Of a stretch of DNA of 64,000 bases, positions 1-64,000 are shown piece after piece. Below the pieces are notes generated by a model. It was not told where the DNA came from and did not search any database. It saw nothing but the letters and a program-made list of their open reading frames with translations. The DNA is from Sipunculus nudus (taxonomy: Eukaryota > Annelida > Sipuncula > Golfingiida > Sipunculidae). The translations under genes and the position numbers were made by a program. The DNA is taken from contig CM049316.1 in the NCBI GenBank assembly GCA_026874595.1, positions 18,869,839-18,933,838 on the forward strand, in the 5' to 3' direction. Numbering within the stretch: the stretch's first letter is position 1; each line of letters starts with the position of its first letter.

Positions 1-3000
1 ATAAAGAATTTATGTGATTTCTGGCTTCCCTTGTGTATATATTAATGATCTGAGGGTAACATATGTAAATACCACAGGGATCATACAAAGAGAGGTAATT
101 ACCTGAACAGGTAAAACAGTGTGACGGGAGTACCAGTAGACTAAAAGGTGCCCATTCATCTATCTTTTGATAAAGAATTTATGTGATTTCTGGCTTCCTT
201 TGTGTATATATTAATGATCTGAGGGTAACATATGTAAATACCACAGGGATCATACAAAGAGGGGTAATTACCTGCACAGGTAAAACAGTGTGACGGGAGT
301 ACCAGTAGACTAAAGGTGCCCATTCATCTATCTTTTGATAAAGAATTTATGTGATTTCTGGCTTCCTTTGTGTATATATTAATGATCTGAGGATAACATA
401 TGTAAATACTACAGGGATCATACAAAGAGGGGTAATTACCTGCACAGGTAAAACAGTGTGACGGGAGTACCAGTAGACTGAAAGATGCCCATTCATCTAT
501 CTTTTGTTAAAGAATTTATGTGATTTCTGGCTTCCTTTGTGTATATATTAATGATCTGAGGGTAACATATGTAAATACCACAGGGATCATACAAAGAGTG
601 GTAATTACCTGCACAGGTAAAACAGTGTGACGGGAGTGCCAGTAGACTAAAAGGTGCCCATTCATCTATCTTTTGTCAAAGAATTTATGTGATTTCTGGC
701 TTCCTTTGTGTATACATTAATGATCTGAGGGTAACATATGTAAATACCACAGGGATCATACAAAGAGGGGATATTACCTGCACAGGTAAAACAGTGTGAC
801 GGGAGTGCCAGTAGACTAAAAGGTGCCCATTCATCTATCTTTTGATAAAGAATTTATGTGATTTCTGGCTTCCTTTGTGTATATATTAATGATCTGAGGG
901 TAACATATGTAAATACCACAGGGATCATACAAAGAGGGGATATTACCTGCACAGGTAAAACAGTGTGACGGGAGTACCAGTAGACTAAAAGATGCCCATT
1001 CATCTATCTTTTGATAAAGAATTTATGTGATTTCTGGCTTCCTTTGTGTATATATTAATGATCTGAGGGTAACATATGTAAATACCACAGGGATCATACA
1101 AAGAGGGGATATTACCTGCACAGGTAAAACAGTGTGACGGGAGTGCCAGTAGACTAAAAGGTGCCCATTCATCTATCTTTTGATAAAGAATTTATGTGAT
1201 TTCTGGCTTCATTTGTGTATATATTAATGATCTGAGGGTAACATATGTAAATACCACAGGGATCATACAAAGAGGGGTAATTACCTGCACAGGTAAAACA
1301 GTGTGACGGGAGTACCAGAAGACTGAAAGATGCCCATTCATCTATCTTTTGTTAAAGAATTTATGTGATTTCTGGCTTCCTTTGTGTATATATTAATAAT
1401 CTGAGGGTAACATATGTAAATACCACAGGGATCATACAAAGAGGGGTAATTACCTGCACAGGTAAAACAGTGTGACGGGAGTGCCAGTAGACTAAAAGGT
1501 GCCCATTCATCTATCTTTTGATAAAGAATTTATGTGATTTCTGGCTTCCTTTGTGTATATATTAATGATCTGAGGGTAACATATGTAAATACCACAGGGA
1601 TCATACAAAGAGGGGATATTACCTGCACAGGTAAAACAGTGTGACGGGAGTACCAGTAGACTAAAAGATGCCCATTCATCTATCTTTTGATAAAGAATTT
1701 ATGTGATTTCTGGCTTCCTTTGTGTATATATTAATGATCTGAGGGTAACATATGTAAATACCACAGGGATCATACAAAGAGGGGTAATTACCTGCACAGG
1801 TAAAACAGTGTGACGGGAGTGCCAGTAGACTAAAAGGTGCCCATTCATCTATCTTTTGATAAAGAATTTATGTGATTTCTGGCTTCCTTTGTGTATATAT
1901 TAATGATCTGAGGGTAACATAAGTAAATACCACAGGGATCATACAAAGAGGGGTAATTACCTGCACAGGTAAAACAGTGTGACGGGAGTACCAGTAGACT
2001 GAAAGATGCCCATTCATCTATCTTTTGTTAAAGAATTTATGTGATTTCTGGCTTCCTTTGTGTATATATTAATGATCTGAGGGTAACATATGTAAATACC
2101 ACAGGGATCATACAAAGAGTGGTAATTACCTGCACAGGTAAAACAGTGTGACGGGAGTGCCAGTAGACTAAAAGGTGCCCATTCATCTATCTTTTGTTAA
2201 AGAATTTATGTGATTTCTGGCTTCCTTTGTGTATATATTAATGATCTGAGGGTAACATATGTAAATACCACAGGGATCATACAAAGAGGGGATATTACCT
2301 GCACAGGTAAAACAGTGTGACGGGAGTGCCAGTAGACTAAAAGGTGCCCATTCATCTATCTTTTGATAAAGAATTTATGTGATTTCTGGCTTCCTTTGTG
2401 TATATATTAATAATCTGAGGGTAACATATGTAAATACCACAGGGATCATACAAAGAGGGGTAATTACCTGCACAGGTAAAACAGTGTGACGGGAGTGCCA
2501 GTAGACTAAAAGGTGCCCATTCATCTATCTTTTGATAAAGAATTTATGTGATTTCTGGCTTCCTTTGTGTATATATTAATGATCTGAGGGTAACATATGT
2601 AAATACCACAGGGATCATACAAAGAGGGGATATTACCTGCACAGGTAAAACAGTGTGACGGGAGTGCCAGTAGACTAAAAGGTGCCCATTCATCTATCTT
2701 TTGATAAAGAATTTATGTGATTTCTGGCTTCCTTTGTGTATATATTAATGATCTGAGGGTAACATATGTAAATACCACAGGGATCATACAAAGAGGGGAT
2801 ATTACCTGCACAGGTAAAACAGTGTGACGGGAGTACCAGTAGACTAAAAGATGCCCATTCATCTATCTTTTGATAAAGAATTTATGTGATTTCTGGCTTC
2901 CTTTGTGTATATATTAATGATCTGAGGGTAACATATGTAAATACCACAGGGATCATACAAAGAGGGGATATTACCTGCACAGGTAAAACAGTGTGACGGG

Positions 3001-6000
3001 AGTACCAGTAGACTAAAAGATGCCCATTCATCTATCTTTTGATAAAGAATTTATGTGATTTCTGGCTTCCTTTGTGTATATATTAATGATCTGAGGGTAA
3101 CATATGTAAATACCACAGGGATCATACAAAGAGGGGATATTACCTGCACAGGTAAAACAGTGTGACGGGAGTACCAGTAGACTAAAAGGTGCCCATTCAT
3201 CTATCTTTTGATAAAGAATTTATGTGATTTCTGGCTTCCTTTGTGTATATATTTATGATCTGAGGGTAACATATGTAAATACCACAGGGATCATACAAAG
3301 AGGGGTAACTACCTGCACAGGTAAAACAGTGTGACGGGAGTACCAGTAGACTAAAGGTGCCCATTCATCTATCTTTTAATAAAGAATTTATGTGATTTCT
3401 GGCTTCCTTTGTGTATATATTAATGATCTGAGGATAACATATGTAAATACTACAGGGATCATACAAAGAGGGAATATTACCTGCACAGGTAAAACAGTGT
3501 GACGGGAGTGCCAGTAGATTAAAAGGTGCCCATTCATCTATCTTTTGATAAAGAATTTATGTGATTTCTGGCTTCCTTTGTGTATATATTAATGATCTGA
3601 GGGTTACATATGTAAATACCACAGGGATCATACAAAAAGGGGTAATTACCTGCACAGGTAAAACAGTGTGACGGGAGTGCCAGTAGACTAAAAGGTGCCC
3701 ATTCATCTATCTTTTGATAAAGAATTTATATGATTTCTGGCTTCCTTTGTGTATATATTAATGATCTGAGGGTAACATAAGTAAATACCACAGGGATCAT
3801 ACAAAGAGGGGTAATTACCTGCACAGGTAAAACAGTGTGACGGGAGTACCAGTAGACTAAAAGGTGCCCATTCATCTATCTTTTGTTAAAGAATTTATGT
3901 GATTTCTGGCTTCCTTTGTGTATATATTAATGATCTGAGGGTAACATATGTAAATACCATAGGGATCATACAAAAAGGGGATATTACCTGCACAGGTAAA
4001 ACAGTGTGACGGGAGTGCCAGTAGACTAAAAGATGCCCATTCATCTATCTTTTGATAAAGAATTTATGTGATTTCTGGCTTCCTTTGTGTATATGTTAAT
4101 GATCTGAGGGTAACATATGTAAATACCACAGGGATCATACAAAGAGGGGATATTACCTGCACAGGTAAAACAGTGTGACGGGAGTGCCAGTAGACTAAAA
4201 GATGCCCATTCATCTATCTTTTTATAAAGAATTTATGTGATTTCTGGCTTCCTTTGTGTATATATTAATGATCTGAGGGTAACACATGTAAATACCACAG
4301 GGCTCATACAAAGAGGGGTAATTACCTGCACAGGTAAAACAGTGTGACGGGAGTACCAGTAGACTAAAAGGTGCCCATTCATCTATCTTTTGATAAAGAA
4401 TTTATGTGATTTCTGGCTTCCTTTGTGTATATATTAATGATCTGAGGGTAACATATGTAAATACCACAGGGATCATACAAAGAGGGGATATTACCTGCAC
4501 AGGTAAAACAGTGTGACGGGAGTGCCAGTAGACTAAAAGATGCCCATTCATCTATCTTTTGATAAAGAATTTATGTGATTTCTGGCTTCCTTTGTGTATA
4601 TATTAATGATCTGAGGGTAACATATGTAAATACCACAGGGATCATACAAAGAGGGGATATTACCTGCACAGGTAAAACAATGTGACGGGAGTACCAGTAG
4701 ACTAAAAGATGCCCATTGATCTATCTTTTGATAAAGAATTTATGTGATTTCTGGCTTCCTTTGTGTATATATTAATGATCTGAGGGTAACATATGTAAAT
4801 ACCACAGGGATCATACAAAGAGGGGTAATTACCTGCACAGGTAAAACAGTGTGACGGGAGTACCAGTAGACTAAAAGGTGCCCATTCATCTATCTTTTGA
4901 TAAAGAATTTATGTGATTTCTGGCTTCCTTTGTGTATATATTAATGATCTGAGGGGAACATATGTAAATACCACAGGGATCATACAAAGAGGGGATATTA
5001 CCTGCACAGGTAAAACAGTGTGACGGGAGTGCCAGTAGACTAAAAGATGCCCATTCATCTATCTTTTGATAAAGAATTTATGTGAGTTCTGGCTTCCTTT
5101 CTGTATATATTAATGATCTGAGGGTAACATATGTAAATACCACAGGGATCATACAAAGAGGGGATATTACCTGCACAGGTAAAACAGTGTGACGGGAGTG
5201 CCAGTAGACTAAAAGGTGCCCATTCATCTATCTTTTGATAAAGAATTTATGTGATTTCTGGCTTCCTTTGTGTATATATTAATGATCTGAGGGTAACATA
5301 TGTAAATACCACAGGGATCATACAAAGAGGGGATATTACCTGCACAGGTAATACAGTGTGACGGGAGTGCCAGTAGACTAAAAGATGCCCATTCATCTAT
5401 CTTTTGATAAAGAATTTATGTGATTTCTGGCTTCCTTTGTGTATATATTAATGGTCTGAGGGTAACATATGTAAATACCACAGGGATCATACAAAGAGGG
5501 GATATTACCTGCACAGGTAAAACAGTGTGACTGGAATGCCAGTAGACTAAAAGATGCCCATATATTTATTTTTTGATAAAGAATTTATGTGATTTCTGGC
5601 TTCCTTTGTGTATATTTTAATGATCTGAGGGTAACATATGTAAATACCACAGGGATCATACAAAGAGGGGATATTACCTGCACAGGTAAAACAGTGTGAC
5701 GGGAGTGCCAGTAGACTAAAAGATGCCCATTCATCTATCTTTTGATAAAGAATTTATGTGATTTCTGGCTTCCTTTGTGTATATATTAATGGTCTGAGGG
5801 TAACATATGTAAATACCACAGGGATCATACAAAGAGGGGATATTACCTGCACAGGTAAAACAGTGTGACGGGAATGCCAGTAGACTAAAAGATGCCCATA
5901 TATTTATTTTTTGATAAAGAATTTATGTGATTTCTGGCTTCCTTTGTGTATATATTAATGATCTGAGGGTAACATATGTAAATACCACAGGGATCATACA

Positions 6001-9000
6001 AAGAGGGGATATTACCTGCACAGGTAAAACAGTGTGACGGGAGTGCCAGTAGACTAAAAGATGTCCATTCATCTATCTTTTGATAAAGAATTTATGTGAT
6101 TTCTGGCTTCCTTTGTGTATATATTAATGATCTGAGGGTAAAATATGTAAATACCACAGGGATTATACAAAGAGGGGTAATTACCTGCACAAGTAAAACA
6201 GTGTGACGGGAGTACCAGTAGACTAAAGGTGCCCATTCATCTATCTTTTGATAAAGAATTTATGTGATTTCTGGATTCCTTTGTGTATATATTAATGATC
6301 TGAGGATAACATATGTAAATACTACAGTGATCATACAAAGAGGGAATATTACCTGCACAGGTAAAACAGTGTGACGGGAGTGCCATTAGACTAAAAGGTG
6401 CCCATTCATCTATCTTTTGATAAAGAATTTATGTGATTTCTGGCTTCCTTTGTGTATATATTAATGATCTGAGGGTAACATATGTAAATACCACAGGGAT
6501 CATACAAAGAGGGGATATTACCTGCACAGGTAAAACAGTGTGACGGGAGTGCCAGTAGACTAAAAGATGCCCATTCATCTATCTTTTGATAAAGAATTTA
6601 TGTGATTTCTGGCTTCCTTTGTGTATATATTAATGGTCTGAGGGTAACATATGTAAATACCACAGGGATCATACAAAGAGGGGATATTACCTGCACAGGT
6701 AAAACAGTGTGACGGGAATGCCAGTAGACTAAAAGATGCCCATTCATTTATCTTTTGATAAAGAATTTATGTGATTTCTGGCTTCCTTTGTGTATATATT
6801 AATGATCTGAGGGTAACATATGTAAATACCACAGGGATCATACAAAGAGGGGATATTACCTGCACAGGTAAAACAGTGTGACGGGAGTGCCAGTAGACTA
6901 AAAGATGCCCATTCATCTATCTTTTGATAAAGAATTTATGTGATTTCTGGCTTCCTTTGTGTATATATTAATGATCTGAGGGTAACATATGTAAATACCA
7001 CAGGGATCATACAAAGAGGGGATATTACCTGCACAGGTAAAACAATGTGACGGGAGTGCCAGTAGACTAAAAGATGCCCATTCATCTATCTTTTGATAAA
7101 GAATTTATGTGATTTCTGGCTTCCTTTGTGTATATATTAATGATCTGAGGGTAACATATGTAAATACCACAGGGATCATACAAAGAGGGGTAATTACCTG
7201 CACAGGTAAAACAGTGTGACGGGAGTACCAGTAGACTAAAAGGTGCCCATTCATCTATCTTTTGATAAAGAATTTATGTGATTTCTGGCTTCCTGTGTGT
7301 ATATATTAATGATCTGAGGGGAACATATGTAAATACCACAGGGATCATACAAAGAGGGGGTATTACCTGCACAGGTAAAACAGTGTGACGGGAGTGCCAG
7401 TAGACTAAAAGGTGCCCATTCATCTATCTTTTGATAAAGAATTTATGTGATTTCTGGCTTCCTTTGTGTATATATTAATGATCTGAGGGTAACATATGTA
7501 AATACCACAGGGATTATACAAAGAGGGGTAATTACCTGCACAAGTAAAACAGTGTGACGGGAGTACCAGTAGACTAAAGGTGCCCATTCATCTATCTTTT
7601 GATAAAGAATTTATGTGATTTCTGGCTTCCTTTGTGTATATATTAATGATCTGAGGATAACATATGTAAATACTACAGGGATCATACAAAGAGGGATTAT
7701 TACCTGCACAGGTAAAACAGTGTGACGGGAGTGCCATTAGACTAAAAGGTGCCCATTCATCTATCTTTTGATAAAGAATTTATGTGATTTCTGGCTTCCT
7801 TTGTGTATATATTAATGATCTGAGGGTAACATATGTAAATACCACAGGGATCATACAAAGAGGGGATATTACCTGCACAGGTAAAACAGTGTGACGGGAA
7901 TGCCAGTAGACTAAAAGATGCCCATTCATTTATCTTTTGATAAAGAATTTATGTGATTTCTGGCTTCCTTTGTGTATATATTAATGATCTGAGGGTAACA
8001 TATGTAAATACCACAGGGATCATACAAAGAGGGGATATTACCTGCACAGGTAAAACAGTGTGACGGGAGTGCCAGTAGACTAAAAGATGCCCATTCATCT
8101 ATCTTTTGATAAAGAATTTATGTGATTTCTGGCTTCCTTTGTGTATATATTAATGATCTGAGGGTAACATATGTAAATACCACAGGGATCATACAAAGAG
8201 TGGATATTACCTGCACAGGTAAAACAATGTGACGGGAGTGCCAGTAGACTAAAAGATGCCCATTCATCTATCTTTTGATAAAGAATTTATGTGATTTCTG
8301 GCTTCCTTTGTGTATATATTAATGATCTGAGGTTAACATATGTAAATACCACAGGGATCATACAAAGAGGGGTAATTACCTGCACAGGTAAAACAGTGTG
8401 ACGGGAGTACCAGTAGACTAAAAGGTGCCCATTCATCTATCTTTTGATAAAGAATTTATGTGATTTCTGGCTTCCTGTGTGTATATATTAATGATCTGAG
8501 GGGAACATATGTAAATACCACAGGGATCATACAAAGAGGGGGTATTACCTGCACAGGTAAAACAGTGTGACGGGAGTGCCAGTAGACTAAAAGGTGCCCA
8601 TTCATCTATCTTTTGATAAAGAATTTATGTGATTTCTGGCTTCCTTTGTGTATATATTAATGATCTGAGGGTAACATATGTAAATACCACAGGGATTATA
8701 CAAAGAGGGGTAATTACCTGCACAAGTAAAACAGTGTGACGGGAGTACCAGTAGACTAAAGGTGCCCATTCATCTATCTTTTGATAAAGAATTTATGTGA
8801 TTTCTGGCTTCCTTTGTGTATATATTAATGATCTGAGGATAACATATGTAAATACTACAGGGATCATACAAAGAGGGAATATTACCTGCACAGGTAAAAC
8901 AGTGTGACGGGAGTGCCAGTAGACTAAAAGGTGCCCATTTATCTATCTTTTGATAAAGTATTTATGTGATTTCTGGCTTCCTTTGTGTATATATTAATGA

Positions 9001-12000
9001 TCTGAGGGTAACATATGTAAATACCACAGGGATCATACAAAGAGGGGTAATTACCTGCACAGGTAAAACAGTGTGACGGGAGTACCAGTAGACTAAAAGG
9101 TGCCCATTCATCTATCTTTTGATAAAGAATTTATGTGATTTTTGGCTTCCTGTGTGTATATATTAATGATCTGAGGGGAACATATGTAAATACCACAGGG
9201 ATCATACAAAGAGGGGGTATTACCTGCACAGGTAAAACAGTGTGACGGGAGTGCCAGTAGACTAAAAGGTGCCCATTCATCTATCTTTTGATAAAGAATT
9301 TATGTGATTTCTGGCTTCCTTTGTGTATATATTAATGATCTGAGGGTAACATATGTAAAAACCACAGGGATTATACAAAGAAGGGTAATTACCTGCACAA
9401 GTAAAACAGTGTGACGGGAGTAACAGTAGACTAAAGGTGCCCATTCATCTATCTTTTGATAAAGAATTTATGTGATTTCTGGCTTCCTTTGTGTATATAT
9501 TAATGATCTGAGGATAACATATGTAAATACTACAGGGATCATACAAAGAGGGAATATTACCTGCACAGGTAAAACAGTGTGACGGGAGTGCCATTAGACT
9601 AAAAGGTGCCCATTCATCTATCTTTTGATAAAGAATTTATGTGATTTCTGGCTTCCTTTGTGTATATATTAATGATCTGAGGGTAACATATGTAAATACC
9701 ACAGGGATCATACAAAGAGGGGATATTACCTGCACAGGTAAAACTGTGTGACGGGAGTGCCAGTAGACTAAAAGATGCCCATTCATCTATCTTTTGATAA
9801 AGAATTTATGTGATTTCTGGCTTCCTTTGTGTATATATTAATGATCTGAGGGTAACATATGTAAATACCACAGGGATCATACAAAGAGGGGTAATTACCT
9901 GCACAGGTAAAACAGTGTGACGGGAGTACCAGTAGACTGAAAGATGCCCATTCATCTATCTTTTGTTAAAGAATTTATGTGATTTCTGGCTTCCTTTGTG
10001 TATATATTAATGATCTGAGGGTAACATATGTAAATACCACAGGGATCATACAAAGAGGGGTAATTACCTGCACAGGTAAAACAGTGTGACGGGAGTGCCA
10101 GTAGACTAAAAGGTGCCCATTCATCTATCTTTTGAAAAAGAATTTATGTGATTTCTGGCTTCCTTTGTGTATATATTAATGATCTGAGGGTAACATATGT
10201 AAATACCACAGGGATCATACAAAGAGGGGATATTACCTGCACAGGTAAAACAGTGTGACAGGAGTGCCAGTAGACTAAAAGGTGCCCATTCATCTATCTT
10301 TTGATAAAGAATTTATGTGATTTCTGGCTTCCTTTGTGTATATATTAATGATCTGAGGGTAACATATGTAAATACCACAGGGATTATACAAAGAGGGGTA
10401 ATTACCTGCACAAGTAAAACAGTGTGACGGGAGTACCAGTAGACTAAAGGTGCCCATTCATCTATCTTTTGATAAAGAATTTATGTGATTTCTGGCTTCC
10501 TTTGTGTATATATTAATGATCTGAGGGTAACATATGCAAATACTACAGGGATCATACAAAGAGGGAATATTACCTGCACAGGTAAAACAGTGTGACGGGA
10601 GTGCCATTAGACTAAAAGGTGCCCATTCATCTATCTTTTGATAAAGAATTTATGTGATTTCTGGCTTCCTTTGTGTATATATTAATGATCTGAGGGTAAC
10701 ATATGTAAATACCACAGGGATCATACAAAGAGGGGTAATTACCTGCACAGGTAAAACAGTGTGACGGGAGTACCAGTAGACTAAAGGTGCCCATTCATCT
10801 ATCTTTTAATAAAGAATTTATGTGATATCTGGCTTCCTTTGTGTATATATTAATGATCTGAGGATAACATATGTAAATACTACAGGGATCATACAAAGAG
10901 GGAATATTACCTGCACAGGTAAAACAGTGTGACGGGAGTGCCAGTAGACTAAAAGGTGCCCATTCATCTATCTTTTGATAAAGAATTTATGTGATTTCTG
11001 GCTTCCTTTGTGTATATATTAATGATCTGAGGGTAACATATGTAAATACCACAGGGATCATACAAAGAGGGGTAATTACCTGCACAGGTAAAACAGTGTG
11101 ACGGGAGTGCCAGTAGACTAAAAGGTGCCCATTCATCTATCTTTTGATAAAGAATTTATATGATTTCTGGCTTCATTTGTGTATATATTAATGATCTGAG
11201 GGTAACATAAGTAAATACCACAGGGATCATACAAAGAGGGGTAATTACCTGCACAGGTAAAACAGTGTGACGGGAGTGCCAGTAGACTGAAAGATGCCCA
11301 TTCATCTATCTTTTGATAAAGAATTTATGTGATTGCTGGCTTCCTTTGTGTATATATTAATGGTCTGAGGGTAACATATGTAAATACCACAGGGATCATA
11401 CAAAGAGGGGATATTACCTGCACAGGTAAAACAGTGTGACGGGAATGCCAGTAGACTAAAAGATGCCCATTCATTTATCTTTTGATAAAGAATTTATGTG
11501 ATTTCTGGCTTCCTTTGTGTATATATTAATGATCTGAGGGTAACATATGAAAATACCACAGGGATCATACAAAGAGGGGATATTACCTGCACAGGTAAAA
11601 CAGTGTGACGGGAGTGCCAGTAGACTAAAAGATGCCCATTCATCTATCTTTTGATAAAGAATTTATGTGATTTCTGGCTTCCTTTGTGTATATATTAATG
11701 ATCTGAGGGTAACATATGTAAATACCACAGGGATCATACAAAGAGGGGTAATTACCTGCACAGGTAAAACAATGTGACGGGAGTGCCAGTAGACTAAAAG
11801 ATGCCCATTCATCTATCTTTTGATAAAGAATTTATGTGATTTCTGGCTTCCTTTGTGTATATATTAATGATCTGAGGGTAACATATGTAAATACCACAGG
11901 GATCATACAAAGAGGGGTAATTACCTGCACAGGTAAAACAGTGTGACGGGAGTACCAGTAGACTAAAAGGTGCCCATTCATCTATCTTTTGATAAAGAAT

Positions 12001-15000
12001 TTATGTGATTTCTGGCTTCCTGTGTGTATATATTAATGATCTGAGGGGAACATATGTAAATACCACAGGGATCATACAAAGAGGGGGTATTACCTGCACA
12101 GGTAAAACAGTGTGACGGGAGTGCCAGTAGACTAAAAGGTGCCCATTCATCTATCTTTTGATAAAGAATTTATGTGATTTCTGGCTTCCTTTGTGTATAT
12201 ATTAATGATCTGAGGGTAACATATGTAAATACCACAGGGATTATACAAAGAGGGGTAATTACCTGCACAAGTAAAACAGTGTGACGGGAGTACCAGTAGA
12301 CTAAAGGTGCCCATTCATCTATCTTTTGATAAAGAATTTATGTGATTTCTGGCTTCCTTTGTGTATATATTAATGATCTGAGGATAACATATGTAAATAC
12401 TACAGGGATCATACAAAGAGGGAATATTACCTGCACAGGTAAAACAGTGTGACGGGAGTGCCATTAGACTAAAAGGTGCCCATTCATCTATCTTTTGATA
12501 AAGAATTTATGTGATTTCTGGCTTCCTTTGTGTATATATTAATGATCTGAGGGTAACATATGTAAATACCACAGGGATCATACAAAGAGGGGATATTACC
12601 TGCACAGGTAAAACAGTGTGAGGGGAGTACCAGTAGACTAAAAGGTGCCCATTCATCTATCTTTTGATAAAGAATTTATGTGATTTCTGGCTTCCTGTGT
12701 GTATATATTAATGATCTGAGGGGAACATATGTAAATACCACAGGGATCATACAAAGAGGGGGTATTACCTGCACAGGTAAAACAGTGTGACGGGAGTGCC
12801 AGTAGACTAAAAGGTGCCCATTCATCTATCTTTTGATAAAGAATTTATGTGATTTCTGGCTTCCTTTGTGTATATATTAATGATCTGAGGGTAACATATG
12901 TAAATACCACAGGGATTATACAAAGAGGGGTAATTACCTGCACAAGTAAAACAGTGTGACGGGAGTACCAGTAGACTAAAGGTGCCCATTCATCTATCTT
13001 TTGATAAAGAATTTATGTGATTTCTGGCTTCCTTTGTGTATATATTAATGATCTGAGGGTAACATATGTAAATACCACAGGGATTATACAAAGAGGGGTA
13101 ATTACCTGCACAAGTAAAACAGTGTGACGGGAGTACCAGTAGACTAAAGGTGCCCATTCATCTATCTTTTGATAAAGAATTTATGTGATTTCTAGCTTCC
13201 TTTGTGTATATATTAATGATCTGAGGATAACATATGTAAATACTACAGGGATCATACAAAGTGGGAATATTACCTGCACAGGTAAAACAGTGTGACGGGA
13301 GTGCCATTAGACTAAAAGGTGCCCATTCATCTATCTTTTGATAAAGAATTTATGTGATTTCTGGCTTCCTTTGTGTATATATTAATGATCTGAGGGTAAC
13401 ATATGTAAATACCACAGGGATCATACAAAGAGGGGATATTACCTGCACAGGTAAAACAGTGTGACGGGAGTGCCAGTAGACTAAAAGATGCCCATTCATC
13501 TATCTTTTGATAAAGAATTTATGTGATTTCTGGCTTCCTTTGTGTATATATTAATGATCTGAGGGTAACATATGTAAATACCACAGGGATCATACAAAGA
13601 GGGGATATTACCTGCACAGGTAAAACAGTGTGACGGGAGTACCAGTAGACTAAAAGGTGCCCATTCATCTATCTTTTGATAAAGAATTTATGTGATTTCT
13701 GGCTTCCTTTGTGTATATATTAATGATCTGAGGGTAACATATGTAAATACCACAGGGATCATACAAAGAGGGGTTATTACCTGCACAGGTAAAACAGTGT
13801 GACGGGAGTACCAGTAGACTGAAAGATGCCCATTCATCTATCTTTTGTTAAAGAATTTATGTGATTTCTGGCTTCCTTTGTGTATATATTAATAATCTGA
13901 GGGTAACATATGTAAATACCACAGGGATCATACAAAGAGGGGCAATTACCTGCACAGGTAAAACAGTGTGACGGGAGTGCCAGTAGACTAAAAGGTGCCC
14001 ATTCATCTATCTTTTGATAAAGAATTTATGTGATTTCTGGCTTCCTTTGTGTATATATTAATGATCTGAGGGTAACATATGTAAATACCACAGGGATCAT
14101 ACAAAGAGGGGATATTACCTGCACAGGTAAAACAGTGTGACGGGAGTGCCAGTAGACTAAAAGGTGCCCATTCATCTATCTTTTGATAAAGAATTTATGT
14201 GATTTCTGGCTTCCTTTGTGTATATATTAATGATCTGAGGGTAACATATGTAAATACCACAGGGATTATACAAAGAGGGGTAATTACCTGCACAAGTAAA
14301 ACAGTGTGACGGGAGTACCAGTAGACTAAAGGTGCCCATTCATCTATCTTTTGATAAAGAATTTATGTGATTTCTGGCTTCCTTTGTGTATATATTAATG
14401 ATCTGAGGGTAACATATGTAAATACTACAGGGATCATACAAAGAGGGAATATTACCTGCACAGGTAAAACAGTGTGACGGGAGTGCCATTAGACTAAAAG
14501 GTGCCCATTCATCTATCTTTTGATAAAGAATTTATGTGATTTCTGGCTTCCTTTGTGTATATATTAATGATCTGAGGGTAACATATGTAAATACCACAGG
14601 GATCATACAAAGAGGGGTAATTACCTGCACAGGTAAAACAGTGTGACGGGAGTGCCAGTAGACTGAAAGATGCCCATTCATCTATCTTTTGATAAAGAAT
14701 TTATGTGATTTCTGGCTTCCTTTGTGTATATATTAATGGTCTGAGGGTAACATATGTAAATACCACAGGGATCATACAAAGAGGGGATATTACCTGCACA
14801 GGTAAAACAGTGTGACGGGAATGCCAGTAGACTAAAAGATGCCCATTCATTTATCTTTTGATAAAGAATTTATGTGATTTCTGGCTTCCTTTGTGTATAT
14901 ATTAATGATCTGAGGGTAACATATGTAAATACCACAGGGATCATACAAAGAGGGGATATTACCTGCACAGGTAAAACAGTGTGACGGGAGTGCCAGTAGA

Positions 15001-18000
15001 CTAAAAGATGCCCATTCATCTATCTTTTGATAAAGAATTTATGTGATTTCTGGCTTCCTTTGTGTATATATTAATGATCTGAGGGTAACATATGTAAATA
15101 CCACAGGGATCATACAAAGAGGGGATATTACCTGCACAGGTAAAACAATGTGACGGGAGTGCCAGTAGACTAAAAGATGCCCATTCATCTATCTTTTGAT
15201 AAAGAATTTATGTGATTTCTGGCTTCCTTTGTGTATATATTAATGATCTGAGGGTAACATATGTAAATACCACAGGGATCATACAAAGAGGGGTAATTAC
15301 CTGCACAGGTAAAACAGTGTGACGGGAGTACCAGTAGACTAAAAGGTGCCCATTCATCTATCTTTTGATAAAGAATTTATGTGATTTCTGGCTTCCTGTG
15401 TGTATATATTAATGATCTGAGGGGAACATATGTAAATACCACAGGGATCATACAAAGAGGGGGTATTACCTGCACAGGTAAAACAGTGTGACGGGAGTGC
15501 CAGTAGACTAAAAGGTGCCCATTCATCTATCTTTTGATAAAGAATTTATGTGATTTCTGGCTTCCTTTGTGTATATATTAATGATCTGAGGGTAACATAT
15601 GTAAATACCACAGGGATTATACAAAGAGGGGTAATTACCTGCACAAGTAAAACAGTGTGACGGGAGTACCAGTAGACTAAAGGTGCCCATTCATCTATCT
15701 TTTGATAAAGAATTTATGTGATTTCTGGCTTCCTTTGTGTATATATTAATGATCTGAGGAAAACATATGTAAATACTACAGGGATCATACAAAGAGGGAA
15801 TATTACCTGCACAGGTAAAACAGTGTGACGGGAGTGCCATTAGACTAAAAGGTGCCCATTCATCTATCTTTTGATAAAGAATTTATGTGATTTCTGGCTT
15901 CCTTTGTGTATATATTAATGATCTGAGGGTAACATATGTAAATACCACAGGGATCATACAAAGAGGGGATATTACCTGCACAGGTAAAACAGTGTGACGG
16001 GAGTGCCAGTAGACTAAAAGATGCCCATTCATCTATCTTTTGATAAAGAATTTATGTGATTTCTGGCTTCCTTTGTGTATATATTAATGGTCTGAGGGTA
16101 ACATATGTAAATACCACAGGGATCATACAAAGAGGGGATATTACCTGCACAGGTAAAACAGTGTGACGGGAATGCCAGTAGACTAAAAGATGCCCATTCA
16201 TTTATCTTTTGATAAAGAATTTATGTGATTTCTGGCTTCCTTTGTGTATATATTAATGATCTGAGGGTAACATATGTAAATACCACAGGGATCATACAAA
16301 GAGGGGATATTACCTGCACAGGTAAAACAGTGTGACGGGAGTGCCAGTAGACTAAAAGATGCCCATTCATCTATCTTTTGATAAAGAATTTATGTGATTT
16401 CTGGCTTCCTTTGTGTATATATTAATGATCTGAGGGTAACATATGTAAATACCACAGGGATCATACAAAGAGGGGATATTACCTGCACAGGTAAAACAAT
16501 GTGACGGGAGTGCCAGTAGACTAAAAGATGCCCATTCATCTATCTTTTGATAAAGAATTTATGTGATTTCTGGCTTCCTTTGTGTATATATTAATGATCT
16601 GAGGGTAACATATGTAAATACCACAGGGATCATACAAAGAGGGGTAATTACCTGCACAGGTAAAACAGTGTGACGGGAGTACCAGTAGACTAAAAGGTGC
16701 CCATTCATCTATCTTTTGATAAAGAATTTATGTGATTTCTGGCTTCCTGTGTGTATATATTAATGATCTGAGGGGAACATATGTAAATACCACAGGGATC
16801 ATACAAAGAGGGGGTATTACCTGCACAGGTAAAACAGTGTGACGGGAGTGCCAGTAGACTAAAAGGTGCCCATTCATCTATCTTTTGATAAAGAATTTAT
16901 GTGATTTCTGGCTTCCTTTGTGTATATATTAATGATCTGAGGGTAACATATGTAAATACCACAGGGATTATACAAAGAGGGGTAATTACCTGCACAAGTA
17001 AAACAGTGTGACGGGAGTACCAGTAGACTAAAGGTGCCCATTCATCTATCTTTTGATAAAGAATTTATGTGATTTCTGGCTTCCTTTGTGTATATATTAA
17101 TGATCTGAGGATAACATATGTAAATACTACAGGGATCATACAAAGAGGGAATATTACCTGCACAGGTAAAACAGTGTGACGGGAGTGCCAGTAGACTAAA
17201 AGGTGCCCATTTATCTATCTTTTGATAAAGTATTTATGTGATTTCTGGCTTCCTTTGTGTAAATATTAATGATCTGAGGGTAACATATGTAAATACCACA
17301 GGGATCATACAAAGAGGGGTAATTACCTGCACAGGTAAAACAGTGTGACGGGAGTACCAGTAGACTAAAAGGTGCCCATTCATCTATCTTTTGATAAAGA
17401 ATTTATGTGATTTCTGGCTTCCTTTGTGTATATATTAATGATCTGAGGATAACATATGTAAATACTACAGGGATCATACAAAGAGGGAATATTACCTGCA
17501 CAGGTAAAACAGTGTGACGGGAGTGCCATTAGACTAAAAGGTGCCCATTCATCTATCTTTTGATAAAGAATTTATGTGATTTCTGGCTTCCTTTGTGTAT
17601 ATATTAATGATCTGAGGGTAACATATGTAAATACCACAGGGATCATACAAAGAGGGGATATTACCTGCACAGGTAAAACAGTGTGACGGGAGTACCAGTA
17701 GACTAAAAGGTGCCCATTCATCTATCTTTTGATAAAGAATTTATGTGATTTCTGACTTCCTTTGTGTATATATTAATGATCTGAGGGTAACATATGTAAA
17801 TACCACAGGGATCATACAAAGAGGGGTAATTACCTGCACAGGTAAAACAGTGTGACGGGAGTACCAGTAGACTGAAAGATGCCCATTCATCTATCTTTTG
17901 TTAAAGAATTTATGTGATTTCTGGCTTCCTTTGTGTATATATTAATAATCTGAGGGTAACATATGTAAATACCGCAGGGATCATACAAAGAGGGGTAATT

Positions 18001-21000
18001 ACCTGCACAGGTAAAACAGTGTGACGGGAGTGCCAGTAGACTAAAAGGTGCCCATTCATCTATCTTTTGATAAAGAATTTATGTGATTTCTGGCTTCCTT
18101 TGTGTATATATTAATGATCTGAGGGTAACATATGTAAATACCACAGGGATCATACAAAGAGGGGATATTACCTGCACAGGTAAAACAGTGTGACGGGAGT
18201 GCCAGTAGACTAAAAGGCGCCCATTCATCTATCTTTTGATAAAGAATTTATGTGATTTCTGGCTTCCTTTGTGTATATATTAATGATCTGAGGGTAACAT
18301 ATGTAAATACCACAGGGATTATACAAAGAGGGGTAATTACCTGCACAAGTAAAACAGTGTGACGGGAGTACCAGTAGACTAAAGGTGCCCATTCATCTAT
18401 CTTTTGATAAAGAATTTATGTGATTTCTGGCTTCCTTTGTGTATATATTAATGATCTGAGGGTAACATATGTAAATACTACAGGGATCATACAAAGAGGG
18501 AATATTACCTGCACAGGTAAAACAGTGTGACGGGAGTGCCATTAGACTAAAAGGTGCCCATTCATCTATCTTTTGATAAAGAATTTATGTGATTTCTGGC
18601 TTCCTTTGTGTATATATTAATGATCTGAGGGTAACATATGTAAATACCACAGGGATCATACAAAGAGGGGTAATTACCTGCACAGGTAAAACAGTGTGAC
18701 GGGAGTACCAGTAGACTAAAGGTGCCCATTCATCTATCTTTTAATAAAGAATTTATGTGATTTCTGGCTTCCTTTGTGTATATATTAATGATCTGAGGAT
18801 AACATATGTAAATACTACAGGGATCATACAAAGAGGGAATATTACCTGCACAGGTAAAACAGTGTGACGGGAGTGCCAGTAGACTAAAAGGTGCCCATTC
18901 ATCTATCTTTTGATAAAGAATTTATGTGATTTCTGGCTTCCTTTGTGTATATATTAATGATCTGAGGGTAACATATGTAAATACCACAGGGATCATACAA
19001 AGAGGGGTAATTACCTGCACAGGTAAAACAGTGTGACGGGAGTGCCAGTAGACTAAAAGGTGCCCATTCATCTATCTTTTGATAAAGAATTTATATGATT
19101 TCTGGCTTCCTTTGTGTATATATTAATGATCTGAGGGTAACATAAGTAAATACCACAGGGATCATACAAAGAGGGGTAATTACCTGCACAGGTAAAACAG
19201 TGTGACGGGAGTACCAGTAGACTGAAAGATGCCCATTCATCTATCTTTTGTTAAAGAATTTATGTGATTTCTGGCTTCCTTTGTGTATATATTAATGATC
19301 TGAGGGTAACATATGTAAATACCACAGGGATCATACAAAGAGTGGTAATTACCTGCACAGGTAAAACAGTGTGACGGGAGTGCCAGTAGACTAAAAGGTG
19401 CCCATTCATCTATCTTTTGTTAAAGAATTTATGTGATTTCTGGCTTCCTTTGTGTATACATTAATGATCTGAGGGTAACATATGTAAATACCACAGGGAT
19501 CATACAAAGAGGGGATATTACCTGCACAGGTAAAACAGTGTGACGGGAGTGCCAGTAGACTAAAAGGTGCCCATTCATCTATCTTTTGATAAAGAATTTA
19601 TGTGATTTCTGGCTTCCTTTGTGTATATATTAATGATCTGAGGGTAACATATGTAAATACCACAGGGATCATACAAAGAGGGGATATTACCTGCACAGGT
19701 AAAACAGTGTGACGGGAGTACCAGTAGACTAAAAGATGCCCATTCATCTATCTTTTGATAAAGAATTTATGTGATTTCTGGCTTCCTTTGTGTATATATT
19801 AATGATCTGAGGGTAACATATGTAAATACCACAGGGATCATACAAAGAGGGGATATTACCTGCACAGGTAAAACAGTGTGACGGGAGTACCAGTAGACTA
19901 AAAGGTGCCCATTCATCTATCTTTTGATAAAGAATTTATGTGATTTCTGGCTTCCTTTGTGTATATATTAATGATCTGAGGGTAACATATGTAAATACCA
20001 CAGGGATCATACAAAGAGGGGTAATTACCTGCACAGGTAAAACAGTGTGACGGGAGTACCAGTAGACTGAAAGATGCCCATTCATCTATCATTTGTTAAA
20101 GAATTTATGTGATTTCTGGCTTCCTTTGTGTATATAATAATAATCTGAGGGTAACATATGTAAATACCACAGGGATCATACAAAGAGGGGTAATTACCTG
20201 CACAGGTAAAACAGTGTGACGGGAGTGCCAGTAGACTAAAAGGTGCCCATTCATCTATCTTTTGATAAAGAATTTATGTGATTTCTGGCTTCCTTTGTGT
20301 ATATATTAATGATCTGAGGGTAACATATGTAAATACCACAGGGATCATACAAAGAGGGGTAATTACCTGCACAGGTAAAACAGTGTGACGAGAGTGCCAG
20401 TAGACTAAAAGGTGCCCATTCATCTATCTTTTGATAAAGAATTTATGTGATTTCTGGCTTTCTTTCTGTATATATTAATGATCTGAGGGTAACATATGTA
20501 AATACCACAGGGATCATACAAAGAGGGGATATTACCTGCACAGGTAAAACAGTGTGACGGGAGTACCAGTAGACTAAAAGATGCCCATTCATCTATCTTT
20601 TGATAAAGAATTTATGTGATTTCTGGCTTCCTTTGTGTATATATTAATGATCTGAGGGTAACATATGTAAATGCCACAGGGATCATACAAAGAGGGGATA
20701 TTACCTGCACAGGTAAAACAGTGTGACGGGAGTACCAGTAGACTAAAAGGTGCCCATTCATCTATCTTTTGATAAAGAATTTATGTGATTTCTGGCTTCC
20801 TTAGTGTATATATTAATGATCTGAGGGTAACATATGTAAATACCACAGGGATCATACAAAGAGGGGATATTACCTGCACAGGTAAAACAGTGTGACGGGA
20901 GTGCCAGTAGACTAAAAGATGCCCATTCATCTATCTTTTGATAAAGAATTTATGTGATTTCTGGCTTCCTTTGTGTATATATTAATGATCTGAGGGTAAC

Positions 21001-21326
21001 ATATGTAAATACCACAGGGATCATACAAAGAGGGGATATTACCTGCACAGGTAAAACTGTGACGGGAGTGCCAGTAGACTAAAAGATGCCCATTCATCTA
21101 TCTTTTGATAAAGAATTTATGTGATTTCTGGCTTCCTTTGTGTATATATTAATGATCTGAGGGTAACATATATAAATACCACAGGGATCATACAAAGAGG
21201 GGATATTACCTGCACAGGTAAAACAGTGTGACGGGAGTGCCAGTAGACTAAAAGATGCCCATTCATCTATCTTTTGATAAAGAAATTATGTGATTACTGG
21301 CTTCCTTTGTGTATATATTAATGAGC
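1..21326. repeat. 169 bp satellite array, ~126 head-to-tail monomers
   Basis: The same ~169 bp unit repeats without interruption from the first base; for example the TAAAGAATTTATGTG landmark falls at 2, 171, 339 and 508. The last recognisable unit degenerates after ATTAATGA at about 21326. The array is open at the left edge, so its true size is unknown. Monomers differ by a few percent, in recurring combinations: GAGGGGTAATT, GAGGGGATATT, GAGGGGGTATT or GAGGGAATATT in the middle, and GGATCATAC or GGATTATAC upstream. There is no long ORF. Most monomers contain the dyad TTACCTG-CA-CAGGTAA. Unit length, homogeneity and head-to-tail order fit a centromeric, pericentromeric or other heterochromatic satellite; the location is inference. 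Confidence 0.97.
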
Positions 21327-22733
21327 TATGGGTAATTTTGGTTGTGAAAAGTTCTTATAAGGCCTTCGTGAAGGATGTATGAACTTATTTATCAACAACA
21401 TGTTTGTAAACACAGCAATGTTGACAATCGGGAAAAACATGTAATCTAAAGCTCCATTCACATGCACACATTTACTCCTGTGAGTTTATATACATAACCA
21501 AGTAAGTTTACTCATGTGAGTATACTGCGTCATGTGAACAGATTTGCAGATGTGAGTATAAATATTCCTGGAGTAAACTTTCACGAGTAAATGTATATTT
21601 GCACGATCTCAGGAGGTGTTGTAAAAGTATATTTGCGTGCACGTAACTTTACTTGTAAAGAATAATGCGTTATGTGAACAGATTTTCTATTTGCGTTTAT
21701 AAGAAAACTACTCTTTATATGTTACTGTTTCAAATGTGCCTATAATTAGATATTCATAATTTTAAACGGCAATTCAGTCGTCTTTCTGGGTCAAGATCGG
21801 AATTTATATTTCGTGGTCAGAATAAAAAAAAATCATTGTTTATAGAGCTAAGAATGTTATCATATGACAACTTTTGATCTTCTGATAACGGTTGATTAGA
21901 TCTAAATTTTAAAATATTTTAATAGATTTTAGGTATTTGACTAAAATTCATTTTTTCCGACGTATATGTGCCGATTAAGAATACCTTTATATGCATCATG
22001 TAAAATATCGGTCAACCCTACGACATATTTACAAAATTTGATTTGTAGTTCTCATTTCCAAAATTATGATTTTATAGGATGTTTGGGTTTTAAATGTGCA
22101 TGAATTATTTTTTTAAATTTTTACCCATAAACGGCTCCCTGTTACCCTAACGAATGCAATTTGGTGTATATGCAACTCAATAGTTTGAAATTTAATGTTT
22201 TGAACCATAAATGGCTGTGAAATATCAATTAATAGGTAAAATAGTAAACCAATAGTTTTTAATCTTTAAAAAATCAACCAGTTACGAGAAATCATAAAGT
22301 TTTCTTACGCCACATTGTAGGGAGTGTTCGTAGGTGTGAAAAAAATGCACATATCAGAAGATCCCAGATGAGCAATTTAGTTAATAATGTACATCCGATA
22401 CAATGTTAAAACAGACTCGGGGGAAAGTTCGTAGATGTCATCCATTTATATTATAGCCTACGTCCGGAATGCGGCTAAAAACCGACTATACGAACCTCAA
22501 CCAGGCGGATCTGAGCAGACAGAGGCAGAATTACTGATAAAGTTAGTTGGTCCTTTTAATCATTCATGTTTCATAAACATTGATTTTTGACATTTACATG
22601 TCAGGAGGATTTGACAACGATTGCAGTGGTGGGTCCAGGGGGTATACCCCTCAACTTCAGTCGCTGGATCTATATAAGGGGCTCAGATCAATTATTCCGG
22701 CCTCGCCCCCGCCCCACGCCTTAGGACTATTTT
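21327..22733. other. unassigned AT-rich sequence right of the satellite
   Basis: The satellite stops abruptly and AT-rich, non-tandem sequence follows. A stretch at about 21450-21690 repeats short phrases around GTGAGTATA, TTTACTC and GTGAACAGATTT and may be an old repeat. A short fragment near 22625-22720 has the GGGTCCAGGGGGTATACCCC style seen at the ends of other repeats in this window. No exon with convincing coding character was found on either strand. Confidence 0.5.
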
Positions 22734-23736
22734 CAGCGGCGGATCTAGAAATTCCAAAACAGGGGGGCCCTTATATTAGGTTGGTGTCTGATATGTATTA
22801 TTTAAACTAAGTTCTTAAATTTCTGTTATTCAAATTTAAAAAAATATTTATATATAATATATATATGGACATATATTATTATTATTATTATAATTATTAT
22901 TATTATGTATACGTAACATTTTCAGTGTATGAAAAATATTTGTTTACTTCACCTATTTCACCAAATATTCCTTTTTACTTAAATTTAATTATAGGCACAT
23001 TGGAAGGGCATCGGAGGGCATACTGGATTGTTTTAAAATGTACAATGCACAGAGGACATTTTGAGGCACCTGTCACATAAAATATATGGATTTTCTGTTC
23101 CTTAACTACTAAGCTCTTAAATGATTTTGCATAAGGTAGTCAAAATTTACTGGTTGGAGGTATATTAACGTGTGGCAGGATTTAATATTTATATTTCTGT
23201 AAAGTTAGGATATTTACTGGAAAGTACCATGTTGATATCAATGGTGAAATGCGCATCTATGTTTATCATTTGTAAATATCATTTTTTAAAGTAATTCTCG
23301 TGGTAAAATTATTGTTAAAATGTTCAAGTCGTATGTGAAACCTTTAACCGGCTTCTCTGGTCTAGACATAGCAAGTTGTGAGTTAGAATATCAGCCTAGG
23401 AGCCGAGAGATCTTATGGCTAACGGGAAGGTCATACCTCCCTCACATGCAAATGCGATTTGGGGACTCCTCGGTGTTATGACCAACGGGATTAAAAACGA
23501 AAGGACTCCTTAACTCGTTCTAGAAATATTTGGATGCGATCTTAATATGGAGTAAATAACAAAGCTGTTCATTAGGATCCCCAACTTATTAATTGGAAAG
23601 TAATAAACTGTGGATAAATTTGATAATCTAGTTACTACTGAATAAAAAAGAAATTTGAAAAATGAAAATATATTACGAATATATGGGAAAAGAAACAGAA
23701 AAAATGAGAGATGTTTCAGCTCTTGATCCGCCACTG
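22734..23736. mobile_element. MITE-like element, copy A (TIR CAGCGGCGGATCT)
   Basis: The left end reads CAGCGGCGGATCTAGAA and the right end reads TTGATCCGCCACTG, an imperfect terminal inverted repeat. The interior (for example GAGGACATTTTGAGGCACC near 23050 and a GATTTTCTGTTCCTTAACTACT phrase near 23088) is shared with the element at 36301-37224, so the two are copies of one family. There is no transposase ORF. No matching target-site duplication is visible in the 8 bases flanking each end. TIRs of this CAGTGGCGGATC style are often hAT-like, but that assignment is only a suggestion. Confidence 0.7.
22877..22911. repeat. ATT/TTA microsatellite
   Basis: Short (ATT)n-type tract inside MITE copy A. 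It creates an artificial poly-tyrosine reading frame and is not coding. Confidence 0.8.
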
Positions 23737-26700
23737 TTAAGGTTTGATAACGAAACAAAACGGACATATTGATTGGTTCATTGGTCTTGAGGTTTTCTGT
23801 GTCAGCAAGTTTTTCATCATAGTCATACTTTCATATTCCATTTCTCGTTACAGTAACCTGTGGTAAACTGTATACGTAGGTTAACACGGCTCTAGACCAT
23901 TGTTGTGATATATGTCATATATGTCACACATGTTACCGTATTTCCTTGAACAGACGCTAGAGCCAGCTTTGAGCGGATGTCTAAAAAGGCAGGCTTCTAT
24001 TTAAGGCCAATGGTTATAAAAGGCTCCGCAGACAAAGACACTAAACATTACACCCGCCGGTCACTACTTGGGAACGTGATTGAATACATCGCTGGTAAAA
24101 GGACTCTGTTAACGAAACATCCTAAACTACCATACGGATATGGAACACGCGTAATCTCCACAATCGTGTAACATGTATAATAATAAGAATGCACGGGAAA
24201 TCACAGCGAGAGATTTTGCAGTTGTCAACAAGAATCTGTCCGCGCGATACCCCGGTGTTTAATGTGGCTGTTCCGTTTATTTTACACCGCATGCAGCTGT
24301 TAATATTATTTCCATCTGAACACGGGGAAGCTGTTCCATTAACTGTGCACCACGTTCAACGACAAGATTGGTCCAATCGGAAAACGGGGGGTTGGTACAT
24401 ATAACGGCACTGCGTAATTCGTTTTCATGTTGTCGTGGTCACGAGTCACTTGCAGTCATTTAACGGCGGAGGCCAGTCTCAGTCATCGCACAGGACAACA
24501 ATGACCGGTGTCGGCTTTAATCATATTGGATTCGGGAATATTTAGCGTCCTTTATGGAAAGAACTAGGCATGCATGTAAAAAAGAGAAAGATTTATAGAG
24601 GAATTAAACATATTCTTACCATAGACCTAGTTGTGGCTTAGCGGTATATGCAGAACCACAGGCATGCGCCTTCAGTTATCTAGCGGACACAGCGCATACA
24701 ACGGTCTGCGCAGCACTTGTTCTGATCCTTTGTGTTGGTTGACGGTTCTAGTGAGCTAGCGCGATTGTGTCCTGTCCAACCAAGCTGAAATGCAATACAT
24801 GCACCTCGCAGACTAAAACAATCGGGGGTGTAAACAGTGGTCCGGTCATGGTCATTAGGACAGGCACCAAAGTCACAAGGGTTGCGCCGTTGTATGCGCT
24901 CCATCCTCTATATAAATATAGGAGAGTCCTGTGGCCCTGCGTATAAAACTGGGCCTAACTATCAACACACACATGCACACAAACCGAAATTCATAAATAA
25001 TCTGTGGTCAATATGCCCGGTAAATGCACCAAAAATAGTTACTCGAAAAGACATCTGGCGGCGAATATGGAAACTACTCTGACACCAACTCTATAATATA
25101 AAGTCATGTAGCTATTATGACATTAAGACTATTTTATCGTATCCGTTGCCAGGAAAACGGCCAGTGAGGAGAATGTTGTTAAATTTTGTTTTGACTGAGA
25201 GATCACCGGCCCAGCAACCCGAATGCAAAGGACCCTGTTTCGTGCACATACCGGTGCAACAGAATGTACAGTGGAGAGAACCTATTGCTGGTTTGCTTGT
25301 TACGCTGACATGTAATGCATAGTTTCGTGGGAAAGACATATGCTTAGTTGCCTTTAGTTTTTTTTACGGAATAGGGGACAAGTAACGTATAACAACTGAG
25401 TATGACAACTGAGTGCTCGCGACCGCGGTATATTTTACATCAAACATACACGGTATATAGGATTGAGACATAAACTTGATCCATTTTGATACTTTTGTCA
25501 ATAAGTGCATTGTGATAAAGCTAAGTTTATATGCCACATATCTGTGTGTCCATGACTTAACGACTGGTTCGGGATAAAGCTATTAACGTTTCCTCTAAAG
25601 CGAGTCATTTACGCTTCGGGGCTAAATCGTATACATTATTGATCTCCCTTAATATTGACCTCTCCTTCAGTTTTAATTGTTGGGTTCCGTGGTTCCTCAA
25701 CTGCATTTAATACATATATAATTATTCACAGATCTGCTCGCTTGAGGTAAGTTGGTGCTATTGAATTAATTCGGGGTGTTTAGTTGGCGTTTGTTCTCTG
25801 TAAGATCTTACGATCCTCTCATATGAAATGTGCCACAGTCTGATTTGTAAGTTATGTGAAAAAGTGTAAGATATAGATAACGTGCCAATGTTATTTTAGG
25901 GTGAATAAACCTGATGCAGTTGCTGGTTTGTAAATCAGTACTCGTCACATTTGGATTGCGTATTACTGGTAAAACAAGTAACTAAACCAAATATTCTTGC
26001 TTTAGACAATAGACAAACTTTCATTGGATTAAGTTGTGTAATGTTCAGACGTTTTGTGAATGCAGTGTATTAAATGCCAACTAACCACCTTGGTTTCAAT
26101 TTCGTCCTGCTTTGTATTACCTCCTCAGTAAATGGCTGACCCATGTTATCAGGCTGCACTCTATGTGGTATTTGGTCCGAGGCAATTTCACTGCCTCAAA
26201 TCCCACAAATTCCGTCCAAAGCAGCTCAAGAAATCATTTAAAGAGGATAGAATGCCGTCATTACGGTGAACTACTTCGAATATGGCTTTAACTGATCCTT
26301 TGACTTAACCGTCAAGCCAAAGCTTTAATATAAAATGGTTGTATTTAAATTTGTTAAACCATCACAGAAACCAAATATGCTTTTTTTTCACTGAAAATAT
26401 GGGACAAGTAGAGTTTTTTAAATAATGAAATGATTGAATATGTTTTATCTAGAACTAGAATTGTCTAGAATTGTTTTAGAACGTCATCTCAATTTTAGTT
26501 GTCAAATATATTTTTACCCACAAACAGAATACTGATTACACATATTGTCAAATTAACGGAATAAACTTAAAGAAACATTATAATAAAAAGCAATATAAAT
26601 GAATAGTGTTTGATCACATGTATGTTCTATCCCCTTTTTCGTCGAATGACGGCACAGATTTCAAAAGTCTAAGGAATTATATAGGACTCATCCTACCAAT

Positions 26701-26772
26701 CATCACTCTTCTTTCCTGCCATAAAAAAGTACATAAATCAACTAGACATTTCTTGGCACCGCAGGTGCCAGA
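23737..26772. other. intergenic, no recognised gene
   Basis: About 3 kb with only short ORFs (under 85 codons) in all frames, none with a domain I recognise or with linked splice sites. GC content rises locally around 23950-25350, with short GC-richer phrases, but the reading frames there look random. A distal exon of the minus-strand gene could lie here, but none was identified. Confidence 0.4.
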
Positions 26773-29039
26773 GTATCCCCAGACATAGTAGCCCCCCCCC
26801 CTTTAAGAACAGACCCCCATTTTTAGCAGCATATACTGACACTTGGCATATTTATTGTTTCTTCCATCTAACAATCCACAATCTTGTTGAAGATGTTGGT
26901 CCTGTGACCTTGACCTTTGACCTCATGACCCAAAAATCAATTTGGGTCTTGCTTTTCCAATGGGACATATGCAAGTCAAGTTTGAAATCTATACATCAAT
27001 AAAGCAGGAATTATCATCCAGAAACTAATTTTTTTTACATGTGGCTCCTGTGACCTTCACCTTTGACCTTGTGACCTAAAAAATTGATAGTGTTCTTCCT
27101 CTCTTGGCAGGAGAACTATATGTGCAAGATGAAAGATCTGAGATGAAATGTTTGGCTGAAAATGCATCCACATCTTTTTAAAGATGTGTCCTGTGACCTT
27201 GACCTTTGACCTCATGACCCCAAAATCAATTCGGGTCTTGCTTTTCCAATGGGTCAAATACAAGTCAAGTTTGAAATCCATAGATCAATAAAAGAAGGAA
27301 TTATCATCCAAGAACTAATTTTTGGACAGATGGCTCCTGTGACCTTCACCTTTGACCTTGTGACCTAAAAATTGATAGGGTTTTTTCCTCTCTTGGCAGG
27401 TGAACTATATGTGCAAGATGAAAGATCTGAGATGAAATGTTTGGCTGAAAATGCATCCACATCTTTTTAAAGATGTGTCCTGTGACCTTGACCTTTGACC
27501 TCATGACCCCAAAATCAATTCAGGTCTTGCTTTTCCAATGGGACATATACAATTCAAGTTTGAAATCCATACATCAATAAAAGCAGGAATTATCATCCAG
27601 AAACTAATTTTTGGACAGATGGCTCTTGTGACTTTCACCTTTGACCTTGTGACCTCAAAATTGATAGGGGTCTTCCACTCTTGGCAGGTGAACTATATGT
27701 GCAAGATGAAAGATCTGAGATGAATTGTTTGGCTGAAATTGCATCCACAACCTTTTTAAAGAGGTTTCCTGTGACCTTGACCTTTGACCTCATGTCCCCA
27801 AAATCAATTCGGGTCTTGCTTTTCCAATGGGTCAAATACAAGTCAAGTTTGAAATCCATACATCAATAAAAGCAGGAATTATCATCCAAGAACTAATTTT
27901 TGGACAGATGGCTCCTGTGACCTTCACCTTTGACCTTGTGACCTCAAAACTGATAGGGGTCTTCCTCTATTGGCAGATAACTAATATGTGCAAGATGAAA
28001 GGTTTGAGATGAAATGTTTGGCTGAAAATGCATCCACAATCTTTTTAAAGATGTGTCCTGTGACCTTGACCTTTGACCTCATGACCCTAAAATCAGTTGG
28101 AGTTTTGCTTTTTTAATGGGACATATATAAGTCAAATTTGAAATCAATACATCAATAAAAGCAGGAATTATCATCCAGAAACTAATTTTTGGACAGATAC
28201 CTCCTGTGGCCTTGACCTTTGACCTTGTGACCCCAAAATTTAAATGGATCATCTACTATTGGCAAGTGAGCTATATATTCAAGATGGAAGACCTGGGATA
28301 AAAGTTTGGCTTAAAATGCATCCACAGTATCTTTTAAAATGCCAGTCCAGTGACCTTGACCTTTGACCTCATGACCCTAGAACCTATAGGGTTCTAACTT
28401 TAGTGGTGGGCCATACATAAGTCATGTTTGAAATCCATATGGCTATCAACACTGGAGATATCATAAGAGGTGTGTGATTTTCACCATATATGGCAATATT
28501 CAAGGTCAAGGCCACTATCATAGGAAAGGTCATGACCCCAGTTTAAATAAACACCATCCCATAACCCATACCTATGTATATGCATAATATAAAAGAAATC
28601 TGTCCATTAGTTTTTGACTTATAATGCTCACAGTACTGTAAGGTGGCAATTTTGGGGGTATTAAACGGCATGAAAACAAGTAAAGAATAATAGGTTGCGC
28701 CACCAGTTTCTGGAACATGACAACCCTATCCATGACCTTCCATCAACTTGATTTTGGGATAAATTTATGCAAGATTTCTTGAGATATTAAAGAATTTGTG
28801 TGATTTTCCCCAAATTGGACCTATTCAAGGTCAAGGACACTCTCCTAGTAAAGGTCATGACCTCATTTTAAATAGGCGTCGTCCTCTTACTCATATCTAT
28901 ATATACCAAGTTTGGTAAAGTTCCGTGAAATATTTTTTGGGTTATCGCGCCAACAAGATTTAAATGCGGCGGCGGCGGCGGCGGGACCGGTATGAAAACA
29001 TAGTATCCCCCGACTTTGTCTGGGGATACAACAAGGTCT
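26773..29039. mobile_element. composite non-autonomous element bounded by inverted GTATCCCCAGACA
   Basis: The left boundary begins GTATCCCCAGACATAGTAG (26773). The right boundary, read on the minus strand from 29039, begins GTATCCCCAGACAAAGTCG, so the ends are inverted copies. The right end can also fold on itself (GTATCCCC at 29013 against GGGGATAC ending at 29039). The body holds a 289 bp tandem array, then single-copy phrases such as TATTCAAGGTCAAGG (about 28495 and 28811), then a GCGGCGGCGG tract near 28966. There is no protein-coding gene. The element type (MITE, Helitron-like or other) is not established. Confidence 0.6.
26830..28480. repeat. 289 bp tandem repeat with perfect DR1-type sites
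   Basis: The phrase CCTGTGACCTTGACCTTTG recurs at about 26901, 27190, 27479, 27768 and 28057, with a variant near 28347, giving a period of 289 bp over nearly six copies. Every copy contains TGACCTTTGACCT, the reverse complement of AGGTCA-A-AGGTCA, which is the DR1 consensus recognised by HNF4, RXR/PPAR and COUP-TF type receptors. Between them lies a second, variant phrase, GTGACCTTCACCTTTGACC, about 140-150 bp later in each unit. Coding is not apparent: ORFs are short and repeat with the units. Confidence 0.9.
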
Positions 29040-29507
29040 TTCTCAGAAGTTATTATAATCAGAAATGACGTTTCCTCCGATCGTTCCACCTCCTCCCTCC
29101 ATTCACGAAACGTAAATCGATTCTGTGTTTCTTAGAAATGATGTATCCTACGTTCCATCAATCGTACCATAAATATACCTGTGCGTTATTTTCTACTGAT
29201 GTGACTGAAACTTCATCTAAGTGGTCTAAGCGGACACTCTTCCATCAGAAACTATAATTAAGAAAAGAAATATAATAGACAAAGTTTCCTCACACACTCT
29301 CATGAATAACATAATGTTTCTGAATAAGAAAAACAGCTTACACTCAGTCTCTGAGTCATATATTTTGATATGCATGGTTGCGAGTATAAACGTACGGATC
29401 TTGTGATAAGTACTTTTATATATACGCACACAGGGCTAAAAAAAATATGACCATGGCATCTCCGAATGAGTAGGTTTTCTAATGATTAATAACAGAAAAT
29501 CACTTGC
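29040..29507. other. sequence immediately 3' of the last recognised minus-strand exon
   Basis: If the exon at 29508-29655 splices at its GC donor, the final coding exon and 3' UTR of the minus-strand gene should lie here or further left. No short exon continuing the expected LDD C terminus could be identified. Without splicing, the frame reads through to a stop at about 29436 after some 23 residues of non-conserved sequence. Confidence 0.4.
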
Positions 29508-29655
29508 CTGACGCAAAGACGTAATAGTCCTGTCGCTAGGTAAGCCAAGGGTCTCCCGAGTGAAGGCAGTTTCCAGTTCTTCTTCTGTCATGACATGAGC
29601 AGGATCTAATTTGCGTTCATTGATTATGTTGATCAGATATTCTTTATATGGTTCA
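29508..29655 (-). CDS. paralogue exon: LDD core (YKEYL...ELETA)
   Basis: Acceptor TTATGTTTCAG precedes the exon, whose first base completes a TGT (Cys) codon with two bases from the previous exon. It encodes 49 residues beginning EPYKEYLINII and containing DPAHVMTEEELETAFTRE. In HOIP the LDD has YKEYL...DP...ELETA in the same order and a Cys just before it. The LDD directs linkage of the acceptor ubiquitin at Met1. The donor is CAG|GCAAGTG, so this intron is probably a GC-AG intron; no GT lies at the expected position. The next exon was not found. Confidence 0.82.
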
Positions 29656-29771
29656 CTGAAACATAAATAATTTATCAAACAAAGAAAGCTCAATATTATA
29701 ACAACACATTAGATGCTAACATTTTATAATAATAATGACAATAATAATAATAATAATAACAATAATAATAC

Positions 29772-29878
29772 CAAAATATTTCTGTGTTGTGGTCTGCTTG
29801 CATTGTTTTGACATCACGCCCACGTCGCATTTTTTCACACAGCCATGTTGCTTTATTATCGAAGGTCTTACCATGATC
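29772..29878 (-). CDS. paralogue exon: early LDD
   Basis: Acceptor TATAG and donor ATTTTG|GTATTATT. The exon encodes 35 residues (DHGKTFDNKATW... to ...ADHNTEIF) and leaves two bases that complete a Cys codon with the next exon. The phase match (2 plus 1) supports the junction. It sits where HOIP has the variable linker between the RING2 end and YKEYL. The donor is followed by an (AAT)n microsatellite at 29725-29771. Confidence 0.72.
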
Positions 29879-30196
29879 CTATAAAAATAACATTCAATTA
29901 ATATTCCATCAATTGTAAAAAAGCAAAAACTGCCTTAATTGCATAAGTTAATCTTTATTGTAATAAGATAAAGAGATCCGATATAACACATATTACTTTG
30001 AGCACTAGGGAATACCGTTCTATAATATATTCACCCGTAAAGTAGGTATTGTGGAAATTTATATGACTTAAATATATTTTAGTGTATTACCATCATCTGT
30101 GCGGCGATATGTGAAGTGTCAAGCCAATCAGATAAGAGATTTTTCAAAATACATAGCATATTTAAAAATGTGATATTTTTATTTCATGATACCAAC

Positions 30197-30307
30197 ATTT
30201 AGTAGCCTCTTCAGACTCGTCACTGACATTCCACGAAGATAGTAAATGCAGTTACGCGGATGATGACAATGGGAGCCAAGCGCACAGCTAACGTTTGTAT
30301 TACAACT
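30197..30307 (-). CDS. paralogue exon: C-terminal part of RING2 and LDD helix
   Basis: Acceptor ATTTCTTTCAG, phase 0. The exon encodes 37 residues with Cys and His spaced for zinc binding (SCNTNVSC...HCHHPRNC), then IYYLRGMSVTSLKRLLN. This closely matches the HHPRDC-FYLRDW segment that closes RING2 and opens the LDD in HOIP. The donor AAT|GTTGGT is weak but gives a phase-0 junction with the next exon. Between this exon and the preceding one (30308-30548) I find no exon carrying the HOIP catalytic cysteine segment. Confidence 0.82.
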
Positions 30308-30548
30308 CTGAAAGAAATAATATCATTATCTAAGTATAGTAAGTATTTGGAATCACGATCAATATTTATAAATATAATATGCAATGGGCACATTACTAGC
30401 TACACTATGCACAAGGCCCGTTAAATAAGTGAAAAACTGCGATATACACCATTGATATGTTTGGAGCCAACTTATATTAGTTATGCTATTTTATCGAGGG
30501 TTATAGAAATCAGCCTTTCCGGTATTTGTCATTTGATTTTATATATAC

Positions 30549-30664
30549 CTTGCTATATTCACACCTGCAGCCTGCACAAAATGGCGTTAAGCACGTTTTG
30601 CAGGTCAGCTTCCTATCTTCCTCATAAATACAGTGACACTTACTCTCACAGCGAGGACAGCTTA
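30549..30664 (-). CDS. paralogue exon: RING2/IBR-like zinc cluster lacking the active-site Cys
   Basis: Acceptor TTTCACATTTTAG; the first two bases complete a Val codon with the single G left by the previous exon. It encodes SCPRC, then 14 residues (ESKCHCIYEEDRKL), then TCKTC and FCAGC, and ends in phase 0 before GTATATATA. The C-x2-C-x15-C-x2-C-x4-C-x2-C spacing equals that of HOIP RING2 as I recall it. At the catalytic cysteine position (11th of the 14) this copy has Asp. An IBR alignment (the IYE phrase) is also possible, which would make this a fusion of IBR start and RING2 end. On either reading the catalytic motif is missing. Confidence 0.78.
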
Positions 30665-31164
30665 CTAAAATGTGAAATAATACAACCTAAGATTTGAGCA
30701 TTGAAAGAAAATAATTCTGCCTATAGGTTCCACAATGAGAAAGAAAGACCGAAATAAATTTTAAATTCATTTATATTATTTAGCTCCTTGAAACCTCACA
30801 TAATCTGCATAAAGGACAACCACTTGTTTTAATAAGGGGTTACGCACTACGAAGAACCGTGTAATATTTGCAAACACAATATACGCATTTCGGAACCTAG
30901 TTATCAGTTCTATGTAATATCTAGATTTATAAATATGACTTTTAACTTTTTGTGTTGATAAAAGTAAAAGATTTGTATTTGTTAGTTTACAAAGTGAAAG
31001 TTGTCGATATCTTACATGAATTAATTTTAGGGAATTATCGTAACATCCAGAAGTTAATCATTGAATTAGAGGGGTTACAAAACTAGGACATCCAGGCATA
31101 TACTGATATTCAGTCAGCTGCAGTACAAAAAATACTTTAATATCATTATTTTTTAAACACTAAC

Positions 31165-31240
31165 CGGTTTTTGTCTCCTGGTTATCGTAATAATCATCTT
31201 CGTCCTCGCAAGCTTCTTGAATCTGGGAGCTTATAAGGAG
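31165..31240 (-). CDS. paralogue exon: short acidic linker before the zinc cluster
   Basis: Acceptor TTCAATCTTACAG and donor ACCG|GTTAGTG. The exon encodes 25 residues rich in Glu, Asp and Tyr (LLISSQIQEACEDEDDYYDN followed by QETKT) and leaves one base, giving a phase-1 junction that fits the next exon exactly. The position corresponds to the segment just before RING2 in HOIP. No RING1 exon is seen between this exon and the long exon to its 5' side. Confidence 0.68.
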
Positions 31241-32035
31241 CTGTAAGATTGAATCAAGAAGAAACTTAAGATTCCTTTTGGAAAAAGGTTTGCATGATTC
31301 GTTAAATCAAATTATAATTATTTGGTACCACAAACAGTGTCCGCTTTTAAACAGAAGAACGGGAACTAACAAAATATAACCTATTAATAATAAGGTGCCG
31401 TTAGTGATAATTGGTGTCACCATTTATACCACCTATCCTTTTTATATACTAACTCTGCCCTAATTCACGTTCACATGCAGAGTGCGAATGATCCTAACTA
31501 GGAGGGTATTGAGCAGTGATGTAGAACTCGACTGTTGTCCACTTTTGAGGGACATGGACTTTGGTGGGTCCTGGCCTCGGTATATACTTAGACTCGGAGA
31601 TAAGGACTCGAGAAATCTGGCCGGGTCCTTCTTGGGTACATAGAAAGTCACATACTATAAAGGCGTATATACATGTTCGAACTACTAACAGATTATTACA
31701 AAAAAGACTATCTACCAGGTCTTAGCCCCTGCATGGGGAGCAAAATGTTATCAAACATTTAAGAAAAAAAGCACGTGTATAAACTAACATAAAAACATAC
31801 GTGATAATCTCGAATTTCTATTCTAAATTTCTTTTAATAAGGAGATTTTACAAGACTTGGTTGGACTTGGTCTCGGGTATCAAATGTCTTGGACCCGAAG
31901 AGGGTGGACTTGGATTCGAAAATCAAGGACTTGTACTTGGACCCGGACTCGAGTGGCCTGACTCGGACTTGCTCTCGGACTCGCACGGTATGGATTTGGC
32001 TATATATCACTGGTATTTAGTATTTAACCTATTAC
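31241..32035. repeat. intron with Asp/Leu-phrase low-complexity repeat
   Basis: The intron contains a stretch (about 31500-32000) of degenerate repeated phrases such as GACTTGGACTCGGACT, GGACCCGGACTCG and GACTCGGAG on mixed strands. It resembles a short dispersed repeat and has no linked coding exon. It occupies the position where RING1 and IBR exons would be expected in a HOIP gene. Confidence 0.5.
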
Positions 32036-32950
32036 CTCAGATATTTCAGTCTGTTTGGTTGGCCCAGGGTTCAATATAGCTTTCTTTTGTCTTGTTGCAT
32101 TGTGCACTTTTGTTTTCTTTTGTGTAATCCTCTTGCTCTCTTCTATCTCTTCTTCTGGAAATTCTACAAAGCCGTCCTGAAAAGAATTGTCCTTTTTGAA
32201 TAACATGTGATGGTCTTTACCCCCAGTGGCTTCGATTTTCTTTCCTTTTATTCCATGCGCTTGATGCAGTTGTTCGACAGGGGGATTTCCACAGTTCTTT
32301 GCGAAACCAGCTTCCTTTGTTTGAATTTTTGTAGCGTCGCGTTGATTTTTCTGAAAGTGGTGTTTGCTTCGCACTGGACGCGAATTATCCGTCAATGAAA
32401 GTGCTGCCGGGGTTTCCACCATTTGGTTTGACAATGCATTTGGACGCACTGGACAACCAGTTTCCTTTATTTGAGTTTTGGTAGCGTTGCCTTCATTTTT
32501 CTGAATATGACGTTTGCTTCGGACTGGGCTAGCATTATCTGTTATAGCTTGTACGTCCGGGGTTTCTAGCTCTTGGTTTGACAATGTATTCGGCTCTTTG
32601 TTGTTTACTCCAGTTTTAAGTGGCGTTTGAATATCCTGAATTTGTGACCGGACTGGACAAGCATTATCTGTTATAGCTTGTACGTCCGGGGTTTCTAGCT
32701 CTTGGTTTGACAATGTTTTCGGCTTTTTGTTGTTTACTCCAGTTTTGAGTGGGGTTTGAATATCCTGAATTTGTGATGGATCACTGTTGTCTGCAGGAGT
32801 TTTGATATCATCTGTTTCTTTCTTTTGGACGTTTGACACCTTGTCATCGTTTTTCAGAGGTTCAAAGCACATTTCACACCACAGGTTTGACGCTGGGTTG
32901 ATTAGCGTACAAGCCCGGCAGCTTATTATATCTAACCGGGCTTCTGAATC
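32036..32950 (-). CDS. paralogue exon: NZF3 plus long disordered repeat segment
   Basis: Acceptor AATATTCCACAG, phase 0 at both ends (donor TCTGAG|GTAATA), 305 codons. It opens with a RanBP2-type zinc finger, SCRACTLINPASNLWCEMC (C-x2-C-x10-C-x2-C with the family Asn). The rest is polar and low complexity. Two near-identical 43-residue units lie at 32519-32776 (SQIQDIQTPL...TDNACPVR and the same ending TDNASPVR), followed by two diverged units with LSNQ and PVRSK phrases. The 3' part is Lys/Glu rich. The exon sits where the plus-strand gene has no equivalent, since that gene's large exon lies 5' of its NZFs. Confidence 0.82.
32519..32776 (-). repeat. 129 bp (43-residue) in-frame tandem repeat, two near-identical copies
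   Basis: Two consecutive in-frame copies differ at only a few residues (KKPKTL against KEPNTL, NACPVR against NASPVR), which indicates recent duplication inside an exon. Diverged relatives continue 3' of it. Confidence 0.85.
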
Positions 32951-34323
32951 CTGTGGAATATTTAAAATATTTTTCTCAGTTAAAATATAATAACTGATGC
33001 TTTCAGGTTTTAAACACTCTGTGTGTAACTCGGGTTATTTTTTTCTGTTTTATACACTGTTAAATTATTATGTATGAAACAACGTTAATGCATGATGCAT
33101 GTTTGGTTTATATTGTCATCAAGCTCGTGAAGCAAGTATATGTTTAGTCAACAAGCGTTTAAATTTAAACCTATACACCACTTCCTCTGAGCCACTCACG
33201 GCGTTACCGATCGGTATAATGCATGGTTCCCAATTACCGAAATATTAACTGAAGCCTGGTCATTCGATTCATTCGGCATTGCAATAACTACATTTGGTTT
33301 CTCTTTCACCCGAACCGAAAAGACGCATCACGGTATTCAATTTACTTTAATCATCTGTGCTTTAAAAGGCTTAACCTACTGATAGGAACAGGTGGAACTA
33401 TACTTTAGTACCTGTATAGGTTGGGTTCTAGTGCGACTCAACGAAATTTAATTCAAATGGAAAAGTTTCAAATAATCCAAATGTAAATTCGAATGTTAAT
33501 GCAATTAGTTACAATAAAATGCAAATGATATACAAATTACAACTTACAAATGTATTTGCGGTTGAAGCCTGTTGGGTTACAAATACGCAACAGGATGCCA
33601 CTTTATTATTAAAAATTTGAGTAGCTTATAGTAGGATATATTCTAAAATATATTCCACTGATATAACGAACTGATTATGGACATCCCTTGCAAGTACATG
33701 CATATAGGACGGCCTTGGGTAACAGGGAAAATATGCCAAATTGATACATTTGATCAAGTTATAAAAAGGAAATATTAATCTTCCCTTTACACATCAATTA
33801 TCATGAATCAATATGGTCAATATAAGTAATTAAATGAACAATAGTCATGTATTGATGAAAATCTACCTAAGATTTGAACATCACTTGTGGAAAGGTTTCT
33901 TCGGGGTTATATACATTTTGGGCGGGCCTGAATACAGGCGTTGGCGGAGGTATGCTCTATATGTTTATGGTTTCTGTGTACATTTTGTTTTTCCGGCGCC
34001 GAATCATTAATCATACTTTAACATGATGGTCTTGCTTTTTGAAATAGGTCAATATACCTAAGCATAGTAAACAATCGGTGACATACAGAACCCATAATTT
34101 TCTTTTTGTTAAAAACTGAAGTGGCTACATGTTTGAAATTGTTAAATATTTCTGCCTCAAACAGTTACAAAAGCATGTAGCTACCATGATGACAGTACTA
34201 CCTCCTTTTTTTAAATTTTAAGATTACTAATTACACATTTTATGCACAATCTGTTTCACCAATAATTATGAAACATATTTGTAACATTTTCAATGGTAAC
34301 AACACTAACAGGCCATTACTCAC
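32951..34323. other. intron of the minus-strand gene
   Basis: AT-rich sequence of about 1.37 kb between two NZF exons. No additional zinc finger exon, microsatellite or obvious repeat was recognised on either strand. Confidence 0.5.
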
Positions 34324-34461
34324 ATTTCTTCTGAGGATATTAGTCGCTGTGTCGTGAAGAGTCTTGGAGCACATCTCACATATTTTCATTCCTGGTGGGT
34401 TAAGATATGTGCAGTATGTACACGCTATCTGCTCAGTGACAGGTGATTCTGCCAGGTAAAC
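34324..34461 (-). CDS. paralogue exon: NZF2
   Basis: Acceptor TTATTTTCAG and donor AAT|GTGAGT, 46 codons, phase 0 at both ends. It encodes a RanBP2/NZF finger, ACTYCTYLNPPGMKICEMC, with the Thr-Tyr pair after the second Cys where NZFs use Thr-Phe to contact ubiquitin. It is closest to the plus-strand finger at 51518-51652 (PVT...ACSQCTYHN), which suggests direct descent from a common exon. Confidence 0.85.
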
Positions 34462-34737
34462 CTGAAAATAACTTTCGTATATAGTCAGGACAACACGCGA
34501 TATCGGGTCTTCATTTGATTCTTGTAAATATCTGCGAATAACCGTATAATCGGTTTAGCTGCAAATGTAGATCAGCAAAATTTAAAAGTTTTATAAAAAC
34601 GTATATTTTGAAAAGTTTTGCAGTTCATATGTGTCACTTAAAGAAATATGTTAAATTCTTTTTAGATATATTGTTATTTTTTTCTTGATTAGTTACCGAA
34701 ATGTTGCATGTAATGATAATAATAATAATAATAATAC

Positions 34738-34867
34738 CCGTCCATTTGGCGAATTCTCTGGTGGAAGCTGTTCAGCACAAGAGATGCACAGGACCGCATC
34801 CTCAAGATTAATGAAGTCACACTGGGGACATCTCTTTTCTCGCTCCATACTTTTCAGTGACAAACAC
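34738..34867 (-). CDS. paralogue exon: NZF1
   Basis: Acceptor TTTTCTTTCAAG; the first base completes a codon from an unseen upstream exon (phase 2). The donor is GGACGG|GTATTATT. It encodes KRCPQCDFINLEDAVLCISC then AEQLPPE. The plus-strand finger at 51203-51352 reads CPDCSFVNLADAELCISCAN followed by PLP, a very close match and strong evidence of paralogy. An in-frame Met lies 7 codons into the exon but an upstream exon is more likely, because the reading frame is open to the acceptor. Confidence 0.83.
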
Positions 34868-35485
34868 CTTGAAAGAAAATATAATGATACATAGTACTCA
34901 ATTGATATGGATGATGAGTTGGTTTGTTGGGTCCAGTTTTATTACTTTTCTTACATATACACATGCAGGAATTTTGTCATGTACACTTGGTTATAACATG
35001 ATTAAGCCTAAAAGTGAAATCTTTGAAGACAAAACAGTAAATCCATACATCCGAGAGACAGAGAGAAGGAAGAGTGAAAGGCGGGGAAAAGTTTACAAAT
35101 GAATTTAAGTATATATACTTCCACACACTATGTGTTGATTGAATATGTTGAATGGTTTTATAAACACAATGGTTTATATAAGTGTTTATACTATAAATAG
35201 GTGTGCAGAAGCGGATTCACGGGGGATTCAATATTTGCAGCCTGGACCCTTCTTTTCCGGACCTTGGGACATCTTTTAGGTACTTTTAGTCCTCCTGGGT
35301 TGGACCCCGCCTTTTATTAAATCCTGGAACCGCCCATGGTGTGTATAAATAGGTGTTATTATTTATGGATTTGTAGGATGATCGAGGTACAAGTGTACAA
35401 AAGCCCGTACTGTGTTTCACTCTTCGTGTGTTGAGCAGGCACCGATACACAACAAACTACGCATGATGCACCTGTCTTAATAGGT

Positions 35486-35487
<2 letters not shown>
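34868..35487. other. upstream region or intron of the minus-strand gene
   Basis: No further NZF or PUB exon recognised. A short fragment at about 35211-35338 (GCGGATTCACGGGGGATTC ... CTGGAACCGCCC) looks like the ends of a decayed MITE of the GGATCC-CGCC style. Confidence 0.4.

Positions 35488-35544
<57 letters not shown>
35488..35544. repeat. (AT)n microsatellite
   Basis: About 57 bp of uninterrupted AT dinucleotide repeat. Confidence 0.95.
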
Positions 35545-35547
<3 letters not shown>

Positions 35548-35738
35548 GAGGCGTCTTGGTAAAGTGGAGCAGATGAGAACATACAAAAAGAAACGGCTGC
35601 TCTAACATACATACCTTAATTCCGGGACACAGGATGGTTAAATCACATTTAAATGAATAATAGACATGCAGCAGACTGAAACCATAACAGTATACAATAT
35701 CAGAATGATAGCCGACGCACTATCAACTACTGACATAC

Positions 35739-35883
35739 CGTGAGTGTTATTTATAACGGGCGTATCAAGTTTGGCGAGCGATCCAAAGTCCACCTTGGGA
35801 ACTGTCAATGCTGTGAGGTCCAACACGTAAACACTATTAAGAGTTTGGGCTGCAGTACCCATTACACGTAAATTATAACCCAT
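35739..35883 (-). CDS. candidate 5' exon of the minus-strand gene (uncertain)
   Basis: An open frame from an ATG at 35883 encodes MGYNLRVMGTAAQ...VDFGSLAKLDTPVINNTHG and meets a textbook donor, CACG|GTATGTC (phase 1). The VDFGSLAKLD phrase loosely recalls ADLDFGKLIKGLD in the PUB domain of the plus-strand gene. However, the phase does not fit the first NZF exon directly, so an intermediate exon would be required, and an in-frame stop lies just upstream. It may be a chance ORF. Confidence 0.25.
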
Positions 35884-36300
35884 TTGAGTCTAGCCGTGAC
35901 GCATGTGACCAAATCTTGAAAAAAATACATGACCCATTAATCAACAAATATTATGTGCTGAGTAAGGTGTATGTTTAACCTGGATTTTCCAGTGGGCTCA
36001 GCAGATACAAAGATAGACTGGTTTCCTGTTTAAATTATCTCATCAGTCCATGATTGAGTAAAAATTAACTCTTGGATCAAGCAGACTGCGTCCCCCTACC
36101 GCGATTAAATCCATGGCGTACCTATAAGGTGAGTGGCAAAATATAAATATATTCCATATCTTATACCTCGCATGGTATACAGGATTTAGTATTTATTATG
36201 CATGTATATATGGCTAATATAAAAGGAGGCACATACTGGATATCAATCGGTTTTACAGGATGTAAAAAAAAGTCTACTCGGATATATATATACATATATT
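35884..36300. other. intergenic between the divergent genes
   Basis: AT-rich, no exon recognised. It could contain the promoter of the minus-strand gene; no specific element is evident. Confidence 0.35.
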
Positions 36301-36855
36301 CAGTGGCGGATCCAGAATTTCATGAAAGGGGGGGGGGGGGGGGGTGCTAATTCTGGTTTAGCGTTGATGGATTTTTAGCAATATATGTACATGCAATATT
36401 TTATTACTCATATATATATATACATAATGTATATATATATTTATTAATTATTTCTATATACTTAATATATTTTCAGCCTATGAAAAATATAAATATTTGT
36501 TTATCTTTATATTCATCTGCATGAATAAAATCAAAAGCCATGTTCATTTGAAAAGTTAATTATAAGTAGAGGGGAGGGTTTGGGAGGGGGTGTCCCCCTC
36601 CCATATTGAGAAAATTTTTAAATATGCAATGTAAAGAGGACATTTTGAGGCACCCTTTACAAAAAAAAAAAAAAAAAAAAAAATGGGGATTTTCTGTTTC
36701 TCAACTACTGTTCTCTTAAATATCTTTGCATGACGTAATCAAACTTCAGAGGGTGGGAGTTCATGTGTGGTCGGCAATAATATTATATTTATTATATTTC
36801 TTCAAAATTTGGATATAAACTGGAAAGTCCAAACAAGCAATGGTTTGTAACATGT

Positions 36856-36914
<59 letters not shown>

Positions 36915-37224
36915 TATATGGTGAAAATGCGCGTCTATAACATCTATAAATGTATTCCTCTGGTCTATAGGCATCGCACAGGACTCAACAGAGCACAGGT
37001 CGTGAGTGTAAGCCGAGGAGTCGTGAGATCCGGAAAGTCTCCCTCCCCAGTTTAGGAACATGTAATATACTGTGGATAAATTAATTATTTAACTGCTAGG
37101 AAAAAAAGATATTAAAAAAATTAATTACGGAAATAGAAATAGATAAAATAAGAGAAGTTACAGCTGAACGGGGGGGGGGGGGGGGGGCGCGCGCCGCGGG
37201 CTACCCCCTTTGGATCCGCCACTG
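36301..37224. mobile_element. MITE-like element, copy B (TIR CAGTGGCGGATCC)
   Basis: The left end is CAGTGGCGGATCCAGAATTT and the right end is TTTGGATCCGCCACTG, a 13 bp perfect terminal inverted repeat. The interior is homologous to the element at 22734-23736 (shared GAGGACATTTTGAGGCACC, GGGATTTTCTGTTTC). It contains long G tracts (36328, 37171), an A tract (36661) and a TA microsatellite (36858-36919). There is no transposase ORF. The 8 bp flanks do not match each other. Confidence 0.8.
36858..36919. repeat. (TA)n microsatellite
   Basis: Nearly pure TA repeat inside MITE copy B. It produces artificial Ile-Tyr reading frames on both strands, which are not genes. Confidence 0.95.
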
Positions 37225-37547
37225 ATGTTCTCATATGGATAAAATATTTCATAACTCGGAGATATTTAGGAAGGTATCGTATATAAATTAAAAGCAATCA
37301 ATAGATAATTTCTATGTAAAAAGCGATACCACATAATCCTATTATTTAATGAATTAAATTAATTTGTACATGCCTTTTTTCAACTTTGGATATTAAGACA
37401 GTATTTATAATACTATATATTCTATATCAGTACACACATATACAATATTTTAAAATAGTAAGAACAGTGCATGTATAAATGGAATGGAATTCCTGTTTAG
37501 AATAAGTTTCCCAGAAGAACCTAATAGTGTTAACAGTCAGCCTTTTG

Positions 37548-37555
37548 TGACGTCA
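37548..37555. promoter_or_regulatory. CRE-type site TGACGTCA
   Basis: Perfect palindromic cAMP-response/ATF element between the two divergent RNF31-like genes. About 245 bp downstream, TCTGGGAAAG|GTGAGC at 37801/37802 is a good donor, so 37560-37801 could be a non-coding first exon of the plus-strand gene. Promoter function is inference. Confidence 0.35.
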
Positions 37556-37842
37556 CCTCAGAAATTCTGTCGGTAAGCACAGCATACAACTGCAATCGAT
37601 ATTGCTTATTCGCAATACATTTGCACGAATGAATTGTTATCAATTTTCAGTTTATCGAGGTCAGACGTTAATATACAACTAATCAATACTGCGCGCATTT
37701 CACTAAAAGCTGGAGTTTTCAGACACTGCATGAGAAGGAACGCTAGTTGTCACTGTGAAGGCAATCTGAGATCTTGAGCACGAAGTGATATTCTGGGAAA
37801 GGTGAGCTAACACTGTTTACCTACAGTAGTAAGTCTGCCCCC

Positions 37843-38015
37843 CCCCCCCCAGCCGCCGCAAACATATTGTTTGGTTTTAAAGCCAATTTTGTCGACCTAG
37901 ACCCTCCCCTCTTCCAAACCTGAAACCTTATTAAGGTTCTCTCGTTAGTCTTCTCGGGTTGACTCCCCCCCCCCCCCCCCGCCGGTTTCCAAAATTCTCG
38001 ATCCGCCCCTGTACA
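37843..38015. mobile_element. decayed MITE fragment with poly-C tracts
   Basis: Poly-C tracts and a terminal CGATCCGCCCCTG phrase resemble the right end of the GGATCC-type elements. There is no matching left end. Confidence 0.35.
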
Positions 38016-38720
38016 GTACTAACGAACTAACAGTCTACATTCCGGTATATAATGCTGATACACTGGTCGGGCGTTCCTGCGTATTGGATATTAAGCGCGT
38101 CATTCAGGGAATATGGAGATATAGCATATAGCATATAGCTGACCGGTCAAAATTCCCGGAAAGTAAGGTAAGTTACGTCATTATGTATCATGGCATTGAC
38201 CCAGTGCAGCCAGTCACCAAATCGTCCGATATGTTCCTTTTTTTATCACCTTTCGGGCTAAATTTACAAGCCATGGCCGTGTTATCATAGATTTGTTCAC
38301 TTATTTCTTACCTGTGGACATTTTCCAGCCAGTGTCACATTTTGCCACTATTAGCTATTTTGACACGCTGGGTTTTCCCAAACCCAGATCAGCTGAGCAG
38401 TGTCTCGACATTCAGCAACGGTCGGGCCGGTATTCATTTACTTTTGATAGGACACGTGCCTCACGTTTGAACAAACTGTTTGATTACCATGTTCTCCTAA
38501 CAGACAACCTTGTTCGTTGTTGTTGACATGGCTCAGTCAGTGTCTTAACAACAAAAATATAAGTAAGTATCAACCTTCAAGGTGTAACCATTGCATGTTT
38601 TGTGTTTAGATATCTTTAAGATATGTTAATTTGTTAAATGCAGACTGGAATATTACGAGTAGGCACAGTACCAGAGAATGGGACTCTTCATTCGTTCTTT
38701 GCCTTAAGCCTCGTAGGACT

Positions 38721-38722
<2 letters not shown>
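38016..38722. other. upstream region of the plus-strand gene, no gene recognised
   Basis: A 77-codon plus ORF at 38293-38526 has no domain or linked splice sites. Nothing else was recognised. Confidence 0.35.

Positions 38723-38791
<69 letters not shown>
38723..38791. repeat. (TA)n microsatellite
   Basis: About 69 bp of TA repeat, a hotspot for length polymorphism. Confidence 0.95.
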
Positions 38792-38794
<3 letters not shown>

Positions 38795-39210
38795 GGCCAT
38801 AGGGTGAGCAGAGTCGGAGGGGGGATTGAGGAATAAATGTTTGTCAGAGCAAGGGGACAGGGTGTGGAATCCCTATCCCACGGTGGATATTTAAAAAAAT
38901 ACATGCAATAAATTGGCATTACTGTGGGTATTTTTCTTATAATATAAGGCTTAATCACAGAAACTTACTTTTTATTGGCTAAGGGTAACTGAGTGATAGT
39001 CACCAGTCATATTGAACTTTCTTTGCAAATACTCCCAACATTCTTGCAAATACTATATATACATATACATATATATATATATATGTAAATAAATGATTCA
39101 AAACGAGAACTTCTGACGTTTAAATATTATTAACTATTTTTCATGTTTGTTTATCTGACCAGGGTGTCTGTGACAAAAGGTAAAACTCATGCAGATAATT
39201 TGCTGATGAG

Positions 39211-39243
39211 ATGGAGAAGCTGGATGCTTTAGCGGAGCTGGCG
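39211..39243 (+). CDS. RNF31: RNF31 exon 1 (start codon)
   Basis: An ATG opens MEKLDALAELA, then donor GCG|GTGAGT, phase 0. A 5' UTR piece probably begins at 39163 after the acceptor TATCTGACCAG, so the first transcribed exon lies upstream. The start is chosen because the peptide continues in frame into the PUB exons and no in-frame coding extends further 5' convincingly. Confidence 0.7.
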
Positions 39244-39596
39244 GTGAGTTGAATCCTATATTTGTCATCCTAATGAAATATATTACACCAAGTCCGACCC
39301 AGACAATGCGTATTTCAATGTTGAATATTTTTTATTTTTACTAATTATACTGACATTTGGTATTTAGTAAAGGATCATGCTGTCACAATCATTACAGGAA
39401 TGGTTCCTTGACAACAGTTAAATGTTGACATGTTTATTCTTGGCATTAGCTCTCCTAGTTGCTGACCCTTGACAACAGTATAAGGGTATGACTTATGGTA
39501 AATTAATTTTCGTGGTATCACTATATACCAGTTGGTTACTTTACATCTTTGATGAGCCAATGAGCACATTCGTCCAGTTACGTCATTTAATTTTTT

Positions 39597-41270
39597 AGGT
39601 TGGGGGGGGGGGGGTGACCTGCAGACGAGGGAGGGACTTTTATTTTTTTTATAAATTTATTAATATTGAAATATCTCATTTATTCCAAGATCATATATAT
39701 AAATATTGTGTGTGACCCTTTTCCAATATTACAGCTTATTATAAGTATAATAAAGTATTATGTTTAAGAAAAGATTAAGTCTCAACCATGAAAATCGATC
39801 TCAGATATGTAATATTTTATAGTTTACTAAGAAAATGGAGAAATCTAACCAATGTTTATCATTCTAACTAATAATATATTTGATTCCAACATATAAACCT
39901 TATTCTCTGAATAGCAAGGGATGATTATATTTGTTATCCCCTGATGCTAAAAACGTGGTGGTAGTGGGGGGGGGGGGGGTATATACCCCCCCTCCCCAAT
40001 GTATTGACGCCCCTGTATTCGTCCATCCATTTACCATTTTATTTTGTTCAGTCGTAGGCATCGGGATCCAAACAGCCATCGGGTTTATCGGGCAAAACTT
40101 CTACTCCATTCCTTCCTGCCTTCCTCCATTAATTCACATATACATCAATGAACTACCAATTAGGTCATTCATTCCATCCATCCAGTGAGGCCTTCAATAT
40201 TTCTTTTATTCACTTGTCAATCTATATGGGAGTCCATTAACCAACCATTAACATATCCTTCTCTTTATCTGCCCACCACCAGTAATTCATCTAATTATGG
40301 AAACATCAAAACAATCCATCGATTCATTCACTCATCACCAGGCCTTTAATCAATCCGACATTTCACCGGTTTAAACATTTAACCACCCTTTCATTTTTTT
40401 TCTTCATCTATTCAATTATTCGTTCTGTAAGTCCGCCTACAACTTGTCAGACCGTCCACCCATTTCATCCATCTTTTCATCCCTATGTCATCCAACTGTT
40501 GCAAATGCATTCATAATTTGTTTATGCAACCATCAATCCATAAATAGATCCATTTATTCTGCTATTATTCCTTTCATCTTGCTTTGGATTACATTATTTA
40601 GATATTTATATACCAAACACGTGTCCATTCATCTGTCTTTGATCCATTTTCCGTCATCATCTCTTCAAACATCCATTCATCCATCCATCCATCATTTATC
40701 CTTTTATTTACAAATGCAACCAATTTGCATATCCGATCATCCTGAATAAATCCATCATTTCTTCCAACCAGCCTTGGGTCCATCCATCTATTCGTCAGTT
40801 CCGCCAATTAGGGAAATGCCATTCCATGCTAAACTTAACCCATCACTCGTTTATATTTCAACCTTCCGACCCGTACAACTTCGATCGATCGATCGATCGA
40901 TCCATCCATCTATCTAAATACCGCGTTTATACCGCTCATAAATTATTCGAATATTTTAGAATATTCGGAGGGGGGGGGGGGCTCAATACCAAGACCCAGC
41001 TGAACATATGTGCCGGAAACACGATAAACTTTATACAGAAATCACCGATGTAGAAGTGGGGCAAACAACGGGTTATAAGGCGAAATCCGGCACTGTTTTT
41101 CGATATCAAGCATGCATTGTTTTCTATCCAATGTTTTTAGGGGAAAAAGGTTGAGAGATTTGTGCTCCATCCTCTAAATCGGCCTTTGGGTTCATTTGTT
41201 CATTTAACTATCTACCTATCCGTCCTTCCGTATACTGAATCGCTCATGTTCCTTTCCTAATCCTCATCCT
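39597..41270. repeat. intron 1 with G tracts and degenerate TCCAT/ATCC repeat
   Basis: G tracts occur at 39602, 39967 and 40970. From about 40010 to 40940 the plus strand is filled with degenerate TCCATCCA, ATTCAT and CATCTAT phrases, with a pure (GATC)n stretch near 40883. Short ORFs here are products of this bias (Ser/Ile/His rich) and are not considered genes. Confidence 0.7.
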
Positions 41271-41274
41271 ACAG

Positions 41275-41424
41275 GAAGCAGGAAAAACCCGACGAGATTT
41301 ATCACAACAGCTGCTGGACGGACGGTCACCCCCGCCACCAGATCAATATAAAGGGCTGAACCTGAGCGTGGACAAAAAGTACCCGCTGATCAAACTACAG
41401 AATCTGATCACATCAAACTGCTCG
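41275..41424 (+). CDS. RNF31: RNF31 exon 2: PUB N-terminal helices
   Basis: Acceptor CCTCATCCTACAG and donor TGCTCG|GTAAGG, 50 codons, phase 0 at both ends. It encodes EAGKTRRDLSQQLLDG... followed by KKYPLIKLQNLITSNCS, the first helices of the PUB fold. Confidence 0.85.
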
Positions 41425-41881
41425 GTAAGGAGACAAATAAACCTTACAAAGTCATGCAGAAAAAAAGGAATTTATGTTAAAGGAAGGTAATGACCTTGCG
41501 ATGTATAAGTGTGGGATATTAAGTATTTCTAACGATTAAAAGGTACCTTTATAAAAATGAAAAAGAGCCAAAACTAAAAGCACTCTTCAGCAGTAAGCAT
41601 ATTTATCATAGATAAAACCTTTCATATCTTGAAGGTGATAACCAAGCTCAAATATTATCGTGCACAGCCTAAATAAAAGCATGGATTTTATACATACAAC
41701 ATATATAGGAGTATGTTATTAAAACATGGAAATGCTTAAACCTTAACACAGTTTGGTATAATTAAACAAACAGTATCCGTACTTTTCTTACTACAGACTT
41801 CCTCCACTCGCCTACCGTAGAGCCCAGGACATAATGTATACATAATGATTAGTTAATGTACTTTATTTACGTACTTTGCAG

Positions 41882-42034
41882 GCTGACCTAGACTTTGGAA
41901 AGCTGATAAAGGGGCTTGATATATTGGTTCGTTACGGGATCAATCTGCTGAAACCTATAGATGATAGACCCCCTAAATGGCGGATGATAAAATATGACAA
42001 CAAAATTTTTTGCAACACTCTCAAGGACCTGGAG
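41882..42034 (+). CDS. RNF31: RNF31 exon 3: PUB core
   Basis: Acceptor GTACTTTGCAG and donor CTGGAG|GTTATC, 51 codons, phase 0. LDILVRYGINLLKP and WRMIKYDNKIF match the HOIP PUB pattern (LN-LEKY-NLL ... YWR-VKFNN-VF). The Asn of YDNKIF aligns with the pocket Asn of human HOIP that contacts the tyrosine of PUB-interacting motifs, as I recall the literature, so ligand binding is probably retained. Confidence 0.9.
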
Positions 42035-42279
42035 GTTATCTACTTTGATACATAAATTTCAATGTTGGTATTTTATTGATCAATGATATGTAATACCTAC
42101 GCCGACATTTATTCAAATCTTCAAAGGGCAAGACGGACGAGACGGAAAGACATAAAATATACCTCAAATGAAACTACATAATCCACATATATTTCCATGG
42201 CATGATAATTTAAAATTGACTGGTTTCATAGAGTCTGTGTTACTCATCACGTTTACCACATGGGTTTATTCAAGCAGGG

Positions 42280-42480
42280 GCGAATTCAGATTTCAGGAAA
42301 AGGAGGGGTCCAACCACGAGGACCAATGGAGAAACCTAATAAAGGGCCCCAGGGCCGGAAAAGGGGGGGGGGGGGGTCCAGGCCGCAAACAAATGGCCTG
42401 ATACCCTTATAAAAGGTTGCAGTGGCTGAAAAAAAGGGGTGGGGGGGGGGGTCCGGTTCCCTCCCCCCCCCTCCCCCCGG
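42280..42480. mobile_element. G-rich decayed repeat in intron 3
   Basis: It starts near AGGGGCGAATTCAGATTTCAGG and contains several long G and C tracts. It resembles the ends of the GGATCC-type MITEs found elsewhere in the window. Poly-Gly and poly-Pro reading frames here are artefacts. Confidence 0.4.
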
Positions 42481-42757
42481 ATCCTCTTCTGTCAAGATGT
42501 CTTCTCTATAAAAAAGCGACAAATGTACCAAACTTTGCACATTGAGTTGTCATTTCGGCCGTTACTGACGGGACGGGCACAACATGACCAAACTGGGTGG
42601 TTTATTATTGTTTACAAAAACATTAATTTGCTTCACTGTGTCATTCGATAATAATTAAATGAGGCAAACCAACCAATAGGAAAGTTCGTTCCTTCTAATT
42701 TATTTGCTCATGATGGATACTTGAACACCAGATGGCGCTAAGCGCAGTTACTGTATC

Positions 42758-42913
42758 CTACTCTAATTCATCATCATGGGCGTTGTCACCAAACAGCGGT
42801 ATTCCGGTTTCTCCTTTGTACCTTCGGGTCAAATCTCCTTCAGGGTCTTTCTGGAGATTGATTCCAGCCTTAATACTGCAGTCCGGGTATCTACGTGGTT
42901 TGAACAGGTTCCC
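42758..42913 (-). other. possible embedded coding fragment in intron 3 (51 codons)
   Basis: On the minus strand an open segment of 51 codons, from just after an in-frame stop to a TAG at 42758-42760, reads GNLFKPRRYPDCSIKAGINL ... KGETGIPLFGDNAHDDELE. Its composition looks protein-like, with charged and hydrophobic alternation and an acidic C terminus, unlike the surrounding AT-rich sequence. It has no Met start and no domain I recognise. It could be a gene fragment, a transposon remnant or the last exon of a nested gene. Confidence 0.25.
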
Positions 42914-43385
42914 TTATCAGACACTTACTGATTCGTTTCTTTTGAAGCTTCTCAAAACATTCATGTGCCAACATTTATTGTATGGACTACACCCCAGATG
43001 TAACGAGTCGCATGTCGGAATTAAGGCTATACCAATAGTTGTAAATAAGTATACCACAAAGCAGGATTTCATCACGCGTTGGATGATTAACGTGAACATA
43101 CAGATTAAGATTTACTTGAAAATAAATTTAGCCTACCGATACAAAGGACCTACGCAAAATATAGAAATATTATGTTGAAAATGGTAAAGTTATACCTTAA
43201 ATCCCTGATGTGTTATTTTCCTGTTTTTCTCTAGTGTAGTCGAGAAATATTGCACAATATGTGGTTGCAGTTTTATTTGAAATGAATTTTACCGACACAA
43301 AATAGCGACACAAAAATACAAATTTTATGTTAAAAATTGTAAATTAACGATCTTCCATGTCTTAATGTGATCTTTCGTATTGTAG

Positions 43386-43585
43386 GGTAGTCGAGATATA
43401 CTGTACAGGTTTGGGTATGAGAGAATTCAGGATGACGGGCTATACTTTGTTGATGGGTCTGAACCCAACAGACAATACATAGCTGATGCAGTTTCTGAGA
43501 TCCTACTGGCCAAGGACGAGTTGACAGCTTTGTCAGACGGATATCACCCTAAAAAGGATGCCGTATGTCGTCAAATTGCACAGTG
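43386..43585 (+). CDS. RNF31: RNF31 exon 4: PUB C-terminal half
   Basis: Acceptor GTATTGTAG and donor CAGTG|GTAGGG, phase 2. It encodes GSRDILYRFGYERIQDDGLY ... ADAVSEILLAKDELTAL. HOIP has the same G-RD-L--YGY-E-Q-DGL-F phrase followed by a VLLL-TEL helix, which is the most recognisable part of the PUB domain and the basis for naming this gene. Confidence 0.92.
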
Positions 43586-44094
43586 GTAGGGATAAATTTG
43601 CTTATTTGTAAGTTCGTATGTGCTGGTAATGAACATGAACATTTGGGGCTGGTTGTATAAAAAACAGATAGCTTATAAGGTTGGTGCCTTATGGTAAGCT
43701 GTGCGGTTGCAACGAGAGACTGCAAACGGTGCATTAGATCATTTTGGAGAACGTTATGAAGACAGACTTATCAGAATAATTATTTCACTATAATAGCATG
43801 CAGTCGAGCGCATATACGTCCGCTAAGGAAAAATGTAAGACTGTGTCCGCACGTGTATCCATATCTTACCAGGACAATATCGCATCCCTAAAAGGTTTCC
43901 TAGAAATCGGTCAAATTATGATTGTGCATAGTGATAACAGGCAAATAAACATGCCAATAAGGCATTGATGAAAGCATAACCTCCTGGGCGGAGTTAAAAC
44001 ACAATCTGTCAGTAACAATATGTTTTTTTATATAAATGAAGCTGTGATCTGAAATAAAGTCCGTTATGATATTTACTGAATTTTATATTAACAG

Positions 44095-44185
44095 GTTCCA
44101 AAGCCAAAATACAACAGGAGAAACCCAAGTTGAAGACGGGAATGCGTCACATAATATGATGGATGGCGTTTCAGATCGGGAATCG
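44095..44185 (+). CDS. RNF31: RNF31 exon 5: linker after PUB
   Basis: Acceptor ATATTAACAG; the first base completes a Trp codon with exon 4. The donor is GAATCG|GTAAGT, phase 0. It encodes FQSQNTTGETQVEDGNASHN and a few further polar residues, and is probably disordered. Confidence 0.8.
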
Positions 44186-44565
44186 GTAAGTATTTTACTA
44201 ATTTTGTTTAATAATCATAATTACAAACACATTATGCACCATACCATTGAAGTTTTTACATTTTGTATTTCTGTTTGCAATTTATATTATGCATATTATA
44301 AATATTATGAATTATAAAAATTAATTTATTCAGTTAAAAATATGAAGTAATATTATGACTGAAGCTTGAAGCTTACACTCTTTATTTCAAAAAGCGAAAC
44401 CATATGGTAATACGTGTTATCATTTGGTAAATAAACTGATGAATAGTTTTGTGATTAGTTTTATGACTGTAGAATAATATCCGAGGTTAACCTGAAATTG
44501 TACTATTTTTCCTGTTTTTTAGCAACGGTCACAGGGTATAACTGTATTTTGTTGTTTGTTTATAG

Positions 44566-47500
44566 GATTCATCATGTCATCCTCAGATGGATGAAGACAT
44601 AACCAGTCATAGCAGTAATGAGCCTGCGGTCGGGACGCTCGTAGATGTAACTGAAAAGAATTCTTCTAATCCTACAGTCAAAGTATCGGCAGAGTGCATG
44701 GGTCTCGAAAACAAAGAGGTGATACCAGGATCAACGATGGGGTTACCGAAATCGTTTGATGCTTCAGAAACCAGCGGCAAATATGTGCACAATCGCTTAA
44801 CATCATCAGAATGCTTGTCAGATGAAGTGACGATGAATATGCAGGATTATTCGAAAGACACAAGCAGTTGCTCGGAAGGACATGAGCGGTCCAGCATGCA
44901 ACAAACTGAATCCAAAGATAAATCATTTCTGCTTCCTAAGCATAAACATAGCATCAAATGGTCAAAAGAAAATGAAAACAATTTGAATGAACCTGATGAC
45001 ACAAGAGATCCGACTCCAGCATTACTTGATGTTATTCCATCTTCCTCAGACCCTAACACAAACATGAACAGTTTATGTCTAGGAACAGTGCCTGGACAAA
45101 CCGATGCACAGAATGATTCGTTTACAACTGCGAATGGAAAAAAGTCGTGCGTTGATCTGGTTTCTTCCCAGCCAATACCTGGGCAACCAAGTACCAGTTC
45201 CCAACCTTTGGAAACCACAGCAGATTCAGAAAGTGGGAGTTTCTTGCATGTTACGGCTGACCAGTGTTCACCGCCTACTTTGCTAGACCAAACATATATT
45301 CATTTCAACAATTCAGATAAAATCACAGAGTCAGAGCACGGAAGCTACCTTTATGTTGCGGTTGAAAGGTGTCCTTCACAACAAACACCAAAACAGACCC
45401 CTTTCCAGCATCCAGGCTCTTTGCATTTAGCAGCTGAAAAGCATTCTTCGCAACAGGATCCAAGGCAGACTGTTCTTCCTATTCAGGATTCAGGATCTCT
45501 GCAAGATTCTGACGATGAGGATATCCTTTATGGTTCACTCAGGACAACTGAAAAGCGTCCTTCGAAACAGCTACCAAGGCAGACGGTTAATTCTTTTCAG
45601 GAATCAAGATATATTCAAGATCCAGGCGATGAAGATATCCTTTATGGTTCACTTAGAGCAGCTGAAACGCGTCCTTCGCAACAGGATCCAAGGCAGACTG
45701 TTCCTCCAATTCAGGATTCGGGATCTCTGCAAGATTCTGACGATGCAGATATCCTTTATGGTTCACTCAGGACAACTGAAAAACGTCCTTTGAAACAGCT
45801 ACCAAGGCAGACGGTTAATTCTTTTCAGGAATCAAGATATCTTCAAGATTCAGGCGATGAAGATATCCTTTATGGTTCACTCAGATCAGCTGAAACGCGT
45901 CCTTCGCAACAGGTGCCTAGACAGACGGTTACTCCTTTTCAGGAACCAAGATCTGTGCTAGATTCAGGGGATGAAGATATCCGCTGTGGCATACAAACAT
46001 CAGTTAGAAACCGTCCTTCACCAGTCCTTGGAGAAACGGTTCCTCAGTTTCAGATTATAGACTCAATGCAAGATTCGCCTGATTGCAACAGCCTTGGTAC
46101 ACACGCCGGAAACACAAAGAGTCAAGTACCACAGCAATCCTTCCCTCCTTTCCAGGACCCTCAGTTTCAAATTTCAGACGCAATGCAAGACTCTGACGAT
46201 GATCAGCTTTACGGTTCACTCACAGCAGTTGAAACGCGTCCTTCACAATCGGGGCAGGTGATTTATCAGTTTTCGGATCTCAACACGCTGCAAGACTCGG
46301 ACGATGACGAACTTCTTTACGGCACAGGCAGAAAAACTGAGTCTAGTGTAGATCAAAGGAACCAGTCGACTTTGTATATCAGTCCTGACCTTGATTCCTT
46401 GTATGGTGACGGGACATTCCATACACAACGAGATGATTCTACATCAGAATGTCCGTCTGTGAACATTGATCAATCCACGGCAGCATGCTTTTTGAAACTC
46501 CCTGGACCTGTTAATAATCCACAGAAGTTAGCCAATAGTGAGACAAACCCAGAGAGTGAGTTTGCTCATGGCTTTTTGTCCAGGGGAAGACATGCTGATA
46601 AAACGTATGTTTGGCCTGAAGGTCAAAACGCCAAAGTTGGAACAGAGGAATCATCCATTGAGACCGGTGGGAATGAAAGACACCATAAAGCAAGCTTCAT
46701 AAACCGTACTGCTGCACCGGTGAAACATTTCACAACAGTGAGACGAGAAGTGTCGGATACATACTCACAAGGGAGTCAATCCTACGTTCACGATAATCTT
46801 TCCGAGGAAACGCACATCTCTGTTACAGCTCTGACATCACAAGATAACCATCGAGATTATATAAACATCTGCTTTGCCCCAGGAACAAGATGTCAGCCGA
46901 CGCAGGTTGAAAACACTGTCAGACCGGATGTGCAGACACACACCAAATACGAGCAACAAAACTCCAATACCATCAGCACCTCAGATGATGAGAGCTCTCT
47001 GTATGGTACAGGGAATGACGCATCCAGTTCACACACATTCAATGGAAACCCAAATGTCACTGCAGTTAGGAATATTCCCGTATCATCATATGATTCTAGG
47101 TGTTATGTTCGTACAGTGACAAAAGGTGTCCACAACACTAAAATGGTATTCTCAGCTATGGATATGACCCGAAGCTTTGGTGATTCTATCCAACCTACCG
47201 GGCAATATGAAATGTCAAGTTCTGTTTCAGTCAGCCAGTTTAATAATGTGAGCGGAGCTACCCCCGACCATTCTAGTGTTTGTCCACAATCGGTGGGAAT
47301 AGCAGAGCAGAAAACAGCCAACACCAATACACAGAGATCGAGCGTGAGGAATACCAGCTCAAACACATGTTTTGATTCATGTGAGTTCGACAGAGATCAT
47401 TATCAGCTTCCATCAACAAATACTGATCGTCCAGACAGAGAACACGCTCAAACAGTCGGGTCGGGCGCGGTTACACAAAAAGCATTGCAAAGGCAGGAAG

Positions 47501-47898
47501 TTCTGAGTGACCAAAGTAAAAGGTTTTCTCTCACCGGTGCGGGTGCCATAGGAGGGATTCCTAATCCTAGAATAAATAACAACCACGAAAAATTTGTAAG
47601 CAACCAGCATCAGGACAGCTTCAGTCATGACACTCAGCGTCACGACATGCAGTGTCACGACCATCCGCGTCACAATGTCCAACGTCACGACAATCAGCGT
47701 CACAATTTCCAGTGTCACGACAATCAGCGCAACGACAGTCAGCGTTACGACAACCAGTTTCACAACAATCAGCGGCACGATAATCAGCGTCCATTTGCTG
47801 AAGACAATTGGAGAAGCGCTAATTGTGATGAGCACATTTACGAGACAATTGAAGATGTTCGTGAAGGAGTAGAAAAATTTAGGAATGAGAGAGTGCCA
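44566..47898 (+). CDS. RNF31: RNF31 exon 6: giant 1111-codon disordered exon with acidic LYG motif array
   Basis: Acceptor GTTTGTTTATAG and donor GTGCCA|GTAAGT, phase 0, 3333 bases, no stop. The segment is Ser/Asp/Gln/Thr rich and low complexity, with no folded domain recognised. It contains: diverged then near-identical 38-residue tandem units (about residues 420-680); eight acidic motifs ending LYG (LYG at residues 530, 568, 606, 644, 757, 793, 821 and 1021) plus one degenerate copy (DEDIRCG); and an 11-copy 5-residue HDNQR-type repeat (47626-47790). The acidic LYG motifs resemble the DDDLYG C terminus of VCP/p97, a known ligand of PUB domains. A 1.1 kb-residue single exon between PUB and NZFs is not a feature of human HOIP. 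Codons are used evenly enough to support real coding. Confidence 0.88.
45450..45910 (+). repeat. 114 bp (38-residue) in-frame tandem repeat with dimeric order
   Basis: The ATATCCTTTATGGTTCACT landmark occurs at 45521, 45635, 45749 and 45863, exactly 114 bp apart. Units 1 and 3 (LQDSDD-DILYGSLRTTEKRP) match each other better than their neighbours, as do units 2 and 4 (GDEDILYGSLR-AETRPSQQ), so a 228 bp dimer was duplicated. Diverged relatives continue on both sides. Confidence 0.93.
47626..47790 (+). repeat. 15 bp (5-residue) repeat encoding HDNQR-like units, 11 copies
   Basis: Eleven consecutive 5-residue units of the form H-D/N-x-Q-R (HDTQR, HDMQC, HDHPR, HNVQR and so on). Nine units begin with His. 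The pattern could bind divalent metal or act as a charged spacer; function is unknown. Confidence 0.92.
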
Positions 47899-48429
47899 GT
47901 AAGTTTAATATGTGATGTTAAGATATGATAATTGTTACTAGCTAAAATCCCTCGAGGATAAGACTAATTTTGAATATAAAGTTTCATTTGGCAAATATAT
48001 ATTTTGCTTGACCATAAGATTTCTTGGTTAAGGCTAAGGTAGAATATAAACAGTTATGTTGCTCGTATCGTATTATTCAGATTGACATTGAGTATAAAAA
48101 TGGTACTGCACATAGATATATATTTCCTCTATATCAACAATTTCAAATGAAGAATCAAAATATGATATAAATTGAAAGCCGTCTTTGATACATCCAGCTT
48201 TACAACATGCCAGAAAATCCATTTGTATATACATAGAAATATTACTTTACAGTATATGCAAAAGAGATGTGTAATATATTTCCGCAAAAAAAGGATGAGC
48301 TCAAAACAACTGATTAATATAGAAACTGAGCACTACACAAACAGAATTTGAGGTAATAATGGGAAAAATAGTTATTCCGAGTAACGCAATACATGACATG
48401 ATCTCCGACTGAAAGGACCTTTTTTTCAG

Positions 48430-48510
48430 TGCCAGCATTGTAATAACATAAATAGTCCTGGAGCAAGATTCTGTAAGAGATGTCACAAGATCCTGGTTAT
48501 GAAGAAAAAA
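48430..48510 (+). CDS. RNF31: RNF31 exon 7: zinc finger NZF-1
   Basis: Acceptor CTTTTTTTCAG and donor AAAAAA|GTAAGT, 27 codons, phase 0. It starts directly with the finger CQHCNNINSPGARFCKRC (C-x2-C-x10-C-x2-C), close in position to the first zinc finger of human HOIP. Confidence 0.88.
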
Positions 48511-48828
48511 GTAAGTTTCGCTTTTGCTTTCATTTGTGTATAATATTATAACTTCCTGATAGCATCAACTGTTTTCTACTCAATAGAGCTATGGAACAGG
48601 AGTTTTTGTTTTAATTTAACAAAAACTGTTGACGGTACTAAGTTATGTCATCCTTGACTTTAAATGAGTATTGAATTCGAATGTTGAATTTTTTTTTAAT
48701 ATTACGTCCAGTCTCAATATTAAACAGACTTGGCTCATAGATGTGTTCATCCATATAGATTGAAAATATGATAAAACCATAGTTGCTATATGCCGGTTAA
48801 GTATTATACACTAAATTCCGTCTCACAG

Positions 48829-48957
48829 GTGACCAACAATGCGAGGGAGACGGACTTGGAGTATCAGTGTTGGCGATGTAATAAAGTATTTCCTGCAACG
48901 GCCAAAGAGTGTCCGAGCTGTTCCAGAAATGCAAAGGGCGGAAAAGCAGCCAGGCAG
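48829..48957 (+). CDS. RNF31: RNF31 exon 8: zinc finger NZF-2
   Basis: Acceptor CCGTCTCACAG and donor AGGCAG|GTATGT, 43 codons, phase 0. Finger YQCWRCNKVFPATAKECPSC. It lacks the usual Asn after the second Cys pair, so it is a diverged RanBP2-type finger. Confidence 0.87.
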
Positions 48958-49356
48958 GTATGTTTATTTGAAAAACCTTTCCTGTTCAATAAATTGTGTT
49001 GATTTTTAGTAACTTCTGCTCCAATGTCATAAAATGTCAAGTTATTATAAGTATCAAACCTTACCCTCCACCTACAATCGTCATCCCATACGTATATGAA
49101 TGAACAAGTGTTTTCCAACGATGCTTTACTAATACGCCGCATTACACTGGCAGACACATTAAGTCATTAACTTTGTACGAAAATGATCTTTCGTTGAACG
49201 TTTAAAGTTTAATATGCAAAATATTATGTAAACATCCTTGGATGGTTTGCAATATAAATATTATTTGTACGAAGTGCGTACAATTCCAAGGTAGGGCATG
49301 GAATGAAATTTTGTTGATTTATAGGTTAATTCACTTTTGTATATTTTGTTGCTTAG

Positions 49357-49500
49357 ATCGTGGATAAAGATGGCATGACAGAAAACCTTCCTGGAAAACC
49401 ATGTGTTAGATGTGGAGCTGTGGATGTCAGAACTACAGACATGTGTACTAAGTGTAGAGACTCGACGCTGACTATAGCAGCTATACCCCCACTAAATGAG
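49357..49500 (+). CDS. RNF31: RNF31 exon 9: zinc finger NZF-3
   Basis: Acceptor TTGTTGCTTAG and donor AATGAG|GTAAAT, 48 codons, phase 0. Finger CVRCGAVDVRTTDMCTKC with the same cysteine spacing but an atypical loop. Confidence 0.86.
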
Positions 49501-49889
49501 GTAAATTTGTATAACTGTTTAGTTTTACCGCCACATTTGACAATGTAAACTTTATTACCACAGAAGTATTGCAGATTTAATGGCCACCCCTGAGTCAATC
49601 CCAGAATGAACATATCTCTATTTGCATTACTTGACCTTAATGGGTGATATATACTTTTACGACTTTAGAGGTGTCACCAAAAGAATTTGTTTTTATGTCA
49701 ATAAGGTATAAAGTTATGGGCATTTAAATATTTTACCATTTTAAGTAGTGGCCAATCATTGGCGATTTACAATGGATTGTATCGGGTGGTCCTTGATTGT
49801 ACATTAAGATACCTCCATGAATCTGTTTCAGATGAGAACGCTTACATAACATTTTTGTTCAACCTCTTTTGATAAAAATGGTTCATTGT

Positions 49890-50320
49890 TTGGACTAATA
49901 AAGAAAAAACCCTAAAGATTTTGAGGTCACATGGTCAAACGTCTAGGTCACGGGTTCCACTTCCTGAAAAAACCTTCTTGACGCATTTTATGCCAAAGTT
50001 TTCTTCCCCACCATTGAACCGTTCATACATATCTCACCTAGGTCATGAGGTCATGGGGTTAAGGTCACAAGACCCACTTCTTGGAAAAACTTGGCTATTC
50101 ATTTGATGCCAATATATACACTACTAATCTGCCATATTACACACATGGCTCACCTATCAATAGGGGAAGAACCTTGCTGATTTCGAGGTCCCAATATGAG
50201 AGGACAGGGTCACTGAACTGCCCGGATGATTATGTGAACTGTTTAATTCACCGTGCCTCATTATGTTCTTATGCGAGGGGATGCTCCGCTTTGCGGTACT
50301 TTTGTTTAATCATTTCATGA
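49890..50320. repeat. dispersed repeat in intron 9
   Basis: Short related blocks (GAGGTCACATGGTCAAACG, CTAGGTCATGAGGTCATGG, CTTCTTGGAAAAACTTGG and similar) occur twice or more within about 250 bp. The style resembles repeats common in mollusc introns. No coding content. Confidence 0.45.
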
Positions 50321-50535
50321 CCAATTAGTCCACAAACACCGTTGATATGAAACCTGGATATTTACCGTACCACGCTAATGAGCGGAAGGTCTAAAATCAT
50401 AAGCCACTTGTTGAATGTGTTTTGTTGACGTTGAATTAATTAAATTTTTATTGGAAAGATATACTTTGTTAAAGAGAAAATTATTCAAAATCCTATTTAT
50501 TGAAACAAAGATACACTATACTTACTACATTTCAG

Positions 50536-50682
50536 AAGCGGGTACCACATGGTTCAGGGTGGCCATGTGAATACTGCACTAGTATAAACCCTGCATCTGA
50601 GAGAATTTGTACTGTGTGCGCAAAGACGCGCAGTGATGTGGGTATGGCACCTCCTGAAGACAACAATGAACTATTTGAACAG
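50536..50682 (+). CDS. RNF31: RNF31 exon 10: zinc finger NZF-4
   Basis: Acceptor TACTACATTTCAG and donor GAACAG|GTAAAC, 49 codons, phase 0. Finger GWPCEYCTSINPASERICTV then CAK: the canonical W-x-C-x2-C-x3-N-x6-C-x2-C NZF. Confidence 0.92.
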
Positions 50683-50735
50683 GTAAACGAGAAAAACTAT
50701 TAATTACTTTAGCGCAAAATTCCTTGAACAGGCAG

Positions 50736-50737
<2 letters not shown>

Positions 50738-50778
<41 letters not shown>
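50738..50778. repeat. (GA)n microsatellite
   Basis: About 40 bp of pure GA repeat in intron 10. Confidence 0.95.
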
Positions 50779-50783
<5 letters not shown>

Positions 50784-51202
50784 TTCGACATGAAAGTAAT
50801 GCATTCATAGAATATCTCAACATATCATTTTTTAATGTCAGCAGAATGTTGTTAAGGATTTTAATCCGCTGTCTGTCACACATGGTGAAATCGTATAAAG
50901 AATGGAGGTTATGAGTTCTATATTTAATAAACTTAGAGATTCTATGACTTATAAAGGAAATTGCTAAAAAATAGAGATGATTATTTACTTGTGTTACTGG
51001 AATAACAGTTTTTTTTATCTATTTTAAAGAATACATACGGTGGTTTTCTGACTTGGACTAATTGTTGTTACAGATGTATTAATATAATGCAGACCAATAA
51101 AATGTGTCCTATTTTAAGTAATGAATTAATGAATTAAATGTATGTCACGGTAATGTCTAAGGTATTCGATTATGTGTCTTTAATGTAATCTTCATAATTC
51201 AG

Positions 51203-51352
51203 CCAAAACATGAGCCGGATCCAGAAGTAACAGAGAAGACATGCCCAGACTGCTCTTTTGTAAATTTAGCAGATGCTGAGCTATGCATTTCTTGCGCAAA
51301 TCCTCTTCCTCGACACAAAACAGTTGTATCAGAAGAGCCTAAGGATAATCAG
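51203..51352 (+). CDS. RNF31: RNF31 exon 11: zinc finger NZF-5
   Basis: Acceptor TTCATAATTCAG and donor AATCAG|GTAAAA, 50 codons, phase 0. Finger CPDCSFVNLADAELCISC, then ANPLP. It is the closest relative of the first finger of the minus-strand paralogue. Confidence 0.9.
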
Positions 51353-51517
51353 GTAAAATTCATGGATTTTTTTTCTGGTTAATGCATTACCGGGAGAAAG
51401 TTATATCAGAATGTCATAAATATTTTATATAATTGGAACAGAACTAAATCTAATGCATTAATCAACGAAACTAAAATAAAAATATAGAAATAATAAATAG
51501 ATAGGTTTTTTTTAAAG

Positions 51518-51652
51518 GATGAAGCACCTGTTACAAACTATTGGGCCTGTTCTCAGTGTACATATCACAACGCACTGACTGATGGAGTGTGCCAGGCTTG
51601 TTGGAAAACACGAAATTATGAAAATGTGTCTTCAGGATCAAAGGAAAAACAG
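51518..51652 (+). CDS. RNF31: RNF31 exon 12: zinc finger NZF-6
   Basis: Acceptor TTTTTTTTAAAG and donor AAACAG|GTAACT, 45 codons, phase 0. Finger YWACSQCTYHNALTDGVCQA then C: a canonical NZF with the Thr-Tyr pair at the ubiquitin-contact position, likely ubiquitin-binding. Confidence 0.92.
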
Positions 51653-51974
51653 GTAACTAATATGGCAATGAATTTCTATTGCAAATGAATTCTTTTGCAA
51701 TGAATTTCTGTTGCACAAAGACAAAATAATGAAATCTGGTGAACGATAAACGAACGCAATGACTACAAGTTCGATAGTTTTCCTTTCAAAATCATTTTCT
51801 GATGATGATATCTCTTTGAAATAGCCTAAACCGACATTCCTTTAGTGCCTAATATCACGTATTTATCAATTATTCTATTGTAAAATTTTCATTTGGTTGC
51901 AGTGTGATTCATTGTACTTGAATAATATGCACGTTCTAGAATGTGAATGACACTTTGCGTACACTATGATACAG

Positions 51975-52121
51975 GGACCTCGCCAGGATGTGAAAAACCA
52001 ATACAACTTCTGTGGATTCTGTGGTCAAATAATGAGCAATAGAGATAATTACTGCAGGAACTGCCCAAAAAAGAGAAATAGTGGTGAAAACATTGATACA
52101 AGTACACCACTCAACGATGAG
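51975..52121 (+). CDS. RNF31: RNF31 exon 13: zinc finger NZF-7
   Basis: Acceptor CTATGATACAG and donor GATGAG|GTGAGT, 49 codons, phase 0. Finger NFCGFCGQIMSNRDNYCRNC; a diverged finger like NZF-2 and NZF-3. The next recognised exon is 10.3 kb downstream. Confidence 0.87.
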
Positions 52122-52299
52122 GTGAGTCAACTGATATTTCAATCCATGACACATGATCAAACTTTTGTCAAATACATAATATCGAACCCTTTTTAGCTCA
52201 GATGACTTTCAGCACAATAAGTACAACACTCAACGTCCGTCTCTTTGTCCGTCGTCCGTCCGTCTGTACGTCTGTCCGATTGTCCGTCCGTTAACCAAG

Positions 52300-53990
52300 C
52301 ACAAATCGTAACCGCTGGACCTAGAATCTTTGAACTTGGCATTCTGAGAGGTCCATGAAAAATATGGGGCCCCAATTTACCCCTCGGAATAGTCAAAAAT
52401 TTCATACATAAACGTCAATATCTCATTAACTACATCACTGATAGTCATGATTTTTGGCATACATATAGATCATGAGATATTCCATCAGTTCCTGCAGACG
52501 GGTGGCGCTACCTGTATTTTTCGATTTTTTAACTAATTTTTTTCTCTATTTTGAGACATTTAAAAATGTGAACATCTGTTAACAGGGCACAAACCGTGAG
52601 GACTGGACCTAGAATCTTCATTCTTGACACACTGAGAGACCTATGAAAAGTCTACTTGGAAACAAGATATTAAGTCTCTGTTACCCATATCCTTTGAGCT
52701 ATGGGGCCCCAAAGTTCCCCTCAGAATAGTCAAAAATTTCATACAAAAACTTCAATATCTCATTAACTACATCACTGATGGTCATGATTTTTGGCATACA
52801 TATTGATCATGAGATATTCCATCAGTTCCTGCCGATTGGTGGCACAACCTGTATTTTTCGATTTTTTACGAATTGTTTTCTCAATTTTTGAGACCTTTAA
52901 AAATGTGAACATTTGTTAACAGGGCACAAATCGTAAAGACTGGACCTAGAATCTTCATTCTTGACACAGTGAGAGACCTATGAAAAGACTCCATGGAAAC
53001 CTGAGATTAGGTCTTTGTTTCCCAAATCCTTTGAGTAATGGCACTCTAAAATACAGCTCAGAATAATGGAAAATTTGATACAAAAGCTGAAGTATCCGAA
53101 CAACTAAAGCAGAGATCACCATAATTGTTCGAATGGATATCGATAATGGAGAGTTTCATCAGTTTCTGCAGACTATTGGCGCCACCTGTATTTGTTTGGG
53201 TTTTTAACGAATTTTTTCTCTATTTTTGAGACCTTTAAAGATGTGAACATCTGTTAACAGGGCACAAATCATAATAACTGGACCTGGAATCTTCATTCTT
53301 GACACACAGAGAGCCCCATGAAAGGTCTCCATGGAAACCTGAAATTAAGTCTCTGTTACCCATATCCTTTAAGCTGTATAGCTCAAAAATACCCCCAGAA
53401 TTTTATACAAAAACTGCAGTATCTCAATAACTACAACACTGATGGTCATGAATTTTGGCATACATATTGATCATGAGGTGTTCCATCAGTTTCTTCAGAC
53501 TGGGTGCACCGCCTATTTTTTTTCAAATTTTTACGATTTTTTCTCTATTTTTTAGACCTTTTTAAAGAAATGGTTATCTGTCAACAAGTTACAAATCATA
53601 ACAACTGGACCTAGAATCTTCATTCTTGTCATGCAAGGTGACCCATGAAAAGTATCTGTGGAAACCTGAAATTAGGTCTCTGTTTCCCATATCCTTCAAG
53701 CTATAGGACTCCGAAGTGTCCCTCAGAATAATGGACAATTTGATAAAAAAGCTGAAGTATCTGAACAGCTAATGCAGAGATCACCATGATTCATTGGATG
53801 GATATTGATTATAGAGTGATTCATCTGTTTCTGCAGCCTGGTGGTGCCACCTATATTTTTTTATTCAATTTATCGAATTTGTTTATCTATTTTTTAGACC
53901 TTTAAGGATGCTGTCATCTGTTAACGTGGCACTTATTGTAACAACTGGACCTAAAATCTTCATTCTTGTCATCAAAATCAAAGTTTTGCG
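52300..53990. repeat. tandem ~340 bp units, left arm
   Basis: CTGGACCTAGAATCTTCATTC-type phrases recur near 52600, 52943, 53280, 53608 and 53949, each preceded by GAGACCTTTAAA and TCTGTTAACAGGGCAC phrases. There is no coding content. Inverted relatives lie at 58500-59480. Confidence 0.85.
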
Positions 53991-54224
53991 GATATTATGT
54001 TTTTGACCGGGTTCCGCCGCCGCCGCCGGGTTCGTTTCCGGAGAACTCCTCTGAGACTACTGGACCGATTTTTCCGAAACTTACACCAATTATCGGGTCA
54101 CATGTGAACTGGTGCCTAACCAATTTGCGTTGACCTCTGACCTTTCTTCTCTGCCCAGCGTCCATTTGTGCGTCTGTTTCTACACATAAACTCCCATATC
54201 TCGGGAACCGTTTGACCGAGCGGG

Positions 54225-55421
54225 ATTTTTATGCCCCCGCCACAAAGTGGCCGGGGCATATAGTTTTACCCATGTCCGTCATTCTGTCATTCCGTCCTTC
54301 CGTCATTCCGAAATCAAACAGTTGTACGGACTTTTTTTTCGCAATGCCTGCAGATATTGGCCTGATTTTCGGTGTGTGGGCAGATAATCACCAGTTACAG
54401 ATCGAGTTCGCGTTTTGTCCCGGTTGACTTAGTTTTGACCGTTTTACGGCTCCTGAACATATAATATTTCATGAAAAATATGAACTTTCATGACAAATAC
54501 ACATGTACGGACTTTTTTTCGCAATGCCTGCATATATTGGCCTGATTTTTGGTGTGTAGGCAGATAATGACCAGTAACAGATCGAGTTCGCGTTTCGTCC
54601 TAGTTGACCTTCTTTTGGCCGTTTTACGGCTCCTAAACTTATAAAATTTCATGAAAGTATAAATTTTCATGACAAATATACACATGTAAAGACATTTTTT
54701 CGCAATACCTGCTGATATTGGCCTGATTTTTGTTGTGTGGGCAGATAATGACCAGTTACAGATCGAGTTCACGTTTTGTTCCAGTTGACCTACTTTTGAC
54801 TATTTGACGGTGCTCTAACATAGAAATTTCATAAAAAAGTGCACATGTACTAACTTTTTTTCGCAGTGCCTGCAGATACGGGCCTGATTTTTGGTGTGTG
54901 GGCAGATGATGACCAGTTACAGATCTAGTTCTTGTTTTGTCCCAGTTGACCTACTTTTGACCATTTGACTGCTCCTGAACATAGAAAATTTCATAAAAAA
55001 TAGAAATTTTCATAACAAATGCATATGTACAGAATTTTTTTCCCCAATGCCTGCAGATACCACCCTGATTTTTTATGTGTGGGCAGATAATGACAGTTAC
55101 AGATCGAGTTCGCGTTTCGTCCCGGTTGACCTACTTTTGATTGTTTTACGGCTCCTACATATAGAAAATTTCATGAAAGACAGAAATTTTAATGGTAAAT
55201 GCATATGTATAGACTTTTTTTCACTATGCCTGCAGATACTGGCCTGATGGTTGGTGTGTTGCTTGATAATGACCCGTTACAGATCGAGTTTACATTTTGC
55301 ACTTGTTGACCTACTTTTGACCATACGACACTTCCTGAACTTATCAAATTGTTCAAATTTAACAAATGTTTCTAAGTTGCCCCAGGCGGGGGCATTCGTG
55401 TCGTTCCGACACATCTAGTTT
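54225..55421. mobile_element. element ending ATGCCCCCGCC / GCGGGGGCAT with ~180 bp tandem units
   Basis: The left end reads TTTTTATGCCCCCGCCACAA and the right end reads GGCGGGGGCATTCGTGTCG, a short inverted terminal pair (ATGCCCCCGCC). Inside, a TGCCTGCAGATA-TGG-CTGATTTT phrase repeats about every 180 bp, near 54345, 54525, 54710, 54870, 55050 and 55230. This organisation is familiar from mollusc genomes. Non-coding. Confidence 0.7.
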
Positions 55422-55439
55422 TTATACAAATGTAGCCCT

Positions 55440-56780
55440 TGGATAGCTTTATAACATACACAAAAAATGGTGGCGCCACCTCCCACCGTGTTTGCACAGT
55501 GTCTATTTGTTCATCTGCCTTGGGTTAAAATCACTCATATCTCTGCAGTGAATTGACAAATTTCACCTGAAATTCGGAATGCGTATACATCCTGGATAGC
55601 TTTCTTGATTTTGTGACAGGTGGCGCCACCTACATTCACGTTCACGCTGCAGACATCCAAGCTCATATCTCGGGAACCGTTTGACCGATTGGGCCAAAAT
55701 TGTGTATGTGTATAGATCGCACATAGCTCTTTATCATACGCAAAACTGTTGGCGCCACCTGCAACCATTTTTGCACAGCGTCCGTCTGCTTGTCTGCCGT
55801 GGGATAATATCACTCATATCTCGGCATTGGTTTGACATATCTGCCTAAAATTTTGCAGTTTTATACATCCTGGACAGCTTTCTTGATTTTATGACAGGTG
55901 GCGCCACCTACATTCTGGTTTACGTTTCAGACATCGAAGCTCATATCTCGGGAACCGTTTGACCGATTGGGCCAAAATTGTGCATGTGTATAGACTTCAC
56001 ATAGCTCTTTATCATACGCAAAACTGGTGGCGCCACCTGTAACCTTTTTTGCACAGCGTCCATCTGTTTGTCTGCCGTGGGATAATATCACTCATATCTC
56101 GGCAGTGATTTGACATATATGCGTCAAATTTTGCAGTTTGATACATCCTGGACAGCTTTCTTGATTTTATGACAGGTGGCGCCACCACATTCTAGTTTAC
56201 GCTGCAGACATCCAAGCTCATTTCTCGGGAACCGTTTGACCAATTTGGCCAACATTTTGCATGTGTATAGATCTCACATAGGTCTTTATCATAGAAGAAG
56301 CTGGAGGGGCCACCTGCAACCATTTTTGCACAGCGTCTGTCTGTTTGTCTGCCGTGAGCTAAAAATCATTCATATCTCTGTAGTGGTTTCACATAACTGC
56401 CTAAAATTTCGCAGGTTTATACATTCTGGACAACTTTCTTGATTTTATGACAGGTGGCGCCATCTACATTCTAGTTTACGCTGCAGACATCCAAGCTCAT
56501 ATTTCGGGAACCATTTGACCGATTGGGCCAAAATTGTGCATTTGTTTAGATCTCACATAGATCTTTATCATACACAAAACTGGAGAAGCCACCTGCAACC
56601 ATTTTTGCACAGCATCTGTCTGTTTGTCTGCCGTGGGCTAAAATCACTCATATACATATACATTGACTCATATACATTGACTTTTCTGCCTAAAATTTCG
56701 CATATGTATACAACTTGGACAGCTTTCTGGATTTGTGGTAGGTGGCACAACCTACATACACATTTAGGCTGCAGACATCC
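55440..56780. repeat. ~279 bp tandem units with TCTCGGGAACCG phrase
   Basis: GCTCATATCTCGGGAACCG and close variants occur at about 55660, 55939, 56215 and 56494. Each unit also has a TGGCGCCACC palindrome (a NarI/KasI-type core). About five units. Reading frames here repeat with the units and are not genes. Confidence 0.85.
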
Positions 56781-57514
56781 ATGCTAATATGCAACACACC
56801 TCACTGTATTTCCCCTTGCAACTCAATTCATGCCTCACTTCACCCGTTCCACTCTGATTTTGGCGGATACACGTAATCGCTTGTCGACTACCTGTGTTCT
56901 AGTTTTTAAAGTTTACGCATTTTTCTCTATTTTTGAGATATATAAATACAGACTCAATCTTGGCCTGTTGATTAATCTGTTTGATGCTTCAGTTGAATGG
57001 GTATATACTACCATTCTGATGATAAAATTTCCTTTTGCGAATCTCTTCCCAGTCGGCTGAGCGTCATGACCCATAGGTCACTTGTTTGTTAAAGTAATTC
57101 CATAGGTTTGCAATTTTGTTTTCACCAAAGGCTATTTATTCCTGAGAGCATTTTTCAAATTTGGTCAAGGATTGATTTTGAATTGCATCATTATTTTCTT
57201 ATAAATATTTAGCAGATTTTGTAATACATTGAAATGTTCAACGACCCAATGGGAAGGCATAAATCTAACTTGCCTTTCCGCTATAGATGCATGCCATCAT
57301 CATATCTAAATTTCAATTAATCACTTCCGATTAGACATTCCTGAGGAACGGTTAACCTGAGTAATAAGGGCGACACTCGGAAATCTCTGTGTTACGTACG
57401 CTGTTACCGGGTACCTTACAAAATAAGAATGGGGTAAGGATTTAAACTGATACTCGGTGTCACCCGATAAAATGTACCCCCAAGCGGTGCCCTAGGGACA
57501 TAGCCCTGGACACA

Positions 57515-57810
57515 GGCTGGCAGCACCTCTCTGGACACCAGCTGGAAGCACCTCTCTGGACACAGGCTGGCAACACCTCTCTAGACAGAGGCTTGCAGCA
57601 CCTCTCTGGCAAGAGGCTGCCAGCACATCTCTCGACACCGGCTGGCAGCACCTCTCTGGACAGGGCCTTCCTGGACAAAGGCTAGCAGCACCTCTCTGGT
57701 CACCGACTGGCAGTACCTTCTAGACAGCGGCTGGCAGCTTCTTTCTGGACACCGGCTGGCAGCGCCTCTCTGGACACTCTCTGGCAGCACCTCTCTGGAC
57801 ACCAACTGGC
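57515..57810. repeat. 25 bp minisatellite, ~12 copies
   Basis: Units of the form GCTGGCAGCACCTCTCTGGACACC (with one variable base) repeat every 25 bp. Because 25 is not a multiple of 3, the minus-strand ORFs across it (Arg-Glu-Val-Leu-Pro phrases) are an artefact of cycling frames. Confidence 0.88.
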
Positions 57811-58009
57811 TGACGTTTGGACTCTGCAGGTCCCTCCGATTATGTGTCCTTAAATACATTTCTACCCTTGAGGCTCATTTATATTAATAAGTCAAATACA
57901 ATTCCTCGGCCTGCTTTTTCTACTATAGCCTATTTATATTCATAAGCAAGCTGAATACTAAATAGGCTGGGAACAAAACACGCTGAACATCAGACGGCCG
58001 ACATAACAA

Positions 58010-58185
58010 TGGCATAATTTGCCCTGGAGTACTCAGTAACCATTTTTGAATACCCCTTCTGTCTTACAACACAATGACTCTGACCAGCGCGTCGATTCTC
58101 GCTCAACAAATACAAATGTACAGCTCAACCCAAGAATAAAAACAAAACCTGATAAAACTAACTGACATGATTCCCTTTAAGACAC
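58010..58185. repeat. duplicated fragment, copy 1 (second at 59609-59735)
   Basis: GGCATAATTTGCCCTG, then GCGTCGATTCTCGCTCAACA and AATACAAATGTACAGCT occur in the same order in both places, with an extra ~45 bp in the first. This indicates a recent local duplication or two insertions of one element. Confidence 0.7.
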
Positions 58186-59608
58186 ACTTACCACCTTAAA
58201 TAAACTTGTTACAAAATAATTCGTTTCTACACGACGTTGGCCTGACTCATACCTAATGTACCTTTGAGTCGCATACTGCTCTAAATCTAAGGCCTTACGC
58301 GCTTACAAGTAGTGAACAAGTGACCCATGGGTCATGACGCTCGGCCGACTGACATGTAGATAATATGTCTTTGCTCAGACAACCAATTAAGATAGGTGGC
58401 ATCATTGTTCATGCTTATTCGCTTATGTTCAACAAGACCCATAGGCACAAGCAATTTGATGACAATCCAACCAGCCTTTCATAAGGAATCTGGTAAATTG
58501 TGTGTATTTTGCATTATTTCTATGGTGCCCAAACATACCCCAAAACTCTGAGAATATAGGTCACTGTGACCTAATTTCAGGTCTCTGGGGAAAACTTTTG
58601 AGGAACTCTCAGGATGATAAGTTAGAAGATTCTGGGCCCCATGGTTATGATTTGTGCCCTACTTTGGTATCAAATTTTCAATTATTCTGGGGGGTACTTC
58701 TGAGCCCCATAGCTCCGACAATATGGGTGACAGAGACCGAATTTAAGGTTTCCAAGGATACTTTTCCTGGCCTCCCAGCATGTCAAGAAAGAAGATTCTA
58801 GGTCTAGTCGTTACGATTTGTGCTCTTTTCACAGATGATGGCACCTTTTAAGGTCTCAAAAATAGAGAAACAAATTGAAAAATATAAAGAAATACAGGTG
58901 ATCAATGCATTAGTTGTTCAGATACTTGAGCTTTTGTATCAAAATTTTCATTATTCTTGGGGGTACTTCGAAGCTCCATAGCTTGAAGAATATGGGTAAC
59001 AGAGACCTAATTCCAGGTTTCCAAGAAGACTTTTCATGGACCTCTCTGTATGTAAAGTGAGAAGTTTCCAGGTCCAGCGGTTATGATTTATGCCTTGTTA
59101 ACATATGCCAGCATCTTTTGAGGTCGCAAAAATAGAGAAAAATAAATCGTAAAAAATCGAAAAATATACAGGTGGTGCCACCAGTCTGCAGAAACTGATG
59201 AAACACTTCATGATCAATATCATCAATATCCATGCAAAGAATCATGGTGTTCAATGCATTATTTGTTCAGATATTTGAGCTTTTGTATCAAATTTTTAAT
59301 TATTCGGGGGGGGGGGAGGGGTTACTTCGGAGCCCCATAGCCTGAGGAATATGGGTAACAGAGACCTAATTCCAGGTTTCCAAGGAGATTTTTTATGGAC
59401 CTCTTTGGATGTAAAGTAAGAAGATTCCAGGTCCAGTGGTTACGATTTGTGCCTTGTTAACGGACAGGCGGCCGGATGGCCGGACGGCCGGACGGACGAC
59501 GGGCAAAGAGTGATCGCTATAGCTCAGATGACTGACAGTCAGCCGAGCTAAAAATTAGGCCATAAATTATCTTTCCCTTACAGGTTGTATATCATACTGG
59601 TACTCAAA

Positions 59609-59735
59609 TTGGCATAATTTGCCCTGAAACACTGGGCGCGTCGATTCTCGCTCAACAAATACAAATGTACAGCTTAATCCAAGAATAGATATAAAACCTG
59701 ATTAAACTTACCGACACGATTCACTTCGTGACACT
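59609..59735. repeat. duplicated fragment, copy 2
   Basis: See the copy at 58010-58185; same order of phrases, same strand, shorter. Confidence 0.7.
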
Positions 59736-62406
59736 CGGCTCTAGTGCTGGCGTGCTGCTATGCAAATCATAAAGCTATATGATGTCTTTAGCGATGCGAA
59801 GTCATAACAGCGCCAGGGTAGTTGGGGGTTTCGAGTTGCCATTATGCGAGGGAAAATTTCATTTTTGTGTTTTATTTTCTTATTCGTGATGTAGGGAACA
59901 TCTCGAAGTTCACATTTCCAAGGGATTGATACAAAAGAAAAAATGCCTTCCCGTCCATGTGTATGCCTGTCTGAGAGAGGTGGACAGGCATTAATACGAC
60001 TCCTGTTTAGACGTGTACCAAATGCAATTGAATAAAATAAATGACATTTTCCCTGCTTGTTTTGAATGGGATTGTTTATTGTTTATTGTGTTATGTCTAA
60101 GTGATTGGATTTCTATCGCTCATGATATAATAAAGTGAAAAGGACCTTGAGGAGTCATGTTATATACTTCGGTTGAGATCCACTTCTCAGTTTAGACACA
60201 GTCGCTCGAATCCCTATTAGTGGTTGGATTTATCGAGAAATGGACGAAACTGTGCACTATATATCAATATGTAGTAGTGCCTTACGTAGTAAGGTACCAG
60301 TATTGCAAGCCCAGAGTTTGGACAACGACGATCCGGTAAATATCACTCCCGCCTGCACAAGATTTCCCTCTTTTTTAAGCAGTCATCGTTTGTCTCTCTG
60401 TCGAAAACTACCTAATATACTAAACTAACACATAAACAATGTTTTGTTTCACGATTTACGGAGATTATCCACCTTTACTTAGACCCGAGGATGTTCTCCT
60501 GGCTGGATCAGCGACACCATTGTCAACCTTGACCTTGGCTCTCCCGGCCTGAATATAATTCATTGTTCTGCTATAAATAATAAATTGTTTGTTGGAGTTC
60601 CAATTAAAAATAATACGTAAACCTGTCTCCCATAATAAATAACAGTGAAAATGAAAGCTCAATTAACTTTTGGCAGACGACCAAGAGACTAAATAAAGCG
60701 ACCCAAATTCAAACCTACATTAGTAAACAAATACACGTGTTTCATCCACCAGCAGTCCTATTTGAATTAAAGGCGATTATGAGCTCGTTTTGTTGACAGA
60801 TAAAGGGAATTTTTAAGCGTGGCTTCCGATGTCACGAAAGTGCTCACTTGATAAGTTGCAATGGCACAAAATTTAACGAATGACATTGTCTGTTACTTGA
60901 TTATTGTTCTGAAAGCCCTTGCATCGATCAGCTGGTTTGTCCACATGCGCGTGCACATCAAATGCCTTTCATCCCTGAGTCAAAATTGTTGAGTTTTTGA
61001 AAAAGGTTTTTTACATTGACAGTTGCATATAAACATTAAAATCACTTGAAATCTTCTTGCATACTATTATAAACATGTTTTTCCTTTGTCAATACACCAA
61101 TTTAATTTATAACCCTTGTAAAGTAACGTATTTGGAGCTGTTAGTATGGTGTCGTTGATTTATGTCTGAGGAAACATGCTGGCAATATGACACTTGTGAA
61201 TGCCCAACTTTGTCACGCAAAACGCATAAAATATAAGAAATTTCAACAGTTTATTGTGTAAACCATAACCAAACCATGCACGTATATAGAATTTACAGTC
61301 ATAGATCTTCAGCAACACTTAATCACCGTGACTGTGCTGGTGTTTTGACATACACAATTGAAAGAAGACATAATTATGTATACATTTAAATAATTCCCAG
61401 TAAATCTAATTATTAAAATTGGTAATTGGAAATTGCAAAAATTGACAATATTTTGAACACAGTTATTGAATAATTAAGTTTATGTAGAATGAAAGCACGC
61501 TACAATGTTAATATAAGTGTAATACTAAAATTAATAAAAACAGAAAAAAAAAATTGTTATTCATAATTATGATCACCTTAAAGTTAACAACCAAGGAAAT
61601 GATGGTAAAGATAAAAAATGAGGTAAAACTGTAGCAGTAGTGAAATTAATAAATCGCAAGATTTTTTAATTAACTTGGTCTTTTAACAGTGGAAACATAT
61701 GATACAGTTGATATGATAGAGGTTTTTCAGAGGTAATTTGTAACTCCGAATATACAAAACATCTTTTAAAAAATTCTCCGTGAATTCTCCGGCTCGCCGC
61801 GAATTCTTTGACTCCGCTCCCCCCCCCCCCCCCCAATTTTGTGCGGGATCATGAATCATCTGTCTGCAATGGCCGCACAATCACACCTTTGATTTTTTAC
61901 AACATTAGATACAAACTCTTGTCTATGGATATACAATGAATCTAACACTGATTTTTAAATGTAGGTAGGAATAAGAAACCCATATAACGTCTAGGAAAGA
62001 CTTATCTCTTCATTTTAGTGAATGTTTGCCCAAACGATTCATTTTTAAAATTGAAACACACCAGAGGGCCACAATATAACTTGCAATACTTGCATGTATC
62101 ACGAAAGAGATGTAATATGGACTGTTTCTTCCCATCCCCCCCCCCCCCCTTGAAATAGGAATTCGAGCGACTGTGGTTTAGATGAAGTTTTGGCGTTATT
62201 GGTATATATGAACAAGAAGTAATCAGGTATTTTAATCCAGCTGAACACGTGTCTTTTACCCTAAATAAAACTGATTACATGATTTAAATCAATGTTTTAC
62301 ATTACTTACATTACATTACTTTGTTGTCAGTCATTCATATTTATTCCAAAATGTGTTTAATGTTAAATTTCAGTATTTTAACCTTTTATTCAAATGTTGT
62401 TGTCAG
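59736..62406. other. rest of intron 13, no gene recognised
   Basis: AT-rich sequence with a C tract at about 61820 and another near 62137. ORFs are under 70 codons and show no domain. A small exon between NZF-7 and the UBA linker could have been missed. Confidence 0.4.
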
Positions 62407-62529
62407 GGAATAGTCATGAAACCACAGATGAATGATCAACTTAAAGGAGCCAAGGGCCATGAGGGGAAAAATCGACTTGAGAAAATTTTGGATTTTGTCC
62501 TACAGAAATTACCCGGAGGAAAGAAAGCT
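62407..62529 (+). CDS. RNF31: RNF31 exon 14: linker
   Basis: Acceptor TGTTGTTGTCAG and donor AAAGCT|GTAAGC, 41 codons, phase 0. It encodes GIVMKPQMNDQLKGAKG... then LEKILDFVLQKLPGGKK. The second half is a probable amphipathic helix leading into the UBA region. Confidence 0.75.
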
Positions 62530-62893
62530 GTAAGCTGAAAATATAAGGTTTATATTTAGTATATGGAAGGTATTTCTTCGCAGTTAGCCATGCTGTATTT
62601 GTATGCTATATATGATATAAATGGTATTAAAATGGACTTAAATCGAACGACGTATTTACATATGTATTTTTAAATGTATTAACAGAACGAAATATATAAT
62701 TTAATCGCACTAGCGATACAGCAAACCCAAGTATCTCTTATAGCGTCTTTTATATTCTGGAATTAAAAAAATATAATAACAAATGCACGGGATACATTTC
62801 ACATACAGTTAGCAAACTCGCAAATGGACATTAAAATTGTATAAACTGTCAACGCCATATCACTTATATTGCATAATATCTATATTTTTATAG

Positions 62894-63034
62894 GAATTCA
62901 TGCAAAATGCTAGAAACAACCTCGGAATGAATGATCAAGTAAACTTAGAAATGAACGATTTGTGCAATGACCCAAAAAGGCGAAAACTAGAAAATCAACA
63001 TATTTCTGACCAATCACATCGAGAACACGTTTTG
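62894..63034 (+). CDS. RNF31: RNF31 exon 15: linker with basic patch
   Basis: Acceptor TTTTTATAG and donor GTTTTG|GTATGT, 47 codons, phase 0. It is polar and contains PKRRKLE, which resembles a short basic nuclear-localisation-type patch; no function is claimed. Confidence 0.75.
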
Positions 63035-63202
63035 GTATGTTTTTACTTATCAAGTTATATAACGGACAGCGTTTTAATAAGAACACGCCATGGAATTAAC
63101 TGTAAGTTAATCAAGCAATCATTTATAAATATCTAACCTAATTTAAAACATATTTAACTTTATCACTAATTTTTTTTATTAAATTTGGCACTATTCTTGC
63201 AG

Positions 63203-63466
63203 AAGGGGCTGCAAAGAGGTTATTCGGAAAAGGAGGTACACGCCGCCCTGCGCAATTGTAACGATGAGGATCCTGTAAAATGGCTGGATAATGAATGGAG
63301 CGAACGAATTGATAAGGTTATTAAGTTGGTCACTGAAAAACAAAAGGCAAAGAAAGGAACAGAACCTTGGACATTAAGCCAAAAAGAAGCAAAGGATGCT
63401 CTGGTGGACTGTGACGGCTATCTAGGAAAAGCTGCTGACGCCTGCCTTGCGTTACGTGAAAAGAAG
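63203..63466 (+). CDS. RNF31: RNF31 exon 16: UBA region
   Basis: Acceptor ATTCTTGCAG; the donor GAAAAGAAG|GTGCTT is weak but gives a phase-0 junction to exon 17. It encodes two successive UBA-like three-helix patterns: GYSEKEVHAALRNCNDEDPV then KWLDNEW, and LSQKEAKDALVDCDGYLGKA then ADACLALREKK. In HOIP the UBA region binds the ubiquitin-like domains of HOIL-1 and SHARPIN to assemble LUBAC. Confidence 0.87.
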
Positions 63467-63733
63467 GTGCTTTTAAACACAGAAAGTGTTTAATCTCTTA
63501 AACAATAACCCTTTGACCTATCCTTCAAAATAATTCGCCACCATATATCATATGCCATATACAATTTTGAAAACTTTAAATACATGTAATTGTAACCCTT
63601 TAATGCATTTAAGTGAAAACTCATTTTTACTGAATAGGTAGAATTAGATAAACATGATTAATCGGATATTATAATTTGTTAATTAGCCATAGCCAAATTA
63701 CTGTACTAATGCAAAACTGTGATTTGCCAATAG

Positions 63734-63985
63734 GTTCGGAAACTGCTGTATGGGGAGCAGGATGTTAAAGTCATTCACAAACTACTTCATGCAGAGAATG
63801 GAGATGTTGATGCGGTAGAACTCTGCATAGCCCAGCGGAGTTTAGTAAATTTCTTACCAAACATTTGGGGAGGACGCACACTTGATGATTTTCCGCAGGA
63901 GGCAGAGTTTGACCCTTCCGCAAAAGACGAAAACAGTGAACAACAATTTGTTAACAGGATAAGTGATAAGCGTATTTCGAAGGAG
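63734..63985 (+). CDS. RNF31: RNF31 exon 17: C-terminal UBA extension (last in window)
   Basis: Acceptor GCCAATAG and donor AAGGAG|GTATAA, 84 codons, phase 0. VRKLLYGEQDVKVIHKLL ... GDVDAVELCIAQRSLVNFLP continues the helical UBA extension, with a phrase like the end of the HOIP UBA. The next exon, expected to lead to RING1, is outside the window. VRKLLYGEQD also contains LLYG without the acidic run of the exon 6 motifs. Confidence 0.82.
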
Positions 63986-64000
63986 GTATAAACAATGCTT

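Follow-up and report, generated by a model that had tools for sequence, protein, structure and literature searches.

The HOIP (RNF31) gene of Sipunculus nudus described here carries, in a single linker exon (exon 6), an array of eight acidic motifs ending in Leu-Tyr-Gly (LYG). The array is real, and its motifs are, as judged from their residues, probably PIM-like (PIM, PUB-interacting motif), weak putative ligands of a PUB domain. Also new here are at least seven HOIP UBA loci in the genome and a paralogue (P1) with an unrelated Met-Tyr array, which lifts interest beyond what the exon 6 array alone justifies. A first-pass annotation of the same DNA had called an array of this kind undescribed, in agreement with open PMC full text, where no paper on PIM arrays within HOIP, nor on mollusc HOIP family expansion, was found among the matches listed.

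Gene identity and exon layout

The window, i.e. the whole stretch of 64,000 nucleotides analysed, corresponds to C11:18869839-18933838, and positions without a contig name are given in its coordinates. The plus-strand gene, which runs on past the window end, is HOIP, with a PUB domain and a HOIP-type UBA pair inside the window, and RING2 and LDD outside it. Exons 1-13 join in frame into an open protein of 1631 residues with AG/GT borders.

39211-39243, plus strand: exon 1; ATG start picked by eye, open frame, donor GTGAGT
41275-42034, plus strand: exons 2 (41275-41424) and 3 (41882-42034); initial PUB domain portion, including the equivalents of Tyr82, Asn85 and Asn102; from splice sites and phase, the RNF31 PUB match in PDB and the pocket table
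43386-44185, plus strand: exons 4 (43386-43585) and 5 (44095-44185); here the PUB domain ends and the linker begins; from splice sites and phase, PDB and Pfam matches
44566-47898, plus strand: exon 6; 1111 codons, phase 0/0; linker carrying the motif array; charge-hydropathy composition
48430-52121, plus strand: exons 7-13; seven small Cys-rich, zinc-finger-like exons; DZR 44.8 bits (above cut-off)
62407-63985, plus strand: four UBA-pair exons (62407-62529, 62894-63034, 63203-63466, 63734-63985); PF16678 94.2 bits, splice sites

The clear PUB domain and the HOIP identity given in the first-pass annotation both stand. Upstream of exon 6, PF09409 scored 40.2 bits (cut-off 34.3) and the six distinct PDB sequences matched at E<=0.001 were all RNF31 (best E 4.1e-19); the UBA pair reached 94.2 bits with PF16678 (cut-off 22.4) and the LDD past the window 52.8 bits with PF18091 (cut-off 23). 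The zinc fingers between PUB and UBA are Cys4 exons, for which DZR was over its cut-off and the RanBP zinc finger scored 15.1 bits against a cut-off of 27. Past the window, up to about 73400 in window coordinates, RING1-like, IBR-like, RING2 (with RGGCKHLTC) and LDD pieces were recognised by eye. The RING2 and LDD pieces, joined by eye, matched RNF31 structures at E 2.1e-25 with the RGGC Cys aligned, which we take to be the catalytic Cys. In Pfam, the first RING1 piece was unmatched, the second gave zf-RING_2 at 23.6 bits (cut-off 27.3), and the IBR piece had no IBR match. Two RING1-like segments precede the IBR-like piece, at about 64250-65050 and at 68726-69390 (window-extended coordinates), the sub-threshold Pfam RING match being confined to the second; they may represent a duplicated RING1 or pieces of two genes.

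The order of PUB, Cys-rich fingers, UBA pair, RING2 with catalytic Cys and LDD is that of human HOIP, from which the gene differs by its 1111-codon linker exon with the array, its seven Cys-rich exons, the replacement of Tyr94 by Lys and of Asn101 by Asp, and its expanded family. Drosophila LUBEL is likewise a large invertebrate HOIP orthologue, but LUBEL lacks a PUB domain and flies lack OTULIN, according to the part of PMC5090701 drawn on here.

The LYG array of exon 6

Exon 6 is in frame with the upstream PUB exons and with the downstream zinc-finger and UBA exons. Its composition falls on the disordered side of the charge-hydropathy line, a Pfam search gave no match at E<=0.1, and it is probably a long disordered linker. 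A false exon is unlikely, given 1111 open codons, AG/GT ends, phase 0/0 and a HIYETIEDV stretch matching paralogue P3. The eight LYG cores share one reading frame, in which all eight acidic LYG motifs and the one degenerate copy noticed at first pass were located.

45429-45982, plus strand: tandem array, period 114/228 bp (Tandem Repeats Finder, TRF); holds motifs 1-4 and the unit of the degenerate copy
45514-45534, plus strand: motif 1, DEDILYG; Tyr codon 45529
45628-45648, plus strand: motif 2, DEDILYG; Tyr codon 45643
45742-45762, plus strand: motif 3, DADILYG; Tyr codon 45757
45856-45876, plus strand: motif 4, DEDILYG; Tyr codon 45871
45970-45990, plus strand: degenerate copy, DEDIRCG; DIRCG core at 45985
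46195-46215, plus strand: motif 5, DDDQLYG; Tyr codon 46210
46303-46323, plus strand: motif 6, DDELLYG; Tyr codon 46318
46387-46407, plus strand: motif 7, DLDSLYG; Tyr codon 46402
46987-47007, plus strand: motif 8, DESSLYG; Tyr codon 47002, 600 bases past motif 7

Two relatives of the repeat that lack the core were found by eye, SYLYVAVERCPSQQTPKQTPFQ near 45350 and DSPDCNSLG near 46072. A chance origin of the array was ruled out by shuffles and random draws: composition shuffles of the 1111 residues had a mean of 0.08 LYG, with eight reached in 0 of 2000, while acids at -8 to -3 averaged 3.9 at the eight LYGs (2 to 5 in each motif) versus 0.85 over all positions, a value matched in 0 of 20000 draws, as was the mean of 3.8 for five less redundant copies. 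Leu-Tyr or Met-Tyr pairs ([LM]Y) account for 10 of the 28 Tyr of exon 6 (binomial P 5.8e-6, overstated as the repeats are not independent). As LYG was the search criterion, Leu, Tyr and Gly at -1, 0 and +1 are present in 8/8 by selection; Asp occupies -5 in all eight motifs, an acid -3 in seven, and Leu +3 in five (YGSL). Position -2 reads I, I, I, I, Q, L, S and S in motifs 1-8, and is acidic in none. Pattern searches for exon 6 relatives in prokaryotic and viral contig collections, which hold no animals, gave five matches each, none of them confirmed. A second, unrelated 15/30-bp array (TRF), which encodes a His-rich QRHDNQ run, lies at 47624-47791 within exon 6.

Repeat history and selection

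Motifs 1-4 are recent 114-bp duplicates and do not count as independent instances, because one 114/228-bp tandem array contains them (4.8 copies at 79% match, or 2.4 copies at 90%). Among motifs 1-4 alone, blocks gave pN/pS of 0.42-0.69 and LYG showed zero changes, synonymous or otherwise; with synonymous changes absent, these four copies give no sign of LYG selection. The TRF array does not include motifs 5-8, whose flanks have largely diverged (pN 0.71-0.75, pS 0.58-0.87), the flank of motif 5 being partly common to motifs 1-4 (SL..ETRPSQ); Asp is found at -5 in all four and an acid at -3 in three. Pairwise pN/pS ratios, which are non-independent and carry no formal P, were 0.34 (all eight motifs) and 0.41 (motifs 5-8) for the acid columns -6 to -3, which played no part in copy selection, with a range of 0.34-0.41 when a five-copy set is included. 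The flank blocks gave 0.81-1.10 and 0.84-1.22 for the same two sets, and 0.79-1.22 over the three. The ratio of 0.09 for LYG is circular, since LYG was the search criterion, and was not used.

The PUB pocket and known PUB ligands

The pocket of the HOIP PUB domain comprises I78, Y82, N85, P92, Y94, N101, N102, V104 and Y124, and K99E reduced binding (PMC4017264). At I78, Y82, N85, P92, Y94, K99, N101, N102, V104 and Y124, the PUB domain studied here has I, Y, N, P, K, K, D, N, I and Y, i.e. identity to human at seven of ten positions (I78, Y82, N85, P92, K99, N102, Y124) together with V104I, Lys at Y94 and Asp at N101. The YxxN pocket and the cornerstone Asn102 are thereby retained (Y82, N85, N102, Y124). 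Human Tyr94 stacks on OTULIN Arg57 (PMC4017264); with Tyr94 replaced by Lys, the exon 6 motifs carry Gly at the position of that Arg. The PUB fragment has a pI of 5.9 and no net positive charge, which counts against the motifs as PUB ligands.

The OTULIN PIM (EEDMYR, residues 52-57) is, like the exon 6 motifs, internal, with upstream acids and a hydrophobic-Tyr pair, its M-Y resembling the QMYH of P1; unlike them, it has an Asp at -2 and occurs once, in a partner protein, instead of as an array inside HOIP. This Asp54 forms a peptide kink, D54A binding 60-fold more weakly, whereas M55L is nearly neutral (370 nM), so that Leu is accepted at -1; Tyr56, the PIM Tyr, gets phosphorylated, and phospho-Tyr56 cannot bind (PMC4017264). 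The SPATA2 PIM (Asp-Leu-Tyr-Thr, 336-339) is also an internal D-L-Y using the HOIP pocket with Leu at -1, and a lone RELYTT occurs in paralogue P5, but it has Asp at -2 (PMC5031558), is described as one PIM and acts in trans. The C-terminal PIM of VCP/p97 (DDLYG-COOH; ELM class DOC_PUB_PIM_1, added in the 2024 update, PMC10767929) shares the acidic run followed by Leu-Tyr-Gly, and in its bound complexes the -2 Asp putatively engages in an intramolecular hydrogen bond (PMC6995525); in the exon 6 motifs an extra residue separates acids from LYG, and they are internal, without a free carboxylate, and repeated in cis. All three known PIMs thus place Asp directly before Leu/Met-Tyr, whereas the exon 6 motifs do so in none of eight, their acids standing one residue earlier. 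Of the earlier description as VCP-like PUB ligands, the eight acid-rich LYG motifs with their Leu/Met-Tyr pair stood; the cores are D-x-LYG and not DDDLYG. The label of canonical PIM was dropped for all eight, and they are filed as PIM-like because the kink-setting Asp is absent, the strongest argument against the earlier PUB-ligand reading.

Among PUB partners in this genome, OTULIN was found as three exons at C14:21197275-21201296, with no N-terminal PIM exon recognised from C14:21191800 on, and VCP as one CDC48_N exon. The exact DDDLYG-stop pattern had no Leu match in the genome, although an intron or another ending would escape the pattern. Two DDDFYG-stop sites, on the minus strand at C11:75159089 and 75350419, 190 kb apart, are candidate PIM-like C-termini. 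The SPATA2 profile PF21388 had no match here, but none in control genomes either. Two non-HOIP PUB genes were named by eye as UBXN6-like and NGLY1-like, and a third non-HOIP PUB match lies at C17:12725666-12725905 with two TAA inside.

HOIP paralogues and family expansion

A genome profile search with PF16678 found seven HOIP UBA loci, this gene included (six on C11, one on C16; two of the seven matches contain TAG), and LDD matches numbered 16, every one on C11, with some genes represented by two pieces; both counts are lower bounds. Many of the matches form a cluster around the window at C11 18.70-19.19 Mb, with others at 16.6, 57.2-57.4 and 66.4 Mb and at C16:27.6 Mb. Aplysia is tabulated with one HOIP (PMC9334734). 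On the minus strand of the window, at about 29200-34850, lies a second HOIP-like gene with zinc-ribbon fingers, RING2-like and LDD pieces, and a long exon in which separate repeats were seen by eye at about 32027-32960; the RGGC Cys position of its RING2 aligned to a non-Cys, and it is possibly a pseudoenzyme or a decaying copy.

PUB exons were found in 6/6 paralogues within the 30 kb examined per locus. The linkers of these paralogues are stop-to-stop frames and not full exon models, so their ends may be intronic and small exons may be missed. P1 (C11:16.6 Mb), with PUB exons and a UBA match of 90.4 bits, has in its linker frame of 324 codons nine [LM]Y (six QMYH) among 17 Tyr (binomial P 1.8e-6, overstated as the repeats are not independent), and none among four Tyr in a second frame. 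Its repeat is about 20 residues long with a consensus of about SPEQMYH; the 12 [KLMTV]Y[HTR] sites have Met at -1 in nine, His at +1 in ten, Gln at -2 in eight and an acid at -2 in one, and one more repeat lacks its Tyr. In the other linkers [LM]Y makes up 1/22 Tyr in P3, 0/13 in P4, 3/20 in P5 and 0/2 in P6, all at chance level, and 3/5 in P7, an excess (P 0.005) without an array and, by eye, partly from unspliced ends. Single motifs occur in P5 (SDMLYGDG, RELYTT, EHMYQ) and P3 (DLNLYDGDG).

Searched whole against the 30 kb taken from each of the six paralogues, exon 6 had no tblastn match at E<=0.1, and the exon 6 and P1 arrays therefore look independent. Its last 38 residues alone matched P3 (HIYETIEDV versus HVYETIDDV, E 0.012); the linkers of exon 6 and P3 have their end in common and not their arrays. 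The motif H[IV]YE[TK]I[ED], at about 47835-47865, is common to P3 and, by eye, P5 (SHVYEKIDSI), and is perhaps a conserved phosphotyrosine site. This gene, P1, P3 and P6 retain both N85 and P92; P4, P5 and P7 have lost N85; N102 is kept in 7/7. Both array-bearing genes thus keep N85, P92 and N102, while P3, and largely P6, has an intact pocket without an array; seven genes are too few for a statistical association of array and pocket. The apparent convergence of the exon 6 and P1 arrays on [LM]-Y beside intact PUB pockets is the best evidence for the putative PUB ligands in cis.

Possible function of the array

The most probable single reading, held tentatively, is that the acidic-x-Leu-Tyr-Gly motifs of exon 6 act as weak, PIM-like ligands of HOIP's own PUB pocket. 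The Tyr would enter the Tyr82/Asn85/Pro92/Tyr124 pocket and the Leu would fit the Ile78/Val(Ile)104 groove, each motif binding weakly because the kink-forming Asp at -2 is missing, at a guessed tens of micromolar or worse. Owing to the high local concentration, the array may fill the pocket in cis or link adjacent HOIP molecules, and so would meter how readily OTULIN, SPATA2-CYLD or VCP reach the ligase; tyrosine phosphorylation, which blocks known PIM binding, would release it from the pocket. In a Gaussian-chain estimate (0.55 nm segment and exponents of 0.5-0.6, all assumed; motifs 355-846 residues from PUB) the summed local concentration of the eight motifs was 0.38-2.39 mM. At an assumed Kd of 0.1 mM this corresponds to 79-96% cis occupancy and to binding of a competitor such as OTULIN weakened 5-25 times, and at an assumed 1 mM to 27-71% and 1.4-3.4 times. 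By this model even weak motifs could have an effect, and they might also connect one HOIP molecule to another. As exon 6 has phase 0/0 at both ends, its skipping would leave an in-frame HOIP without the array, a possible array switch.

A serious rival, in our view rather unlikely, is that a disordered linker expanded neutrally or under weak selection, the array being a minisatellite with an LYG codon run and its Tyr at most nonspecific stickers. The 114/228-bp and His-rich 15/30-bp arrays within one exon, other repeats in some paralogue linkers (e.g. QGGT-rich runs in P3, by eye) and the loss of the core in one degenerate and two core-less relatives are consistent with such drift, but motifs 5-8, outside the TRF array, keep the acids at -5 and -3 despite differing flanks. 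Src-family kinases prefer upstream acid, Leu at -1, Gly at +1 and Leu at +3. Phosphorylation of the linker Tyr by tyrosine kinases, with SH2 docking of signalling proteins independent of PUB, is also a serious rival, though unlikely: the motifs resemble these preferences in their upstream acid, in Leu -1 and Gly +1 (8/8, by selection) and in Leu +3 (5/8), and the separate Tyr motif near the exon 6 end, shared with P3, fits the same reading, while the P1 repeats, mostly QMYH, lack such a context. The PIM Tyr56 of OTULIN is itself phosphorylated, hence the kinase reading and that of PUB ligands overlap.

It is very improbable that the motifs instead recruit other PUB proteins (NGLY1/UBXN6 type), or LC3-type or endocytic adaptors (YxxL). 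The UBXN6-like and NGLY1-like genes are present and YGSL occurs in five of eight motifs; however, in the results cited from PMC4017264 and PMC5031558, the human NGLY1 and UBXD1 PUB domains bound the terminal p97 PIM and not the tested internal PIMs of OTULIN and SPATA2. Moreover, I/L/V at +3 is absent from three of eight exon 6 motifs and from 11 of the 12 listed P1 motifs. LIR, ITIM and YxxPhi patterns were used for comparison, and at most five of eight motifs fit them.

Returning to PUB self-ligands, it is possible, if on balance doubtful, that the expanded HOIP family built such arrays at least twice independently (the eight D-x-LYG of exon 6 and, in the C11:16.6 Mb copy, nine [LM]Y), so that the ligase became a self-crosslinking scaffold, gated by phosphotyrosine, which keeps OTULIN and CYLD out or meters their access. 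The HOIP family may thus regulate itself in an undescribed way. PUB-PIM docking determines which deubiquitinase occupies the linear-ubiquitin ligase, and a ligase equipped with competitors of its own would possess an intrinsic brake or a switch for assembly. How the HOIP N-terminus autoinhibits is stated as an open question in PMC13414579, and the array would then offer a natural system for studying it. Even if the motifs are not PUB ligands, at least seven HOIP UBA loci whose linkers change fast beside conserved PUB pockets represent an unusual diversification.
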